Origin: Opitutus sp. GAS368
GTDB taxonomy: Bacteria; Verrucomicrobiota; Verrucomicrobiia; Opitutales; Opitutaceae
Length of the DNA: 54,813 nt
Assembly (NCBI GenBank): GCA_945903545.1
Contig: CAMDOO010000010.1
Coordinates: 1 to 54,813, forward strand
Direction of reading: 5' to 3'
Shown here: in pieces, positions 1 through 54,813 of the stretch
How positions within the stretch are numbered: the first letter of the stretch is position 1
How the letters are laid out: the number at the start of each line of letters is the position of its first letter
Translations under genes and position numbers: made by a program
Notes under the pieces: model-generated
Told to the model about the DNA's origin: nothing
Seen by the model: only the letters and a program-made list of their open reading frames with translations
The model's database searches: none

Positions 1-517
1 GCAGGTTCGCGAAGGGGCGCGCGCCAAAGAGGTCGGAGTTGCGCAGCCACGCGTCGAGTCCCTGCATCGGCTCCTTCAGGAAGACCATCATCAGGATGAC
101 AAAGATCGTGAACGGCAGCGCATACAGGATGTCCACGCCGCGCATCATCACCCGGTCCACGCCACCACCCGCGTAACCCGCGACCGCGCCATAGGTCACA
201 CCGATCACCAGCGCGACAAACGAGGCAACCAGCCCCACCAGCAGCGAGATCCGACCGCCGTAGAGGATGCGCGCCAGCAGGTCGCGGCCGAGCGTGTCGG
301 TGCCGAGCCAGTGCGCCGGCCCCGGGCCGGTCGCGCCGAGGTTGAGGTTCTGTGCCTGATAGGACTGAGCAAAAAACGGCCCGACCGCGCAGAGCAGCGC
401 AAACCCGAGGGCCACCACGGCGCCGACAACCGCGAGGCGGTTCTTGCGCAGCCGCCGCCACGCATCCTGCCACGGCGACCGGCCGGATTGTCCCACGGGA
501 TTGGTCAACGTGCTCAT
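1..517 (-). CDS. oppC: Peptide ABC transporter permease, OppC/DppC type (3' end off window)
   Basis: This is the N-terminal 172 residues of an inner-membrane permease of an oligopeptide/dipeptide ABC importer; the rest lies beyond the left edge. It starts MSTLTNPVGQ, has a first membrane segment at about residues 27-48 (LAVVGAVVALGFALLCAVG), then the OppC hallmark HWLGTDTLGRDLLARILYGG, in which a conserved GTDxxGRD block precedes the permease domain. It follows oppA and oppB on the same strand, so it should form the heterodimeric channel with OppB, fed by the OppA lipoprotein. The ATPase genes (oppD/oppF) are not in view. The ATG is the only start before the GTDxxGRD block that keeps the N-terminal membrane helix. 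The family is clear; the substrate (oligopeptide, dipeptide or other) is not determined by sequence. Confidence 0.9.
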   Translation of the reverse strand, partial: MSTLTNPVGQSGRSPWQDAWRRLRKNRLAVVGAVVALGFALLCAVGPFFAQSYQAQNLNLGATGPGPAHWLGTDTLGRDLLARILYGGRISLLVGLVASFVALVIGVTYGAVAGYAGGGVDRVMMRGVDILYALPFTIFVILMMVFLKEPMQGLDAWLRNSDLFGARPFANL

Positions 518-527
518 TGGTTTTGGT

Positions 528-611
528 GCCCGCGAATGACGCGAATCGATCGCGAATTTCCGGGATCCTGGGCCTTGGTTTGCATTCGCTCCATTCGCGT
601 CATTCGCGGGC
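528..611. repeat. Intergenic inverted repeat between oppB and oppC
   Basis: Perfect 19-base arms (528-546, beginning GCCCGCGAATGACGC, and 593-611) flank a 46-base centre. Each arm contains the tandem motif GCGAATGAC/GCGAAT. It fills nearly the whole gap between the two permease genes and would be transcribed as a long stem-loop. Related CGCGAAT-type arms occur at 3265-3342 and 12083-12197. Confidence 0.85.
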
Positions 612-620
612 AGCCCGTCT

Positions 621-1538
621 TCATTCGAATTTCAGCCGCGGGTTGAGCCACACCTGCACGAGGTCGACGACCAGGTTGAGCAGCACGATCATCGCGGCGT
701 AGAGCAGCACCGTGCCGAGGATGACGGTGTAGTCGCGGTTGAAGGCGCTGTTCACGAACTCCCGGCCAAGCCCGGGGACCTGAAAGATGGTCTCGATCAC
801 GAAGGAACCCGTCAGGATCCCCGCCGTGGCCGGCCCCAGGAACGCCACCACCGGCAGGATGCCGCCGCGCAGGGCGTGGCGGAGCACGATCTGGAGTTCG
901 CTCGCGCCCTTCGCGCGGGCGGTCCGGATGTAGTCCTGTCCGAGGATCTCGAGCATGCCGCCGCGAGTGAGGCGGGCGATGTAGGCGGCGTACACGCAGC
1001 CGAGCGTGAGCGCCGGCAGCACGCGGTCCGCCGGGCCGTACCAGCCGGAGGCGTTGAACCAGTGGAAGTGGATCGCGAAAAGCAGCACCAGGATCGGGCC
1101 GAGCACGAAGGTCGGCACGCAGACGCCCAGCATGGCGGTCGTCGAGGCCACGTAATCGAGCCAGGTGTTGCGCCGGGCGGCGGCGAGCACCCCGAGCGGC
1201 AGGCCGAGGCCCAGTGCCACCACGAGCGCGAGGCCGCCGAGCTCGAGCGACACCGGGAGCTTGTCGGCGATGATCTCGTTGACCGTGCGGTTGGGATACT
1301 TGAACGACGGTCCGAGGTCGCCGCGAAAAACCTGGCCGAGGTAGGTCGTGTACTGGCGCCAGAGCGGCTGGTCGAGGTGGTAGGCGCGCTCCAGGTTCCG
1401 CAGCACCTCGGGCGAGACGGCCTTCTCCGATGTGAACGGCCCGCCGGGGACGAACCGGATCATGAAGAACGTCGCGGTGACGATGATCAGCAGGACCGGA
1501 ACCGTCTCAAGCAGTCGGCGGGCGATGAAGCGGAGCAC
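621..1538 (-). CDS. oppB: Peptide ABC transporter permease, OppB type
   Basis: Inner-membrane permease subunit of a peptide ABC importer, 305 residues, close in length and sequence to E. coli OppB. It opens MLRFIARRLLETVPVLLIIV, and the family block ending FVPGGPFTSEK follows. The C-terminal EAA loop reads ARTARAKGASELQIVLRHAL, which contacts the ATPase subunit. I chose the GTG at the MLRFIARR position because it matches the OppB N-terminus; an in-frame ATG 69 bases upstream would add a tail encoded by the GTGACGAGT repeat element and is therefore unlikely. It lies between oppA and oppC on the same strand. Confidence is high for the family and moderate for peptide specificity. Confidence 0.92.
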   Translation of the reverse strand: MLRFIARRLLETVPVLLIIVTATFFMIRFVPGGPFTSEKAVSPEVLRNLERAYHLDQPLWRQYTTYLGQVFRGDLGPSFKYPNRTVNEIIADKLPVSLELGGLALVVALGLGLPLGVLAAARRNTWLDYVASTTAMLGVCVPTFVLGPILVLLFAIHFHWFNASGWYGPADRVLPALTLGCVYAAYIARLTRGGMLEILGQDYIRTARAKGASELQIVLRHALRGGILPVVAFLGPATAGILTGSFVIETIFQVPGLGREFVNSAFNRDYTVILGTVLLYAAMIVLLNLVVDLVQVWLNPRLKFE

Positions 1539-1551
1539 GGGGAATTTGAAC

Positions 1552-1629
1552 AGTGACGAGTGACGAGTGACAAGTGACGAGTGAAGTGGTCCGGCCAATC
1601 TCGTCACCCGTCACTCGTCACACGTCACT
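1552..1629. repeat. Inverted repeat of GTGACGAGT tandem units
   Basis: Arms 1552-1580 and 1601-1629 consist of runs of the 8-10 base unit GTGACGAGT/GTGACAAGT and their reverse complement. The right arm supplies the stop codon of oppA (AAG TGA), so the element abuts or entered the very end of that gene. Transcribed, it folds into a long stem with a 20-base loop between oppA and oppB. Confidence 0.85.
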
Positions 1630-3259
1630 TCCCCGCCGCCTCCAGCCACACGGCCTTGTACGGATGATGGTCGAGCAGCGTCGGGCGCCAGCCCTTCACC
1701 TCGGGGCGGATCACGAAGACATGAGTGTAATGGTAGATCGGGATGATCGGGGCGGCCTCGAGCAGGAGCGCCTCGGCCTTTAGGAAAAGGGCGTTCCGCT
1801 CGGTGGCGGTCGCGGCGCGGGCGGCCGCGGTCAGGGCCGTGTCGTACTCGGGATTCGACCAGCCGGTGAAGTTGTTGCCGCTGTCGGACCGGAAGATGTC
1901 GAGGAACGACGCCGGATCGACGTAGTCGGCCGACCACGAGGAGCGCAGGATGTCGTAGGTCCCGGTGCGGCGGGCCTCGAGGGTGCTGTTGAACTCCTGG
2001 TTCGCGAGGCGGACCTCCACGCCAAGGTCGCGCCGCCACATTTCCTGGATGGCCTCGGCGATGAGCCGGTGGTTGTCCGACGTGTTGTAGAGCAGCTCGA
2101 CCGGCGGCAGGCCCCTGCCGTCCGGGAACCCCGCCTCGGCGAGGAGTTTCCGCGCGGCCGCCACCTCGGCGGCGTGGTCCGTGGCCGCGACCGGGAAAGT
2201 GTAGCCGGCGGTGCCCGGGGGCGTGAAGGCGCGGGCCGGCAGCTGGCCGCCGCGCAGGATTTTTTCCACGATCGCGTTGCGGTCGATCCCGAGCGAAAGC
2301 GCCCGGCGCACCGCCGCGCTGCGCAGCGCGGGCTTGGCGGTATTGAGGCGGTAAAAGTAGGTGCTGAGCAGCGGGTCGATGCGCAGCTGCTCGGGCGACT
2401 CCTTCTGGTAGGTGTCGATCTTGCCCGCAGGCAGGGCGTCGGTCACGTGCAGCTGGCCGGCGCGGAAGGCGCGCTCCTCGACGTCCACGCCCTCAAGCGT
2501 ATGGAACTGGATGCCCGCCAGGCGGACGGTCGCCGCGTCCCAGTAGGTCGGCGCCTTCGCCGCCACGATCACCTGCCCGGTGCGCCACGCCTCGAGCTGG
2601 AACGGGCCATTGCCGACCAGTTTGCCGGGCCGGGCCCAGGCGTTGGCGCGGTCGGTGGCGGAACCGTGCTTCTCGATCGAGGGCAGGTGGACAGGGAACC
2701 AGACCGCCTGGTTGAGCTGCGCGAGAAACGAGGCCGAAGCGTGCGTGAGCGTGAGACGCAGGGTGCTCGCATCGGGCACCGTGATCCCGACCTTGGCGAA
2801 GTCGGACTCGCGCCCCTTGTGGAATTCCTCGGCGCCGCGGATCAGATAGAGCGCCGGGGCATTGGGGGCGGCCAGCGCCGGGGTCAGAACCCGCTTGAAG
2901 GAGTTGGCGAAGTCCTGGGCCGTCACCGGATCACCGTTGGACCAGCGCGCCTCGGGCCGGAGGTGAAAGGTGTAGGACAGGCCGGCGTCGGTGATGTCCC
3001 AGCTCGCCGCCAAGCCCGGCACGGGATGGAGGTCAACCGGGTCCTCGGCGACGAGTCCCTCAAAGAGCGCGGAAAGCACGTTGTAATCGGCCGCGGAGGT
3101 GGCGAGGTGCGGGTCGAGATCCTGCAGGTCCTGGCCGACGCTCCGGTGCAGCACCTGGGTGCGGTTGCCCGTTTCAACGAGCGTCGCGGGCCGGCCGCAG
3201 CCGGCGGACCCGATGACCGCCAAAATAAAAACAAAAGGCCTCCAGAAGTTCACCGGCAT
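1625..3259 (-). CDS. oppA: Peptide ABC transporter substrate-binding lipoprotein (OppA/SBP_bac_5)
   Basis: Extracytoplasmic solute-binding protein, 544 residues, that captures peptides for the OppBC channel. It begins MPVNFWRPF with a lipoprotein signal peptide ending SAGC (lipid-anchored Cys21). The mature part has the family-5 features: the early block DLQDLDPHLATSAADYNVL, a central YFYRLNTAKPALRSAAVRRAL (the FNxxxPPFxDxxVRxAL-like signature) and a C-terminal RSSWSADYVDPASFLDIF. Length fits the family (about 530-560). The chosen ATG gives a standard signal peptide; an in-frame ATG 126 bases upstream would add a tail encoded by the 3265-3342 repeat. It is the first opp gene and follows ispF with a repeat-filled gap. 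Confidence 0.93.
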   Translation of the reverse strand: MPVNFWRPFVFILAVIGSAGCGRPATLVETGNRTQVLHRSVGQDLQDLDPHLATSAADYNVLSALFEGLVAEDPVDLHPVPGLAASWDITDAGLSYTFHLRPEARWSNGDPVTAQDFANSFKRVLTPALAAPNAPALYLIRGAEEFHKGRESDFAKVGITVPDASTLRLTLTHASASFLAQLNQAVWFPVHLPSIEKHGSATDRANAWARPGKLVGNGPFQLEAWRTGQVIVAAKAPTYWDAATVRLAGIQFHTLEGVDVEERAFRAGQLHVTDALPAGKIDTYQKESPEQLRIDPLLSTYFYRLNTAKPALRSAAVRRALSLGIDRNAIVEKILRGGQLPARAFTPPGTAGYTFPVAATDHAAEVAAARKLLAEAGFPDGRGLPPVELLYNTSDNHRLIAEAIQEMWRRDLGVEVRLANQEFNSTLEARRTGTYDILRSSWSADYVDPASFLDIFRSDSGNNFTGWSNPEYDTALTAAARAATATERNALFLKAEALLLEAAPIIPIYHYTHVFVIRPEVKGWRPTLLDHHPYKAVWLEAAGK

Positions 3260-3264
3260 TTTTT

Positions 3265-3342
3265 TACCGCGGATTTCGCGGATGGACGCGGATATCGGAT
3301 CCCGTTTTTCGAATCCGCGGTCATTCGCGCTATTCGCGGGCA
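3265..3342. repeat. Imperfect inverted repeat of CGCGGAT units
   Basis: The left arm (about 3265-3296) repeats CGCGGATTTCGCGGATGGACG and the right arm (about 3311-3342) carries the complementary AATCCGCGG/ATTCGCG units. It sits in the gap between ispF and oppA and belongs to the same structural type as the elements at 528-611 and 12083-12197. Confidence 0.7.
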
Positions 3343-3363
3343 AGGCTTGGAGTCCGGGCATGC

Positions 3364-3843
3364 TTAGCTCCGAGAAAGCAGACATACCGCGTGCGCGGCG
3401 ATCGCGAGGCCGCGACCGATGTCGTCGATCCCCTCGTTGGTCGTGGCCTTCACGCCGATCTCGTCGGGCAGGAGCCCGGTCGAACGGGCCAGGGCGGTTT
3501 TCATTTCGGCGAGCCGGGGGGCAATCTTGGGTTTCTCGGCGATGACGGACACATCAATGTTGGAGATGTTGTAGCCGAGCTTCGTGACCTCGGTGCAGAC
3601 CCGCTGGAGCAGCACCTGCGAGTCGATGTTGTAGTAGGCCGGGTCGCTGTTCGGAAAGAAATGACCGATGTCGACCAGACCAGCCGCGCCAAGCAGCGCG
3701 TCGCAGATCGCATGCGTCACGCAGTCGGCGTCGGAATGACCCTCGAGGCCGTAGTCGGTCTCGAACCGGACTCCACCCAGCACAAGCGGGCGCCCCGGGA
3801 CAATCCGGTGGATGTCATAGCCGTGGCCGACCCTGAATTTCAT
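3364..3843 (-). CDS. ispF: 2-C-methyl-D-erythritol 2,4-cyclodiphosphate synthase (IspF)
   Basis: Cytosolic enzyme of the MEP isoprenoid pathway that cyclises CDP-methylerythritol 2-phosphate, releasing CMP. At 159 residues it has the normal family length. Visible signatures are GHGYDIHR near the N-terminus (Asp and His zinc ligands), LEGHSDADCVTHAICDAL (third zinc ligand and substrate site), DIGHFFPNSDP, and the C-terminal KATTNEGIDDIGRGLAIAAHA. The start MKFRVGHGYDIH matches the usual IspF N-terminus; an upstream in-frame ATG lies in repeat sequence. It lies downstream of ispD on the same strand, and ispE is 2 kb away on the other strand, so three MEP genes cluster here. Confidence 0.96.
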   Translation of the reverse strand: MKFRVGHGYDIHRIVPGRPLVLGGVRFETDYGLEGHSDADCVTHAICDALLGAAGLVDIGHFFPNSDPAYYNIDSQVLLQRVCTEVTKLGYNISNIDVSVIAEKPKIAPRLAEMKTALARSTGLLPDEIGVKATTNEGIDDIGRGLAIAAHAVCLLSRS

Positions 3844-3850
3844 GGGAGAA

Positions 3851-3970
3851 ACTCCAAACGCCAAAAGTCCAAACGCCAAATGGATTCGCGCGCGAATCCT
3901 TCATTCCGGCTTATCCGGGGGTCTGATGCTTGGACGAGTTTTGGGAGTTTGACCGCTCGGAGTTTGGCCT
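3851..3970. repeat. Inverted repeat with CCAAACGCC tandem arms and an 18-bp palindrome
   Basis: The left arm (3851-3883) contains ACTCCAAACGCC and AAGTCCAAACGCC in tandem; the right arm (about 3938-3970) contains GGGAGTTTGACC and GGAGTTTGGCC. Inside the loop is a perfect 18-base palindrome, arms GGATTCGCG and CGCGAATCC (3882-3899). It fills the ispD-ispF gap. Confidence 0.8.
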
Positions 3971-3978
3971 TTTTCCGC

Positions 3979-4656
3979 TCAGGAGGCTCGGCCGATCAGG
4001 AACTCCAGATAGGGCAGGTCCGCCGGGGTGGTCAGCTTGGGGTTCGGGTGCGGGTTCTCCAGCAGGGCGACCGGATGACCGAGGAGTTCAACCGCCGCCG
4101 CGTCGTCGGTCACGGCCAGGCCGCGGGCCTGCACCTTCGCGTAGGCCTTGGCGATCAACGCGCGGTCGAAGACCTGCGGGGTCTCCATCGCCCACAGGCG
4201 CGAGCGGTCGAGCGAACGCAGGCGGGCGGTATCGGAGTGGACCTTGATGGTGTCGGTCACGCGGTGCGCGAGCACCACCGCGCCCTCGCGGCGGACGATC
4301 TTGTGCAGGGCGACGAGTTGCTCCGGACGGACGAGCGGACGGGCGCAGTCGTGGATGAACACGTGGGCGATATCGGCCGGCAGAACGGCGAGCGCGTTGG
4401 CCACCGAGTCTTGGCGCTCGCGTCCGCCGCGGACGTGCACCGAAGGCGTGGGCGAGTAGGCCGAGAGGCGCAGCATCTGCGCCTGATCGCGGTAGACCAC
4501 GACGAACAAATCGGCGACGCCGCTGGCCAGAAACGCCGCCACCGAATGGGCAAACACCGGCCGGCCGGCGAGCGGCGCCAGCACCTTGTCGGCCACCGCG
4601 TCCTGCATGCGACGGCCTTGGCCGGCGGCGAGGAGGATGACGGCGGTGCGGCTCAT
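3979..4656 (-). CDS. ispD: 2-C-methyl-D-erythritol 4-phosphate cytidylyltransferase (IspD)
   Basis: Cytosolic MEP-pathway enzyme that joins CTP and methylerythritol 4-phosphate to give CDP-methylerythritol. At 225 residues the length is typical. The nucleotidyltransferase signature LLAAGQGRRM lies at residues 8-17, followed by a conserved lysine (DKVLAPLAGRPV). Further family blocks are ALAVLPADIAHVFIHDCARP, VLAHRVTDTIK and WAMETPQVFDRALI. The ATG at MSRTAVILLAAG puts the CTP-binding loop at the usual distance from the N-terminus. Its product is processed by IspE (encoded nearby on the other strand) and then IspF (next gene). Confidence 0.96.
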   Translation of the reverse strand: MSRTAVILLAAGQGRRMQDAVADKVLAPLAGRPVFAHSVAAFLASGVADLFVVVYRDQAQMLRLSAYSPTPSVHVRGGRERQDSVANALAVLPADIAHVFIHDCARPLVRPEQLVALHKIVRREGAVVLAHRVTDTIKVHSDTARLRSLDRSRLWAMETPQVFDRALIAKAYAKVQARGLAVTDDAAAVELLGHPVALLENPHPNPKLTTPADLPYLEFLIGRAS

Positions 4657-4666
4657 GATTGCAGAG

Positions 4667-4772
4667 GACAGAAGTCAGAGGGCAGAAGTCAGAAGACGGA
4701 AGAAAGAAGTCAGGGCAAACGCGTACCCAGCAGCTTCCCCTCGGTCCCCTGACATCTGACATCTGACTTCTG
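4667..4772. repeat. Inverted repeat of AGAAGTCAG units
   Basis: The left part (4669-4722) repeats GAAGTCAGA with small variations; the right part (about 4745-4772) carries CATCTGACATCTGACTTCTG, its complement. It fills the gap between pyrF and ispD and has the same tandem-arm architecture as the other gap elements, with a different sequence. Confidence 0.75.
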
Positions 4773-4788
4773 ATCTCCGCCGCGCCCC

Positions 4789-5481
4789 TCAGGCACCCAA
4801 CTCACTCAAGATCGCGCGCGCGGCGATCACCGGGTCCGGCGCCTTCCAGATCGGGCGGCCGACCACGATGAAGCTGGCGCCGGCGCGGGCGGCCTCGCCG
4901 GGGGTCATGACGCGCGTCTGGTCGTCGAGCCCCGCCTCGCGGGGGCGGATGCCGGGCGTCACGAGGGCCACGTCGGACGGGAGCGCGGCGCGCAGCGGGG
5001 CGAGCTCGAGCGGGGAGCAGACCAGGCCGCGCAGGCCGGCCTCGACCGCGAGCCTGCCCAAGCGCACCACCTGCGCCTCGGGCGCAGCGGCGACGCCGAC
5101 CTCGTTGAGATCCTTGGCACCCATCGAGGTGAGCACCGTGACGCCGAGCAGCCGGAGCTGCGGCGCATGCTGCTGCTGGGCCTTCACCGCCCAAGCCATC
5201 ATCTCGCGGCCGCCGCCGGTGTGCAGCGTGAGCATGCCGATGGGCAGCTTCGCCACGGACTCGACGGACTTCGCGACCGTGTTGGGAATGTCGTGGAGCT
5301 TAAGGTCGAGAAAAACTTTGAAGCCTAGGTCGGCGACCTCGCGCACGCAGTCGGGTCCGCAGGCCGTGAACATCTCCAGGCCGACCTTAACCCAGGTGAC
5401 GGTGCCAACGAGGCGCTTGAGGGCGGGGGCAACATCGCGGGGCGACGGGGCATCAAGGACGAGGATGAGTTCGCAGGGCAT
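4789..5481 (-). CDS. pyrF: Orotidine 5'-phosphate decarboxylase
   Basis: Cytosolic enzyme of the last step of UMP synthesis (OMP to UMP plus CO2). The 230-residue protein has the (beta/alpha)8 family plan: LILVLDAPSPRD at the N-terminus, KVGLEMFTACGPD, and the catalytic block FLDLKLHDIPNTVAKS, which holds the Asp-Lys-x-x-Asp catalytic array. TLHTGGGREMM and the C-terminal phosphate-binding VTPGIRPREAG and FIVVGRPIWKAPDP are all intact. It is the first gene of the leftward run pyrF-ispD-ispF-opp. Its upstream region is shared with ispE on the other strand and contains the inverted repeats at 5554-5583. Confidence 0.96.
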   Translation of the reverse strand: MPCELILVLDAPSPRDVAPALKRLVGTVTWVKVGLEMFTACGPDCVREVADLGFKVFLDLKLHDIPNTVAKSVESVAKLPIGMLTLHTGGGREMMAWAVKAQQQHAPQLRLLGVTVLTSMGAKDLNEVGVAAAPEAQVVRLGRLAVEAGLRGLVCSPLELAPLRAALPSDVALVTPGIRPREAGLDDQTRVMTPGEAARAGASFIVVGRPIWKAPDPVIAARAILSELGA

Positions 5482-5553
5482 GATGAAAAATGAGTGGGCC
5501 AGAAACCCGGTCGACCCAAGGCGGAAACGCCGCAGCCCTCGCGGGCCCGCCGT

Positions 5554-5583
5554 CTATTCACGCGCTGAATAGAAACTATTCAG
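5554..5583. promoter_or_regulatory. Overlapping TATTCA/TGAATA inverted repeats between pyrF and ispE
   Basis: Three alternating half-sites make two overlapping palindromes: CTATTCA-CGCGC-TGAATAG, then CTGAATAG-AAA-CTATTCAG. They lie about 70 bases upstream of pyrF in the divergent region. A related pair, GATTCA-GCGG-TGAATC, lies just upstream of the aldose-epimerase-like gene (15345-15360). The arrangement suggests a regulator-binding site; this is inference only. Confidence 0.4.
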
Positions 5584-5650
5584 ATCCGGGCGGCCCTGCC
5601 CTCCTCCCACGCATTAAGGGAAAAGGGCCACGTCCCCGTCCGGATCCTTA

Positions 5651-5683
5651 TCCAGAGTTTCATTTAATAGATGAAACTCTGGA
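5651..5683. repeat. TCAT-N-ATGA palindromic element, copy 1 (upstream of ispE)
   Basis: A perfect 13-base stem (TCCAGAGTTTCAT and ATGAAACTCTGGA) around TTAATAG. The core TTTCATTTAATAGATGAAA matches the core of the elements at 15223-15243 and 21926-21946, while the outer arms differ but stay complementary. Shorter outer complementarity (GTCCGG and CCGGAC) extends it. Confidence 0.75.
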
Positions 5684-5760
5684 CCCAGCCCGGACGGACT
5701 GGCGCACCGCGCTTTTCGCTCCCCTCGGCCGGGAATCGTCTCCATGACTCCCGGCCACCG

Positions 5761-6642
5761 GTGTCGAACGTGACGATTCCCTCCCCCGCCAAGCTGAACC
5801 TCTTCCTCGCAGTCACGGAGAAGCGTCCGGACGGCTTTCATGACCTCGTGTCGGTCGCGGCGCCGCTCGCGTGGGGCGACGAGCTGCGGGTGGCGCCGGC
5901 CGAAGACTTCTCGCTCATCTGCGACGACCCGGGCGTGCCGGTCGACGGCACCAACCTGGTCCTCAAGGCCGCGCAGTCGTTCCGGACGGCCACCGGCTGG
6001 ACCGGCGGCGCGCGCTTCGAGCTGGAGAAACGCATCCCGATGGGCGCCGGGCTCGGCGGCGGCAGCAGCAACGCGGTCGCAGCCCTGCGGGCGCTCAACC
6101 AGCTCGCGGGCCAGCCGCTGGACGCGAAAGCGCTGGCCGGCCTCGCCGCCGGCATCGGCTCTGACTGCTCCCTGTTTCTCCCCGGTGTCCCGGTCGCGAT
6201 GCGCGGACGCGGCGAAATCGTGCAACCCCTCGCGGCCGCGCCGGCGTCACGCCTGCGCGGCCGGAAGGTCATCATTTTCAAGCCGTGCTTCGGTGTCGCA
6301 ACCCCCTGGGCCTACGCCCGCCTGGCCGCCGGCGCGCCGCACACCTACCTGCCCACGATGGCCGCCGAGGACCGGCTCGCCGGCTGGAGCGATGACCCCG
6401 GGGCGTCGGCCGAGGAACTCCTCTTCAACAGCTTTGAGGAGGTGGTCTTCGAAAAGTATGTCGCCCTGCCCGTCCTGCTCGCGCAACTGCGCCAGCGCTT
6501 CGGGCTCACCGCCGGGATGAGTGGGAGCGGCAGCGCGTGCTTCGCGCTGCTGGATGACCAGGATCCGGTTAATGAAATCACGGCGGCCATCCGGACCGCC
6601 TGGGGTGCCGCGGCACTGATCGTGGCGACGAGGATCGCGTAG
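5761..6642 (+). CDS. ispE: 4-(cytidine 5'-diphospho)-2-C-methyl-D-erythritol kinase (IspE)
   Basis: GHMP-family kinase that phosphorylates CDP-methylerythritol with ATP in the MEP pathway; it acts between IspD and IspF, both encoded 1-2 kb away on the opposite strand. At 293 residues the length is typical. The N-terminal SPAKLNLFLAVTEKRPDGFHDL is the IspE signature, with Lys and Asn of the substrate site; the glycine-rich ATP loop IPMGAGLGGGSSNA follows near residue 100; the C-terminal GMSGSGSACFALL is GHMP motif 3. I chose the GTG giving MSNVTIPSPAKLN. An ATG 90 bases upstream in frame would begin inside the palindromic element at 5651-5683 and is unlikely. Confidence 0.95.
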   Translation: MSNVTIPSPAKLNLFLAVTEKRPDGFHDLVSVAAPLAWGDELRVAPAEDFSLICDDPGVPVDGTNLVLKAAQSFRTATGWTGGARFELEKRIPMGAGLGGGSSNAVAALRALNQLAGQPLDAKALAGLAAGIGSDCSLFLPGVPVAMRGRGEIVQPLAAAPASRLRGRKVIIFKPCFGVATPWAYARLAAGAPHTYLPTMAAEDRLAGWSDDPGASAEELLFNSFEEVVFEKYVALPVLLAQLRQRFGLTAGMSGSGSACFALLDDQDPVNEITAAIRTAWGAAALIVATRIA

Positions 6643-6660
6643 CAGAATCACTCCGATCCC

Positions 6661-6681
6661 AACCTTTGGCACACAAAGGTT
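6661..6681. terminator. Stem-loop between convergent ispE and manA
   Basis: Perfect 8-base stem AACCTTTG/CAAAGGTT with a 5-base loop, 19 bases after the ispE stop and 19 before the manA stop. There is no T-run on either side, so intrinsic termination is uncertain; it could act in both directions. Confidence 0.45.
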
Positions 6682-6699
6682 CGGTATTAGCCCGCCACC

Positions 6700-7644
6700 C
6701 TACCCCGTCGCGAAATTCTCGGTCACGAGCAGGATCGCCATGTCCGGCGCGAGCAGGTGGCAGTCGGCCCCGTAGGGCACGATCACGTTCTCCCCTCGGC
6801 CGAAAGTGTCGCCGCCCGAATGGACGCGGCCCGAGACCACGCCGATGAGTCGCGGTTGCTGGCCCGCGTTAAGCTCAAGGCGCTCGCCCTTCCCCAGCAC
6901 GACCCGGCGGACCAGAAACTCCGGGCAGTCCGCGAGCACCGCGGATGTCGGCGCGGCGCGCACCGGCGCCGGCTCAACGTCGTCCCAGGTGATCGAGCGG
7001 AGGGACTCGGCGACATGGAGCGGGCGGGGCTTGCCGTCGAGGCCGGTGCGCCCCCAGTCGTACACCCGGTAGGTGGTGTCGGAGTTTTGCTGGATCTCGA
7101 GGATGAGATTGCCGGCGTCGATCGCGTGCAGCCGGCCGCTTGGGACGTGAAGCGAGTCCCCGGCCGTGACGGCGAAACGATGCAGGCATTGCTCCACGGT
7201 GCCGTCGCGCAGCGACGCCTCGAAGCGCTCACGCGTGACCCCCGGCCGGAAGCCCGCGAAGAGGTGTGCGACGGGGGTAGTCTCGGCCACGAGCCAACAT
7301 TCGGACTTCGGCTCGGAACCGGCCTCCCCCGCCGGCGGATGGACCTGCAGGCTGAGGCGCTCGCGACAGTCGAGCCACTTCACCAGCATCGGGAACGGCC
7401 GCTCCGGCGCCCAGGACGGGCCCATCAGTTTGGCGGCGTACTGCTCGATCAGGGAGCGGAGCGTCCGCCCCTCGAGCGGACCCCCGCGGACCATCGACTG
7501 GATCGGGCCCCGGTCCACGATCTCCCAGCTCTCGCCGATCGGCCGGCCAGGCGGCAACTCGCGCCCGAGGGAACTCTCCAGCAGACGCCCGCCCCAGACC
7601 CTTTCCTGATAGAGCGGACGGAAACGCAGCAATTCACGCATCAT
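6700..7644 (-). CDS. manA: Mannose-6-phosphate isomerase, class I
   Basis: Zinc-dependent cupin-fold isomerase interconverting mannose 6-phosphate and fructose 6-phosphate, feeding GDP-mannose or sugar catabolism. The 314-residue length matches the short Bacillus-type class I enzymes rather than the 390-residue enteric form. The N-terminal RFRPLYQERVWGGRLL and GESWEIVDR are family blocks. Zinc ligands are visible in LQVHPPAG (Gln, His), KSECWLV (Glu) and HVPSGRLHAID (His). It converges with ispE and is divergent from ftsK. The protein opens with two adjacent methionines; either could be used. Confidence 0.93.
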   Translation of the reverse strand: MMRELLRFRPLYQERVWGGRLLESSLGRELPPGRPIGESWEIVDRGPIQSMVRGGPLEGRTLRSLIEQYAAKLMGPSWAPERPFPMLVKWLDCRERLSLQVHPPAGEAGSEPKSECWLVAETTPVAHLFAGFRPGVTRERFEASLRDGTVEQCLHRFAVTAGDSLHVPSGRLHAIDAGNLILEIQQNSDTTYRVYDWGRTGLDGKPRPLHVAESLRSITWDDVEPAPVRAAPTSAVLADCPEFLVRRVVLGKGERLELNAGQQPRLIGVVSGRVHSGGDTFGRGENVIVPYGADCHLLAPDMAILLVTENFATG

Positions 7645-7695
7645 TTCGGCCAGGGAGATGAGTTTTTCGTCAAAATCTTCGCAGGGGGTTTACAT

Positions 7696-7726
7696 TTGAC
7701 CGACCCGACCATTAGAGTGCTATCCC
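7696..7726 (+). promoter_or_regulatory. Candidate sigma-70 promoter of ftsK
   Basis: TTGACC at 7696-7701 is followed after 17-19 bases by TGCTATCCC, a weak -10. It lies about 25 bases before the AAGGAAGAG ribosome-binding site of ftsK. The -35 is good and the -10 poor, so confidence is low. Confidence 0.3.
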
Positions 7727-7748
7727 TCGCAAAAGGAAGAGCAAACCA

Positions 7749-10235
7749 ATGGCCAAGTCCGAGAGTTCAAATCGAAACAAGAGCGATCCGCCCTTCCAGG
7801 CGGTCCGGGAACGACCCGATTGGCTAACCGCGGTCATCTGCTTCCTGCTCGGCACGTTGCTGCTGGTCGGCTTCGCGTTCTACAACCCGAACCAGACCTC
7901 TTATTTCACGACCAATCATTCCCCCGAGATCGGCCCCAACCCGGTCGGGATCTTTGGTTCCACCGCCAGTCTGTTCACGTTCTGGGTCTTCGGACTCAGC
8001 GGCTGGCTGCTGCCGTTTTCGCTGCTCTGGTTTTGCTACCTGGCGATGCGCCGGGCGCGCCGGCTGGCCGGAACCCGCTTCGCCTCGCTGCTGGTGGCGT
8101 TGGTCTGCGGCTCGGGGCTCGCGTCGCTCGCCGCGCCGATCCTCGGCTTTGCCCAGAGTGAATATTTCCCCAACGGCATTGGCGGATGGGTCGGCGAGTT
8201 CCTCTACGGAAAGCTCCTCAAGGACACGCTGGGCGAATTCGGCGCCGGCCTGATGCTCGGTGTCCTCTACGTTGCCTCGATCGTCTTCATCCTGACGGTC
8301 GATATCGGAGCCGAGTTCACCAAGATCGCCGAATGGATGCGCCTCCGCCGCAAGGCCCGGGAGGAACGCAAGGCCGCGCTCGCCGCCGCCCGGCTCGAAG
8401 CCCGCGAGGCCCAGTCCAAGGCCAAGCCCGCCTCCACCCCGGCCAAGCCCGCCGCCCCGGTCGCGCCCATCGGACCCACCGGCAACAAGCCCACCTTCGC
8501 CAAGCCGCCCGAGGAAACGTCCGCCAAGTCCGCCTTGCCCAAGACCCCCATCGAGCCGAAGCCGGCCCCGGAGCTCGAGACGAAGCTCACCCTCCCGGCC
8601 AAGCCCGCGCCCACCCCAAAGGTCGAGGTGGGCAAAACCGCCACGCCCCCGCCCAAGCTCGAGCTCAACATCGTCAAGCCCGAGGAACCCAAGAAGGCGG
8701 CCAAGGCCACCGTGCCGCAGAGCACCGACACCGACTACCAGTTCCCTCCACTCAAGCTGCTCAAGGAGCGGATCGCCCCCGCCGACAACTCCGAGGAGGA
8801 GCACCGCCGGAACGCCGAGAACCTCCTGCGCATCCTCCGCGAGTTCGGCGTCGAGGTCACCCTCGGCGAGATCCATGTCGGCCCCGTCATCACCCGCTAC
8901 GAGCTGATCCCCGCCGCCGGCGTGCGCGTCGAGAAGATCGCCGGCCTGGACAAAAACATCGCCCTTGGCATGCGCGCCCAGTCCGTACGCATCCTTGCCC
9001 CGATCCCCGGCAAGGCCGCCGTCGGCGTTGAGGTCCCGAACCAACACCCCACCCCCGTCGGCATGCGCGAGATCCTCGAGAGCGAGGATTGGGCCGGCGC
9101 CAAGTCCGACATCCCGATCGCCCTCGGCAAGGATGTCTCCGGCAAGCCGCTCGTCTCCGACCTCTCGAAGATGCCCCACTTGCTGATCGCCGGCGCCACC
9201 GGCTCCGGCAAGTCGGTTTGCATCAACTCCATCGTCGCCTCGATCCTCTACTCCAAGAGCCCGAAGGATCTCCGCCTGCTCATGGTCGACCCCAAGGTCG
9301 TCGAGCTGAAGATCTTCAATTCGCTCCCGCACATGCTCATCCCCGTGGTGACGGAGCCGAAGAAGGTTCCCGCCGCGCTCAAGTGGCTGCTCGGCGAGAT
9401 GGAGCAGCGCTACCAGCAGTTCGCCAAGGTCAACGTCCGCAACATCGCCGGCTTCAACGGCCGCAAAAAGTCCGCCGAGCCTCTCCCGCCAGTCACGCAG
9501 GGCGCCCTCACCGGCGTTGACCCGCTCGCCGACGAACTCGAGATCCCCGAGCGCCTGCCCTACATCGTCGCCATCGTCGACGAGCTCGCCGACCTCATGA
9601 TGGTCGCGCCCGCCGAGATCGAGACCAGCATCGCCCGCCTCGCCCAGCTCGCCCGCGCCGCCGGCATCCACCTCATCATCGCCACCCAGCGCCCGTCGGT
9701 GAACGTCATCACCGGCGTCATCAAGGCCAACCTCCCCTCGCGCATCGCCTTCCAGGTCGCGTCCCAGGTCGACTCCCGCACCATCCTCGACGGCAAGGGC
9801 GCCGAGACCCTCATCGGCCGCGGTGACATGCTCTTCTCACCGCCCGGCACCTCCCGCCTCGTCCGCGCCCAGGGCGCCTTCGTCTCCGACGAGGAGGTCC
9901 AGGCCCTCGTCGACTTCCTCAAGGTCAACGGCCCGCCGGTCTACGCCAACGACGTCCAGGCCCAGATCGATCGCGCCGCGAAGGAGGACGATCCCGATGC
10001 CGAGGACGGCGACGACAGCGATGGAGACATGGGCGACGACGAGGATCTCTACCGCCAAGCGCTCGAGGTCCTCAAGTCCACCCGCCGCGCCAGCACCTCG
10101 ATGATCCAGCGCCGCCTCCGCATCGGCTACAACCGCGCGGCCCGCATCATGGACCTGATGGAAGACAAGGGCATCGTCGGCCCGGAGAACGGCTCCAGCC
10201 CCCGCGAGATCCTGGCCGACCTGGATAAATTGTAG
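7749..10235 (+). CDS. ftsK: DNA translocase FtsK/SpoIIIE
   Basis: Septal, membrane-anchored, ATP-driven DNA pump that clears chromosome termini during division; 828 residues. The first 190 residues hold four membrane segments (first at about residues 24-44). A Lys/Ala/Pro-rich linker follows at about residues 210-320, then the alpha/beta motor. Walker A is GATGSGKS at residues 482-489 and Walker B is IVAIVDELADLMM near 610; TQRPSVNVITG follows. After an acidic stretch (DDPDAEDGDDSDGD) the C-terminal winged-helix gamma domain begins at LYRQALEVL and ends QRRLRIGYNRAARIMDLMEDKGIVG, which recognises KOPS-type DNA motifs. A ribosome-binding site AAGGAAGAG sits 8 bases before the ATG. The RodZ-like gene follows after a hairpin-filled gap. 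Confidence 0.97.
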   Translation: MAKSESSNRNKSDPPFQAVRERPDWLTAVICFLLGTLLLVGFAFYNPNQTSYFTTNHSPEIGPNPVGIFGSTASLFTFWVFGLSGWLLPFSLLWFCYLAMRRARRLAGTRFASLLVALVCGSGLASLAAPILGFAQSEYFPNGIGGWVGEFLYGKLLKDTLGEFGAGLMLGVLYVASIVFILTVDIGAEFTKIAEWMRLRRKAREERKAALAAARLEAREAQSKAKPASTPAKPAAPVAPIGPTGNKPTFAKPPEETSAKSALPKTPIEPKPAPELETKLTLPAKPAPTPKVEVGKTATPPPKLELNIVKPEEPKKAAKATVPQSTDTDYQFPPLKLLKERIAPADNSEEEHRRNAENLLRILREFGVEVTLGEIHVGPVITRYELIPAAGVRVEKIAGLDKNIALGMRAQSVRILAPIPGKAAVGVEVPNQHPTPVGMREILESEDWAGAKSDIPIALGKDVSGKPLVSDLSKMPHLLIAGATGSGKSVCINSIVASILYSKSPKDLRLLMVDPKVVELKIFNSLPHMLIPVVTEPKKVPAALKWLLGEMEQRYQQFAKVNVRNIAGFNGRKKSAEPLPPVTQGALTGVDPLADELEIPERLPYIVAIVDELADLMMVAPAEIETSIARLAQLARAAGIHLIIATQRPSVNVITGVIKANLPSRIAFQVASQVDSRTILDGKGAETLIGRGDMLFSPPGTSRLVRAQGAFVSDEEVQALVDFLKVNGPPVYANDVQAQIDRAAKEDDPDAEDGDDSDGDMGDDEDLYRQALEVLKSTRRASTSMIQRRLRIGYNRAARIMDLMEDKGIVGPENGSSPREILADLDKL

Positions 10236-10294
10236 GAGCCTGCTGAAGGCGATCCCGGCCGATTCCGCCCATTCACTCGTTCTCATTCTGATAC

Positions 10295-10346
10295 TCGTTC
10301 TCGTTCTCCCGATCTCATAGCCGATCCGGCCCGAGAACGAGAACGA
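10295..10346. repeat. CGTTCT inverted repeat between ftsK and the RodZ-like gene
   Basis: Perfect 14-base arms TCGTTCTCGTTCTC (10295-10308) and its complement (10333-10346) around a 24-base centre. The arms are tandem CGTTCT units. Just before it, 10233-10256 (GTAGGAGCCTGCTGAAGGCG) is a half copy of the GTAGGAGCC element seen complete at 35318-35372. Confidence 0.8.
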
Positions 10347-10395
10347 TTAAGAGAAAGATTGCCGGCGCCCCATCCCACCCCTAACTGAATCGCAC

Positions 10396-11232
10396 ATGCA
10401 GACCATCGGAGAACGCCTTGAGGAAGCGAGAAAGCGCAAGGGCATCTCCATCCGCGAAGCGGCGGAAGCCACCAAGATCCGCGGCGACTACCTGCAGAAG
10501 TTCGAGAGCAACCAGTTCGACATCAATCTGGCCGAGATCTACGTCCGCGGTTTCCTGCGGGGCTACGCGCAGTTCCTGAAGCTGCCGGCCGACAAGATCA
10601 TCAACGACCTCAACGGGCTCGGGTTCGGCGCCCACCCGAAGACCCCCAGCCGCGAGGTGTACGGCCGCATGGACCTTTCGGTCGCCACCGCCGAAGAGAT
10701 CGCCGCCTCCGCGAAGGAGGCCGGCGAAAGCGAGAGCAGCGCCGAGGACGGCGCCACGGTGCGCCGCACCGCCCCGGCCTTCAACCGCCCCGCCGGCAGC
10801 GGCATGCCGCCCGGACCGTGGATCAACCCCAATCTCGTGATCAAGGGCGGCATCGCCCTCGTGGTCATCGTCATCCTTTTCCTGATCACCTACTGCAGCG
10901 GCGTGCTGTCCAGCGGCAAGAAGCCCGCGGAAACGCCCGCGGCACCCAAGGCGCCGGCCGCCCAGGTCGACACCGAGAAGACCATCCGGCTCGTCGCCCT
11001 CCAGACCGTGCGCGTGCAGGTCAACGAGCGGAACGCGGATGGCACCGATGGGCCCATCATACTCGGCAACACCGAGCTGCGCACCGGCGACAGCCGTGTC
11101 GTGCCTTGGAAGACGGCGCTGAACATCACCGCCTCCGAGGGCGCCAACCTCGTGTTGGAGGTTGATGGCGCCCGCTATCCCGTTGGGTTCACCGGGTACA
11201 AGCAGGGATTCGTGAACGCTCCCGGCCGCTGA
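10396..11232 (+). CDS. rodZ: RodZ-like membrane protein with N-terminal helix-turn-helix
   Basis: A 278-residue bitopic protein resembling RodZ, which links the MreB cytoskeleton to the wall-elongation machinery. Residues 1-75 form an HTH_25-type domain (TIGERLEEARKRKGISIREA, then KIRGDYLQKFESNQF and EIYVRGFLRGYAQFLKL), the MreB-binding module. A variable Ser/Glu/Ala linker precedes one membrane helix at about residues 155-178 (IKGGIALVVIVILFLITYC). The outer part (residues 190-278) resembles the DUF4115 beta domain and ends VGFTGYKQGFVNAPGR. It follows ftsK on the same strand, consistent with a cell-shape or division role. It could instead be a more general HTH-membrane protein; no DNA-binding role is implied by the family. 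Confidence 0.8.
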   Translation: MQTIGERLEEARKRKGISIREAAEATKIRGDYLQKFESNQFDINLAEIYVRGFLRGYAQFLKLPADKIINDLNGLGFGAHPKTPSREVYGRMDLSVATAEEIAASAKEAGESESSAEDGATVRRTAPAFNRPAGSGMPPGPWINPNLVIKGGIALVVIVILFLITYCSGVLSSGKKPAETPAAPKAPAAQVDTEKTIRLVALQTVRVQVNERNADGTDGPIILGNTELRTGDSRVVPWKTALNITASEGANLVLEVDGARYPVGFTGYKQGFVNAPGR

Positions 11233-11250
11233 GCGGGCCCGGTTCCCGCG

Positions 11251-11277
11251 GTAGGGCTGGCTCGACGAGCCGGCCCC
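11251..11277. repeat. GTAGGG hairpin element, copy 1
   Basis: GTAGGG is followed by a 10-base stem, GGCTGGCTCG/CGAGCCGGCC (one mismatch), around a single A. Two further copies, at 22700-22726 and 35700-35726, keep the stem with compensating base changes and are oriented the other way (stem then CCCTACC). Confidence 0.75.
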
Positions 11278-11302
11278 GATTAATCCTCCAACGTTTGGCA
11301 CC

Positions 11303-11391
11303 CAGAGACACGGAGGTCACAGAACCCAAACCTTGGCTTTGGTGGTTCGGATTCCAAATCACTGCCGGACTCTGTACTCTCGGTGTCTCTG
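11303..11391. repeat. CAGAGACAC inverted repeat
   Basis: Arms CAGAGACACGGAG (11303-11315) and CTCGGTGTCTCTG (11379-11391) match at 12 of 13 positions. The same CAGAG/CTCTGTG theme recurs at 27789-27908. It lies after the RodZ-like gene and before the converging coiled-coil gene. Confidence 0.7.
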
Positions 11392-11458
11392 TGTGAGAAG
11401 AGCCGATGGTTTGAAAATCATCTCGGTCGCCTCGTCGAGGCACCCCTGCCCCTGGCGA

Positions 11459-12064
11459 TCACTGCAAACCCACCGGCGGACCCAGGATCTCGCGCAAGAC
11501 GATTGCCTGACGCATCTGCTGCGGCTGACGCAATTGGTGCAGCCAAGCTGACCGCACGTTCGCGGCGGTCACGGCCGCGGCGGACTCGGCGGCGCGCAGG
11601 GCCAGGACCTGGCGGTGGTGCGCGTCGTGCTCGCTTTTGACCAGGGCTTCCTCCTCGGATTCCAGCCGGCGGGTCTGTTCCTGCAGCGCGAGCGAACGGG
11701 AACGCGCGGCGGCTTCCTCGCGGGCCCGGACCTGCGCCAGCTTCGCCTCGAGCCGGTCGCGCAACGAGGGTGAGATCTCGCGCGCAGCCGGGCGCGGCGC
11801 AATCACCGGCGGCGCCGGTTGCGTCCAGACCTCGCCGGCCGGCTCGGGGGCGGGCGCCGGCACGGCCTGCCCGCGCCGCTCGGCGATCTTGCGGCGGATC
11901 TCCTCCTGGATGCGGCGCGTCTGGTCGTGCTCCCCGGTCACGGTCGACGATGGATCCTCGGTTTCACCGTCGATGCTGCCGCCCTTCTTGCGCTGGTTCA
12001 GCCACGCCGCGAGCGCGCCGGCGATGACGATGACGATCTGCAGGTTGTCGAGGATCCAGTTCAT
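11459..12064 (-). CDS. Small membrane-anchored coiled-coil protein downstream of floA
   Basis: I do not recognise a named family. The 201-residue protein has one N-terminal membrane segment (about residues 7-22, LQIVIVIAGALAAWL) and a basic stop NQRKKG. A charged linker follows, with EEIRRKIAERRGQ and a Pro/Ala stretch. A long predicted coiled coil spans about residues 100-165 (LRDRLEAKLAQVRAREEAAA and onward). The C-terminus ends QAIVLREILGPPVGLQ, which looks like a conserved short motif. It is the last gene of the leftward run nfeD-nfeD-floA, separated from floA by an inverted repeat, so a role in the flotillin microdomain is plausible but inferred from position only. Confidence 0.75.
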   Translation of the reverse strand: MNWILDNLQIVIVIAGALAAWLNQRKKGGSIDGETEDPSSTVTGEHDQTRRIQEEIRRKIAERRGQAVPAPAPEPAGEVWTQPAPPVIAPRPAAREISPSLRDRLEAKLAQVRAREEAAARSRSLALQEQTRRLESEEEALVKSEHDAHHRQVLALRAAESAAAVTAANVRSAWLHQLRQPQQMRQAIVLREILGPPVGLQ

Positions 12065-12082
12065 GGATGCGGGGGAGATCCG

Positions 12083-12197
12083 GTTTTAACCGCGAATGGA
12101 CGCGAATTCACGCGAATGAAAACAGAAGATACTTGGACAGGAGCGGCGGACTCTACGCCGAGATTCGTGCCCATTGGCGTCCATGCGCGGTTAAAAC
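12083..12197. repeat. Inverted repeat GTTTTAACCGCG...CGCGGTTAAAAC
   Basis: Arms of about 21 bases (GTTTTAACCGCGAATGGACG at 12083-12103; its complement at 12176-12197) match at all but one or two positions. The left arm continues with tandem CGCGAATTCACGCGAATG. It fills the gap between floA and the downstream coiled-coil gene. Confidence 0.85.
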
Positions 12198-12209
12198 GAG
12201 CCGGGTGGA

Positions 12210-13214
12210 TTATTTCTTCCCCTCGGGCTGGGCGATGGATTCCCGCATGGAGGTGTCGGCCTGCACGTTCTGCATCTTGTAGTAGTCCATCACGCCCAGC
12301 CGGCCGCTGCGGAACGCCTCGGCCATCGCGAGCGGCACCTGGGCCTGCGCCTCGACGACCTTCGCCTGCATCTCCTGCACGCGGGCCCGCATTTCCTGCT
12401 CCACGGCCACGGCGGCCGCACGCCGGATTTCCGCCTGCGCCTGCGCGATGCTCTTGTTCGCCTCGGCCTGCGCTTCCTGCAGCTTGGCGCCGACGTTCTC
12501 GCCGACGTCCACGTCGGCGATGTCGATCGAGAGGATTTCAAAGGCCGAGCCCACGTCGAGGCCGCGCGCGAGCACGGTCTTCGAGATCGAGTCCGGCGAC
12601 TCCAGCACGATCTTGTAACTCTCGGCCGAACCGATGGTGGAGACGATGCCCTCGCCGACGCGGGCAATGATGGTGTCCTCCTTGGCGCCGCCCACGAAGC
12701 GGTCGAGGTGGGTGCGCACCGTCACGCGGGCCTTCACCTTCACCTGGATGCCGTCCTTGGCCACGCCATCAATGGTCGTGCGGCCGCTCTCGGGGTTCGG
12801 GCAATCGATGACCTTGGGGTCGACCGAGGTGCGCACCGCCTCCAGCACGCTCTTATTCGAGCCCTTGGTCGCGAGGTCGATGGCGCAGGCGCGGTCCCAG
12901 TTGAGTTCGATGCCGGCCTTCTGCGCGGCCACCAGCGCCTGGACGGTTGGGACGACGTTGCCGCCGGCCAGGAAGTGGGCCGAGATCTTGTCGGTCGAAA
13001 CCTCGATGCCGGCCTTCACGGCGGTGATGCGCGCGTCGACCACGAGGCTGTAGGGCACGCCGCCGAGGCGCATGCCGAGGAGGTTGAGGACCGAGACCGG
13101 GGCGCCGTTGAGGCGGGCCTTCAGCCACGTGCCCACGAAGGAGAGGAACACGCCGGCGAAGATCAGGACGGCGATCACCACCGGGATAATTACGATGAGG
13201 GACGGGTTGTTCAT
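12210..13214 (-). CDS. floA: Flotillin-like protein FloA
   Basis: Membrane scaffold of bacterial functional microdomains (lipid rafts); 334 residues, the usual FloA length. The N-terminal hairpin-type membrane segment is at about residues 6-30 ([19 protein letters not shown]). Then comes the SPFH region with family blocks [38 protein letters not shown] and [20 protein letters not shown]. The Ala/Glu-rich coiled part follows ([20 protein letters not shown]) and ends in [20 protein letters not shown], all typical of FloA/YqfA. It is transcribed after two nfeD genes, the standard partners of flotillins, so the three gene products likely act together at the inner membrane. Confidence 0.96.
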
Positions 13215-13230
13215 GGAGTTGGGAAGAGGA

Positions 13231-13698
13231 TCAGGACTTTTTAACGATGAGACGGAAATTGTCGACGCCCACGACGTGGAGCGCGGTGCCCTTCTCGGCG
13301 AGCCCGCTCTGGCAGAACGCCTCGTAGCGGCGCCCGTCCACGATCACCAGGCCGCTGGGAGCGAGCGTCGTCTCGGCCGCGGCGGGCCGGCCCACGACCT
13401 CGGCCGCCACGGCCGGGAGAGGCTGACTGGTGCCGCTGACCGTCGACTGCACCACCAGCCCGCGGCCAAAGCGCGACTTCGGCAGCCAGACCAGCTCAAG
13501 GTAAACGGCCACCGCCAGCAGCCCGGTGGCCGCGCCACCGGAGAGCATCGCTCCCACAAAACCAAAATCGCGGTAGGCCAGCACCGTCGCCGCGAGCATC
13601 GTCAGCCCGCCCAGGATGGCGAGCAGTAGTCCCGAGATGAAGAGGTCGGCCGCGAGCATCACGATGCCGACCAGGAAAAGTGTCAGGATCAGCGTCAT
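13231..13698 (-). CDS. nfeD: Short NfeD-like membrane protein
   Basis: A 155-residue NfeD-type protein with three or four N-terminal membrane segments ([20 protein letters not shown], then two more up to about residue 75). A C-terminal small beta-barrel OB-fold domain follows ([31 protein letters not shown] and the end [14 protein letters not shown]). Its start overlaps the stop of the long nfeD by 4 bases (ATGA), so the two are translationally coupled; floA follows 16 bases later. In known systems NfeD proteins assist flotillin assembly. Confidence 0.88.
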
Positions 13699-15116
13699 GC
13701 GTCAGCCTTTTCCACCAGCAGGCCGAAGTCCGTCCGCCCGCGCACCACGATCGCCTCGCCCGGCTGGATCGCTCCGAGGGCCGTGCTGGCCTCATAGCGC
13801 CGGCCATCCACCTCGACCTGGCCGCCCGGCCGCAGGGCCGCCACCGCCACGCCGCGCCGGCCCACGAGCCCGGCCAGACCGGCCGCACCCTCGGGGGCGC
13901 CGCCGGACGATTGCGCCGAGCCACCCACCGCGGACTGCACCACCATGCGGTCCCACACCCAGCCCTGTGGCAAATACCGCGCCAGGACCAGCACGAGGAC
14001 GGCCGCAACCAGCAGGCCGATTCCCAGATTAGCCATCGGCCCCACAAACGCATCGCCCGACCATGCCACGCTGATCGGCTCGTTCGGCCACAGGTCGGCC
14101 ATCGACCAGACGAGCGAGCCCAGCATCAGCGCGATGCCGGTCACCGCCATCACAATCACCCCCGGGAAGAAAAAGATCTCCACCGCCACCAGCAGCACCC
14201 CGACAATGAAGACCAGGATCGGCTCATGCCCGGACAGTCCCGCGGCGTAATTACCGAGGAAAACGAGGGAGAGCAGCACGATGCCGCTCGCCCCGAACAC
14301 GCCGAAGCCCGGGGTCTTGAACTCAATGTAGATCGCCACCAGGCCCAGGCCGAGCAGGAGCGCGGACACCCGCTGCAGCCACTTCGCGAAGTTCTCCGAC
14401 CACGTCTCCTCGAGGGTCGTGACGGTGAAGGTCCGGCTGCCGAAGCGCTGCTTCAGCAGGGCGTCGACATTTTCCGCGATCCCCGCCGAGAGGAGCGCCT
14501 GCGGCGGGGTGCCGTAAAACTTGCCGGCCTCCGTCGCGGTCAGGGAAAGCAACTCGCCCTTTCCCTTCAGCAACTCGCCATCGATCTTCAGCTCCAAGTC
14601 GGAGTCGATCATCGCCGAGATCACCTGGCCCCGATATCCCTTGTCCTCGGAGATGGCCCGAACCCGCGCCCGCAGGTAGCTCGTGACCTTCTGCTTCATC
14701 GTGGCGTCGACATCCTGCCCGGTGGCCTGCACCGGGGCCGCGGCGCCGATCACTCCCTGGGGCGAAAACCAGATCTCGTCGGTGGTGGCGGAAATGAACG
14801 CCCCGGCCGAAATCGCCTCGTCGTTGACGTAGGTGATCGTTTTGCCCGGGAACTTGGCGATCGCCTCCATCATCTCAAACGTGACATCGAGCGCGCCGCC
14901 CGGGGTCTTGAGGTCGAGCACCACGGTGTCCGCCCCGTCGCTGATGGCCTGCTTCAGCCCGCGGCGAAGGATGTAGAACATCGGCTCGGCCACCTCGTCC
15001 CGTAGCGGGATCACGACCACGCGCGCTGGACCGGTGGCCGCAACCGGCGCCTCCGTGGCCGCCCGCAGGGGCAGCGACAGCAAGGCCAGGAACGCGAGCA
15101 GCAGAGGTCGAATCAC
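13695..15116 (-). CDS. nfeD: Long NfeD-type membrane serine protease (ClpP-class)
   Basis: A 473-residue membrane protease of the NfeD1b kind. A Sec signal (MIRPLLLAFLALLSLPLRA) precedes the periplasmic ClpP-like domain: VVVIPLRDEVAEPMFYILRR, then DTVVLDLKTPGGALD, then the nucleophile block DEAISAGAFISATTDEIW (candidate Ser in the SAGA turn) and the candidate lysine region EDKGYRGQVISAMIDSD. About four or five membrane segments follow (roughly residues 245-390), and a C-terminal OB-fold ([17 protein letters not shown]). It heads the operon nfeD-nfeD-floA. By homology it may cleave stomatin- or flotillin-type proteins; this is not shown by sequence alone. Confidence 0.92.
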   Translation of the reverse strand: MIRPLLLAFLALLSLPLRAATEAPVAATGPARVVVIPLRDEVAEPMFYILRRGLKQAISDGADTVVLDLKTPGGALDVTFEMMEAIAKFPGKTITYVNDEAISAGAFISATTDEIWFSPQGVIGAAAPVQATGQDVDATMKQKVTSYLRARVRAISEDKGYRGQVISAMIDSDLELKIDGELLKGKGELLSLTATEAGKFYGTPPQALLSAGIAENVDALLKQRFGSRTFTVTTLEETWSENFAKWLQRVSALLLGLGLVAIYIEFKTPGFGVFGASGIVLLSLVFLGNYAAGLSGHEPILVFIVGVLLVAVEIFFFPGVIVMAVTGIALMLGSLVWSMADLWPNEPISVAWSGDAFVGPMANLGIGLLVAAVLVLVLARYLPQGWVWDRMVVQSAVGGSAQSSGGAPEGAAGLAGLVGRRGVAVAALRPGGQVEVDGRRYEASTALGAIQPGEAIVVRGRTDFGLLVEKADA

Positions 15117-15222
15117 GGCGGCAACCTAAGGCTCCGCCCGCTCCTAGCAAGCATCCCGCAACGGTAATCGGACCGGGGTCTTTCCAAAAAATCCGCCACC
15201 CTCCAGCGTTCCCAGGGAGGGA

Positions 15223-15243
15223 ATGTCATCTAATAGATGACAT
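15223..15243. repeat. TCAT-N-ATGA palindromic element, copy 2
   Basis: Perfect palindrome with 10-base arms ATGTCATCTA and TAGATGACAT around a single A. It is identical over all 21 bases to the element at 21926-21946. It lies in the divergent region between the nfeD operon and the aldose-epimerase-like gene. Confidence 0.85.
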
Positions 15244-15281
15244 CCACCACGGGCCGCGGCCGCCTCGCATTCCAAAGCGAG

Positions 15282-15300
15282 TGTCATCCATTAAATGACA
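15282..15300. repeat. TCAT-N-ATGA palindromic element, degenerate copy 3
   Basis: TGTCAT-CCATTAA-ATGACA, a 6-base-arm variant of copy 2, spaced 59 bases from it start to start. The loop reads as a variant of the reverse complement of the copy 1 loop region. Downstream, 15345-15360 carries GATTCA-GCGG-TGAATC, a smaller inverted repeat 17 bases before the next gene. Confidence 0.6.
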
Positions 15301-15376
15301 TGCATTCCGGGGCGACGAACGCCGCCACCCGCCAGTATTTCATGGATTCAGCGGTGAATCGCGCTAGCAACGGGGC

Positions 15377-16297
15377 GTGGAAAAAATTCCGTACCTCGGC
15401 GCGACGCTGCTTCGCTGGACAGTGGGCAAGTCCACCTTCCTTGCCCTGCCCGAGCGGGGGGCGCGCCTGATGAACTGGAACCTCGTCCTCGGCGACGGCT
15501 CGGTGCGCGACATCCTGTACTGGCCGGAGCTCGGCTCGCTCGACGGGTTCACCAAGGTCCGCGGCGGCAACCCGATCCTGTTCCCCTTCGCGGGGCGCTC
15601 TTTCGACGGCGCCGACATCCATCACTGGCGCGCCGCCGACGGCGTGCGCCGCCCGATGCCGATGCACGGGCTCGCCCGACAGGGCACGTTCACGCTCAGC
15701 CGCTGCGACGGGCGGGGCTTCGCCGCCCGGTTCCAGCCGGACGAGGAAGCGCGCGCCGCCTACCCGTTCGACTACGAGTTCACGGTGACCTACCGCTTCG
15801 AGCCGCTCGCCTTCACGTGCGAGTTCACGCTGCAAAACCTCGGCACCGCCCCCATCCCGTGGTCCCCGGGCCACCATTTCTATTTCACGGTGCCCTGGAG
15901 CGAGGGCGCCAGCCGCTCCGACTACCTCATCCGCGTGCCCGGGACGCAGCACCTGCGCCAGGACGCCACCGGCGAACTCGCGCCCGCCCCGGGCCCGGCG
16001 GCCAACGCCACCCTGGCCGACCCGAACCTGCTCGACCTGCTCCACACCGGGCTGCGCGGCAACGAGGCCGTGTTCGGCGAGCAGGGCCGGCCGGGCGACA
16101 TCAGCATCCAGCTCGGCACCGCGAAGAAACCCGCCGCCGACTCCACCTTCGTGACCTGGACCGAAAAGGCCGAATCGCCCTTCTACTGTGTCGAGCCGTG
16201 GATGGGACTCCCCGGTGCCGCCGCCCACGGGCGCGGCCTTCAGCAGGTGCCGCCCGGCCAGATCCGGAATTTCGTGGTGACCGTGGCGGTGCGCTGA
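15377..16297 (+). CDS. Aldose 1-epimerase-like protein (galactose mutarotase fold)
   Basis: A 306-residue cytosolic protein of the aldose epimerase superfamily, which interconverts alpha and beta anomers of sugars or hexose 6-phosphates. Family blocks are RGGNPILFPFAGRSFDG, then MPMHGLARQGTF (the conserved NxHG/HG region with catalytic His), WSPGHHFYFTVPW (second conserved His) and the C-terminal FYCVEPWMGLPGAAAHGRGL, which carries the conserved Glu general base. The start is a GTG (MEKIPYLGATLL). Two palindromic elements lie upstream. The exact sugar is unknown; it may be a hexose-6-phosphate mutarotase-like enzyme. Confidence 0.85.
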   Translation: MEKIPYLGATLLRWTVGKSTFLALPERGARLMNWNLVLGDGSVRDILYWPELGSLDGFTKVRGGNPILFPFAGRSFDGADIHHWRAADGVRRPMPMHGLARQGTFTLSRCDGRGFAARFQPDEEARAAYPFDYEFTVTYRFEPLAFTCEFTLQNLGTAPIPWSPGHHFYFTVPWSEGASRSDYLIRVPGTQHLRQDATGELAPAPGPAANATLADPNLLDLLHTGLRGNEAVFGEQGRPGDISIQLGTAKKPAADSTFVTWTEKAESPFYCVEPWMGLPGAAAHGRGLQQVPPGQIRNFVVTVAVR

Positions 16298-16306
16298 TCC
16301 CGGAGT

Positions 16307-16494
16307 TTTTAACCACGGATTTCTCGGATCACACGGATTCGAACCCCGGAAAACCGGATTTGTTTTCACAGGAGGACACGGAAGACCTGGAGAATGCCCG
16401 GAATCCGATCCCCTTTGCCTCCGCGCCCTCCTGTAAAACAGGTTAGAATGTTCGAGGTTTGAATCCGTGTGATCCGTGCAATCCGTGGTCAAAA
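16307..16494. repeat. Long nested inverted repeat (ACCACGGAT ... ATCCGTGGT)
   Basis: The outer arms are AACCACGGATTTCTCGGAT and onward to 16354, and the complementary ATCCGTGTGATCCGTGC and onward (16456-16494), built of tandem CACGGAT units. Nested inside is a second pair, TTCACAGGAGGACACGGA and its complement CTCCGCGCCCTCCTGTAAAA. The whole would fold as one hairpin of about 190 nucleotides between the epimerase-like gene and tatA. Confidence 0.85.
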
Positions 16495-16601
16495 GGCTCG
16501 TTCTGTGGCTTGGATGGAGCCTGAGGATTCTGACACCGCCGATATTTGGCCGAGAAATTTTGCCGTTACATCCCCGGCGGTTTCGCGCCATGAAGTGACC
16601 C

Positions 16602-17093
16602 ATGCCCGTGTCCGTCCTTCCCCTCGCGTTCATCGAGTCCATCGGTGGCGGCGAGCTTTTGATGGTGATGGTGATCGCCCTGATGCTCTTCGGCGGTGAC
16701 AAGCTGCCCGAGCTCGCTCGCGGCATGGGCAAGGCCATGCGCGAATTCAAGAAGACCACGGGCGCGATGCAGGATGAGCTCCGGAAGGCGATGGAGGAGA
16801 CGGAAGCACCCCCGCCCAGCATCATGCCCCCAAGGTCGTATTCGCCCGAGATCAAGTCCACCCCCGGCATCCAGCCCCCGGGGACCGAGACCCCGGCACT
16901 GCCCACGGACGATCCCGCCGCGGCTTACGCCGATGGTTCCGATCCCTATCAGGACGACCAGGCGCCCGCCCTCGACCCGGCCGCGGCAGGCCCGGCGACG
17001 CCGCCCGAGCCCCTGGCTCCGGATCCCACCCCTCCGATCACGCCCGACAATGCGGAGCAGCGGCCCAACTCGGGCCCGGGTCCGGTCGCCTGA
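16602..17093 (+). CDS. tatA: Twin-arginine translocase subunit TatA/TatB
   Basis: A 163-residue component of the Tat protein export system at the inner membrane. One N-terminal membrane helix (about residues 16-33, GGGELLMVMVIALMLF) ends in the conserved FGG. It is followed by the amphipathic helix DKLPELARGMGKAMREFKK, the hallmark of TatA/B/E. The remaining 100 residues are Pro/Glu/Asp-rich and disordered-looking (PPRSYSPEIKSTPGIQPPGT), longer than usual for TatA and more like TatB. No tatC is nearby. TatA versus TatB cannot be decided by eye. Confidence 0.88.
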   Translation: MPVSVLPLAFIESIGGGELLMVMVIALMLFGGDKLPELARGMGKAMREFKKTTGAMQDELRKAMEETEAPPPSIMPPRSYSPEIKSTPGIQPPGTETPALPTDDPAAAYADGSDPYQDDQAPALDPAAAGPATPPEPLAPDPTPPITPDNAEQRPNSGPGPVA

Positions 17094-17103
17094 GCTTCCC
17101 GCC

Positions 17104-18351
17104 ATGATCGCGCGCCGGCAGATGCTCCGCCTCCTGCCTCTCCTCGCCGGCCTAGCTTTCCTCCTCGCCGGCTGCAGCACGGCCCCGCGCTCCGCTGCCT
17201 CCCGGCCCCCGCTGCTGCTCATCTCACTGGACGGTTTTCGGTGGGACTACCTCGCCCTGCACCCCGACGAGACCCCGCGCCTCCGCGAGCTCGCGCGCAC
17301 CGGAGCCTCCGCGAAATCCCTGATTCCGACCTTTCCGTCCAACACCTTCTCCAACCACTACACGATCGCGACCGGCCTGTACCCGGCGCACCACGGGATC
17401 ATCAACAACAAGTTCTTCGATCCCGTGCTCGGCAGGCCCTTCCAGTACAATGTGCCCCTGATTTCCCGGCAGGGCGAATGGTGGGGCGGCGAGCCGATCT
17501 GGAACACCGCGGTGCGACAGGGGCAGGTCAGCGCCACGAGTTTCTGGCCGGGATCCGAAGCGGAGATCAGCGGCCGCCGCGCCACCTACTGGAAGCCCTT
17601 CGACCTGAACCGGAAATTCGACGAACGCCTCGAGGAACTGGCCGGCTGGCTGAAGCTGCCGCCGGAGCAGCGCCCGGCGGTGCTCACCCTTTATCTGGAG
17701 GCCACCAACACCGTCGGCCACAGCAGCGGACCCGACAGCCCGGAACTCGCCGCCGCAGTGAAACTCCTCGACCAGCAGGTGAGCGCGGTGGTCGACCGCC
17801 TGCGGGCCGACCGGCAGACGGTCAACCTGCTCATCGTCTCCGACCACGGCATGACGAAGGTTTCCCCCGAACGGGCGGCCATCATCGATGACTACGTCGA
17901 CCTCGCCCAGGTGCAGGTCGACTTCGAGGAGTCGGTGATGGGACTCCGTCCGCGCGACGGCGATGTCGACCGCCTGGTCCGGGGCCTCTCGCGGTTACCC
18001 TCCCACTATAAGGTCTACCGCGCCGCCGACCTGCCCCCGCGCTACCACATGTCGGGCAGCGACCGCATCCCGCCGGTGTGGATCGTGCCGGAGGAAGGCT
18101 GGGAGATTTTCCAGCGCAGCACCTTCACCTCGTACCTGGCCAACTTCCACAAGGGCCAGCACGGGTATGACCCGATCTACCCATCGATGCACGGCATCCT
18201 CATCGCCTCCGGGCCTTCCTTCCGCTCCGGCGGGATCGTTCTCGAGTCGGCCGAGAACATCCATGTCTACAACCTCATGTGCGCCGCGCTCGGGCTGAAG
18301 CCGGCGAAGAATGATGGCGACGACCGGCTGGTGAAGGCGCTGCTGAGATAG
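17104..18351 (+). CDS. Nucleotide pyrophosphatase/phosphodiesterase (NPP)-family lipoprotein
   Basis: Exported alkaline-phosphatase-superfamily hydrolase, 415 residues, with a lipoprotein signal (LLAGLAFLLAGC, Cys24). It carries the NPP layout: SLDGFRWDYL (metal Asp43), TFPSNTFSNHYTIATGLYPA (nucleophile Thr81), EATNTVGHSSGP (metal His206), SDHGMTK (Asp247, His248) and PSMHGILIASGP (His363). The residue normally an Asp zinc ligand four before His206 is Asn202. NPP enzymes hydrolyse phosphodiester or pyrophosphate bonds of nucleotides or lipids. The start at MIARRQMLRLLPLL gives a proper signal peptide and lies 10 bases after the tatA stop, suggesting co-transcription. The substrate is unknown. 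Confidence 0.88.
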   Translation: MIARRQMLRLLPLLAGLAFLLAGCSTAPRSAASRPPLLLISLDGFRWDYLALHPDETPRLRELARTGASAKSLIPTFPSNTFSNHYTIATGLYPAHHGIINNKFFDPVLGRPFQYNVPLISRQGEWWGGEPIWNTAVRQGQVSATSFWPGSEAEISGRRATYWKPFDLNRKFDERLEELAGWLKLPPEQRPAVLTLYLEATNTVGHSSGPDSPELAAAVKLLDQQVSAVVDRLRADRQTVNLLIVSDHGMTKVSPERAAIIDDYVDLAQVQVDFEESVMGLRPRDGDVDRLVRGLSRLPSHYKVYRAADLPPRYHMSGSDRIPPVWIVPEEGWEIFQRSTFTSYLANFHKGQHGYDPIYPSMHGILIASGPSFRSGGIVLESAENIHVYNLMCAALGLKPAKNDGDDRLVKALLR

Positions 18352-18402
18352 GCCTAGGCCTATGGGGCTTATGGGGCCTATAGGTCCTATAGGGCTTATG
18401 AG
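18351..18402. repeat. CCTATAGG tandem palindromic repeat, copy 1
   Basis: A run of short palindromic units (GGCCTAGGCC, GGGGCTTATGG, GGCCTATAGG, TCCTATAGGG) starts at the last base of the phosphodiesterase stop codon. The same kind of run occurs at 48228-48268 after the HDOD gene. It is not a CRISPR: units are about 10 bases and there are no spacers. Confidence 0.75.
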
Positions 18403-18457
18403 TCCCGACCCCCGCCGGGATTGCGCTTTCTCGCAAAACTCGAACCCTTCGCCGCCA

Positions 18458-19708
18458 ATGTCCGCCACCCACGCCCAGACGCCGGCCCGCGAGCGCGCCA
18501 TCCTGCTGACCCTGGCCGTGGTGCAGTTCACGCACATCATGGACTTCATGATCATGATGCCGCTCGGGTCGCACCTGATGCGCGTCTTCGCGATCACGCC
18601 GGCGCAATTCAGCTACCTCGTCGCCGCCTACGGCCTCACCGCCGCGGTGTCGGGCTTCGCCGCGGGATTCTTCATCGACCGGATCGAGCGCAAGCGCGCC
18701 CTGCTCACGCTCTACACCGGGTTCGGCCTCGCGACCCTGGCCTGCGCGCTGGCCCCGACCTACGGCACGCTGCTTCTCGCCCGCGCCGGCGCCGGCGCCT
18801 TCGGCGGCGTCGCGAGCTCGGTACTGATGGCGATGGTGGGGGATGTCGTGCCCCCCGCCCGCCGCGGCCGGGGCATGGCGGTGGTCGCCGCCGCGTTCCC
18901 GCTCGCCTCGGTCCTCGGCGTGCCGCTCGGGCTCTACCTCGCGGGCCGCTACGAATGGCACGCGCCGTTTTTCTTCCTCGCGGCCATGAGCGTCGTGGTG
19001 CTCCTCCTCGGCCTGCGCGTGCTGCCGGTCCTGCGCCACCTCCATCCGCCCGCCCACCCCTGGGACCAGATGCGGGACATCGTGACCGAGCCCGTGCATC
19101 TCCGGGCCTTTGCGATGAGCGGCATCCTCGTCTTCGCCGGCGCCTGCGTCATCCCGTTCCTCGCCCCGTCGATGGTCGCCAACGTCGGCCTCACCGAGGA
19201 ACAACTGCCCTACATCTACCTCGCGGGCGGCATCTGCACCTTTGTCACCACGCCGGTCTTCGGGCGCCTCTCGGACCGCCACGACAAGCTCCACGTGCTG
19301 GGTTGGGTCTCCCTCGCGGCCGGCGGCGTGGTGCTGGTGTTGACGAACCTGCCTGCAACGACCGTGACCATCGCCATGCTGGTGACGGCCGCGTTCATGG
19401 TGACGATGTCCGGACGCTTCTCCCCCGCGATGGCGATGGTCACGAACGCCGTCGAGTCGCGCTACCGTGGCGGCTTCATGAGCGTGAACTCGGCCGTCCA
19501 GCAGGCAGCCAGCGGCTTGGCGAACATCACCGCGGGCCTGCTCGTGGCCGAGACGGCCACCGGCCGCCTGATCGGTTTCCCGCGCGTGGGCCTGGTGTCC
19601 GTCGCCTGCTTCGGGCTGACTTACTTCCTCGCTTGGCGCCTCCGCGCCATGGCGCCGCACTCCGCCCGTCCCGGCCACGCCGAACCGCAGCCGATCGCGG
19701 CGGAGTGA
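18458..19708 (+). CDS. Major facilitator superfamily transporter
   Basis: A 416-residue inner-membrane transporter with about 12 hydrophobic segments. The MFS signature between segments 2 and 3 is FIDRIERKRALLTLYTGFG. Segment 1 carries a His/Asp/Met-rich stretch, QFTHIMDFMIMMPLG, seen in the DHA1/AraJ-like efflux group; the second half repeats the loop motif as GRLSDRHDKLHVLG. I started it at MSATHAQTPARER; upstream in-frame codons are encoded by the CCTATAGG repeat. The substrate cannot be predicted; drug or sugar efflux is the family theme. Confidence 0.88.
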   Translation: MSATHAQTPARERAILLTLAVVQFTHIMDFMIMMPLGSHLMRVFAITPAQFSYLVAAYGLTAAVSGFAAGFFIDRIERKRALLTLYTGFGLATLACALAPTYGTLLLARAGAGAFGGVASSVLMAMVGDVVPPARRGRGMAVVAAAFPLASVLGVPLGLYLAGRYEWHAPFFFLAAMSVVVLLLGLRVLPVLRHLHPPAHPWDQMRDIVTEPVHLRAFAMSGILVFAGACVIPFLAPSMVANVGLTEEQLPYIYLAGGICTFVTTPVFGRLSDRHDKLHVLGWVSLAAGGVVLVLTNLPATTVTIAMLVTAAFMVTMSGRFSPAMAMVTNAVESRYRGGFMSVNSAVQQAASGLANITAGLLVAETATGRLIGFPRVGLVSVACFGLTYFLAWRLRAMAPHSARPGHAEPQPIAAE

Positions 19709-19816
19709 AGGGATTTTTTTGCGAAAAAATCCCCGGTCTATTCGGTCGCTAATCGGCCGCACGTGAAGTAGGTTCATGGTCAACACCGCTCCGTTCTTCC
19801 GAATCCGACCCTTCCC

Positions 19817-20077
19817 ATGGCCCAAGCCCACCGCCTGCGCACCGTCTCCACGGTCAACCGCGCCTACAGCACCGACCCGCACGAAAGCATTGACGCCATC
19901 GGCGGCGTGAATCCCGACCACACCCGCTGGCGCATGACGCAGGACGCTGCCATCGCCGCGATCGAGGCCGGCACCGACCGGTTCCTCGTCGACTCCGGCG
20001 GGGTGATCGTGTCGCTGGTCGTGCACACGCACAAGGGCCAGAAGTACCTGAAGCAGCCCGCCGCGCCCGCGGCGTAG
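19817..20077 (+). CDS. DUF3892-like small protein
   Basis: An 86-residue cytosolic protein without signal or membrane segment. Its core resembles DUF3892: IDAIGGVNPDHTRWRMTQDAAIAAIEAG, then DRFLVDSGGVIVSLVVHTH and the end GQKYLKQ, i.e. an alpha-beta unit with the conserved W and a terminal GxxYL. The function of this family is unknown. It stands alone between the MFS gene and the frameshifted lipoprotein gene. Confidence 0.75.
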   Translation: MAQAHRLRTVSTVNRAYSTDPHESIDAIGGVNPDHTRWRMTQDAAIAAIEAGTDRFLVDSGGVIVSLVVHTHKGQKYLKQPAAPAA

Positions 20078-20185
20078 GCCGGTCTTTCCCTCGCGCGTCA
20101 GTTGCTGCGATTGCTTGCAGCTGGCCTCGCCGTTCGCGTTAGACCCCATACCCCGGCCGGGCGGAAGGCATTATCCTGACGCCCC

Positions 20186-20822
20186 ATGAAATCCTCCCTC
20201 GCGTTCGGCGTCCTCGCCGCCTCCTGCCTGCTCTTTGCCGGCTGCTCCATCACCGGCTACAAGAAAGCCGCCGACACCTCCATTTCGCTCCAGGATCTCC
20301 GCGCTGGAGATCGACCATTCCCTGCCGGCCATGGACGCCGTGCTCACCTCGCTGGCCGATCTGATGGACAAGCCGGGCGCAACCCTCGCCCCCCAGTTCC
20401 AGACCTACAGAGCCGCGGTGGATGAATTCGCCTCCGCGGAGAAGTCGGTCAGCAGCCACGCTGCGACCATGGACAGCCAAGGGAAAGCCTACTTCAAGCA
20501 GTGGGACACGGAACTCGCCAAGATCCAGAACGATGCCCTGCAAACCCGCAGCACGAACCGGCGGAACGCCATGTCGGCGCGATTTGAAAAGGTGAAGGCC
20601 AGTTATGCCGAGGCCACCGCCCTGTGCGCCCCCATCATGTCCAATCTCAAGGATATCCGCATCGCGCTGGCCACCGACCTCACCACCAGCGGCCTCAATT
20701 CCATCCGGTCAGTCGCAGGCAAGGCCAACAACAGCTTGCCCAAGCTGCGTGCGACCTACGCCAGCCTTTCGGCCGAGTACAAGGACCTGGGCGTCGCCCT
20801 CTCCGCCGCCACGGTGGAATAA
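20186..20822 (+). pseudogene. DUF2959-like lipoprotein gene with a +1 frameshift
   Basis: The first frame encodes a lipoprotein signal (MKSSLAFGVLAASCLLFAGC, Cys20) and then KKAADTSISLQDLRA. The downstream part, in the +1 frame, encodes EIDHSLPAMDAVLTSLADLM and runs about 170 residues to ALSAATVE, with the family-like blocks YFKQWDTELAKIQNDALQ and FEKVKASYAEATALCAPIMS. Omitting one G at about 20306 joins the frames smoothly (LRA-EIDHS). The break lies in a perfect hairpin, GATCTCC-GCGCT-GGAGATC (20294-20312). Either the gene is broken, the base is a sequencing/assembly error at the hairpin, or, least likely, reading is shifted by design. DUF2959 is a domain of unknown function. Confidence 0.75.
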
Positions 20823-20870
20823 CATTCTTCGGGCGGGGCCGCGGCGAAGCTGCCGCGGCTCCGGCTCCGC

Positions 20871-21821
20871 TCAGCCCGCGCCGAGCGCATACGGCGTCTC
20901 GGTCTGGACGGCCCAGCGGTTGTCCAGCCGCCGCGTGAAATCCAGCGGGTCGCCGATCCCGACCGTTCCGCGCGCGACTTGGTAAGCCCAGACCTGAAAG
21001 TAAGTCAGCATCGCCCCGCCGTAGATGGTCGAGAATGCCCCGTCGACGGCATCCTGCCCGCACGAGACCTTGATCCGGCCGATCCGCGGCACATGGAAAC
21101 GGGCGTCAGTCGTGAACCAGTGGCCCCCGAGGTAGACTTCGGCGTAGGCATGAAAATCCATGTGGTTGTCCGGATCCGGACAACCGATGTCGGGCAGGTG
21201 GCCCGTGACATAGCGGGCCGGGATGTTGAACGTGCGGTTCAGCGCAATGACGAGATGCGCGAAGTCGCGGCAGACGCCGTAGCCGCGCTGCAACACGTCC
21301 CAGGCCGAAAGGTCGGTCCGGCCCGACATGTAGCGATACTCGATGTTGTCGTGCACCCACTGGCTGATCGCCTGCACCCGCGGCCAGCCGTTTTGCACCC
21401 CGCCGAAATTTATCCAGGCGAAGTTGGCCAGCTTGTCCGAATCGCAGTACCGGCTCGGCAGCGCGTACCGCAGCAGGTCCGGCGGCAGCTCCACCGGCGA
21501 GAGCGGCCAGGCGGCAGGCAGCCACCCGTTGTCGGGCAGCGACGAAACCGCGACAATCGCGTCGTGCCGGAAGTAGTTCGAGCCGGGCATCAGCGTGACC
21601 CGGCAGACGTCGTTGCCATGGCTGTCCGTGAATGACTCCGACGGGAGCTGGTTGCCCAGCGCCAGAGCCTCGAAGAGCACCCGGTGGTTGCGATCCGGCT
21701 TCGGCCGCAGGTTGAGCACCAGCACGGCCGTGCCGGTCACCTCATAAACCAGACTGCACCCTACTCGTACCGTGAGATCGAACACCGGCTGCGGAGTTTG
21801 GAGCGCAGTCGAATTGATCAC
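20871..21821 (-). CDS. Transglutaminase-like cysteine protease-fold protein
   Basis: About 316 residues with a bacterial transglutaminase N-terminal region (LTVRVGCSLVYEVTGTAVLV and onward) and a transglutaminase-like core. The catalytic triad is visible: Cys in GYGVCRDFAHLVIALNRTF, His in MDFHAYAEVYLGGHW and Asp in FTTDARFHVPRIG. Such proteins may be peptidases or amidases rather than cross-linkers. The start is uncertain: the longest frame begins at 21932 inside a palindromic element; I prefer the GTG at 21821, where AGG-like sequence lies 7 bases upstream, and a GTG at 21785 is also possible. Confidence 0.82.
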   Translation of the reverse strand: MINSTALQTPQPVFDLTVRVGCSLVYEVTGTAVLVLNLRPKPDRNHRVLFEALALGNQLPSESFTDSHGNDVCRVTLMPGSNYFRHDAIVAVSSLPDNGWLPAAWPLSPVELPPDLLRYALPSRYCDSDKLANFAWINFGGVQNGWPRVQAISQWVHDNIEYRYMSGRTDLSAWDVLQRGYGVCRDFAHLVIALNRTFNIPARYVTGHLPDIGCPDPDNHMDFHAYAEVYLGGHWFTTDARFHVPRIGRIKVSCGQDAVDGAFSTIYGGAMLTYFQVWAYQVARGTVGIGDPLDFTRRLDNRWAVQTETPYALGAG

Positions 21822-21925
21822 GCCAGCACCTAACTCCACCTCCCGGGAATTGTCCACCGGCGGGGCATGGAACCGGGCCTCGGATCGGGGCAGTAGGGCA
21901 GGCCCTCCCCCGCGACCAAGCCGGG

Positions 21926-21946
21926 ATGTCATCTAATAGATGACAT
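21926..21946. repeat. TCAT-N-ATGA palindromic element, copy 4
   Basis: Identical over 21 bases to copy 2 (15223-15243): arms ATGTCATCTA and TAGATGACAT around one A. It lies between the divergent transglutaminase-like gene and the monooxygenase-like gene, 38 bases before the latter's ATG. Confidence 0.85.
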
Positions 21947-21983
21947 TGCGCAATTCCGCCCGCCGGCCTTGGCTCCAGCCTGC

Positions 21984-22346
21984 ATGAACTCCCGCCAAGA
22001 CGTCGTCAGCGTCCACCCGTACTTCAAGGTCCACGCCGGCAAGCTGGCGGAATTCCGGGCCATCCTCCCGGCCATGATCGCCAAGGTTTCCGCCGAGCCC
22101 GGCACGCTCGCCTACGAGATCGGAGCCAACGGCGACGAGTTCATGTTCCGCGAGGCCTACGCCGGCGCCGCGGGCTGGCAGGCGCACATGGTCAACACCG
22201 ACGACCTGGTCGCGAAGCTGCTGCAGGCCTCCACGGTCACGCGCCTCGAGGTCCACGGTCCGGCGGGGGAACTAGACAAACTCCGGGCGCAGGTGGCCGC
22301 GATGAATCCCGTGTGGTACGTCCGGGAAACCGGCGTGTGGAAATAA
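21984..22346 (+). CDS. Antibiotic biosynthesis monooxygenase (ABM)-domain protein
   Basis: A 120-residue dimeric alpha+beta-barrel (ABM/YgiN-like) protein. The fold is seen in VVSVHPYFKVHAGKLAEFRA, then SAEPGTLAYEIGANGDEFMFREAYAGAAGWQAHM, the standard sequence of a strand with a conserved E, then W and H. Family members act as cofactor-free monooxygenases or quinol monooxygenases. An upstream in-frame ATG (15 bases) is possible, but the chosen one gives the usual short N-terminus. No redox partner gene is adjacent. Confidence 0.8.
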   Translation: MNSRQDVVSVHPYFKVHAGKLAEFRAILPAMIAKVSAEPGTLAYEIGANGDEFMFREAYAGAAGWQAHMVNTDDLVAKLLQASTVTRLEVHGPAGELDKLRAQVAAMNPVWYVRETGVWK

Positions 22347-22426
22347 GCGGAGAGCGCAGGAGCGACGATGCAGGACGGGGACCGTCACCCGGCGGCGATT
22401 TATTCGGGGCTGAGCCCGGCCGCAGA

Positions 22427-22639
22427 TCAACGACGGCGCCGACGCCGGAGATAGATCACCAGCGGCGGGACCGGCACGAGCAGGACGGCCAACAGCGCCC
22501 CGAGCACCTGCCCGGGTCCCTTCGGGGCGACGACGGCCATCGCGCCAGCCAGCGCCGCACACAGCACCGCGTGGATCTTGAACGCGCGGATTTCCTGCGG
22601 GGTGAAGGCGACGGGGGGACGGTCGTTTTTCTCGGTCAT
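22427..22639 (-). CDS. Hypothetical small two-helix membrane protein
   Basis: A 70-residue protein, not recognised. It has a charged N-terminus (MTEKNDRPPVAFTPQEIRAF), two hydrophobic segments (roughly residues 23-38 and 44-62) and a C-terminal run of arginines (YLRRRRRR). This topology suggests a small inner-membrane protein with both ends in the cytoplasm. The ATG was chosen over one 45 bases upstream because the sequence between is irregular. Base composition fits a real gene, but the length makes it uncertain. Confidence 0.5.
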   Translation of the reverse strand: MTEKNDRPPVAFTPQEIRAFKIHAVLCAALAGAMAVVAPKGPGQVLGALLAVLLVPVPPLVIYLRRRRRR

Positions 22640-22699
22640 GGGACGGAATTTTTTATCGGAGCCAAAGCGCATTACCAGCGTCACATGATCGATTATCGC

Positions 22700-22768
22700 G
22701 GCTGGCTCGTCGAGCCAGCCCTACCCCCAAGCCATCCGCATCCGTGCAATCCGTGAAATCCGTGGATA
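22700..22768. repeat. GTAGGG hairpin copy 2 plus ATCCGTG tandem repeat
   Basis: A perfect stem GGCTGGCTCG/CGAGCCAGCC around one T (22700-22720) is followed by CTACCC. Then comes CATCCGTGCAATCCGTGAAATCCGTGG in tandem up to the AAAA at 22768, resembling the right arm of the 16307-16494 element. It lies just downstream of the histidine-kinase gene. Confidence 0.75.
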
Positions 22769-22784
22769 AAATTTCCGGACTTTC

Positions 22785-24596
22785 TCACCCCCCGGCCCCG
22801 GTCTCCGTCGCGGACGACGGCAGCAGGAACTGAAACTCCGCGCCGGTCCCCTCGCGGGGGCGGCAGGAGATGCTGCCGCCGTGTGCCACCACGATGTCGC
22901 GGGCGATCGCCAGCCCGAGGCCCGTGCCGGGCTTGGTCTGGCCCGGCACGCGGTAGAAACGGTCGAAGACGTGGGGGATGCTTTCCTCGGGTACGCCGGG
23001 ACCTTCGTCGACCACCGTGAAGCGCACAAAGCCCAGCGGGGCCTCGCCGGCCGCCAGCGTGATCGTGCCGCCGGGTGGCGAATACTTCACCGCGTTCGTC
23101 AGCAGGTTCATGAACACGTGCCGGATCCGCGCCACATCCACCGCAACGCTGCGGCCACCGGTCCCGGGCTCGATCCGCACCAGCAGTTGCTGACCCGCGG
23201 CCTTGATCGCCGGCCTCGCTTCGTCGGCAAGCGAAAGGAGGAGCACCTCGACCATCTCGTCCGTACGCTGCAGCGCCGACACCCCGCCCTCCAGCCGGGC
23301 CAGGTCCAGCAGGCTGTCGAGCATCCGCAGCAACCGGTCCACGTCATCCTTCACCCCCTCCAGCAGCTCGCGTTGCTTCGGCTCCAGCGGGCCCAGGTTC
23401 GGCTCGAGCAGCAGGTAGACCGCCATGCGCAGGCTGGTCAGCGGGGTCTTCAGCTCGTGGCTCACGGTGCCGACGAGGTTGGTCTTCACGTCGTCGAGCA
23501 GGCGGAACTTCGTCACATCCTGCAGAATCACCGCCGCGCCGCTGAACTCCGTGAGCTTGTCGCCGATCGCGAGGATGCGCGGCAGGTAGTGCCGCTCGGC
23601 GCGGGCCACGCGCAGTGTGACCACCCGGCCGTAGTCGGTTGGCAGGTAGTGCTCGCCCGTCGCCATCACCCGGTCGAGCGGCTCCTGCAGCTCGGGCGGG
23701 AATCCCTCCGTAAACGCTGGCGTCTGAGCCAGTTGCTCGGCCGCGGGGTTGCGCACATTGTGGCTGGCATCGCGCGAGAGCACGAAGACCGGGTCGGGGG
23801 TGGACGTCAGCGTGGCCTCCATCGTCCGCTGGGTCCGCAGCACCTTGGCCATGGTCGCCTCACGGTAGGCGCGCAGGTGGACGGCCATCATGTTGAAGGC
23901 CTTGGCAAGGCGGCCGAGCTCGTCCCGGGACGCGACCGGCACCGCGATCTCCAGGTTGCCCTCGCCGAGGGCGACGGCCGAGTTCGTCAGGAGCTTGATC
24001 GGCCCGAGCACCACGCCGGCGAGTCGCCAGGCGAGGACGAAGAAGAGCACCACGGCCGCGCCCATCGCGAGAAGCAGGAGCCGCAGCGCCTCGTCGGTCC
24101 GGGCACGCGCCTGCCGGCCGGCCGCCGCGACCTCCTCCTGCTCGTGCGCGCGCATGGCATTGAGCGCCTCGTTCACGGAGATGAAGGCGCCATTCTCGGC
24201 GGTGAGCGCGGCCAGCGACGGAAACCGCAGTAATTCATCGGCGGCCCGGGCGAAAGCGGTGAAGGCCACGTCGACCGCCAGCAACAATTGCGCCCGCCCG
24301 GGTTGCGGCATCGCCAGCAATTCCTCCGCAAGGCGCTCCCGGAAACGCGCGCGCTCCTCGTCGAAGACCCGGCGGACTTCGGCCGGCGGGCCCGCCCGGC
24401 CGGCGCTGAGCACCGCGTCCATCCGGTTCAGCGAGGTGCGGAGGGATTCCACCACCTGGATCGAACGAAAGTTCCTGCCCAGCACGTCCTCGACTGTGGC
24501 GCCAAGTTCCTGGCTGGTCCGGAACGCGTAGACGCAGACCAGCAGAAACAGGAGCAGCAGCGGCAACAGGCCGAAGGTGAGGCGCGCGCGCAGCAT
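22785..24596 (-). CDS. Membrane sensor histidine kinase, KinB-like
   Basis: A 603-residue inner-membrane sensor. Two membrane helices (about residues 7-27 and 171-192) flank a periplasmic helical sensor domain. HAMP follows (LGPIKLLTNSAVALGEGNLEIAVP, about 197-245), then a PAS region (about 255-360) and the dimerisation/phosphoacceptor helix with GTVSHELKTPLTSLRMA (His380). The ATPase part has the N-box MNLLTNAVKYSPPGG, the G1 block VDEGPGVPEESIPHVFDRFY and G2 GTGLGLAIARDIV. It lies 195 bases downstream of an NtrC-type regulator gene on the same strand, so the two should form a KinB/AlgB-like pair. The signal is unknown. Confidence 0.92.
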   Translation of the reverse strand: MLRARLTFGLLPLLLLFLLVCVYAFRTSQELGATVEDVLGRNFRSIQVVESLRTSLNRMDAVLSAGRAGPPAEVRRVFDEERARFRERLAEELLAMPQPGRAQLLLAVDVAFTAFARAADELLRFPSLAALTAENGAFISVNEALNAMRAHEQEEVAAAGRQARARTDEALRLLLLAMGAAVVLFFVLAWRLAGVVLGPIKLLTNSAVALGEGNLEIAVPVASRDELGRLAKAFNMMAVHLRAYREATMAKVLRTQRTMEATLTSTPDPVFVLSRDASHNVRNPAAEQLAQTPAFTEGFPPELQEPLDRVMATGEHYLPTDYGRVVTLRVARAERHYLPRILAIGDKLTEFSGAAVILQDVTKFRLLDDVKTNLVGTVSHELKTPLTSLRMAVYLLLEPNLGPLEPKQRELLEGVKDDVDRLLRMLDSLLDLARLEGGVSALQRTDEMVEVLLLSLADEARPAIKAAGQQLLVRIEPGTGGRSVAVDVARIRHVFMNLLTNAVKYSPPGGTITLAAGEAPLGFVRFTVVDEGPGVPEESIPHVFDRFYRVPGQTKPGTGLGLAIARDIVVAHGGSISCRPREGTGAEFQFLLPSSATETGAGG

Positions 24597-24608
24597 GGGG
24601 CTAGGAAA

Positions 24609-24706
24609 GGTAGGGCCCGACGTCCCGGCGGGCCGGGCGAAAGACGGTAGGGACGGCTGTCCCCAGCCGTCCTTCCAGAGGGCACGTCGGGACCCGCGCC
24701 CCTACC
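24609..24706. repeat. GGTAGGG ... CCTACC nested hairpin between the two-component genes
   Basis: Outer ends GGTAGGG and CCTACC, with CCCGACGT complementary to ACGTCGGG just inside, enclose a perfect inner stem GGACGGCTG/CAGCCGTCC with a 4-base loop (24651-24672). It belongs to the GTAGGG-ended group of elements. Confidence 0.75.
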
Positions 24707-24791
24707 CTCAAGCCTCGGGCCGCCCGGAGGCCGGCCCCTGACCCGAACACAATTACCTGTACGTTCATTCGCGTGAATTCGCGGGCGAACC

Positions 24792-26126
24792 TCATGTCAT
24801 CCCCAGCTTCTGCCGTTTCCGATAAAGCGTGGCCGGGTCGATGCCGAGGATGCGCGCGGCTTCGTCGAGGTTGCGCGCCGAGGCCACGATCCGCCGGATG
24901 TGCTCGGTCTCGAGCACCTCAAGGGTCACGGGGGCGCCGACCGCGGCCGTGGAGTCGCCGGGCGCGTGGAACTGCGCCGGCAGGTCGGCCAGGCCGATGG
25001 TCTCGCCCGGGGAGAGGATCACCGCGCGCTCAATCACATTGCGGAGCTCGCGCAGGTTGCCCGGCCAGGCGTAGGCCGCGAAGGCGCTGCGCACCGCCGG
25101 CTCAAAGCCCATGAGTCGCTTGCCCAGCCGGGTGGCGAAGAAGGCAAGGTAGCTTTCGGCGAACCGGGCCAAGTCGCCCGGGCGGTCGCGCAGACCGGGC
25201 AGCGTCACCTCGATCACATTGAGCCGGTAATAAAGGTCCTCGCGGAAACGCCCGGCCTTCACTTCCTCGGCCAGGTTGCGGTTGGTCGCGGCGATCACGC
25301 GCACGTTCGCCCGGCGCGGCTGACCGTCGCCCACCCGCTCGTATTCGCGCTCCTGAAGGAGACGGAGCAGCTTGGGCTGGATCGCCGCCGGCAGCTCGCC
25401 GATCTCGTCGAGGAAGAGCGTGCCGCCATCGGCCAGCGCCACCTTGCCCGTGGTGTCCGCCACCGCCCCGGTGAAGGCGCCCTTGGTGTGACCGAAGAGT
25501 TCGCTCTCGAGCAGCTCCCGGGACAGGCTCGGGCAGTTCACCGTCACGAACCGGGCGTCGCGCTGCGCGCTGCGCCGGTGGATCTCGCGGGCCAGGACGC
25601 TTTTGCCCGTGCCGCTCGGCCCGAGGACCAGCACCGTGGCGGAGGTCTCCGCCGCCTTGAAGGCGATCTGCAGCGCGCGCTGGGCGGCCGGCTCGGCCGA
25701 GGCGAGGTCCAGCGCCGGGGCTTCCTCCGCGAGCTGCGCTTCCAGCAGGTGCACGCGGGACGCCAGCGCGCGGCCCTGCTCCACCCGCGCCAGCACCGCC
25801 CGGATCTGGTCGGGTGTGAACGGCTTCGGGATGAAATCAAACGCCCCGCGGCGCATCGCCTCCACCGCAGTGCTGATGTTGGCGTAGGCCGTGACCATCA
25901 CCACCGGCAGCGTCGGCGCGGTGGCCAGCAGCTTGGCGAGGACTTCAAGCCCGTTCTCCGCCCCGAGGTTCACATCAAGGAAACAGGCGTCACACCGGGC
26001 CTCCTCCAGCGCCTTCAGGGCCCTGGCCCCGTTGGCCGCGCCCACCGCCTCATGTCCCATCGTCTCCACCGCCAAACCGGTGGTCCGGCGGATGCCGGGT
26101 TCATCGTCGATGATCAGGACGCGCAT
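24792..26126 (-). CDS. Sigma-54-dependent response regulator, NtrC/AlgB family
   Basis: A 444-residue transcription activator. The receiver domain (residues 1-115) has the acidic pair IIDDEP and phospho-acceptor Asp51 (CFLDVNLG). The AAA+ domain has Walker A GPSGTGKS (169-176), the sigma-54 contact loop GAFTGA (216-221) and Walker [11 protein letters not shown] (235-244); arginine finger region [12 protein letters not shown]. The C-terminal Fis-type HTH spans about 404-444 ([20 protein letters not shown]). All activator motifs are intact, so it should activate sigma-54 promoters when phosphorylated by the kinase encoded next door. The targets are unknown. Confidence 0.95.
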
Positions 26127-26510
26127 GTGCGGGGAAGAGTGCAGGTCCGGATGGAAAAGCCAAGGCGGGGCCGCTCACGCGACCCCGCCAGGTCCAGCTT
26201 CAACTAACAATCCCACGGGCTTTCCGCCCTTGGGCTGGGGGCTTGGACGCGGAGCAAAACAATCGGTTCCAACGGGGCGGGAGAATCTTTTTGCGCGGGC
26301 GGCCGGCCTTGTCGCCGATTTGGAAATCCCGACCTATCGGTAGGGCGTGGACTCCGTTCCGCGCCGGGTCTGCCCCTGAGCTGATTCCGGGCTGCTCGTC
26401 TGCCCGGCGGTGAGCGGAGTCACCGCCCTACCGGATTCGACCGCTACCGGACGGGCCCGATTCTAGGATCGAACTGACCCGGAAAACCCTCCAGCTTCCC
26501 GCTCCCCAAG
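26127..26510. other. Divergent intergenic region with GTAGGG-ended inverted repeat
   Basis: It separates the NtrC-type regulator from the nucleotide kinase gene. The main feature is an inverted repeat with 19-base arms (26338-26356 and 26415-26433, 17 of 19 matching) that begins CGGTAGGGC and ends GCCCTACCG. No open gene or convincing promoter is seen; the part near 26127-26330 shows nothing recognisable. Confidence 0.6.
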
Positions 26511-27728
26511 ATGCCCACCCCGTCCGCCCCAGCTCCTACCGTCGCCCCGACCGTCGCCAAGGTCCAGGACCTGGAAATCAAGGACGCCCACCTTATCTTC
26601 GAGGCGGTCTGGCAGAATCTTGAGGCCGATGTCGGCCGGGAGAACCTCCGTTTCCCGAAGGAGATCCTGCTCCTCGGCGGTGCCCCCGGTTCCGGCAAGG
26701 GCACCAACAGCGACTTCATTGCCAAGGCCCGCGGCCTCACCTGCGAACCCGTCGTCATCAGTTCACTCCTCGATTCACCCGAGGCGCGACGCCTGAAGGA
26801 GGGCGGCAACATGGTGGGCGACCGCGAGGTGATCGGCCTGCTGCTGCGGAAGCTGCTGCTCCCGGAATTCCGCGACGGCGTCATTCTCGACGGCTTTCCC
26901 CGCACCAAGGTGCAGGTCGAGTGCCTCAAGCTCCTCGTCGCCCGCATGCAGGCGCTGCGCCAGGAATTCTACGACACGCCGCTCAGCATCCATTTTCGCC
27001 AGCCCACCGTGCACATCATGGTGCTGTTCGTGGACGAGCGGACCTCGATCGAGCGCCAGCTCAGCCGCGGCCGCGAGGTCAAGCACCACAACGAGGAGGT
27101 CCGGCGCACCGGGATCGGGGAGCTGCAGGAGGAGCGCACGACGGATTACGACGAGACGCTCGCGCAGCGCCGCTACCGGGTGTTCAAGGAGCAGACGTGG
27201 GACGCGCTCCAGTCGCTGAAGGAGACCTTCCACTATCATTTCATCAACGCCCAGGGCACCTTCGAGGAGGTCGAGCAGAACATCATCCGCGAGCTCGAGT
27301 ACCAGAGCACGCTCGAGCTCGACCCGCGCACGGTGGACCGGCTCCGCGGCGTGCCGGTCGCCCGTCAGATCATCATCCACGCCCGCCAGGAGCTGGTGAA
27401 GCGCCTCGACAGCTACGAGCTCGCGCACGGCCCGCTCTTCGCCCAGGTCATCACCTTCATCGAGACCAAGATCATGCCGATCGTGATCCGGCATGCGATC
27501 TCCGGCGTGGCGCACATCAACACCGAGGATCCCGTCCTCGAGAACCCGCTGTCACTGGCCATGCTGATCGACGTGTTTTCCGAGCGCGGTTACCACGCGG
27601 CGCTCGACCTCCACAAGATCGAGGTGCCGCACAAGGTGGACCTTGCGACCGGCGCCATCACCTGCCGCACCAAGAAGGTCTACCGGATCCAGATCCGTTT
27701 CAACGGGTCAGAGATCCGCCGCGGGTAG
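26511..27728 (+). CDS. Adenylate-kinase-like nucleoside monophosphate kinase with long C-terminal domain
   Basis: A 405-residue cytosolic protein, nearly twice the normal adenylate kinase length (about 215). The kinase part spans about residues 45-270: P-loop GGAPGSGKGT at 56-65, the NMP-binding region GNMVGDREVIGLLLRKLLL and the signature DGVILDGFPRTKVQVECL. The lid region is VDERTSIERQLSRGREVKHH. The last 130 residues (from VARQIIIHARQELVKR through PIVIRHAISGVAHINTED to KKVYRIQIRFNGSEIRRG) match no family I recognise. The N-terminus also carries a short Pro/Ala tail. It likely phosphorylates a nucleoside monophosphate, but the substrate is not certain. It stands alone on its strand. Confidence 0.82.
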   Translation: MPTPSAPAPTVAPTVAKVQDLEIKDAHLIFEAVWQNLEADVGRENLRFPKEILLLGGAPGSGKGTNSDFIAKARGLTCEPVVISSLLDSPEARRLKEGGNMVGDREVIGLLLRKLLLPEFRDGVILDGFPRTKVQVECLKLLVARMQALRQEFYDTPLSIHFRQPTVHIMVLFVDERTSIERQLSRGREVKHHNEEVRRTGIGELQEERTTDYDETLAQRRYRVFKEQTWDALQSLKETFHYHFINAQGTFEEVEQNIIRELEYQSTLELDPRTVDRLRGVPVARQIIIHARQELVKRLDSYELAHGPLFAQVITFIETKIMPIVIRHAISGVAHINTEDPVLENPLSLAMLIDVFSERGYHAALDLHKIEVPHKVDLATGAITCRTKKVYRIQIRFNGSEIRRG

Positions 27729-28121
27729 GATCCTTCCGAGGTCGGGCGCGACGGTTTCGGTCCGCCGGGGTGGCATCCGGATTGGTTTCACGCAGAGAAG
27801 GCGCGATATGCGCCAAGACAGAGGGCGCAGAGTTCGGGCCCGAATGTTCGGATTCCGAAACCAAAACCCGTTCCGACCTCCGTTCGCTGCGTCTCTGTGT
27901 GCCAAAGGCTCGAAGGACCGAGCCGGCGGGCCCAGCGGTCCCGCCCTCTCAAGAAACATCCCACATCCCCGGGCAGGGGTCTGCCCGGGCTACACCCGAT
28001 CTTGATGCTGTAGCACCGACAGACCTCTGCCGGTGGATCGGTTTCTTTCCGGATAGGTCGCGCCTCAGCGCGGGTGCTCGCTACCCGGGAGCGGATATCC
28101 CAGAACGGCAGCAAGATTGCT
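27729..28121. other. Convergent intergenic region with two hairpin elements
   Basis: Between the kinase gene and the TPR protein gene, which converge. The first element (about 27784-27908) has CACGCAGAG/GCGCAGAG units on the left and CTGCGTCTCTGTG on the right. The second (about 27966-28050) has GGGCAGGGGTCTGCCCGGGC followed by GTAGCACCGACAGACCTCTG; it is the same family, inverted, as 35239-35307. No gene or T-run terminator is visible. Confidence 0.65.
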
Positions 28122-29939
28122 CTACCTGTTAAGCGCGGCGTCGAGCATCTGTTCCTCCCGCAGCGTCAGCTTCGCGCGGTCGACCTTCGCCAGCACCACG
28201 CGCGCCTCGGCCCGGCGGCCGTTGGCGGCGAGGACCAAGCCGTAGGTGAAGGCGCGGCCGGATGACTCGCCCGCCTGCGCGGCCACCGGCTCCAGCAGCG
28301 CCAGGGCCTCGCGCGGCTGGTCATTCTGCAGGAGCAGGAAGGCGGCGGTCGAGCGGTAGTCTAGATTGGCGGGCTCGACCTCCCGGAAACCCCGCAAGGC
28401 CTCCTCGGCCCGCGGGTCGATCCGGCCCATGAGTGCGGACAGGTAGGCGTAATTATTGACGACCGTTGGCTCGGTGCTGCGGATTTCGTTCAGCTTGCTG
28501 AACGTCCGGTGCAGGCCCTCCGCATCCCGCTGCATCTGGTAATGGCGGGCCAGCGCCCCGAGCGCGTTGACCGCCAGGCCGGGTTGCTCGGCGGCGATCT
28601 CCCAGAGCCCCACGGCCTCCTCCTTCCAACCCCAGCTGTAGACCACGCCGGCCAGGAACGCCCCCTGCCCGCCTCGCCGGCGGGCCGCGTCGGCAAGCGA
28701 CTGCCACAACAGGGTGTAACGCGGGTTGTCGCCCAGCTGCCGCGCCGCGAGCGCCTGGTAGGCCAGGCGCATGAAGTCGAGCCGCTCCCAATCCCCCTGC
28801 CCCGACAGTTCGAGCAGGCCTGGCCAGTCGCCCGCCAGCCGCAGGGCATCCCCCAGCGCCACCGCCACCGGGGGCGCCTCCGTCACCGTGGCCGGCAGGG
28901 TCCGGGCCCAGCGGATGGCCTCCGCGCCCCGGCCCATTCCGGCCAGCCACGAGATGAGCTCGGTCACCCGCACCGGATCGGAACCGGCCGCCTGCTGCTC
29001 GGCCGCGAGCGCCGTCGCATAGCGGTTTGCGTCCGCGCGGCCCAGGGCGAGCAGGCTGTTGAACAGGTCGCTCGACTCGCGCCGCGGATGGGCCAGCAGG
29101 GCGTCGGCCCAGCGCCGCATCCGGACGGGATCCGGCGCCGCCACCGCCGTCTCGAGCAGGGGGCGCAGCGCCTCGACGCCCCAGCCGGCGTCACCCGCCC
29201 ATTTCTCCAGCAGGGCGATGCCCAGGGGGCGCTCGGCCAGGGTCGAACTCGCGGCCAGCACCAGGCCGAGGGGAATCTCCGACTCCGGCCGCACGCCGCC
29301 GATGCGGATCGCGGCCTGGAAGTGGCGGTAGGCCGCGGTCAAATCACCGCGTTGCCGCGCGATTTCGCCCGCCAGACGCTCGGCGCGCGCCGAGGACGCC
29401 GGGGCGAGTCCCAGCGCCATGTTCAGGGAGGTTTCCGCCTCCTCCAGACGATTGAGCGCGAGGGCGTCACCCGCCCGGTTCAGGTGGCGTGCGGCATCCT
29501 CGGGCGAGAGCACCGCGGCCTGACGGGAAAAAGTCAGCGCCGCCTGGGGCCGGCGCACAGCGCGGGCGAAGTCCGCCGCGAGATCCCACGCTTCCGGGCG
29601 ATCCGCGGCGACCTGGAGGGCCAGGTTCACCGCCGCCTCGGCCTGCTCCAGCTTGCCCGCGTCGAGCCATTGCCGCGCGACCCGCACCGCCCGGTTCTCC
29701 CGCCAGAGGGGAAAGTACCACGCGGACCCGATCACGGCCGACCCGAGCACGGCCACCGTGACATAGAGTTTGAAGCGGAACGCCGCGCTCGACTCCAACC
29801 GGTCCAGAAATGTCCACCAGAGCGTCCGCGGATGCAAACGTTCGCGCAGCCGGGCCAGCCGCCGGCGTAGGTCCTTGCGAAAGGGTGTCTGCGTGGCGAA
29901 AAAAGGCGCCTCGGTCTCGTCGGGTTTTTTCTCGTGCAT
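28122..29939 (-). CDS. TPR-repeat membrane protein of unknown function
   Basis: A 605-residue protein with a cytoplasmic N-terminus rich in Arg/Lys and one membrane helix at about residues 57-75 (LYVTVAVLGSAVIGSAWYF). A long TPR-type solenoid begins at about residue 85 (ARQWLDAGKLEQAEAAVNLALQ, then AGDALALNRLEEAETSLNMAL) and continues to near the end (FLLLQNDQPREALALLEPVA and REEQMLDAALNR). No catalytic motif is visible. Such proteins assemble complexes in the periplasm. The chosen start gives MHEKKPDETEAP; an upstream ATG exists but precedes a poor leader. No neighbour suggests a partner. Confidence 0.75.
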   Translation of the reverse strand: MHEKKPDETEAPFFATQTPFRKDLRRRLARLRERLHPRTLWWTFLDRLESSAAFRFKLYVTVAVLGSAVIGSAWYFPLWRENRAVRVARQWLDAGKLEQAEAAVNLALQVAADRPEAWDLAADFARAVRRPQAALTFSRQAAVLSPEDAARHLNRAGDALALNRLEEAETSLNMALGLAPASSARAERLAGEIARQRGDLTAAYRHFQAAIRIGGVRPESEIPLGLVLAASSTLAERPLGIALLEKWAGDAGWGVEALRPLLETAVAAPDPVRMRRWADALLAHPRRESSDLFNSLLALGRADANRYATALAAEQQAAGSDPVRVTELISWLAGMGRGAEAIRWARTLPATVTEAPPVAVALGDALRLAGDWPGLLELSGQGDWERLDFMRLAYQALAARQLGDNPRYTLLWQSLADAARRRGGQGAFLAGVVYSWGWKEEAVGLWEIAAEQPGLAVNALGALARHYQMQRDAEGLHRTFSKLNEIRSTEPTVVNNYAYLSALMGRIDPRAEEALRGFREVEPANLDYRSTAAFLLLQNDQPREALALLEPVAAQAGESSGRAFTYGLVLAANGRRAEARVVLAKVDRAKLTLREEQMLDAALNR

Positions 29940-30096
29940 CGCGTTGCCGCGGGATTTTCGTGCGGAACAACCGCGGCGCAACCGTCAAGTGCGGCGGGAT
30001 GTGATCCGGGATGAATCCAACCTTTCCCTCTCTCACGCGGTTTCGATCTCTGGCCTTCAGGCGTTTTTTGCCACAGAGGCACAAACGCCCGGGATC

Positions 30097-31020
30097 TCAC
30101 CCCAGCGGTCCCCGCGCGCCTGTTGCCTGCAGGCGATCGTACAATGCGGTCAGCCGGGGCATGGCTGCCCCGGCGGCCTGGGCCCGGCGCAGCGGTTCGC
30201 CCCAGATCGCCTCGATCTCGACCGCCCGGCCCGCGAGGAAATCCACGAGGCTGGAGGGTTGGTACGGTCCCATCGGGCGCGTCACGTCGATCTGCCCCTG
30301 GATGAATTCCTCCGAAATGACATGGCCGAACCTCGCCGCGGCCACGGCCACCTCGTCCATCAGCGTCCGCACCTCCGCCGCGAGCGCCGGGTCGGCGAGG
30401 ATGCGGTCGGTCGTGATGCCGCCGGCGGCGATGGCCAGCCCGTTGAAGGGCACGTTCCAGACGAGCTTGCGCCAGCGCGCCTCCGCGAGGGAATCCGCCA
30501 CGCGGCACTTCACGCCGGCGGCCGTGAACCGCGCCGCGAGGGCCCGCGTGCGCTCCGCCGGCGGGCGGGCGTGCTCGCCGAGCATGATCGAGCCGGGTTG
30601 ATAGCAGGTCACCTCGCCCGGCCCGGTGCGCGTCGAGGCGATGAAGCAGATCCCCCCCAGCACGCGTTCCGCGCCGACGAGGCCGGCGAGCAGTTCCTCG
30701 TTGCCGAGGCCGTTCTGGAGCGTGACGACCATCGTGTCCCGCCCGACCAGCGGCGGCAGCAGCCGCGGGAGCTCCGGGTTGGCGGTGGTCTTGAGCGCCA
30801 CGAGCACGACGTCCACCGGGCCGATATCCTCGGGCCGATTAAAGACCGCGGCCGGCCGCAACTCGAGCGTACCGGTCTTCTCCACCACCCGCAGGCCCGT
30901 CTCCCGCAACGGCGCGGGATCGCCGCGGACGAGGAAACGCACGTCCGAACCGGCGAGCGCCAACCGCACGCCGTAGTTCAGGCCGATCGCGCCGGCCCCG
31001 ACGATGGCGAAGGTTTTCAT
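30097..31020 (-). CDS. panE: 2-dehydropantoate 2-reductase (ketopantoate reductase family)
   Basis: A 307-residue NADPH-dependent oxidoreductase. The N-terminal Rossmann motif is FAIVGAGAIGLNYG, with VALKTTANPEL and TLQNGLGNEE downstream (nucleotide/substrate cleft). A conserved lysine in EARWRKLVWNVPFNGLA and the C-terminal PYQPSSLVDFLAGRAVEIEAIWG match the ApbA C-terminal domain. PanE makes pantoate for coenzyme A synthesis; however, some family members reduce other 2-oxo acids, so panE is assigned by family resemblance. The start at MKTFAIVGAGAIG is the standard one. The rsmD gene lies upstream on the same strand. Confidence 0.88.
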   Translation of the reverse strand: MKTFAIVGAGAIGLNYGVRLALAGSDVRFLVRGDPAPLRETGLRVVEKTGTLELRPAAVFNRPEDIGPVDVVLVALKTTANPELPRLLPPLVGRDTMVVTLQNGLGNEELLAGLVGAERVLGGICFIASTRTGPGEVTCYQPGSIMLGEHARPPAERTRALAARFTAAGVKCRVADSLAEARWRKLVWNVPFNGLAIAAGGITTDRILADPALAAEVRTLMDEVAVAAARFGHVISEEFIQGQIDVTRPMGPYQPSSLVDFLAGRAVEIEAIWGEPLRRAQAAGAAMPRLTALYDRLQATGARGPLG

Positions 31021-31117
31021 GGGGCCGCGGGGCCGCGAGGGCATCGGACCGATCCGACGGATCCGACCGATCGGTCCGACGACCGCGACCGCACCTGCCT
31101 GGACTCACGGTGGCGCT

Positions 31118-31690
31118 TCATGATTGCTCGAGCCGGAAGATCCGCACCGTCGGCTGGCGCACGCCGCGGCCGAGTTCCTTCAGGCAGGTCCAGCCCGGCG
31201 GGGCCAGTTCCGTGCCGCCGGGCATCTCGAAGACCACAAGCGCCTCGGGATGGCCGGCGAGCAGTTCCGCCAGCCGGGCAAACAGCCGTGGTGCGATCTC
31301 CGGGATGATCTCGTACGGCGGATCCACGAACACGAGGTCGGGGGCGCGTTCATCCAGCGAGATCCCGCCCTTGAGCGCGTCCGCCTGCCGGATCTCCAGC
31401 CCGTCGAGTCCGCGGCCGAGGCTCTTGCAGACCGCGGCCAGGTTGTGGCGCACGCAGGCGACGGCCTTGGCGTTCTGCTCGACAAAGACCCCGCCAGCCG
31501 CGCCCCGGCTCAGGGACTCCAAGCCGTAGGCGCCGCTGCCGGCAAAGAGATCGAGGAAGCGCGCCCCGGGGAGGCGGCCGGCCAGGCTGGAGAACACCGA
31601 CTGGCGCATGCCGTCCGTCGCGGGACGCACCGCATCGCCCTTCGGCACGAGCAGGTTGATCCCGCGGGCTTCGCCGCCGCTGATGCGCAT
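31118..31690 (-). CDS. rsmD: 16S rRNA (guanine(966)-N(2))-methyltransferase RsmD
   Basis: A 190-residue SAM-dependent methyltransferase that modifies G966 of 16S rRNA in the small ribosomal subunit. Family blocks: MRISGGEARGINLLVP, then ATDGMRQSVFSSLAGRLPGARFLDLFAGSG (RxxFxxL and motif I DLFAGSGAYGLESLSRG), and the catalytic DPPYEI. Length and start match the family. The pRiA4b-like gene lies upstream and panE downstream, both on the same strand. Confidence 0.94.
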   Translation of the reverse strand: MRISGGEARGINLLVPKGDAVRPATDGMRQSVFSSLAGRLPGARFLDLFAGSGAYGLESLSRGAAGGVFVEQNAKAVACVRHNLAAVCKSLGRGLDGLEIRQADALKGGISLDERAPDLVFVDPPYEIIPEIAPRLFARLAELLAGHPEALVVFEMPGGTELAPPGWTCLKELGRGVRQPTVRIFRLEQS

Positions 31691-31719
31691 GATGGAGTGG
31701 GTTACCTCGAAACGCGGCG

Positions 31720-32319
31720 TCAGCCGCGTTTCGTGAGCTTCTTCAGTGCCTTGTTGATCTTCTCGAGATCACAGACGTCGGGATCGTAGTCGGGCCCGAC
31801 CCACTCGCGCCATTCGCGGCCGAGCTCGGTGGTGGGTTCCTTCAGGCAGGCGAGCATGTCATGGAAGGCCTCGAGCCCGCCACAATCCTCGGGCGGGCCG
31901 GCGTGTTCGCCCGCGAGGCAGACCGGATAGACCGTGCCCTTGGCGATGGGTGCCGTCTTCTCGATGCGCACATCGACCTGCCAGCCCTCGCCGAAATGGT
32001 AGCCGTAGGTGAAATGCTCGCGGGCACCGAGGTCGAGATCGGCCAGGGTGATGTCGCGGTCGTCCTCGATCGTCATCTCCTCGCGCTTGAGCGGGTTCCC
32101 GAACCGGAGGTCGTCGAGCGCGAAGGCGTGGGTCTGGTAGTCGAACCAGTCGAACGCGACCTGGAGGGTGTCGTGCAGATGGGAAAGCCACATCGACTCG
32201 CGCACGGCCACCCGGCGCCAGATGCGCGGCTGGCACCCGACCACGGTGCACCGCAGCGTAAAGACCCGCTCGACGGGCTTCCGCACCGGGGAGCCCTTGC
32301 CCTCGTGCAATGAAATCAT
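31720..32319 (-). CDS. Plasmid pRiA4b ORF-3-like protein
   Basis: A 199-residue cytosolic protein resembling the pRiA4b Orf3-like domain (PF07929). Blocks: VFTLRCTVVGCQPRIWRRVAV, then LSHLHDTLQVAFDWFDYQTHAF, and FTYGYHFGEGWQVDVRIEKT. Next is CLAGEHAGPPEDCGGLEAFHDM, with the conserved PPEDCGG of the family. The biochemical role is unknown. The name comes from a plasmid, but nothing here suggests a mobile element: the gene is flanked by housekeeping rsmD. I started at MISLHEGKGSPVRK; a longer in-frame start exists in GC-rich sequence. Confidence 0.82.
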   Translation of the reverse strand: MISLHEGKGSPVRKPVERVFTLRCTVVGCQPRIWRRVAVRESMWLSHLHDTLQVAFDWFDYQTHAFALDDLRFGNPLKREEMTIEDDRDITLADLDLGAREHFTYGYHFGEGWQVDVRIEKTAPIAKGTVYPVCLAGEHAGPPEDCGGLEAFHDMLACLKEPTTELGREWREWVGPDYDPDVCDLEKINKALKKLTKRG

Positions 32320-32589
32320 CGGGTGAATTGAACGGCCGCCGCCGCGCCCGGCAAGCCGGGGGTTTTGGGCGCGGCGCCCAAAACCCAAGCCGGCCTTTCC
32401 CGCCCGGGGGAAAGCCCGGGCGGACCGGGAGGCGCCGGACCTCGACGGGGAAGCATTGCGGCGGAGGCACCGCTACTGCCCTAGCCGCAAATTATCTGTC
32501 GGAGAAGGAGCCCGCTCGACAGCCTCAGGGCCTGAAGCGCGCCGGGCCGCTCGGGACAGCGGCCCCTGCCTTTGGGGGCAGGTTCCGGA

Positions 32590-34959
32590 TCAGAACTTCA
32601 GCTTCACGTACGCCTCGAAGCGGCGGGGCAGCTCGCGGAAGATGAGCTGGCTGGCGGTGTAGGCGTCGCCATTATGGATCCAGTTCTGCTCGTTGGTGGC
32701 GTTGAGCAGGTCGAGGTTAGCCGACCAGCGCCGGGTCGCGTAGAAGAGGTTGGCGTTGTAGAGCACCTGGGCGGGGATGTGCCACTGGTCGTCGAGGTTG
32801 CCGCGCTGGCGGCTTTGCCACTGGGCGTCGGCGCCGAGGCCGAAGCCGTTCGCCCACTGGTAGCGCGCGCTGCCGTTGAACATCGTCTTCGACAGGCCGA
32901 GGAGTGGATAGTCGCCGAGCGGGACCTGGTTGCCGAACGGATCGTAGCTGCCGGTCGAGGTACCGAGTCCGCCCGGGCCGCGGCCAAGCGCGTAGGCGGC
33001 GTAGAGGTTGCGGCCGCCGGCCTGGTAGGGACGCGAGTTCACGTAATGCCCGTCCTGAAACGTCGCGCTGGCGGTGGCGCTGAAACGCCGGCTTGGCTGA
33101 TAGGTCGCCTCGAGTTCGACGCCGCTCAGCGTGATATCGTTCCGCCGGCCGCCGAAGTTGATCTTGGTGCGGTCCTGCTGGAACCAAGTCGCGGCGGCGA
33201 AGACGCGGTTGTCGAGCAGCGCGGCCTTCACACCCGCTTCCTTGAGCTCGCTGAGATTGCGGAAATCGTTCCGGTTGATCTGGCCGTCGGGGAGATTGAG
33301 GATCACGCCGCCGCCGGTGACGTTGCCATTGGCGCCCTGCATGCGGTTGTGCGTGGCGTAGACCGTGAGCCGGTCGGTCGGCCGGTAGGTGAGGCTGTAG
33401 GCCTGGGAGAAGGCGCTCACCAGCTCGGTGTCGCTCCAGGACGTGCCGGAGAGATCGCCGAGCGGATCCTTCGCGCGGGCCCAGAAGGTGTCGTGACGCA
33501 GACCGACGGTCGCCGTGAGCCGGTCGGTCAGGCTGAGGTCCTGCTGCCAGAACACGCCGGGGTTCCACGTCTCGCTGCGCACGGTCTCGGGGCTGTCGTA
33601 ACTCGCGGGGAAGAACTCGCGGCCGCCGGGGCCGGTGAAACCGGGGAAGGTGCTGTTCGGGTACTGGGCGCGGAAGTTGAAGACACGCGACGGGTCGGTG
33701 AGGTCGAAGTTGTAGAAGTACTCGTTGAAGTAGTTCGTGAAGCTCTCGCGCCCCTCGTAGCGCACGGCGGCGCCGGCGATGACCGAGCTCTTCCGGCCGA
33801 GCATCGTCGTGAGCCAATGGACCTCGGTGCGGTTCTCGGCGGTGTACTGCTTCACGTACTCGCCGTACTCGAACTGGTGGAAGCGGCGGCGGCTGACGTG
33901 CTCGAGGAGCGTGCGGTTCACAACCTTCAGCGCGGGTGAGTAGACGTGCGACGCGGTCAGCTGCAGGCGGCCGACGTTGGCGTTGGAGAAGTCGCCCTTC
34001 GAGAAGAGCGTGGCATCCCACGGGAGCGTGACGGCGGTGGTCGCCGGGATCGGACCGGGCAGGCCGTTGTCGGCCGAGGCGCCGGTATAGTAAATGCCGC
34101 GGTCGATCAGGTCCTGGTTGACGCGATTGACGCCGAGGATCTCGGGGGCGGATTGCCAGAGGTACTGGGCGACGAGGTCGACCTGCGTGGCTGAGGACGG
34201 CAGCCACGAGAGGGCGCCGTAGACATCGAGACGGTCGTCGCGGACCTCGTTCTTGCGGAAGAAGGTATCGCCGCCCTTGGACTCGACGCTCACGCGCCAG
34301 GCGAGCTTGTCGCTGAGTGGCGCGGTGGAATCGATCTGAACGGAGGCGTTGAGGAAGCTCGTCTCGCCCGGGGCCCAGGTGCCGACACGGGTGGTGACCG
34401 TGGTGGCCCGGCCGTTAAACTGGGGGCGCTTGCTGGCGTAGTTGACGTAGCCGCCCTGGAAGTAGCCGACGCCGAAGACGGCGGAGGCGGGGCCGCGCAC
34501 GAGGTCGACGGATTCGACGCCGTTGAAGGACGGGAAGTAGCCGTAGAGATTGTAGCTCAGGCGCTGGCCGTTGAGGTAGGTCTCGGCCGTGTCGCCGCGG
34601 AGATTCGGCACGGTGGTCTTGCCGTAGCTCGCGCCGGCGTAGGCGCCGGGGGAGAACTGCAGGATCTCGCGCACGCCGTGGATCTGGCGCTCGTTGAAGA
34701 GCGCGGTGGTGAGGCTGCTGACGCCGCGGGGCGTGGCGAGCGGGTTGCGGTCGTCACCGAGCACGGAGGCCGTCTCCCGGGTGAGCGGGTTGATGGACTC
34801 CTCGATGGGAACGTCGGTGACCGTGTAGGGCGCGAGTTTGGTAACCGGCCCGGCGGCGGCCGGACTGGGAGACGTCTGGCCCAGGGCCAGCGTCGCGGAG
34901 GACAATAAAAGCCCGGCCAAGGTGGCGCGGACTGCGGAGGTTTGTGTCGGGTGCTTCAT
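32590..34959 (-). CDS. TonB-dependent outer-membrane receptor, predicted thiamin-related importer
   Basis: A 789-residue receptor that imports a scarce substrate across the outer membrane using TonB/ExbB energy. A Sec signal (MKHPTQTSAVRATLAGLLLS, cleavage near LALGQ) is followed by a plug domain (about residues 60-180) with ALFNERQIHGVREILQFSPG, NLRGDTAETYLNGQRL and VDLVRGPASAVFGVGYFQGG. The beta-barrel ends with RFEAYVKLKF, the terminal Phe needed for assembly. A TPP riboswitch precedes it in the same direction, so expression should fall when thiamin pyrophosphate is abundant. This implies thiamin or a precursor as substrate. The chosen ATG directly follows the riboswitch leader. Confidence 0.9.
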   Translation of the reverse strand: MKHPTQTSAVRATLAGLLLSSATLALGQTSPSPAAAGPVTKLAPYTVTDVPIEESINPLTRETASVLGDDRNPLATPRGVSSLTTALFNERQIHGVREILQFSPGAYAGASYGKTTVPNLRGDTAETYLNGQRLSYNLYGYFPSFNGVESVDLVRGPASAVFGVGYFQGGYVNYASKRPQFNGRATTVTTRVGTWAPGETSFLNASVQIDSTAPLSDKLAWRVSVESKGGDTFFRKNEVRDDRLDVYGALSWLPSSATQVDLVAQYLWQSAPEILGVNRVNQDLIDRGIYYTGASADNGLPGPIPATTAVTLPWDATLFSKGDFSNANVGRLQLTASHVYSPALKVVNRTLLEHVSRRRFHQFEYGEYVKQYTAENRTEVHWLTTMLGRKSSVIAGAAVRYEGRESFTNYFNEYFYNFDLTDPSRVFNFRAQYPNSTFPGFTGPGGREFFPASYDSPETVRSETWNPGVFWQQDLSLTDRLTATVGLRHDTFWARAKDPLGDLSGTSWSDTELVSAFSQAYSLTYRPTDRLTVYATHNRMQGANGNVTGGGVILNLPDGQINRNDFRNLSELKEAGVKAALLDNRVFAAATWFQQDRTKINFGGRRNDITLSGVELEATYQPSRRFSATASATFQDGHYVNSRPYQAGGRNLYAAYALGRGPGGLGTSTGSYDPFGNQVPLGDYPLLGLSKTMFNGSARYQWANGFGLGADAQWQSRQRGNLDDQWHIPAQVLYNANLFYATRRWSANLDLLNATNEQNWIHNGDAYTASQLIFRELPRRFEAYVKLKF

Positions 34960-34997
34960 TTTTGATGATGCCCAACCCAATCTGGACTCCCGAGAAA

Positions 34998-35030
34998 TGG
35001 GGCGCTGGCGCCCCAGGCGCTGGCAGCGCC
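34998..35030 (-). terminator. Two tandem hairpins between the TPP riboswitch and the receptor gene
   Basis: Read from the minus strand: GGCGCT-GCC-AGCGCC (35016-35030), then a perfect 8-base stem TGGGGCGC/GCGCCCCA with a 2-base loop (34998-35015) followed by only ATTTCTC. This could be the riboswitch expression platform, but the U-run is weak, so termination versus translation control is open. Confidence 0.5.
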
Positions 35031-35032
35031 CG

Positions 35033-35126
35033 CTGTTTCCTTCGTCGGCATGATCCGTTTCAGGTTCAAGGGTCGAGCAGCCGATCGTGCCGCAATCTCA
35101 GCCCTCCGCGGAGGACACCCCTACAG
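35033..35126 (-). promoter_or_regulatory. TPP riboswitch (THI element)
   Basis: The minus-strand sequence carries the conserved TPP aptamer blocks in order. CTGTAGGGGTG (P1/P2 side) is followed by GGGCTGAGATTG (the GGCTGAGA pyrimidine-binding box), then GACCCTTGAACCTGAAACG (the ACCC...GAACCTGA pyrophosphate-arm region), and CGGATCATGCCGACGAAGG (closing box). The terminal CTGT and ACAG can pair as P1. It lies 74 bases before the TonB-dependent receptor start. TPP binding would reduce expression of the receptor. Recognition is by direct match to the consensus; folding was not computed. Confidence 0.93.
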
Positions 35127-35238
35127 GCTGGGACCGTCAAACCGGTCCCCGCCTGATTACGCAAGCGAAAGGTTCGGCGCGGGACCCGAAAGGGCACATC
35201 TCACATTCTTGCAGCCCGCGTGAAATTTTCCCCGTTCG

Positions 35239-35307
35239 GATGTAGCGCCGGCAGACCTCTGCCGGCGGATCGGTCATCCACGGGCAGAGGTCTGCCCGGG
35301 CTACATC
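35239..35307. repeat. GATGTAGC ... GCTACATC inverted repeat
   Basis: Arms GATGTAGC plus CGGCAGACCTCTGCC and their complement GGCAGAGGTCTGCCCG plus GCTACATC. The element at 27966-28050 is a diverged copy in inverted orientation. Upstream of the receptor leader; function unknown. Confidence 0.8.
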
Positions 35308-35317
35308 AGGGAAAGGG

Positions 35318-35372
35318 TAGGAGCCTGCTGGCAGGCGATCCGGAGAGCCATCGCCCGCAAGCGGGCTCCTAC
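35318..35372. repeat. GTAGGAGCC ... GGCTCCTAC inverted repeat
   Basis: Arms GTAGGAGCC-GCT-GC-GGCGAT and the complement ATCGCC-GC-AGC-GGCTCCTAC with few mismatches. A half copy lies at 10233-10256 and another copy at the right edge (54755-54813). Confidence 0.8.
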
Positions 35373-35471
35373 ATGGGGCTCTTGGGAGAGGGCCGCGAGG
35401 CCGGTCATTCCCGTCGCCCTCGCGGCGAAGCCGCATCTGGAAGCCGGTTGCCGGATTCCAGAAACACAAGA

Positions 35472-35610
35472 GCCGCCCCATATATCGGGGCGGCCCGTGT
35501 GACCTAACACCAAGCAAACCGTAAGAACTGAACTACACCCAGTCAGACGCGGTCCGGGGCAAAACATTCAAAATTCGCGGAGAAACTTTGAGAAAAACTA
35601 ACGTTTTTCT
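35472..35610. other. AT-rich intergenic stretch with two hairpins
   Basis: GCCGCCCC-ATATATC-GGGGCGGC (35472-35494) is a strong stem without a clear T-run. The stretch then turns AT-rich, unusually low in GC for this window, with AGAAAAAC-TAAC-GTTTTTCT (35591-35610). No coding signal is seen. It may hold a promoter or an end-of-transcript signal. Confidence 0.5.
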
Positions 35611-35699
35611 TAAAATGTTATCGTTAAGAATTTTATGAATGATGTGTTTCGAATAATTTCTGCCCGTCGACGTCGGGAATCACGGATTGGATTGATCGC

Positions 35700-35726
35700 G
35701 GCCGACTCGGCGAGTCGGCCCTACCT
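35700..35726. repeat. GTAGGG hairpin element, copy 3
   Basis: A perfect stem GGCCGACTCG/CGAGTCGGCC around one G, followed by CTACC. Compared with 22700-22720 the stem bases differ but still pair, which supports a structured element. Confidence 0.75.
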
Positions 35727-35786
35727 CAAAACGTCGTCGATCAAGCCTCCGGCCGCCGCCTTCGGATATCCGCCCGTCGGATCACT

Positions 35787-35848
35787 CCAAAATGGCGCAG
35801 CCATTTTGGTTTCTAGCAGCGCGAGGGCAAAGCCCGACACGCTGCTAG
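35787..35848 (-). terminator. Hairpins at the end of the kamA-like gene
   Basis: CTAGCAGCG/CGCTGCTAG (35813-35821, 35840-35848) encloses GGGC-AAA-GCCC and overlaps the stop codon. Further downstream of the minus-strand gene is a perfect 10-base stem CCAAAATGGC/GCCATTTTGG with a 3-base loop (35787-35809). No long T-run follows, so these may be processing or termination signals. Confidence 0.5.
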
Positions 35849-37044
35849 TGCACCACGATTGACTCCACGCCCGGCGCGATCGGCGCGGGCGCGGCAGGAT
35901 CCGGTTTCGGTGCGGACTTCAGCGGATAAACAAAACGCTGGCCCTCGTAATTCCGGAAAGTCACGGCGTCGTCGGTGATCGATTCCACGTAGTCGGGATT
36001 GATCGGCACCTTGCCGCCGCCGCCCGGGGCATCGATCGTGAACTGCGGCACCGCGTAACCCGTGGTGTGGCCGCGGAGGCCGCGGATGATCTCGAGGCCC
36101 TTGCGCACGTCGGCCTTGAAGTGCGCGCCGCCGGTGATCAGATCCATCTGATAGAGATAGTAGGGCCGTACGCGCATGCGGAGCAGGCGGTGGACGAGAG
36201 CCTTCATCACCTCGACGTCGTCGTTGATGTCCTTGAGGAGAACGCTCTGGTTGCCAAGCGGCACGCCGGCAAAGGAGAGACGCTCGCACGCAGCCTTCAG
36301 CTCGACGGTGCACTCCTTCGGGTGGTTGACGTGGATGCTCATCCAGATCGGGCCGTACTTCTTGAAGATGTCGGTGAGCGCCGGCGTGATGCGCTGCGGC
36401 AGGAACACCGGGATGCGCGAGCCGATCCGGATGAACTCGACGTGCGGGATGGCGCGGAGGCGGCTAAGCAGGTGCTCCAGCTTCTTGTCGGACAGAAGCA
36501 GCGGATCGCCGCCCGAGAGCAGCACGTCGCGGATTTCCGGGTGCGACTCGATGTAACGCAGCGCGCGCTCGTGCTCGGGATGGAAATTATAGTCCTGCGC
36601 ATTCGAGACCAGCCGGCTGCGCGTGCAGTAGCGGCAGTAGGAAGCACAGCGGTCGGTAACGAGGAACAGCACCCGGTCGGGATAGCGGTGCACGAGACCC
36701 GGGACGGGAGAGTGGCCGTCCTCGTTCAGGGAATCATCGTTCTCGCCCTCCGAAAGGATCATCTCACCCGACCGCGGGATCATTTGCTTGCGGAGCGGGC
36801 AGTCGGGGTCGTTGACGTCGATCAGGTTGAAGAAATAGGGCGTGATCGCGAGGGCCAGCTTCTGGTTTGCGAAGGCGCAGCCGGCCTTCTCATCGGCCGT
36901 AAGGGTCATGTACTGCTCCAGCTGGTCGACCGTGGTGAGCCGGTTCTTGAGCTGCCAGGCCCAGTCCTGCCAGTCCGCCGCCGGAATATGCTGCCAATGG
37001 CCCTGGCCTTCAAACCAGACGGCGCGGTCTTCAATGTAGGACAT
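35845..37044 (-). CDS. kamA: Lysine 2,3-aminomutase (KamA family radical SAM enzyme)
   Basis: A 399-residue radical SAM enzyme that moves the lysine alpha-amino group to the beta carbon using PLP and a 4Fe-4S cluster. The cluster motif CxxxCxxC is CASYCRYC (Cys133, 137, 140). The Gly-rich SAM region DVLLSGGDPLLL follows. The PLP lysine is Lys345 in DAPGGGGKVP, and two aspartates that bind the lysine amino groups in Clostridium enzymes are present (YQMDLITGG and FTIDAPGG). EpmB-type enzymes are shorter, so this looks like a true KamA. The start at MSYIEDRAVWFEG fits the family; a longer frame would run through the upstream tRNA. No beta-lysine acetyltransferase gene is adjacent. Confidence 0.9.
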   Translation of the reverse strand: MSYIEDRAVWFEGQGHWQHIPAADWQDWAWQLKNRLTTVDQLEQYMTLTADEKAGCAFANQKLALAITPYFFNLIDVNDPDCPLRKQMIPRSGEMILSEGENDDSLNEDGHSPVPGLVHRYPDRVLFLVTDRCASYCRYCTRSRLVSNAQDYNFHPEHERALRYIESHPEIRDVLLSGGDPLLLSDKKLEHLLSRLRAIPHVEFIRIGSRIPVFLPQRITPALTDIFKKYGPIWMSIHVNHPKECTVELKAACERLSFAGVPLGNQSVLLKDINDDVEVMKALVHRLLRMRVRPYYLYQMDLITGGAHFKADVRKGLEIIRGLRGHTTGYAVPQFTIDAPGGGGKVPINPDYVESITDDAVTFRNYEGQRFVYPLKSAPKPDPAAPAPIAPGVESIVVH

Positions 37045-37146
37045 GAAAGAGCGCAGAGATAGCGCGCTTGGCGCCGGTGTCAAATGACCGCGCTGGTCCG
37101 GAATTGACCCCGGAGCCGCACGAAAGCTGATTGGAGGAGCGTAATT

Positions 37147-37222
37147 GTCCCCGTAGCTCAAATGGATAGAGCAGTCGTTTCCTAAACGGATTATCCCAGT
37201 TCGAGTCTGGGTGGGGGCACCA
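37147..37222 (+). tRNA. tRNA-Arg (anticodon CCT)
   Basis: A 76-base tRNA ending in an encoded CCA. Acceptor strands GTCCCCG and TGGGGGC pair in seven positions with wobble. The D-arm is GCTC...GAGC around AAATGGATA. The anticodon loop is TTCCTAA, giving CCT (reads AGG, Arg). The T-arm is CCCAG-TTCGAGT-CTGGG. The gene faces away from kamA. A second, degraded copy lies 75 bases downstream. Confidence 0.95.
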
Positions 37223-37296
37223 GCTAAGAAGCCTTGCCAGTTCTTGCCAGTATGGCGTCGTATTTTGAGGTTTTTGTGGGTTTCGAGGCGGTGACT

Positions 37297-37368
37297 TCCC
37301 TCGTAGCCCGGTAGGGTAGTATGTTTCCTAAACGACATATCCCGGTTCAATTCCGGGCGGGGGCACCA
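37297..37368 (+). pseudogene. Degenerate tRNA-Arg(CCT)-like copy, possible attachment-site remnant
   Basis: The 3' half repeats the functional tRNA: GTTTCCTAAACG is identical (37177-37188 versus 37323-37334), followed by a diverged TATCCC, an intact T-arm (CCCGG-TTCAATT-CCGGG), GGGGGCACCA and CCA. The 5' half is poor: the D-loop has only GGTA and the anticodon stem is not canonical. This looks like a duplicated tRNA 3' end, as left by integration at a tRNA, or a decayed tandem tRNA. Confidence 0.7.
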
Positions 37369-37557
37369 GTACAGAGGGCGGAAGGCAGATGCCCGGGGTT
37401 GGGCGCCGGACCCATGATGCTCTTGCCACTCCAGCCGCAGAAGCTATCTTGGCCTTGCCCTGCTGCCCCAAAACGTGCGTCCGCACGCCGCGGACAACCC
37501 CCCTGTAATCCGTGGTTATCATCCCGTCCCTCCCTCAAAGCTTATCCTGAAATGCAC

Positions 37558-38247
37558 ATGACTACACGCACCCTCCTCCTCGGCTCCACGCTTCTCGCCG
37601 CTCTCGCCAGCGGACAACTCCGCGCTCAGGCTCCCGCTGCGCCGGCCATGCCAGCCGCGCCCGCCGCCGCCAACCCGAACCACGGCCCAATCATGACCAC
37701 CCTCAAGGCCCAATGGGTCGCCGTGAGGGACAAGGTCATTCCCATTTGCGACCTCATCCCGGAGGACAAGCTGGACTACAAACCCACGCCGGAGGTCCGT
37801 TCCTTCAAAGATCTGATCATCCACATCACGGGCGAGGGTTACACTTTCCTTGGCCGGGCCGGCAGCGTCCCGGGTGTCACGCCCCCGACCATGGCCGAGC
37901 TCAACGCCCTGACCGGCAAGGCCGCCCTCATGAAGGCCCTGCGCGACAGCTACGAGTGGCAGGGTAAGCTGATCGACAGCCTCACCGATGCCGCGGCCAG
38001 CGAGATGGCCGCGGGACGCGGCGGCGCGCCCGGCACGACTCCGAAGTGGGGTTCGATCGTCGGCCTGATCGCGGACAACATGGACCATTTCGGCAACCTT
38101 GTGACCATGGTGCGGATGAACGGCATGGTCCCGCCGAATACGGCGGCAGCGGCGGCCCGTCGCGGCGGTGGCGGCGGTGCGCGCGGTGGCGCACCGGGTG
38201 GCGCTCCCGGCGCAGCGCCGGCTCCTGCTCCCGCCCGGGGACAGTAA
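37558..38247 (+). CDS. Secreted DinB-like protein with Gly/Ala-rich tail
   Basis: A 229-residue exported protein. The Sec signal is MTTRTLLLGSTLLAALASG with cleavage near QLRAQA. The middle (about residues 45-190) resembles the DinB/YfiT four-helix fold: WVAVRDKVIPICDLIPEDKLDYKPTPEVRS, HITGEGYTFLG and the second conserved His in DNMDHFGNLVTMVRM. The C-terminus is low-complexity (RRGGGGGARGGAPGG and onward). DinB-like proteins are often metal-dependent thiol transferases, but exported forms are uncharacterised. An ATG two codons earlier is also in frame. A strong intrinsic terminator follows. Confidence 0.78.
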   Translation: MTTRTLLLGSTLLAALASGQLRAQAPAAPAMPAAPAAANPNHGPIMTTLKAQWVAVRDKVIPICDLIPEDKLDYKPTPEVRSFKDLIIHITGEGYTFLGRAGSVPGVTPPTMAELNALTGKAALMKALRDSYEWQGKLIDSLTDAAASEMAAGRGGAPGTTPKWGSIVGLIADNMDHFGNLVTMVRMNGMVPPNTAAAAARRGGGGGARGGAPGGAPGAAPAPAPARGQ

Positions 38248-38273
38248 CCGCCCAGCCATTCGGTTTCATTTCA

Positions 38274-38307
38274 AGTCCGGCCTTCCGCAAGGGAGACCGG
38301 ACTTTTT
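38274..38307 (+). terminator. Intrinsic terminator after the DinB-like gene
   Basis: Stem AGTCCGG/CCGGACT, with an inner CCTT-CCGC-AAGG hairpin, followed immediately by TTTT, 27 bases after the stop codon. Confidence 0.85.
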
Positions 38308-38443
38308 CGTTTTCCGTCGGCCTGCGGGAGAATCCCCGGCGCCGCAGAGGGCGTGTCACTCCGCGACCGCCGTGCCTACCCGTTGGTTCATGAAGAACCA
38401 AGGTCCTGCCCGGCGGCGAGAGGAGCCCTTACGACAATCCGTT

Positions 38444-38499
38444 TCGACAAGCCCAAGGTCCGGGCGAGTCGAGGGACTCAAGTCCCGAGCCTGTCGAGG
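38444..38499. repeat. TCGACA ... TGTCGA inverted repeat, copy 1
   Basis: TCGACAAGCCCAAGGTCCGG on the left and GCCTGTCGA on the right, with an inner GGGACT-CA-AGTCCC. A diverged relative (GAGTCCCTCGG, CTCGGGACCTTGAG) lies at 40747-40808. The rest of 38308-38543 shows nothing recognisable. Confidence 0.6.
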
Positions 38500-38544
38500 C
38501 CGGTCGCGCCCTGCCGCATGAGGGTCACCAACCTAAAATGCGGG

Positions 38545-38573
38545 TTGACACCCCCCGGGCCGAACACACTGTC
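38545..38573 (+). promoter_or_regulatory. Candidate promoter of rpsR
   Basis: A consensus -35, TTGACA (38545-38550), lies 40 bases before the rpsR start. The expected -10 position (about 38568-38573, ACTGTC) is poor. Confidence is low, based mainly on the -35. Confidence 0.3.
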
Positions 38574-38589
38574 ACCCCTCCTTTTCCGA

Positions 38590-38802
38590 ATGAGCACCAC
38601 CGAGCCAAAGCCCCTCGCCCCCACGCAGCAGACTCCCACGCCTGCCGAGATCCCTTTCACCCAGGTTCCGCAGGCGATGAACCGGTACATCACCGACACG
38701 GGCAAGATCCTGCCCCGCAAGTACACGCACCTCACGGCGCGTCACCAGCGCGCGATCACCAAGACGATCAAGCAGGGCCGCAACATGCTGCTCGCCCAAT
38801 AA
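38590..38802 (+). CDS. rpsR: 30S ribosomal protein S18
   Basis: A 70-residue ribosomal protein, primary binder next to S6 in the 30S platform. The body matches S18: NRYITDTGKILPRKYTHLTA and RHQRAITKTIKQGRNMLLAQ, with the conserved GKI-PRK and the basic C-terminal helix. The N-terminal 30 residues (EPKPLAPTQQTPTPAE) are Pro-rich and atypical. No zinc-binding Cys set is present. It is not next to rpsF, ssb or rplI as in many bacteria and has its own terminator, so it is likely monocistronic. It could be one of two S18 paralogues. Confidence 0.9.
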   Translation: MSTTEPKPLAPTQQTPTPAEIPFTQVPQAMNRYITDTGKILPRKYTHLTARHQRAITKTIKQGRNMLLAQ

Positions 38803-38819
38803 GGCGCCCTTCCCCTTCC

Positions 38820-38849
38820 GGCCGGAGTCACCCGACTCCGGCCTTTTTT
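38820..38849 (+). terminator. Intrinsic terminator of rpsR
   Basis: A perfect 10-base stem GGCCGGAGTC/GACTCCGGCC with ACCC loop, followed by six T (38844-38849), 17 bases after the rpsR stop. Confidence 0.95.
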
Positions 38850-38933
38850 GTGTCCGGATCACAGAGTGGGCGGACTTGCCCAGTCCGTCGCGACGACGTC
38901 GAGCCCGGCGGACATGACCTGTCCGCCCCACCC

Positions 38934-39851
38934 TCAATCCTTCAAATCCCCGAAGGCCACTGCTTGGTTGCGACCACCGGCCTTGGCGGCGTATAGCGCG
39001 CGGTCGGCCGCGGCCACGAATGACCGCGTGTCCTTCGCCTCGCTGGGGCTTACCGCCACGCCGACACTCATCGTGATGTTGAGGAACACGCCGGGAGCGG
39101 CCTCGATCGGGGTCGCCGACATGCTCGTGCACATGCGCCGGGCGACTTCCATCGCCTGGGCCCGGTCCATTTCCATCAGGACGATCGCAAATTCCTCGCC
39201 GCCGAAACGCGTGGGGCGGTCGACCGAGCGGACCTGCCCGGCGAGCCGGCGGGCCGCCTCACGCAGCACGGCGTCGCCCGCCTGATGCCCGTGGACGTCA
39301 TTGACGCGCTTGAAGTGGTCGAGGTCGACCACCAGCAGGGACACCGGCCGGCTGAAGCGCACGGCGCGATCGCATTCCTCCGTCAGGATCCGGTCGAATT
39401 CGCGGCGGTTGAGCAAACCGGTGAGCTGGTCCCGCGTCGCGAGGCGGCGCAGTTCACCCAGGGTTTCGCCGAGCTTGAGGGCGTAGCGCAGCGAGCGCTC
39501 GAGCACCCGCGGCGTGATCTCGCCTTTCACGAGGTAGTCGAGCGCCCCGGCATTCATCGCCTGGATGTCGATGTGTTCCGACTGCTCGGCGGTAAGAAAG
39601 ACAATCGGGGTCTGGCAGCCCTTGGCCGCCGCCTCGCGGATCAACTCAAGTCCGTCCCGGCCGCCGAGCTGGTAGTCGAGCAGGCAGGCCGCATAACTTC
39701 CGGTCAGCAGCCGTTCCAGTCCGTCCTCGTAGGTCGGGGCCCAATCGAGCGCGTATTTCGCCGCCTTGAAGCGCTTGAAGTGTTCCTCGGCCATCCGCTG
39801 CTGCAGACGATCATCGTCGATCAGGAGGATCCTCGGCAACGCGCTGCTCAT
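38934..39851 (-). CDS. Response regulator with GGDEF domain (diguanylate cyclase)
   Basis: A 305-residue cytosolic protein. The receiver (residues 1-120) has acidic IDDD and phosphoacceptor Asp59 (CLLDYQLGG). The GGDEF domain (about 135-300) has LTGLLNRREFD, DLDHFKRVNDVHGHQAGD, the active-site GGEEF at 217-221 and a product-inhibition RxxD (RSVD, 208-211) five residues before it. All catalytic features are intact, so it should make cyclic di-GMP under phosphorylation control. Its ATG overlaps the trpA stop (ATGA), so it is translated with trpA; the cognate kinase is not adjacent. Confidence 0.94.
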   Translation of the reverse strand: MSSALPRILLIDDDRLQQRMAEEHFKRFKAAKYALDWAPTYEDGLERLLTGSYAACLLDYQLGGRDGLELIREAAAKGCQTPIVFLTAEQSEHIDIQAMNAGALDYLVKGEITPRVLERSLRYALKLGETLGELRRLATRDQLTGLLNRREFDRILTEECDRAVRFSRPVSLLVVDLDHFKRVNDVHGHQAGDAVLREAARRLAGQVRSVDRPTRFGGEEFAIVLMEMDRAQAMEVARRMCTSMSATPIEAAPGVFLNITMSVGVAVSPSEAKDTRSFVAAADRALYAAKAGGRNQAVAFGDLKD

Positions 39852-40657
39852 GCGCGGGTCCTCTTGACGCCGGCCGACAGCTCGGCCGCCTTGGCGGCGA
39901 GCACCGGGGCAATGCGGGAGCGGTCGCGGAGATTATCACGAATGCAGTTCACCAGCGCGCTGCCCACGACCACCCCGTCGGCGGCGGCGCCCACCTCGGC
40001 CACCTGGGCACGGGTCGAGATGCCGAAACCCACCGCCACCGGGAGCGAGGTGTGCCGCTTGATCCTGGCCACGGCCGCCGGGATGTCCTGCGCGACCTGG
40101 TCGCGCACGCCGGTCACTCCCTCCCGCGAAACATAATAGATGAACCCGGTGGCCGCGGCGGCGATGACCTGCAACCGGCTCTCGGGTGTGGTGGGGGCCA
40201 CGATGAAAACCGTGTCGAGACCATGCTGGCGGCAGGCCGCGATGAGTTCGCCCGCCTCCTCGGGCGGCAGGTCGAGGGTCAGCAGCGCATCCACGCCGGC
40301 AGCGCGGGCCTCCCGCACGTAGGCCTCGACCCCCTGGGAGAACACGAGGTTGTAGTAGGTGTAAAAAACCACCGGCACCTGGCTGGTTTCCCTCAGCTTG
40401 CGCACGAGTTCGAAGACCCGCGCGGCCGTCATCCCGCCCTCAAGCGCCCGCTGGGCCGCCAGCTGGTTGGTGAGGCCGTCCGCCAGCGGGTCGGAAAAGG
40501 GCACCCCCAGCTCCAGGACATCCACGCCGTTGGCGAGCAGGGCGCGGCAAGCGGCCACCGAGGACTCGAAGTCCGGGTCGCCGGCGCAAAGATAGGCCAC
40601 GAAGGCCGCCCGGTTCTCGGAACGGGCGCGGTCGAAGGCGGCGGTGAGTCGGGACAT
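39848..40657 (-). CDS. trpA: Tryptophan synthase alpha subunit
   Basis: A 269-residue TIM-barrel enzyme that cleaves indole-3-glycerol phosphate to indole for the beta subunit. Family signatures: AAFVAYLCAGDPDFESSV, the catalytic Glu and the following Asp in DVLELGVPFSDPLADG, PVVFYTYYNLVFSQGVEAYV and the phosphate loop PVAVGFGIST. The start MSRLTAAFDRARSENR is normal for TrpA. No other trp gene is visible; trpB would usually be next to it. The stop overlaps the start of the diguanylate cyclase gene. Confidence 0.95.
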   Translation of the reverse strand: MSRLTAAFDRARSENRAAFVAYLCAGDPDFESSVAACRALLANGVDVLELGVPFSDPLADGLTNQLAAQRALEGGMTAARVFELVRKLRETSQVPVVFYTYYNLVFSQGVEAYVREARAAGVDALLTLDLPPEEAGELIAACRQHGLDTVFIVAPTTPESRLQVIAAAATGFIYYVSREGVTGVRDQVAQDIPAAVARIKRHTSLPVAVGFGISTRAQVAEVGAAADGVVVGSALVNCIRDNLRDRSRIAPVLAAKAAELSAGVKRTRA

Positions 40658-40746
40658 GGCGGCGGTGGTCGGCCACAGAGGACAGAGGACGGACGGCGGA
40701 GAACAGCCAAAAATGGCACCCCCGTGCCCGGCCGCAGGGCGGAGAC

Positions 40747-40808
40747 CGTCTCGAGACGCGCAAGGCCCTGAGTCCCTCGGCCGGGCTCGGGACCTTGAGC
40801 TTGCCGAA
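40747..40808. repeat. TCGAGGGACT-type inverted repeat, copy 2
   Basis: GGCCCTGAGTCCCTCGGCC followed by GGCTCGGGACCTTGAGC, a diverged and inverted relative of 38444-38499. It lies in the 229-base gap upstream of trpA. Confidence 0.5.
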
Positions 40809-40886
40809 ACGGCCGGCCGAAGGGCTCCGCGCGCCACTGGATTCGACCCATCCCGGCGCCCGCGGACTGGACGCACTGCCAGCCGC

Positions 40887-41675
40887 CTACTCGTTCAGCC
40901 CAAATTCAATCAGCACCGGGCGGTGGTCCGAGAGGAATGACCGCAGGATCTCGCTTTTGGCCTCGTGGCAGCCCTCGGGTATGAAGACAAAGTCGAGCAA
41001 GCGGCTGGGCAACGGCGACGGGAAGGTGCGGCCCGCCTGCGGATGCAGGGTGTATTCGCAGTAATCGGAAAGATGACTGAGCAGCGCGGCGGTGGCGTCG
41101 GAACGGTGCCCCGGGTTGTTGAGGTCGCCGCAGACGATGGGCGGGATGGCCCAGCGGGCCTTGTGCTGCCGCTGTTTGTCCCGCATCCAGGCGAGCAGCC
41201 GGTCGGTCTGCACGAAGCGGTGCTCCTTGGAGCGATAGTGCAGGTGGAGGTTGACGATCGGGACGTGGCGTCCGCCCACGGCGACCTCGACAAAGAGAAA
41301 GCCCTTTTCGCCGATGCGCCGCGAACCGAAGACGACGTTCTCGGACTCGATGATCGGATGGCGGGACAGGATCGCGTTGCCGTAGCTCAGGTTGAGCAGG
41401 CCCTTGCGCCGGTTGTTGATGCCAAAGACAGCGTAAGGATAGCCCGAGTGCAGCCGCAGGTATTCCAAGTGGTCGAAATTGCCGGCCCAACGGGAGCACT
41501 CGTCGACCTCCTGCAGGGCCACGATATCGGGCGCGTGGGTCTGGATCAGCCGGGCGATGCCGCGGAGATTGACCCGGATCTTGCGCGCCGAGGTCAGGCC
41601 CTGCACGGGATTCAGACCCCGCCCGTGCGCGATGTTGAAGGTCATGAGACGCAGGCGATGCATTGCCGCGGCCAT
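40887..41675 (-). CDS. Endonuclease/exonuclease/phosphatase-fold protein
   Basis: A 262-residue metal-dependent phosphoesterase of the EEP superfamily (DNase I-like). Motifs in order: RLMTFNIAHGRG (metal Asn), DIVALQEVDECSR (metal Glu), NLHLHYRSKEHR (catalytic His region), PIVCGDLNNPGHRSD (Asp/Asn pair) and the terminal LSDHRPVLIEF (Asp-His). All catalytic residues are present. Such proteins act on nucleic acids, phosphoinositide-like lipids or sphingomyelin, so the substrate is undefined. Two starts 12 bases apart (MAAAMHRL or MHRLRL) are possible. Confidence 0.85.
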   Translation of the reverse strand: MAAAMHRLRLMTFNIAHGRGLNPVQGLTSARKIRVNLRGIARLIQTHAPDIVALQEVDECSRWAGNFDHLEYLRLHSGYPYAVFGINNRRKGLLNLSYGNAILSRHPIIESENVVFGSRRIGEKGFLFVEVAVGGRHVPIVNLHLHYRSKEHRFVQTDRLLAWMRDKQRQHKARWAIPPIVCGDLNNPGHRSDATAALLSHLSDYCEYTLHPQAGRTFPSPLPSRLLDFVFIPEGCHEAKSEILRSFLSDHRPVLIEFGLNE

Positions 41676-41919
41676 CCAAATCCGAGGTCCCCAAGACGCA
41701 AGGGGAAGGATGCGCCGGGGCAGAGGCCGCGACCGGCAGGCTCGGGCCGACCACGTGGCAAGCACCCCGGCGCACAGTTTCGCCTTGAATCCGTGTGCCA
41801 CTGGGATTGCCTCGGCCGCACCCCTGTTCGTTCCGCGTCACTGACCCACCCCCGTCGTGCGCACCGCGTTGATTCCCTTCCCGGGTTCCGGCTGCGTGCG
41901 TTTCCGCTCCATTACAGCC

Positions 41920-44226
41920 ATGAAATCCAGACCCCTGCTCCTGTCCCTCCTCGCCGTCTCCGCCGCCACCGCGCTGCACGGCGCTCTCGCCGAACTCAAT
42001 GTCGCCGAAGGCACGATCGAAACCGCCGACGGGTCCTTCATCGGCCGCGAGATGACCATCGCCAACGACTTCAAGCTCGAGCTGCTCTACAGGCCCAACG
42101 CCACCACCCAGGGCCAATGGGTGCCGATGGCCTGGGACACCAAGGGCCGGCTGATCGTCGCCTCCTACAACTCCGACCATCTGCTCCGCCTGACCATCCC
42201 GACGGTCGGGAGCAACGCCGCGGTCCAGACCGAGATGATTCTGGAGAACGTGGGCGCCGCCGAGGGCCTGCTCGTGGCATTCGACTCGCTCTACATGAAC
42301 GTCAACCGGAGCAATATCCGGCGCCACGGCCTTTACCGAATCACCGACACCAACAACGACGACAAGTACGACACGATCAAGGTCATCCGGGTGCTCCAAG
42401 GCAGCGGTGATCATGGGACCCACAACCTGCGCCTCTCGCCCGACGGTCAGCGCATCTACATCGTCAGCGGCAACTCCACCCTGCCCTCACTCTTCAATTC
42501 CTCCCGCGTGCCCATGCTCTGGAACGAGGACCAGCTCCTCCCCCGCATGGACGACGCAGGCATTGGCGGCCACGCCGCCGGTCGCCTCCGGCCGGGCGGC
42601 TGGACGGCCAGCATGGACAAAGACGGCAACGATTTCCGCCTGGAGACGATGGGCTACCGCAACGCCGTCGACTTCACTTTCAACAAGGACGGCGAGATGT
42701 TCGTCTACGACTCCGACCTCGAGTACGACAAGGCCCAACCTTGGTACCGTCCCACCCGGATCACCCACCACATCAGCGGCGGTGACTACGGCTGGGCGCA
42801 CGGCAACGGCAAGATGCCGAAGTACTACATCGACACCATGGGCCAGGTGGCCGGCATCGGCTCCGGCTCCCCCGTCGGCTTGACGAGTGGCCAGGACAGC
42901 AAGTTCCCCGCCCGCTATCAGGACGGGCTGTACCTCGCCGACTGGTCCTACGGCAACCTCTACTTCCTGGAGCTCAACCCCGAAGGTTCCTCCTACACCG
43001 GGAAAGCCGAGCTCATGGCCAGCGGCCGGCCCTTCGCCGTGTCGGGTGTCATCGTGAACAAGGCCGACGGTTCCCTGCTCGTGCAGACCACCGGCACCGA
43101 GCTCTATCGCATCACCTACACGGGAACGGCTCCGACCACCGCCACCAAGCCGGACCCATTCTACGCCGCCGCCCGCAATCAGCGGAAGGAACTCGAGAAG
43201 TTCCACGGCCGCAAGGATGCCGGCGCGGTCGCCGCCGTCTGGCCGTCCCTGAATCATCAGGACCGCGGCATCCGTTTCGCAGCTCGCACCGCCATCGAGT
43301 GGCAGGACGTCGCCCAATGGCGCGACCGCGCCCTCAGCGAGCGCGACCCGCGCACGGCCATCGCCGCCCTCGTCGCGCTCGCCCGTGTCAGCGGCACCGA
43401 TGTGGAGCACCGCGCGAACATCGGGGCTCCGGCGCCGGACAAGGCGATGCAGGCGCGGATCATCCAGGCCCTCGACCGCATCCCGCTGTCGGCGCTGGGG
43501 TATCAAGACAAGCTCGACCTCGTCCGGGCCTACTCGCTCGCGTTTACCCGCTTCGGCGAGGAGGACACTTCCAAGGCCGGCGGAAAACCCGACCAGCTCT
43601 ATGGCGTTCGCGGCAAGCTGCTGCCGCCCGACGAGGCTACCCGCCAGCGCCTGATCGCCCGGTTCGACCCGCTGTTCCCCGGCGAATACCGCGAACTCAA
43701 CTGGGAAGTCGGCGAGCTCCTGGCCTATCTCGAAGCCCCGAACCTTCCCACCCGCATGCTGGCGCTGATGAAGGCCCCGGTCGCGACTCCCCAGCTTTAT
43801 CCCATCGAGGAATGGATCAATCCCCAGCAGCGCGTCCGCGGGACCCCCGGCACCTCGGGCGGCCTGACGAACCTGTTCCTCGCGAAGCAAGAGGATGAAT
43901 GGAAATACGCCGAACTGCTCCGCACCGTTGAGACCGGCTGGACGACCGCGCAGCGCAACGAGTACCTCAAGTGGTTCCAGACCGCGGCCGCCACCCAGGA
44001 AGGCGGACGGAGCTTGCAGGCCTACCTGAGCTTCATGCACGGCAAGCAACTCCTGAAGCTTTCCGCCGCCGACAAGGCCGCCCTGGATCCCTCCGCGGCC
44101 ACCCCGCCCGTCGCCGGACGCGGTGGCGCCGGTGGTGGCGGGGGCGGGCGCGCCGGGGCGGCCGCGGGCGGCCGGGCGGGCGGGGCCGCTCCCGTCGCGG
44201 TGCCGGCCGGCCGGGCCGGACAATAG
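41920..44226 (+). CDS. Secreted beta-propeller protein with sugar-dehydrogenase-like fold and Gly-rich tail
   Basis: A 768-residue exported protein. The Sec signal is MKSRPLLLSLLAVSAATALHG. Residues about 30-420 form a six-blade propeller resembling soluble glucose/sorbosone dehydrogenase-type or PVC-type membrane dehydrogenase proteins: GQWVPMAWDTKGRLIVASYN, GTHNLRLSPDGQRIYIVSGN, METMGYRNAVDFTFNKDGEMFVYDSD-type blocks and FPARYQDGLYLADWSYGNLYF. After residue 420 a helical-repeat region follows (IRFAARTAIEWQDVAQWRDRAL and more). The C-terminus is a run of Gly, Ala and Arg. No CxxCH heme site is present. The substrate is unknown; a linked small secreted protein follows. Confidence 0.78.
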   Translation: MKSRPLLLSLLAVSAATALHGALAELNVAEGTIETADGSFIGREMTIANDFKLELLYRPNATTQGQWVPMAWDTKGRLIVASYNSDHLLRLTIPTVGSNAAVQTEMILENVGAAEGLLVAFDSLYMNVNRSNIRRHGLYRITDTNNDDKYDTIKVIRVLQGSGDHGTHNLRLSPDGQRIYIVSGNSTLPSLFNSSRVPMLWNEDQLLPRMDDAGIGGHAAGRLRPGGWTASMDKDGNDFRLETMGYRNAVDFTFNKDGEMFVYDSDLEYDKAQPWYRPTRITHHISGGDYGWAHGNGKMPKYYIDTMGQVAGIGSGSPVGLTSGQDSKFPARYQDGLYLADWSYGNLYFLELNPEGSSYTGKAELMASGRPFAVSGVIVNKADGSLLVQTTGTELYRITYTGTAPTTATKPDPFYAAARNQRKELEKFHGRKDAGAVAAVWPSLNHQDRGIRFAARTAIEWQDVAQWRDRALSERDPRTAIAALVALARVSGTDVEHRANIGAPAPDKAMQARIIQALDRIPLSALGYQDKLDLVRAYSLAFTRFGEEDTSKAGGKPDQLYGVRGKLLPPDEATRQRLIARFDPLFPGEYRELNWEVGELLAYLEAPNLPTRMLALMKAPVATPQLYPIEEWINPQQRVRGTPGTSGGLTNLFLAKQEDEWKYAELLRTVETGWTTAQRNEYLKWFQTAAATQEGGRSLQAYLSFMHGKQLLKLSAADKAALDPSAATPPVAGRGGAGGGGGGRAGAAAGGRAGGAAPVAVPAGRAGQ

Positions 44227-44264
44227 AGCGCAACAAGATCATCAAAACCCAAACCCTTGATTCC

Positions 44265-44738
44265 ATGAAATCCATCCTCTTGCGCTCCCCTGCCCTGATT
44301 GCGGCCGCGCTGGCTGCCCCGATGCTCGCATTCGGCGAGCCCACGGTCGGCGCCCCGGTCCAGGCCCATGGCGGCCAGAACGGCGCCCGGAACCGCAACC
44401 TCGACGACCTGGAACTCACCGCGCTCACCCGGGCGGAGGAGTCGTACCTGCCGCAGCTCTCGGCGCTCATCACCGCGCGCTCGGAGTTGCTCAAGGCTTC
44501 CCTGCAGGCGCCGGCCACCGTGACCGCCAAGGCGCAGGCCTTGGCCAACGCCGAGCTGGCGCTCGCCCTCAGCCGGGCGGACGCCTTCGCCAAGCTCAAG
44601 TTGCAGCTCAAGTCGTCCACCCCGGCCCGGAACGAAGCCATCATGCGCGCCCTGGGCGACGCCACCGCCAACACCGGCGGCCGCGGAGGTGCGGCGGCAG
44701 CGGCCGCACCGGCGGCGGCCCCGGGCCGAGGCAATTAG
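44265..44738 (+). CDS. Small secreted protein with helical body and Ala/Gly tail
   Basis: A 157-residue exported protein, not recognised. The Sec signal is MKSILLRSPALIAAALAAPM, with LAFGEP at the cleavage region. The body is helical and Leu/Ala-rich (LDDLELTALTRAEESYLPQL, then LKASLQAPATVTAKAQALAN), and the tail is RGGAAAAAAPAAAPGRGN. It starts 38 bases after the propeller gene stop, so they are likely co-transcribed and may act together outside the inner membrane. Confidence 0.65.
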   Translation: MKSILLRSPALIAAALAAPMLAFGEPTVGAPVQAHGGQNGARNRNLDDLELTALTRAEESYLPQLSALITARSELLKASLQAPATVTAKAQALANAELALALSRADAFAKLKLQLKSSTPARNEAIMRALGDATANTGGRGGAAAAAAPAAAPGRGN

Positions 44739-45088
44739 GAATCGGTCCCGTTGGCGAAGTCGCTGGATCCACAAAGTGTGCGACCGCCTGGGAGTTGAGG
44801 CGGAGCGGGCGGGCGACCAGGCCGGTAATCCGATCACCCGAGGCAGGTCGCGCCCAGGCGCTGCGCCCAGCCAGATGGATCCATCACATTTGCAACGAGA
44901 GCCGGTCGGAAGCAGGCGCAAAAAGAGCGGCCGGCGCTTGAGACGCCGCCCGCTGCCATGACGGAGGTTCAGCGGGAGCCGGGCTTGTGAGTCATCGGCT
45001 GAGAGCCCGACTCAGTGCCGCCAGTCAACGCCTCCTTAGCGTGGATCAGCGAAGCATAGCGTTCCCTTCCCCCTGCCGAAATCTCGCC
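44739..45088. other. Gap between the small secreted protein and the TPR glycosyltransferase
   Basis: The genes on both sides point towards it. A long imperfect inverted repeat may be present (CGCCTGGG near 44786 and CCCAGGCG near 44853, with GGATCC on either side). I see no gene, promoter or terminator. Confidence 0.35.
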
Positions 45089-46975
45089 TCAGGCCATCGC
45101 CAGTTCGCTTTTCCCACAAGCGACCGCCCAGCACTCGCGCAGGGCGCGGCCAAAGCGCTCGGCTTGGCCAGTGTGGTCGAGCAAGGAGCTGGCCTGCAAC
45201 TCGGCGCGCAGGGCTGCGCGGATGGCGGCGAGGCGGACCGGATCGGAGGCGAGGTTCACCGCGATGGCCGCGTAGCCGGCCGCGTCGTTGGCGATCCATT
45301 CCGGGTGGCCGGCGGCGGTGAGCAGGCTCGCGCTGACCCGCGCCGCGTGGCGGTCGCCCAGCAGGGTGACCACGGGCACGCCCATCCAGAGCGCCTCGCA
45401 GGTGGTGGTCGTCCCGTGGTACGGAAAGGTGTCGAGCGCGATGTCCACCTGGCCGTAAAGCGCAAGGTGATCCTCGGTGCGCGCGGTGCGTTCCGCGAGC
45501 TCCAGCCGGTCGGGCGCAATGCCCGCCGCGGTGAAGCGCGCGAGGTAACGGTCGCGCACGAGGGCGTCGCTCAGGCCGCGGCCCTTCAGCAGCAGGCGCG
45601 AATGCGGCACGGCGCGGAGCACGCCCGCCCAGAGCTCGAGCGTGGTCGCGGAAATCTTCGCGAGGTTGTTGAAGCAGCCAAACGTGATCCCGCGGCCCGA
45701 GGCGGCCGGCAACGGCGCGACCTCCGGGGTCTTGTCGGGCGGCGCGTAACACCAGGCCGTCGGCGCGAAGCGGACGAGCTGCTCGGTGGCGAGCGTGTCC
45801 GCCTCGCCGGGCGGATCAGCGATTGCATCGGTGAAGCGCCACCCGATCGCGGGCACGCCCGTGGTGTTGGGATATCCAAGGTAACTGACCTGCACCGGCG
45901 CGGGCTGGCGCGCAAAGAGCGGGAGGCGGTTGGTGAGACCCGTATGGCCGGCGAGGTCGACCAGGATGTCGGGAGCGTCGGCGCGGATCGCCGCCTCGAG
46001 CGCAGGCGTCGGCTGGCCGACAAAATTGCGCCAGACGGCGGCCAGCGGACGCAGGCGCCGGCTCACGGCATCCTCACGGAAATGATCGTGGTAGAGGTAA
46101 AGTTCGAAGCGCGCCGGATCGAGGTGCCGCAGCAGCGGCTCAAGAAAGTAGGCGCAGGAGTGCGCCCGCAGGTCGGGCGAGAGCACCGCGACCCGCAGGC
46201 GCCGGGCGGGGTCGGGATCGCGGACCGGCGCCGGGGCCACCGGCCCGGCGAGCCGGTGACCGTAGGCCACGTGTTCGCGGAAAAGTTCGCCGGCCGATAT
46301 CCCGTCGAGGTAGTTGAGCGCGAAGAGCCGGTAGCTCTGCGCCTCGTGGTGGTTCGGGCTGTGGCGCAGGAACACGTCGTAGGCCGCGATGGCCTCGGTC
46401 AGCCGGTGCGACTGCTGCAGGGCCTGGGCGCGACCGAAGTGGGCCTTGGCGTAGGCGGAATCGGCGGTGAGCGCGCGGTCATGACACGCTAGCGCGTCGC
46501 TGATCCGGCCGGCGAGGCTGAGGGTCAGGCCGAAGTTGTACCAGCTCGCGGCGCCCTTCGGATTGAGCGCCACCGCGCGCTCGTGGCAAACGATGGCGTC
46601 GGGCAGCCGGTCGGCCGCCTTGTGGCAGTAGGCGAGGTTGTCCCAGCCCTCGACGAATTCCGGATTGAGCTGCACGGCGGCGAGGAAATGCGGCCCGGCC
46701 TGGGCGGATTGGCCGGTCGCCATCAGGGCCAGCCCCAGCCGCATCGCGCACGCGGGAGAGCGCGGGTCGAGCTGGCGGGCCTTGGCGAGGAGATCGCGCG
46801 CCTCGGGGTTGCGGCCCTGCTGCAGGGCAACCAGCCCGCTGAGGTGGCAGGCGTCGAAATTGCGCGGGGCCGCGCGGAGTGCCTGCGCGTACGCGATCGC
46901 CGCCTCGTTCAGCCGGCCCGCGCGGTGATGCGCGATGGCACGCTGGAGGAGCTGCTGGAGTTGGGCGGGAGGCAT
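45089..46975 (-). CDS. TPR glycosyltransferase of the OGT/GT41 (SPINDLY-like) family
   Basis: A 628-residue soluble enzyme. TPR repeats fill residues 1-230 (AHHRAGRLNEAAIAYAQALR, GPHFLAAVQLNPEFVEGWDN and others). The C-terminal two-domain catalytic part has the GT41 blocks LRVAVLSPDLRAHSCAYFLE, the Gly-rich DLAGHTGLTNRLPLFARQPA, VSYLGYPNTTG and the donor-binding LALDTFPYHGTTTTCEALWM, with VPVVTLLGDRHAARVS. GT41 transferases add O-GlcNAc or related sugars to proteins from a UDP-sugar. The bacterial target is unknown. The start MPPAQLQQLLQRA begins the first TPR. Confidence 0.88.
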   Translation of the reverse strand: MPPAQLQQLLQRAIAHHRAGRLNEAAIAYAQALRAAPRNFDACHLSGLVALQQGRNPEARDLLAKARQLDPRSPACAMRLGLALMATGQSAQAGPHFLAAVQLNPEFVEGWDNLAYCHKAADRLPDAIVCHERAVALNPKGAASWYNFGLTLSLAGRISDALACHDRALTADSAYAKAHFGRAQALQQSHRLTEAIAAYDVFLRHSPNHHEAQSYRLFALNYLDGISAGELFREHVAYGHRLAGPVAPAPVRDPDPARRLRVAVLSPDLRAHSCAYFLEPLLRHLDPARFELYLYHDHFREDAVSRRLRPLAAVWRNFVGQPTPALEAAIRADAPDILVDLAGHTGLTNRLPLFARQPAPVQVSYLGYPNTTGVPAIGWRFTDAIADPPGEADTLATEQLVRFAPTAWCYAPPDKTPEVAPLPAASGRGITFGCFNNLAKISATTLELWAGVLRAVPHSRLLLKGRGLSDALVRDRYLARFTAAGIAPDRLELAERTARTEDHLALYGQVDIALDTFPYHGTTTTCEALWMGVPVVTLLGDRHAARVSASLLTAAGHPEWIANDAAGYAAIAVNLASDPVRLAAIRAALRAELQASSLLDHTGQAERFGRALRECWAVACGKSELAMA

Positions 46976-47280
46976 GCGGCGATCGGCGACGACACGAAAC
47001 GGCCAGCCGTCCTCCGAAGCCCGGGCTCCGCGGGAAAGTGTCCGATTCGCATCCCCTGCTTCGGCACATCGCCGCAAATCTTAACCGTCACTTCCTCCGG
47101 GGGGGGCTCCGCCGGGGTTTTTCCCGAATGGCGTGAAGCCCAGACCGACCTCCGGCATGGGCGTCGCCCAGAGTTCCACTTCATACGTGCAACACTGAGG
47201 GGAGAGCATGGATCGGGGCACGCGCGCCGAATCACCTCAAGTCGCTGTCTCCGCGGTCGATTGCCCGGGCGTCCTCCCTC
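46976..47280. other. Divergent gap between the TPR glycosyltransferase and the HDOD gene
   Basis: GC-rich with short self-complementary runs (CCGGGGGGGGCTCCGCCGG near 47097). I see no gene, terminator or convincing promoter. Confidence 0.3.
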
Positions 47281-48213
47281 ATGCCGACCATCGAGCCACC
47301 CGCCCCGCCCGCCCGCAGCGCCCAGCCCCTGAACGAGGCCGAGATCCGCCGCCGGATCGATGCCTGCCCCAAGCTCGGCTCGCTCGAGTGCAACAACCGC
47401 GCGCTCAGCGACCTCATGAAGTCGGAGGGCAGCCTCACCTCGCAGATCGCCGAGATCATCCGGCGCGACCCGTCGCTCTCGGCCCGGCTGCTGCGGATGG
47501 TGAACTCGGTGTATTTCGGGCTCTCGGCCCGCGTGAACAACATCGAGGAGGCGGTGTTTTTCCTCGGCCTCCGCCAGATCCGCGAGCTCTCGCTTGCGAC
47601 GCCGGTGATCGAGGAATTCGAGAAACTCCAGGGCGACATCGCCGTGCCGCTTCCCTGGAAGGACCTGTGGGCCCACAGCCTCGCGACCGCGATCCTCACC
47701 CGCGAAATCCTGCAGGCCGCCCCGATCGCGGTGGACGACGAGACCGACTACCTCGTCGGACTGCTCCACAATGTCGGCAAGATCGTGATGGCGGTATCCT
47801 TCCCGCTCGAGCAGCAGGAGATCCTCCGCACGCCGGCCGCCACCCCCGCCGAGATCTGCGCCCACGAGCGCCGGATCATCGGCTGGGACCACGCGGAAAT
47901 CGGTGCCCACTATCTCGCCAAGCACAACCTTTCCGAGGAAATCACGCTCGCCGTGCGCCACCATTGCGCGCCTGACCAGGCCCCGCGCTGCCGACCCTTC
48001 GCGGCGGCCGTGCAGGTCGCGGATCATCTCGTGCGCTACGTCGGGATCTCCGGCGGCTTCGAGAAGATTGACCCGATCGAGAAGGACAGCTGGCTGCAGC
48101 TCGACGGCTGGCGCATCCTCTACGGGACGGACAACGCCGAGGCGAAACTTGCCCGCGCCTCGATCGAGAGCGCGCTGCAGCGCCTGCCCTCGATGCTGCG
48201 GCAGCTGCAGTAG
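47281..48213 (+). CDS. HDOD-domain signalling protein
   Basis: A 310-residue cytosolic protein with one HDOD domain. The family blocks are DPSLSARLLRMVNSVYFGL, then EAVFFLGLRQIRELSLATPV and WKDLWAHSLATAILTREIL. The metal-binding core reads GLLHNVGKIVMAVSF: the usual HD is HN here, as in many HDOD proteins, so it may not hydrolyse cyclic nucleotides. GAHYLAKHNLSEEITLAVRHHC follows. HDOD proteins often act in c-di-GMP or motility signalling. Its stop precedes a CCTATAGG-type repeat and an oppositely oriented sigma-factor gene. Confidence 0.9.
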   Translation: MPTIEPPAPPARSAQPLNEAEIRRRIDACPKLGSLECNNRALSDLMKSEGSLTSQIAEIIRRDPSLSARLLRMVNSVYFGLSARVNNIEEAVFFLGLRQIRELSLATPVIEEFEKLQGDIAVPLPWKDLWAHSLATAILTREILQAAPIAVDDETDYLVGLLHNVGKIVMAVSFPLEQQEILRTPAATPAEICAHERRIIGWDHAEIGAHYLAKHNLSEEITLAVRHHCAPDQAPRCRPFAAAVQVADHLVRYVGISGGFEKIDPIEKDSWLQLDGWRILYGTDNAEAKLARASIESALQRLPSMLRQLQ

Positions 48214-48227
48214 GAGCTGGGATCGAT

Positions 48228-48268
48228 CATAGGCCCTATAGGTCCCATAGGGCCTATAAGCCCTATAA
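48228..48268. repeat. CCTATAGG tandem palindromic repeat, copy 2
   Basis: ATAGGCCCTATAGGTCCCAT followed by AGGGCCTATAAGCCCTAT, a run of short palindromes between the convergent HDOD and sigma genes; a like run is at 18351-18402. Confidence 0.75.
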
Positions 48269-48270
48269 TC

Positions 48271-48972
48271 TCACGGCCCCGAGCGCACCGCGGAGCCGGG
48301 TGCCGGCCGCGCCGGCAGGAAGCAGTCGGCGCCGTTCTCCGACTTGGCAAACTCGGGATAGGCCTCGGCGAGCCGCGCGCGCAGGTTTTCGCGGGCGCGG
48401 GCGATGCGGCTCTTGACGGTGCCGACGTTGATCCCGAGCTCGGCGGAGATCTCGTCGTAGGAGAGCCCGCGGAGGTTGCGCAGGGAGAGGATCTCGCGCT
48501 GCGGCGCGTCGAGCCGGGCCATGGCCTGGCTGATGTGCTCGGCGAACTCGTCACGCACGGCCAGTTGCGCCGGGTCGGGATCCTCGGTCGCGATCACATC
48601 GGAGAGCGAGCCGCCGTCGTCCCCGCCAAACGCGTGCTCGAGCGGGAGCGAGTCCTGCCGCCGGCGGCGAAAAAAATACCAGTAGCGGTTGCGGGCGAGG
48701 TTGACCGTGATGCGGTGCATCCACGTGGCCAGGGACGAATCGCCGCGGAACCGGGCGAGGCCGCGGTAGGCGCGGACCAAGGCGTCCTGGGTGATTTCCT
48801 CGGCATCGGCGTGGTTACGCAGCAGGCCGATGGCGATCGAGAAAACCCGGTCGCGATAGCGGGTCACAATTTCGTTAAACGCGGATTCGTCGCCGGAGTT
48901 GAAGCGTTGGACCAGAAGGGCGTCGAAGGCGGATTCGGACATCGAATTGGGAGCGGAAGCGGCGGAAGACAT
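48271..48972 (-). CDS. RNA polymerase sigma factor, ECF (sigma-70 family)
   Basis: A 233-residue sigma factor with regions 2 and 4 only. Region 2 includes FNEIVTRYRDRVFSIAIGLL, NHADAEEITQDALVRAYRGL and FRGDSSLATWMHRITVNLARN. Region 4 includes LDAPQREILSLRNLRGLSYD and EISAELGINVGTVKSRIARARENL, the -35-binding helix-turn-helix. A linker with acidic DDGG and a C-terminal tail (FAKSENGADCFLPARPA) extend it. No anti-sigma gene is next to it, so control may be at transcription; a perfect palindrome lies 62 bases upstream of its start. Confidence 0.93.
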   Translation of the reverse strand: MSSAASAPNSMSESAFDALLVQRFNSGDESAFNEIVTRYRDRVFSIAIGLLRNHADAEEITQDALVRAYRGLARFRGDSSLATWMHRITVNLARNRYWYFFRRRRQDSLPLEHAFGGDDGGSLSDVIATEDPDPAQLAVRDEFAEHISQAMARLDAPQREILSLRNLRGLSYDEISAELGINVGTVKSRIARARENLRARLAEAYPEFAKSENGADCFLPARPAPGSAVRSGP

Positions 48973-49034
48973 GGGGGATGGGTGGGGTTGATGATTGCGA
49001 ATCTGCGCCCTTTATTACCCGGATTCGTGCCAGC

Positions 49035-49057
49035 GGGTTAACGCCGAGCGTTAACCC
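49035..49057. promoter_or_regulatory. Palindromic operator candidate upstream of the sigma gene
   Basis: Perfect arms GGGTTAACGC and GCGTTAACCC around CGA, located 62 bases before the sigma-factor ATG. The symmetric form and position fit a dimeric regulator site, possibly of that sigma's own promoter. Not confirmed by any second copy in this window. Confidence 0.5.
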
Positions 49058-49203
49058 ATGAAGTTGAGATATTTGCTGATTTAGGTGCCCGAATCAGCTG
49101 CTCCCGGCATTGTCCGGTTCGTGCAAAGCGCAGGGTTTTCCCACAGGTTTCTTGCACGCTGCACGGCCGGCCAGCCCGCTCGCCTCCGAAAAAGCAGCGC
49201 ATC

Positions 49204-49229
49204 GGGAAATGCGCCCCAGCGCATTTCCC
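49204..49229. repeat. Perfect hairpin between the sigma gene and the prepilin operon
   Basis: Stem GGGAAATGCGC/GCGCATTTCCC (11 bases) with a CCCA loop. It is 82 bases before the first prepilin gene. No T-run; function unknown. The rest of 48973-49311 holds the palindrome above and no gene. Confidence 0.7.
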
Positions 49230-49311
49230 CGGGCCTAGGGATGCCCATTCGCACCTAGGGGCAGGGCGTTGACGCAAACAACCGGCTGCAACATCCCTTT
49301 ACCCCGCTACT

Positions 49312-49764
49312 TTGTTTTCCTTCACCCAACATCCTCTTAAGGCCGCGCGCCGCGCCTTCACCCTGTTCGAGACCATGCTCGCCGCAGGCGTGATGGCGAC
49401 TGGCTTGGTGGGAATGATCCAAGTGGTGGTCTCGGGCTCCGAGATGCTCGACGTCGCGCGAAAGCAGACCCTGGCCACCAACATCATCCATACCCAGATC
49501 GACCTGTACCGGGCCGCCATCCCCTCCGATTGGTCAACCGTCGCCACCGGCACGACCACCATCACCCTCTCCTCAACCACGTTCAGTGCGGTCACCTCCG
49601 GCTTCACCTGCTCCCGCGTCGTCTCCAATGTGTCGACCGACGGCACGCTGAAAAAGGTGGCCTATACCGTCACCTGGACCGGGGTGACCGGCCGCAGCTA
49701 CACCCGCACCGGCGTCACCTACGTCAGCAAGTACGGACTCAATGTCTCACAACAAAGGACATAA
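49312..49764 (+). CDS. Prepilin-like minor pilin
   Basis: A 150-residue exported protein with a type IV prepilin signal. The basic leader KAARR precedes the cleavage site A-FTLFETMLAAG, where Ala replaces the usual Gly at -1 and Glu5 is kept; the hydrophobic helix continues to MIQVVVSG. The globular part is Thr/Ser-rich and short. It starts at TTG, with no obvious ribosome-binding site; no ATG or GTG gives an intact leader. It overlaps the next prepilin gene by 23 bases, and is the first of a seven-gene unit, resembling PilV-type minor pilins. Confidence 0.75.
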   Translation: MFSFTQHPLKAARRAFTLFETMLAAGVMATGLVGMIQVVVSGSEMLDVARKQTLATNIIHTQIDLYRAAIPSDWSTVATGTTTITLSSTTFSAVTSGFTCSRVVSNVSTDGTLKKVAYTVTWTGVTGRSYTRTGVTYVSKYGLNVSQQRT

Positions 49765-50341
49765 GCGGCCCTCCGCCGCCGGGGGCTTCACCTTGCTGGA
49801 GGTGATGGTCTCGACGCTGATCTTCGGCACCGTCTCGATCGCGGTGATGGGGGCGTTTCTTTTTCTCGGCACAAGCATGACCCGCATGGCATACGCGCAG
49901 CAGCTCGAGGAAAACAGCCGGCGGGCTTTCTACCTGTTCAACCAGGACGTCACCAAGGCCACCAAGGCCTCCACCACGACCGACGCGACCCTGATCCTGA
50001 CCCTGCCGGCCACGACCGTGAAATACGCCTACGACTCCTCGGCCCAGACCGTGACCCGCTTCCAACCCGACACCAGCGTCACCGGCTCGATCGTGCTGAA
50101 GAACCTGACCGCCTTCGATTTCAACTACTTCAACAACGCGGGCACCACCATCACCGTGCCGCAATCGCCTTCGACGGCCTACAAACCGATCAAGGCCGTC
50201 CAGTTTTCCTTCACGGCGAGCCTCGGCTCGACGATTGCCGGCGTCGCCGGCACCTCGATTTACCGCACCTCCTCCCGCTACCAGACCGTCTCGCCGATGG
50301 TGTTCATGCGCAACACCGCGCCCAGGGACCTCCTGCCATGA
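49742..50341 (+). CDS. Prepilin-like minor pilin (PilW-like)
   Basis: A 199-residue prepilin-type protein. The leader MSHNKGHKRPSAAG ends in the canonical cleavage site G-FTLLEVMVSTLIFG with Glu5, followed by a hydrophobic helix and a globular beta domain (KATKASTTTDATLILTLPAT, and SSRYQTVSPMVFMRNTAPRD at the end). Its N-terminus lies within the end of the previous gene, and its stop overlaps the start of the next (ATGA), so translation is coupled. PilW-like proteins prime or cap type IV pili or pseudopili. Confidence 0.85.
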   Translation: MSHNKGHKRPSAAGGFTLLEVMVSTLIFGTVSIAVMGAFLFLGTSMTRMAYAQQLEENSRRAFYLFNQDVTKATKASTTTDATLILTLPATTVKYAYDSSAQTVTRFQPDTSVTGSIVLKNLTAFDFNYFNNAGTTITVPQSPSTAYKPIKAVQFSFTASLGSTIAGVAGTSIYRTSSRYQTVSPMVFMRNTAPRDLLP

Positions 50342-51837
50342 GGCACGCCGGATCCCCCAGGCAGGGAATCTCCAGCACGCGCGGCTCAGCGCTGCTGGCG
50401 GTGATGTGTTTTGCCACCGTGCTGGCCCTCGCGCTGACCACGTTTCAAGCGCTCTGCCACCAGACGCTCACGACCAGCAACCGCAACGCCCAGAGCACCC
50501 ACGCCATCGAATTGGCCGAGATGGGCCTGGAATGCGCCGTCTGGTCGCGGACCAACGCCGACTGGACCACCGCCGCCGGCGGCATCGCCAACTGGACCAT
50601 CAGCGGCAGCACCGCGTCCCTCACCCTCTCCGGCGCAAACTACAACTTCAGCAACGGCGTCACCGGATCGGTCACGATGAGTGTGACGAACTACAACGGG
50701 ACCAACACGACCAACTCCGTGGTGACCTCGACCGGCACCGTCACGCTGGCCGACGGCAGCACCGTCACCCGCATCCTGCAGGCAACCCTCGAGAAGGCCA
50801 AACCGTTCACCAACGCTCTCGCCGCGACCGCCACCACCGGCACGGTCCAGTTGCTCACGGGCGGCCAGACCATCGACAGCTACACCGTCCCGGCCAGCCC
50901 GACCATCCCCGTGACCTTCACCTACGACTATAACGCCGTGGTGACGGGATACTCGGTCTCGATGGCCAACAGTGCCACCGTCAACGGCTACGTGGCGACC
51001 CCGCCCAACGACAGTGGCGTGGTCGCCCTGACCTACACGACGGGCGCGTCCGGCTCCAAACTCAAGGGACCAAGCACCTCCGCGACCCTCAACATCGACA
51101 CCACGCGGGCGAGCACCAGCCCGTACCAATCCGTGTTCGACGTCCCGAATCCTACCATCGGCACGGTCTACGCCCAGCCCGCGAATGCCACCGCCCTAGC
51201 CGCGGCCAAGGTCACTTACGGGAACAGTGCGTTTTTCGCCCTCGCCGAGCCAGCAACCAGCACCGACGTCTATCTCGGCGAAACCGGAAGCACCACCTAC
51301 TATCGCGCCACCCTCGGCGCCACCTCCTCCAGCTACTATTACCTCAACAACAACAACGGCCGGCTGATCATCGACGGCACGAGCGTGGTCATCGTCATTC
51401 CCGGGTATTTTTATATCAACACGAACGGCTCGATCATCGTGCGGAATGGCGGTTCGCTGCGAATCCTGCTCCAGGGCGGCGGCTCCATCTACTACGCGGG
51501 AATCGACAACCAGACCAAGCGGCCGAAGAACCTCTCCATCATCGGCACCGGCACCACGACCGTGGGCTACACCCTCTGGGTCTGGTCCTACTCCAAGTTT
51601 TACGGCACCATTTACGCCCCCCGGCACGCGGTCAGGATCTGGGGTTACAACTCCACCTCGGAATTCTTCGGCTCGATCGTCGCCAGCAGCGTCATCATCG
51701 ACCCCTACAGCTCGACGGCCCTGAAAATCCACTACGACAAGGATCTCTCGGCCGAGATCGTCCCCGATGTGTCGACGCCTTACGTGATCCGGAACGGCAC
51801 GCTGATGGAGACCAACAGCGCCGGGACCGAGCTCTGA
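50338..51837 (+). CDS. PilX-like pilus-assembly protein with large C-terminal domain
   Basis: A 499-residue protein with a PilX-type N-terminus: a basic leader, then RGSALLAVMCFATVLALALT and a helix continuing through NAQSTHAIELAEMGLECAVW. It lacks the Glu5 of major pilins. The rest is Thr/Ser/Gly-rich, with a C-terminal beta region (KNLSIIGTGTTTVGYTLWVW and FYGTIYAPRHAVRIWGYNST) resembling a DUF7305-type fold. It ends with SIVASSVIIDPYSSTALKIH. The ATG overlaps the preceding stop (ATGA). The function is likely in pilus priming or adhesion. Confidence 0.72.
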   Translation: MRHAGSPRQGISSTRGSALLAVMCFATVLALALTTFQALCHQTLTTSNRNAQSTHAIELAEMGLECAVWSRTNADWTTAAGGIANWTISGSTASLTLSGANYNFSNGVTGSVTMSVTNYNGTNTTNSVVTSTGTVTLADGSTVTRILQATLEKAKPFTNALAATATTGTVQLLTGGQTIDSYTVPASPTIPVTFTYDYNAVVTGYSVSMANSATVNGYVATPPNDSGVVALTYTTGASGSKLKGPSTSATLNIDTTRASTSPYQSVFDVPNPTIGTVYAQPANATALAAAKVTYGNSAFFALAEPATSTDVYLGETGSTTYYRATLGATSSSYYYLNNNNGRLIIDGTSVVIVIPGYFYINTNGSIIVRNGGSLRILLQGGGSIYYAGIDNQTKRPKNLSIIGTGTTTVGYTLWVWSYSKFYGTIYAPRHAVRIWGYNSTSEFFGSIVASSVIIDPYSSTALKIHYDKDLSAEIVPDVSTPYVIRNGTLMETNSAGTEL

Positions 51838-51939
51838 CCACCCGGACCGGGTCCCGGCCCCTAGCCGGATTCCCGGGACAGGCCTGCTTCCGCCTTGCCC
51901 GCCGGACCGGCGATCCGCTGACTGGGAAGGTAAACCTCA

Positions 51940-53064
51940 ATGTTTAAGCGGAAAGACCGGCATAACGTCCTGATCGGACTCAACGAGCACAGCGTGAAGC
52001 TGGCCCGGCTGCTGCAGTTGGAAGGCCAGCCCCTCGGGGTGGACCGGTTCACGGAAGTCCGGGCCAACGACGAGGAGGCGGTCGCGGGCTGGATCCGCTC
52101 CAATTTCCCGGAGCAGATCAGCGGCCTCCTGCCGACCTACGCGACCTTCTATCCGGGCGACCGCCTGCTCATGCGCGAGGTCGTCAACACCCGCCGCCTG
52201 CTCGAGCCCGCCTACCTCCCGGGCCTGGTCCAGGAACAGGCCAAGATCTCCTCCGCCAAGGAGTGGCAGTGCGGGCTGGTCAGCTCGACCGACGGCAGCC
52301 CCCTCACCCCCGAAAGCACGCAGCGCTCCGGCCTGATCGTCGGCGTGCCGTGGACCGCCGTGCGCGATCTGCAGCAGAAGCTGAAGCGGTGGGGCCTGCG
52401 CCCGCGCCGCCTCGAGCTGGGCACCCTGACGATGCTGGGCGGGATCAGCCGCCACATGGGCACGATCGCCTACGGGCATTCCGTCGCCGCCTGCGAGATC
52501 GGCCAGTCCCAGACCCGCCTCTACCTCATCGGCAAGGACGGCGTCCACACGCCCCCCGCCCTGCCCCACGGCCTGCTCTCCGTCATGGAGGCGGCCATGA
52601 AGGAGCTCGGCGCCCCCTCCGTCGAGGCCGCCCTGAAACAACTCGAGGAACAACCCGAGGCGCTCCTCGCCCACAGCCGCCGGCTGGTCCGTATGCTGTC
52701 GCGGCACCTGCGCCCGGCGATCGACTACTTCGAGATGCAGACCGGCCAGCGCATCGGCTCGCTTTTCTGCGCCCACCTCCCCAGCCGGCTGCACTGGCTC
52801 GAAACCGCGCTGTGCAGCGCGGTCGACCTCGAACCCTTCCCCCTCGACCTGCCTTCCTGGCTGGCCTCGGCCGGGCTGGAGTTCGAGGCGGCGCCCACCA
52901 CCGTCCCGGCGGCCGACTGGCTGCAGCTGCTCGGCGTCGTCGCCCAACTCGCCCCCACCACGGCCTCCGCCCCGGCGGCTCCGGCGCCCGCGCCTGCACC
53001 CGCAGCCGCGACGGCGCCCGCCGGCACCAATCCGCCCACCCCTCCCCATGGCCCGGAATCGTGA
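51940..53064 (+). CDS. PilM-like protein (divergent)
   Basis: A 374-residue cytosolic protein at the position of PilM in a PilMNOP cluster. It opens VLIGLNEHSVKLARLLQLEG, the place of PilM's GLDIGxxSVKL, but the Asp of the actin-type phosphate loop is not present. The second expected loop reads AACEIGQSQTRLYLIG, with Glu instead of Asp. The C-terminus is Pro/Ala-rich and 30 residues long. GGAAGGT lies 8 bases before the ATG. Its stop overlaps the next gene start by 17 bases. It probably forms the cytosolic anchor of the pilus or secretion machine; ATP binding is doubtful. Confidence 0.7.
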   Translation: MFKRKDRHNVLIGLNEHSVKLARLLQLEGQPLGVDRFTEVRANDEEAVAGWIRSNFPEQISGLLPTYATFYPGDRLLMREVVNTRRLLEPAYLPGLVQEQAKISSAKEWQCGLVSSTDGSPLTPESTQRSGLIVGVPWTAVRDLQQKLKRWGLRPRRLELGTLTMLGGISRHMGTIAYGHSVAACEIGQSQTRLYLIGKDGVHTPPALPHGLLSVMEAAMKELGAPSVEAALKQLEEQPEALLAHSRRLVRMLSRHLRPAIDYFEMQTGQRIGSLFCAHLPSRLHWLETALCSAVDLEPFPLDLPSWLASAGLEFEAAPTTVPAADWLQLLGVVAQLAPTTASAPAAPAPAPAPAAATAPAGTNPPTPPHGPES

Positions 53065-53632
53065 CCCGCTGGCGCTGAGCCCGAACTGGCACCTCGATCT
53101 CCGCCTGGAGGCCGAGCTGCCGGAGGACAACGTCGTGCGCACGCGCTTCGTGGTCGGCGCCATCTTCGGCACCGTCGCGCTCATGTCCCTCCTGCTGCTG
53201 GCCTGGATCGGCTACACCCGCGCCACCCTGCGGTCGGATATCGTCGAGATGACCCGCATCGCGGAGGAGGGCAAGGCGAGCAAGCGCGAGGTCGAGCTGA
53301 TGCAGTCCGAATTCGAGGCGGGCGCCCTGAAAATCGACCACGCGGCCAAGATCCTCAAGACCCGCCTGCTCTTCTCGGAGTTTGTCGCGAACATCGCCCT
53401 TTCGCTCCCGCCCACGGTCATGATTGACCAGATCCAGCTGACCGAGGACGGCCTTTCCCTGACTGGGCAGGTGGCCTCCAACATGGAATTCACGCGTTAC
53501 ATCACCGCGCTGAAGCAAAACCAGAAGTTTACCGGCGTCTTCGCCGAGATCAAACAGAAGAGCTTTGGGTCCTCCCGCAGCGGGACGACGTTCGTCTTCG
53601 ACATTACCTTCCGGCTCAAGCCCAGCCCATGA
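53048..53632 (+). CDS. PilN-like inner-membrane assembly protein
   Basis: A 194-residue bitopic protein with a cytoplasmic N-terminus (PNWHLDLRLEAELPED), one membrane helix at about residues 35-55 (VVGAIFGTVALMSLLLLAWI), a periplasmic coiled coil (ATLRSDIVEMTRIAEEGKAS) and a small ferredoxin-like domain (LPPTVMIDQIQLTEDGLSLT and onward). This is the PilN architecture. The usual INLLP motif is replaced by a different N-terminal segment. It overlaps the PilM-like gene and is followed by the PilO-like gene with a 4-base overlap. Confidence 0.82.
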   Translation: MARNRDPLALSPNWHLDLRLEAELPEDNVVRTRFVVGAIFGTVALMSLLLLAWIGYTRATLRSDIVEMTRIAEEGKASKREVELMQSEFEAGALKIDHAAKILKTRLLFSEFVANIALSLPPTVMIDQIQLTEDGLSLTGQVASNMEFTRYITALKQNQKFTGVFAEIKQKSFGSSRSGTTFVFDITFRLKPSP

Positions 53633-54186
53633 ACCCTGAGAAACTCAAGGAGCTCCTCGCCCTGCTCCGGCGCCATCTCTTCTCCGTGATCAGCACGGCC
53701 GTGGCGCTGGGCGCGCTGGTGCTGTCCGGCTTCTGGTGGCTGGGGATCCAGGACCTGAGCGACGAGCATGCGCTCAAGACCAAGCAGAACCTGGCCATGA
53801 TCAACCTGCTCAAGACCGGGCCCGTGCTGAAGACCGAGCTGGCCGCGGTCAAGGAGTTCACCCAGCGCCTCGAGGCCAACCTCACCGTCGAGGACGACCT
53901 CAGCGACAACGACGACTATTTCCGCCGGATGGCGGCCCGCGCCCGGGTGCGCTTGGAGGACTTCCAGCAGATGAGTTCCCCCCCGCTCGAGGAGGGCGCG
54001 CTCTTCCGGAGGGTTCCTTTCACCGTGCGGGTGACCGGCACCTATGCCCAGGTGCAAACGTTCCTGCACGCCATCGAGACCGGCCCCCGGCTTGCCAACC
54101 TCACCGCCTTCGGCATGGTCCGGCGCAACCCGACCAGCACGGATGCCGCGCTTGACCTCGGCCTGGAACTGATCGGCAAGAAATGA
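53629..54186 (+). CDS. PilO-like inner-membrane assembly protein
   Basis: A 185-residue bitopic protein. One membrane helix lies at about residues 18-40 (SVISTAVALGALVLSGFWWL), then a coiled coil (DLSDEHALKTKQNLAMINLL and EFTQRLEANLTVEDD) and a ferredoxin-like periplasmic domain (ALFRRVPFTVRVTGTYAQVQ, then FLHAIETGPRLANLTAFGMV). This is the PilO plan, which pairs with PilN. Four-base overlaps join it to the genes on both sides. Confidence 0.82.
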   Translation: MNPEKLKELLALLRRHLFSVISTAVALGALVLSGFWWLGIQDLSDEHALKTKQNLAMINLLKTGPVLKTELAAVKEFTQRLEANLTVEDDLSDNDDYFRRMAARARVRLEDFQQMSSPPLEEGALFRRVPFTVRVTGTYAQVQTFLHAIETGPRLANLTAFGMVRRNPTSTDAALDLGLELIGKK

Positions 54187-54713
54187 AGCCCGGCCCTGTC
54201 ATTGTTGTCCTCGCCCTCGCCGCCGGCCTCGGCGCTGCCGCCCCGACCCCGAAAGGTGTCGCCCCGGCCCCGGGCGCCTCGTCGCTCGCCGCGCTGCCGC
54301 CCTCGCCGCTGGCGACGAAGATGAAGCAGATCCACACCACCCTTGAGGAAGTCTTCAAGGCCCGGGACCCGAGCAGCCCCCTGCCCGACCTGCGCCAGAA
54401 TCCCTTCCGCTTCCCGGGCGTCCCGGTCGCTTCGGCCCAGGGCCAGGCTGGCACCACGGGCGGCCGGGCCGCCCAGCCGCCCGAGGGCGAGGCCGCGCGC
54501 CTCCGCCGGCTCGCCAGCTCCCTCTCCTTCGGCCTCGTTGAGAGCCGCGGCCAACAACTGGTCAGCGTCGGCTCCTCCTCGTACCGGGAAGGCGAAATGC
54601 TCCGCGTGACCGACCCGGTCACCAGTGCCCAAGTCCTCCTGCGCATCCGCAAGATCGACGGCAAGAACGTGACTTTCGGCCTGGGCAGCTCCGAGTTCAC
54701 AGTCGCGAAGTAG
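54183..54713 (+). CDS. PilP-like periplasmic protein
   Basis: A 176-residue exported protein. The Sec-type signal is KPGPVIVVLALAAGLGAAAP, without the lipobox Cys found in most PilP proteins. A disordered Ala/Pro region follows, then DPSSPLPDLRQNPFRFPG and a C-terminal small beta domain (SSYREGEMLRVTDPVTSAQV and LLRIRKIDGKNVTFGLGSSE) typical of the PilP/GspC interaction domain. It is the last gene in view. A secretin (PilQ/GspD) gene would be expected next; it is not visible in the remaining bases. Confidence 0.72.
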   Translation: MKPGPVIVVLALAAGLGAAAPTPKGVAPAPGASSLAALPPSPLATKMKQIHTTLEEVFKARDPSSPLPDLRQNPFRFPGVPVASAQGQAGTTGGRAAQPPEGEAARLRRLASSLSFGLVESRGQQLVSVGSSSYREGEMLRVTDPVTSAQVLLRIRKIDGKNVTFGLGSSEFTVAK

Positions 54714-54754
54714 GGCCGGCGCTTGCGCAGGGCCGGCTCGGGACCCGACCGACT

Positions 54755-54813
54755 GTAGGAGCCTGCTTGCAGGCGATTCCGGCTTGTCGATCGCCAAGCA
54801 TCGCCTGCAAGCA
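54755..54813. repeat. GTAGGAGCC repeat at the right edge
   Basis: GTAGGAGCCTGCTTGCAGGC is followed by a centre and then GCATCGCCTGCAAGCA, the start of the complementary arm, cut off by the window edge. Same family as 35318-35372. Confidence 0.8.

Follow-up and report, generated by a model that had tools for sequence, protein, structure and literature searches.

Gene content and gene order suggest, with a probability of roughly 0.7, that Opitutus sp. GAS368 is an Opitutales thiamin auxotroph that takes up the vitamin through a TonB-dependent receptor controlled by a TPP riboswitch, a PnuT-like carrier, a NadR-like kinase and ThiL. The riboswitch and the receptor gene lie in the 54,813-nucleotide stretch of DNA that was analysed (hereafter, the window). 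The linkage of such a riboswitch to a receptor is itself already known from the omr1 and OMthi systems; as far as our searches show, the new elements here are the prediction of the kinase and the exchange of receptors.

The sequence-only reading had recognized a TPP aptamer on the minus strand by three boxes, GGCTGAGA, GAACCTGA and ATGCCG, all of which we located there. When the entire window was scanned with cmscan and the Rfam models, one TPP riboswitch (RF00059) was returned, at 35020-35132 on the minus strand, which covers the model over its full length (positions 1-105) with an E-value of 1.9e-8. Its score of 56.4 bits lies above the gathering score of 54.3 by a margin of about 2 bits. 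An RF00059 search of the own genome (3.08 Mb in 122 contigs, 98.64% complete) found no second TPP riboswitch, the next candidate scoring 13.4 bits (E 9.9). Plain minimum-free-energy folding did not distinguish the aptamer from its shuffles (z 0.51), and the same was true of a longer leader (z -0.24). What supports the aptamer is the covariance-model match together with the conservation described below; the element is almost certainly a functional TPP riboswitch.

The gene behind the riboswitch (32590-34959 including the stop codon, minus strand) encodes a TonB-dependent receptor of 789 amino acids, belonging to a family that we call B. Its Plug (PF07715, 38.6 bits; cut-off 23.9) and TonB_dep_Rec_b-barrel (PF00593, 48.5 bits; cut-off 27) domains bear out the earlier call of an outer-membrane receptor. 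The spacing of 74 nucleotides, counted from an aptamer end at 35033, is likewise correct, provided that translation starts at ATG 34959; this is most likely the start, because many relatives begin with an M(K/Q/R)LPTR-like sequence at the same place; the longest open reading frame opens earlier, at TTG 34980. As the sequence-only reading had stated, no thi gene adjoins the receptor. The scanned neighbours are a KamA-family radical SAM gene upstream (35845-37350, minus strand; NCBIfam TIGR00238, 363 bits), whose start as used here is probably too early, and a pRiA4 ORF3-like gene (31720-32388, minus strand; PF07929, 166.6 bits), an RsmD gene and an ApbA/PanE-like gene downstream. The KamA gene is a synteny marker kept in some relatives and stands outside the uptake system. 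The pRiA4 ORF3-like gene is also a marker kept in some relatives, where it lies downstream of both receptor types. Contamination of the window was rejected, as both markers flank the same riboswitch-receptor unit in some relatives. The description of the receptor as lone fits the locus but fails genome-wide, since a PnuT-like carrier, a NadR-like kinase and ThiL are encoded elsewhere.

By its own sequence the receptor weakly resembles siderophore receptors. NCBIfam gave partial matches to siderophore receptors far under their cut-offs, and the best matches of a receptor B profile were again siderophore receptors. A phmmer search of the PDB with the single sequence gave no match, and in plasmid records no match exceeded about 30% identity.

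Between the aptamer and the start codon, a G+C-rich hairpin (34998-35015, TGGGGCGCCAGCGCCCCA) is followed by TTTCTC (34992-34997), and a pattern test marks the two together (34992-35015, minus strand) as a terminator-like expression platform with a weak U-tract. A hairpin rich in G+C and followed by a T-rich tail occurs in 16 of 45 leaders, the own one included, as compared to 0.7 expected from dinucleotide shuffles. These 45 leaders comprise the own and those of 44 riboswitch-bearing loci in named genomes (see below), and two of the 16 positives (L180 and L192) are doubtful, ending in a T-run beside the start codon. In a stricter promoter and terminator scan, neither a sigma-70 site nor the hairpin upstream of the start codon was reported, and folding prefers a longer, overlapping hairpin in the same stretch of the leader (-24.7 kcal/mol, z -2.4). 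In addition, CGGGAGT (34986-34992, minus strand) may form the 5' arm of a helix straddling the start codon, with its 3' arm at 34948-34954 and 6 of 7 pairs possible in the own leader. The same heptamer can pair fully (7 pairs) with codons 2-4 in 18 of 51 leaders of both receptor types, a set in which the starts of L183, L190 and G028 are misplaced. When the 3' arms were dealt among the rows the mean was 10.4 of 51 (largest 14), so the agreement is mostly shared sequence; a letter-shuffled arm gave a mean of 2.4 (largest 6). The start-codon helix is thus offered as a suggestion. From this arrangement we infer that TPP represses the receptor gene, mainly by termination, with translational control possible as well. 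Four loci with receptors of the second family, A, and a leader type other than the own (L069, L070, L071 and L073) carry another hairpin, GGATCTCA...TGAGATCC or one closely similar to it, which sits right before the start codon and could mask the ribosome-binding site.

The sequence-only reading had proposed a search of related genomes for the same linkage. We assembled 57 genomes, namely the own (G000), 2 of the same genus, 34 of the family and 20 of the order, thus 56 relatives. RF00059, run with the stricter filters used for more than 40 genomes, gave 53 matches in 47 of them. Apart from the window's own riboswitch and a 31-nt fragment at the edge of a contig, the remaining 51 were read, and the first gene behind them encodes ThiC in 18 cases, receptor A in 14, receptor B in 14, ThiM in 4 and an SSF-type carrier in 1. 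A Pfam check confirmed the four ThiM as hydroxyethylthiazole kinases (250-276 bits) and the carrier as a sodium:solute symporter (SSF, 69 bits), and likewise the three ThiC and two A receptors that were scanned. Counting the own, riboswitch-linked receptors occur in 29 of the 57 genomes, 14 with A and 15 with B, and none of the 57 carries both types behind a riboswitch. The linkage is conserved, with 14 receptor B orthologues located behind this riboswitch in other genomes and orthologues extending down to about 40% identity.

A second set was obtained by scanning named genomes with the receptor B alignment, where 104 places were confirmed and the best 80 of them yielded 71 loci. We took 53 of these as Opitutales (titled Opitutaceae, Opitutae, Opitutales, related genera or Verrucomicrobia; at least 43% identity), and the set overlaps the 57 genomes, as at least 11 of the 53 are on the same contigs. 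The other 18, at 24-36% identity, belong to Pseudomonas and other Proteobacteria, with one Methylacidimicrobium. Among these best 80 of 104 places, RF00059 reached its gathering score before receptor B at 44 of the 53 Opitutales-like loci (17/18, 13/16 and 14/19 in the three batches) and at 0 of the 18 distant homologues, of which 15 are informative because L226, L236 and L244 have less than 200 nt upstream. Among the nine Opitutales-like loci without the riboswitch, four (L181, L202, L213 and L221) start inside the receptor, two (L203 and L212, the contigs from G011 and G034) score 54.1 bits in the 57-genome search, and three (L199, L220 and L222) are unexplained. Both Cephaloticoccus capnophilus CV41 (L207) and C. 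primus CAG34 are among the named carriers that are not metagenome-assembled. The latter species has two receptor B copies on one 10-kb contig (L221 and L222), and the stretch before the second copy holds no riboswitch at the gathering score.

Searches of the own genome for ThiC, ThiD, ThiE, TPK and ThiK gave no match, and ThiL is over its cut-off (G000:C68:2638-3462). TPK (PF04263) is present in 5 of the 57 genomes. ThiK was over the cut-off in 0 of 57; it was probed with one narrow model (TIGR02721), so another thiamin kinase could exist. ThiC was found in 3 of the 29 receptor genomes (G006, G010 and G036) as compared to 20 of the 28 others (Fisher p 2.5e-6, kinship ignored), and within the own family in 3 of 23 as compared to 13 of 14 (p 1.9e-6, kinship again ignored). 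In G001 and G002, which belong to the same genus, the riboswitch precedes thiC and no match to receptor B, PnuT or the kinase was obtained, which is the reverse of the own genome, indicating that the change occurred inside the genus. Several of the 57 genomes are incomplete. Incompleteness as the cause of the losses was rejected, given the 98.64% completeness of the own genome and the same gene pattern in the single-contig genomes G005 and G022. Altogether, 21 genomes (the own and 20 more) possess receptor, carrier and kinase and lack ThiC, ThiD, ThiE and TPK, where ThiD matches of 43-49 bits (G009, G024 and G033) were scored as absent and sub-cut-off matches of 72-192 bits (G010, G018 and G037) as present. 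ThiL is over the cut-off in 18 of these 21 core genomes, below it in 2 (G003 and G021) and not found in G024. G047 has a ThiE match with neither ThiC nor ThiD.

The second component of the predicted route is a carrier of the PnuC/PnuT family (PF04973; G000:C18:43807-44343, 149.6 bits), after which comes the gene of a 183-residue P-loop protein with an AAA_28 domain (G000:C18:44443-44991; PF13521, 110 bits), the NadR-like kinase. This pair is on a contig other than the receptor's, where no TPP riboswitch was found. PF04973 is over its cut-off in 26 of the 29 receptor genomes and 4 of the 28 others, and kinase homologues occur in 25 of 29 and 2 of 28, respectively, again with kinship ignored. 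In the latter two, the G014 kinase is 30% identical and joins G005b and G016b in a second group (support 92/94, with long branches, thus weak), and G029 is an 89% complete genome with no riboswitch receptor, no ThiC and no riboswitch match. Kinase and pnuT are separated by at most 232 nt in 24 of the 27 kinase genomes, and three genomes (G010, G021 and G047) have the pair in divergent orientation next to a riboswitch-receptor A unit. Among the receptor genomes without the kinase, G033 and G038 have TPK and no ThiL over the cut-off (35 bits; partial, 78 bits). The other two, G040 and G049, carry receptor B with ThiD and ThiE, have neither ThiC nor PnuT, and may import HMP through the same receptor family. 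Because the kinase is complementary with TPK, adjoins the carrier and stands divergently beside riboswitch-receptor A units, we predict it to be the missing thiamin kinase.

The cargo had been predicted as thiamin or a thiamin precursor. The thiamin part is supported, as the linkage is conserved and tracks the loss of ThiC. Like thiamin receptors of the OMthi/omr1 type, the receptor stands behind a TPP riboswitch, here in a predicted auxotroph with a PnuT-like carrier. The precursor part is unlikely to apply here. ThiC, ThiD, ThiE, TPK and ThiK were not found and ThiL is kept, so the cargo should be thiamin itself; without the first three among the genes found, HMP or thiazole would be unusable by known enzymes in the own genome. 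A receptor for HMP or a breakdown product would suit G040 and G049, which show the pattern of HMP users, but we consider it improbable, given that none of ThiC, ThiD, ThiE and TPK was found in the own genome or in 20 further genomes that have receptor, PnuT and kinase, where imported HMP would not be convertible to thiamin by the enzymes searched (ThiD matches of 47 and 48.5 bits in G009 and G024 being scored as absent). Even further from credible is a chance match, in which a degenerate or dead aptamer lies before an unrelated siderophore-type receptor: the same order recurs in orthologues as divergent as about 40% identity but in none of the 18 distant homologues. In favor of a chance match are the score barely over gathering and the weak NCBIfam likeness to siderophore receptors, far under cut-off. 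It is very probable that the receptor imports thiamin or its phosphates. A probable cargo can hence be given to a receptor family that otherwise resembles siderophore receptors only.

The carrier and kinase admit two further explanations. They might form a nicotinamide riboside system that co-occurs by ancestry, with thiamin crossing the inner membrane by another path. The family names favor this: NCBIfam assigns the carrier to PnuC, the nicotinamide riboside transporter (TIGR01528, 94.8 bits against 42.45), and the kinase matches NadR below the cut-off (TIGR01526, 98 against 341 bits, confined to model positions 164-324 of 325, the first half having no counterpart in the kinase). The two proteins could accordingly act in NAD salvage. 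The best solved relatives are PnuC (4qtn) and NadR (8x7f/1lw7). However, the pair is divergent beside the riboswitch-receptor A unit in three genomes, and neither same-genus relative, G001 or G002, has a kinase match. Moreover, all 23 main-group kinases among the 26 rows compared bear the motif E[FYA][VSA]R instead of EYGR, which is found in the three second-group kinases and in NadR 8x7f; the rows do not include G003, G027, G029 or the second kinase of G021. We regard a nicotinamide riboside system as a serious minority reading, with perhaps one chance in four. A less likely explanation is that receptor and carrier import TMP or TPP and the kinase serves NAD salvage. The retention of ThiL without TPK or ThiK, over the cut-off in 18 of 21 core genomes, agrees with phosphorylated cargo, but direct import of TPP would leave ThiL needless, and the kinase tracks the receptor (25/29 against 2/28) and is missing in both receptor genomes that bear TPK. 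In addition, PnuT is described as a thiamine facilitator (in a title cited by PMC7221760, and in PMC5613172). On balance, with co-occurrence and gene linkage pointing to thiamin, the carrier is probably PnuT, the inner-membrane partner of the receptor, and we lean towards the NadR-like protein being a thiamin kinase. A missing enzyme would thereby become testable, namely the thiamin kinase of bacteria that keep ThiL and have no TPK or ThiK by these models.

These assignments can be combined into a route. At low cellular TPP the receptor gene would stay on, and at high TPP the ligand would bind the leader and turn the gene off through early termination of transcription, possibly also by masking the translation start. 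The receptor, energized by TonB, would carry intact thiamin across the outer membrane, and the PnuT-like carrier would pass it across the inner membrane. The P-loop kinase encoded beside pnuT would then convert thiamin to TMP, also trapping it, and ThiL would convert TMP to TPP.

In E. coli, thiamin is salvaged by ThiK and ThiL in two kinase steps, from thiamin to TMP and from TMP to TPP. The proposed route has the same two steps, but here no ThiK was found and the proposed kinase is AAA_28/NadR-like. Kinase and carrier belong to the same sequence families as the ribosylnicotinamide kinase domain of NadR and PnuC, whereas their occurrence here is linked to thiamin auxotrophy and EYGR is replaced by E[FYA][VSA]R. 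For the comparison with Bacteroides thetaiotaomicron, we take Tnr3 to be a TPK. In that species, as described in PMC5613172, the TPP-riboswitch-linked receptor OMthi (BT2390) and pnuT-tnr3, where tnr3 beside pnuT is given as a thiamine pyrophosphorylase, were genetically tested, and the riboswitch-linked OMthi and pnuT transcripts were hardly altered by thiamin. By gene context, the present system resembles the OMthi system in having a TPP riboswitch before a TonB-dependent receptor and PnuT as the predicted inner-membrane partner. It differs in that B. thetaiotaomicron, according to the same paper, has tnr3 beside pnuT and intact biosynthesis, whereas here a NadR-like kinase is present, ThiL is kept, and TPK, ThiC, ThiD and ThiE were not found. 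The marine omr1 is a putative B1 TonB-dependent transporter with a riboswitch nearby in SAR86 and Flavobacteriales (PMC10881298), and Q26GT5 served as the Omr1 query in PMC10470507. The likeness to omr1 lies in the nearby TPP riboswitch and the TonB-dependent receptor; this comparison is by description, and receptors A and B are mutually distant. Uptake based on omr1 is reported for Opitutales, with its specificity called unclear, in PMC12442306, and the present analysis adds detail on a lineage dependent on others for vitamin B1. We found no paper on a NadR-like thiamin kinase with PnuT in the open-licence PMC literature, and none there on in-place receptor exchange by queries without that term.

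The second new element concerns the site of the receptor gene. Receptors A and B are 15-23% identical over residues 41-290 in the pairs compared, as against 65-80% within each family. The KamA gene lies within about 4 kb upstream of 6 of the 15 B loci (own, G011, G017, G025, G036 and G049) and 4 of the 14 A loci (G006, G020, G023 and G028), and the pRiA4 ORF3-like gene within about 9 kb downstream of 7 of the 15 B loci (own, G005, G016, G017, G019, G027 and G030) and the same four A loci. Both markers therefore flank receptor B in the own genome and G017, and receptor A in G006, G020, G023 and G028. The remaining loci show one marker, none or a short flank, several of them having been read for only 1 kb upstream. 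Between G023 (A) and L198 (B; on a contig of G025), aptamer and leader are 92% identical and codons 1-12 are 97% identical; identity then falls to 60% over codons 13-33 and 21% over the protein body. As compared to the four other A loci examined, G023 is 67-82% identical in the leader and 66-75% in the body. The leaders of the remaining A-B pairs are 60-86% alike, about as within A. Since distant receptors A and B share site, riboswitch, leader and first codons in some genomes, the simplest reading is that the receptor body has been replaced in place, with a junction inside the signal peptide. The ThiC-bearing genomes G035 and G012 show an empty site, where KamA and pRiA4 are about 1.2 kb and 0.26 kb apart with no receptor and no RF00059 match between them; the stretches from G008 (only 1.8 kb before pRiA4), G004, G018 and G013 contain pRiA4 without KamA. 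If this reading is right, outer-membrane receptors would be replaceable while their regulation stays put. We give even odds to the joint proposal that the NadR-like protein is a new-family thiamin kinase which, with ThiL, replaces TPK, and that one chromosomal site carries a fixed socket for the exchange of distantly related receptors, made up of the riboswitch, its leader and the first dozen or so codons, with the junction within the signal peptide.

Several minor observations accompany these results. In a small genome (G041:C3:12908-13024, L116), a TPP riboswitch of 37.7 bits, under gathering, lies directly before an SSF-type carrier. G033 (L103, L251) has a 35% identical homologue of this carrier beside receptor A, together with TPK and with no PnuT over the cut-off. 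The SSF-type protein is a candidate alternative thiamin carrier. A row of genes in G016 (C387:13382-16648, L150) encodes another NadR-like kinase, a receptor that shares 36% identity with B and a carrier resembling PnuC, and possibly represents a TonB-dependent nicotinamide riboside route.

In the window itself, a tRNA-Arg(CCT) at 37147-37222 is followed by a degenerate second tRNA-like copy at 37297-37365, which is not called by ARAGORN and passes Rfam by 0.8 bits. A palindromic repeat around GGCAGAGGTCTGCC gave 7 matches on both strands at 5 places with at most 2 mismatches, where 1.03 were expected. Its sites include window positions 35250-35296, 27972-28031 and 2106-2119, and one pair is located some 120 nt upstream of the TPP riboswitch.
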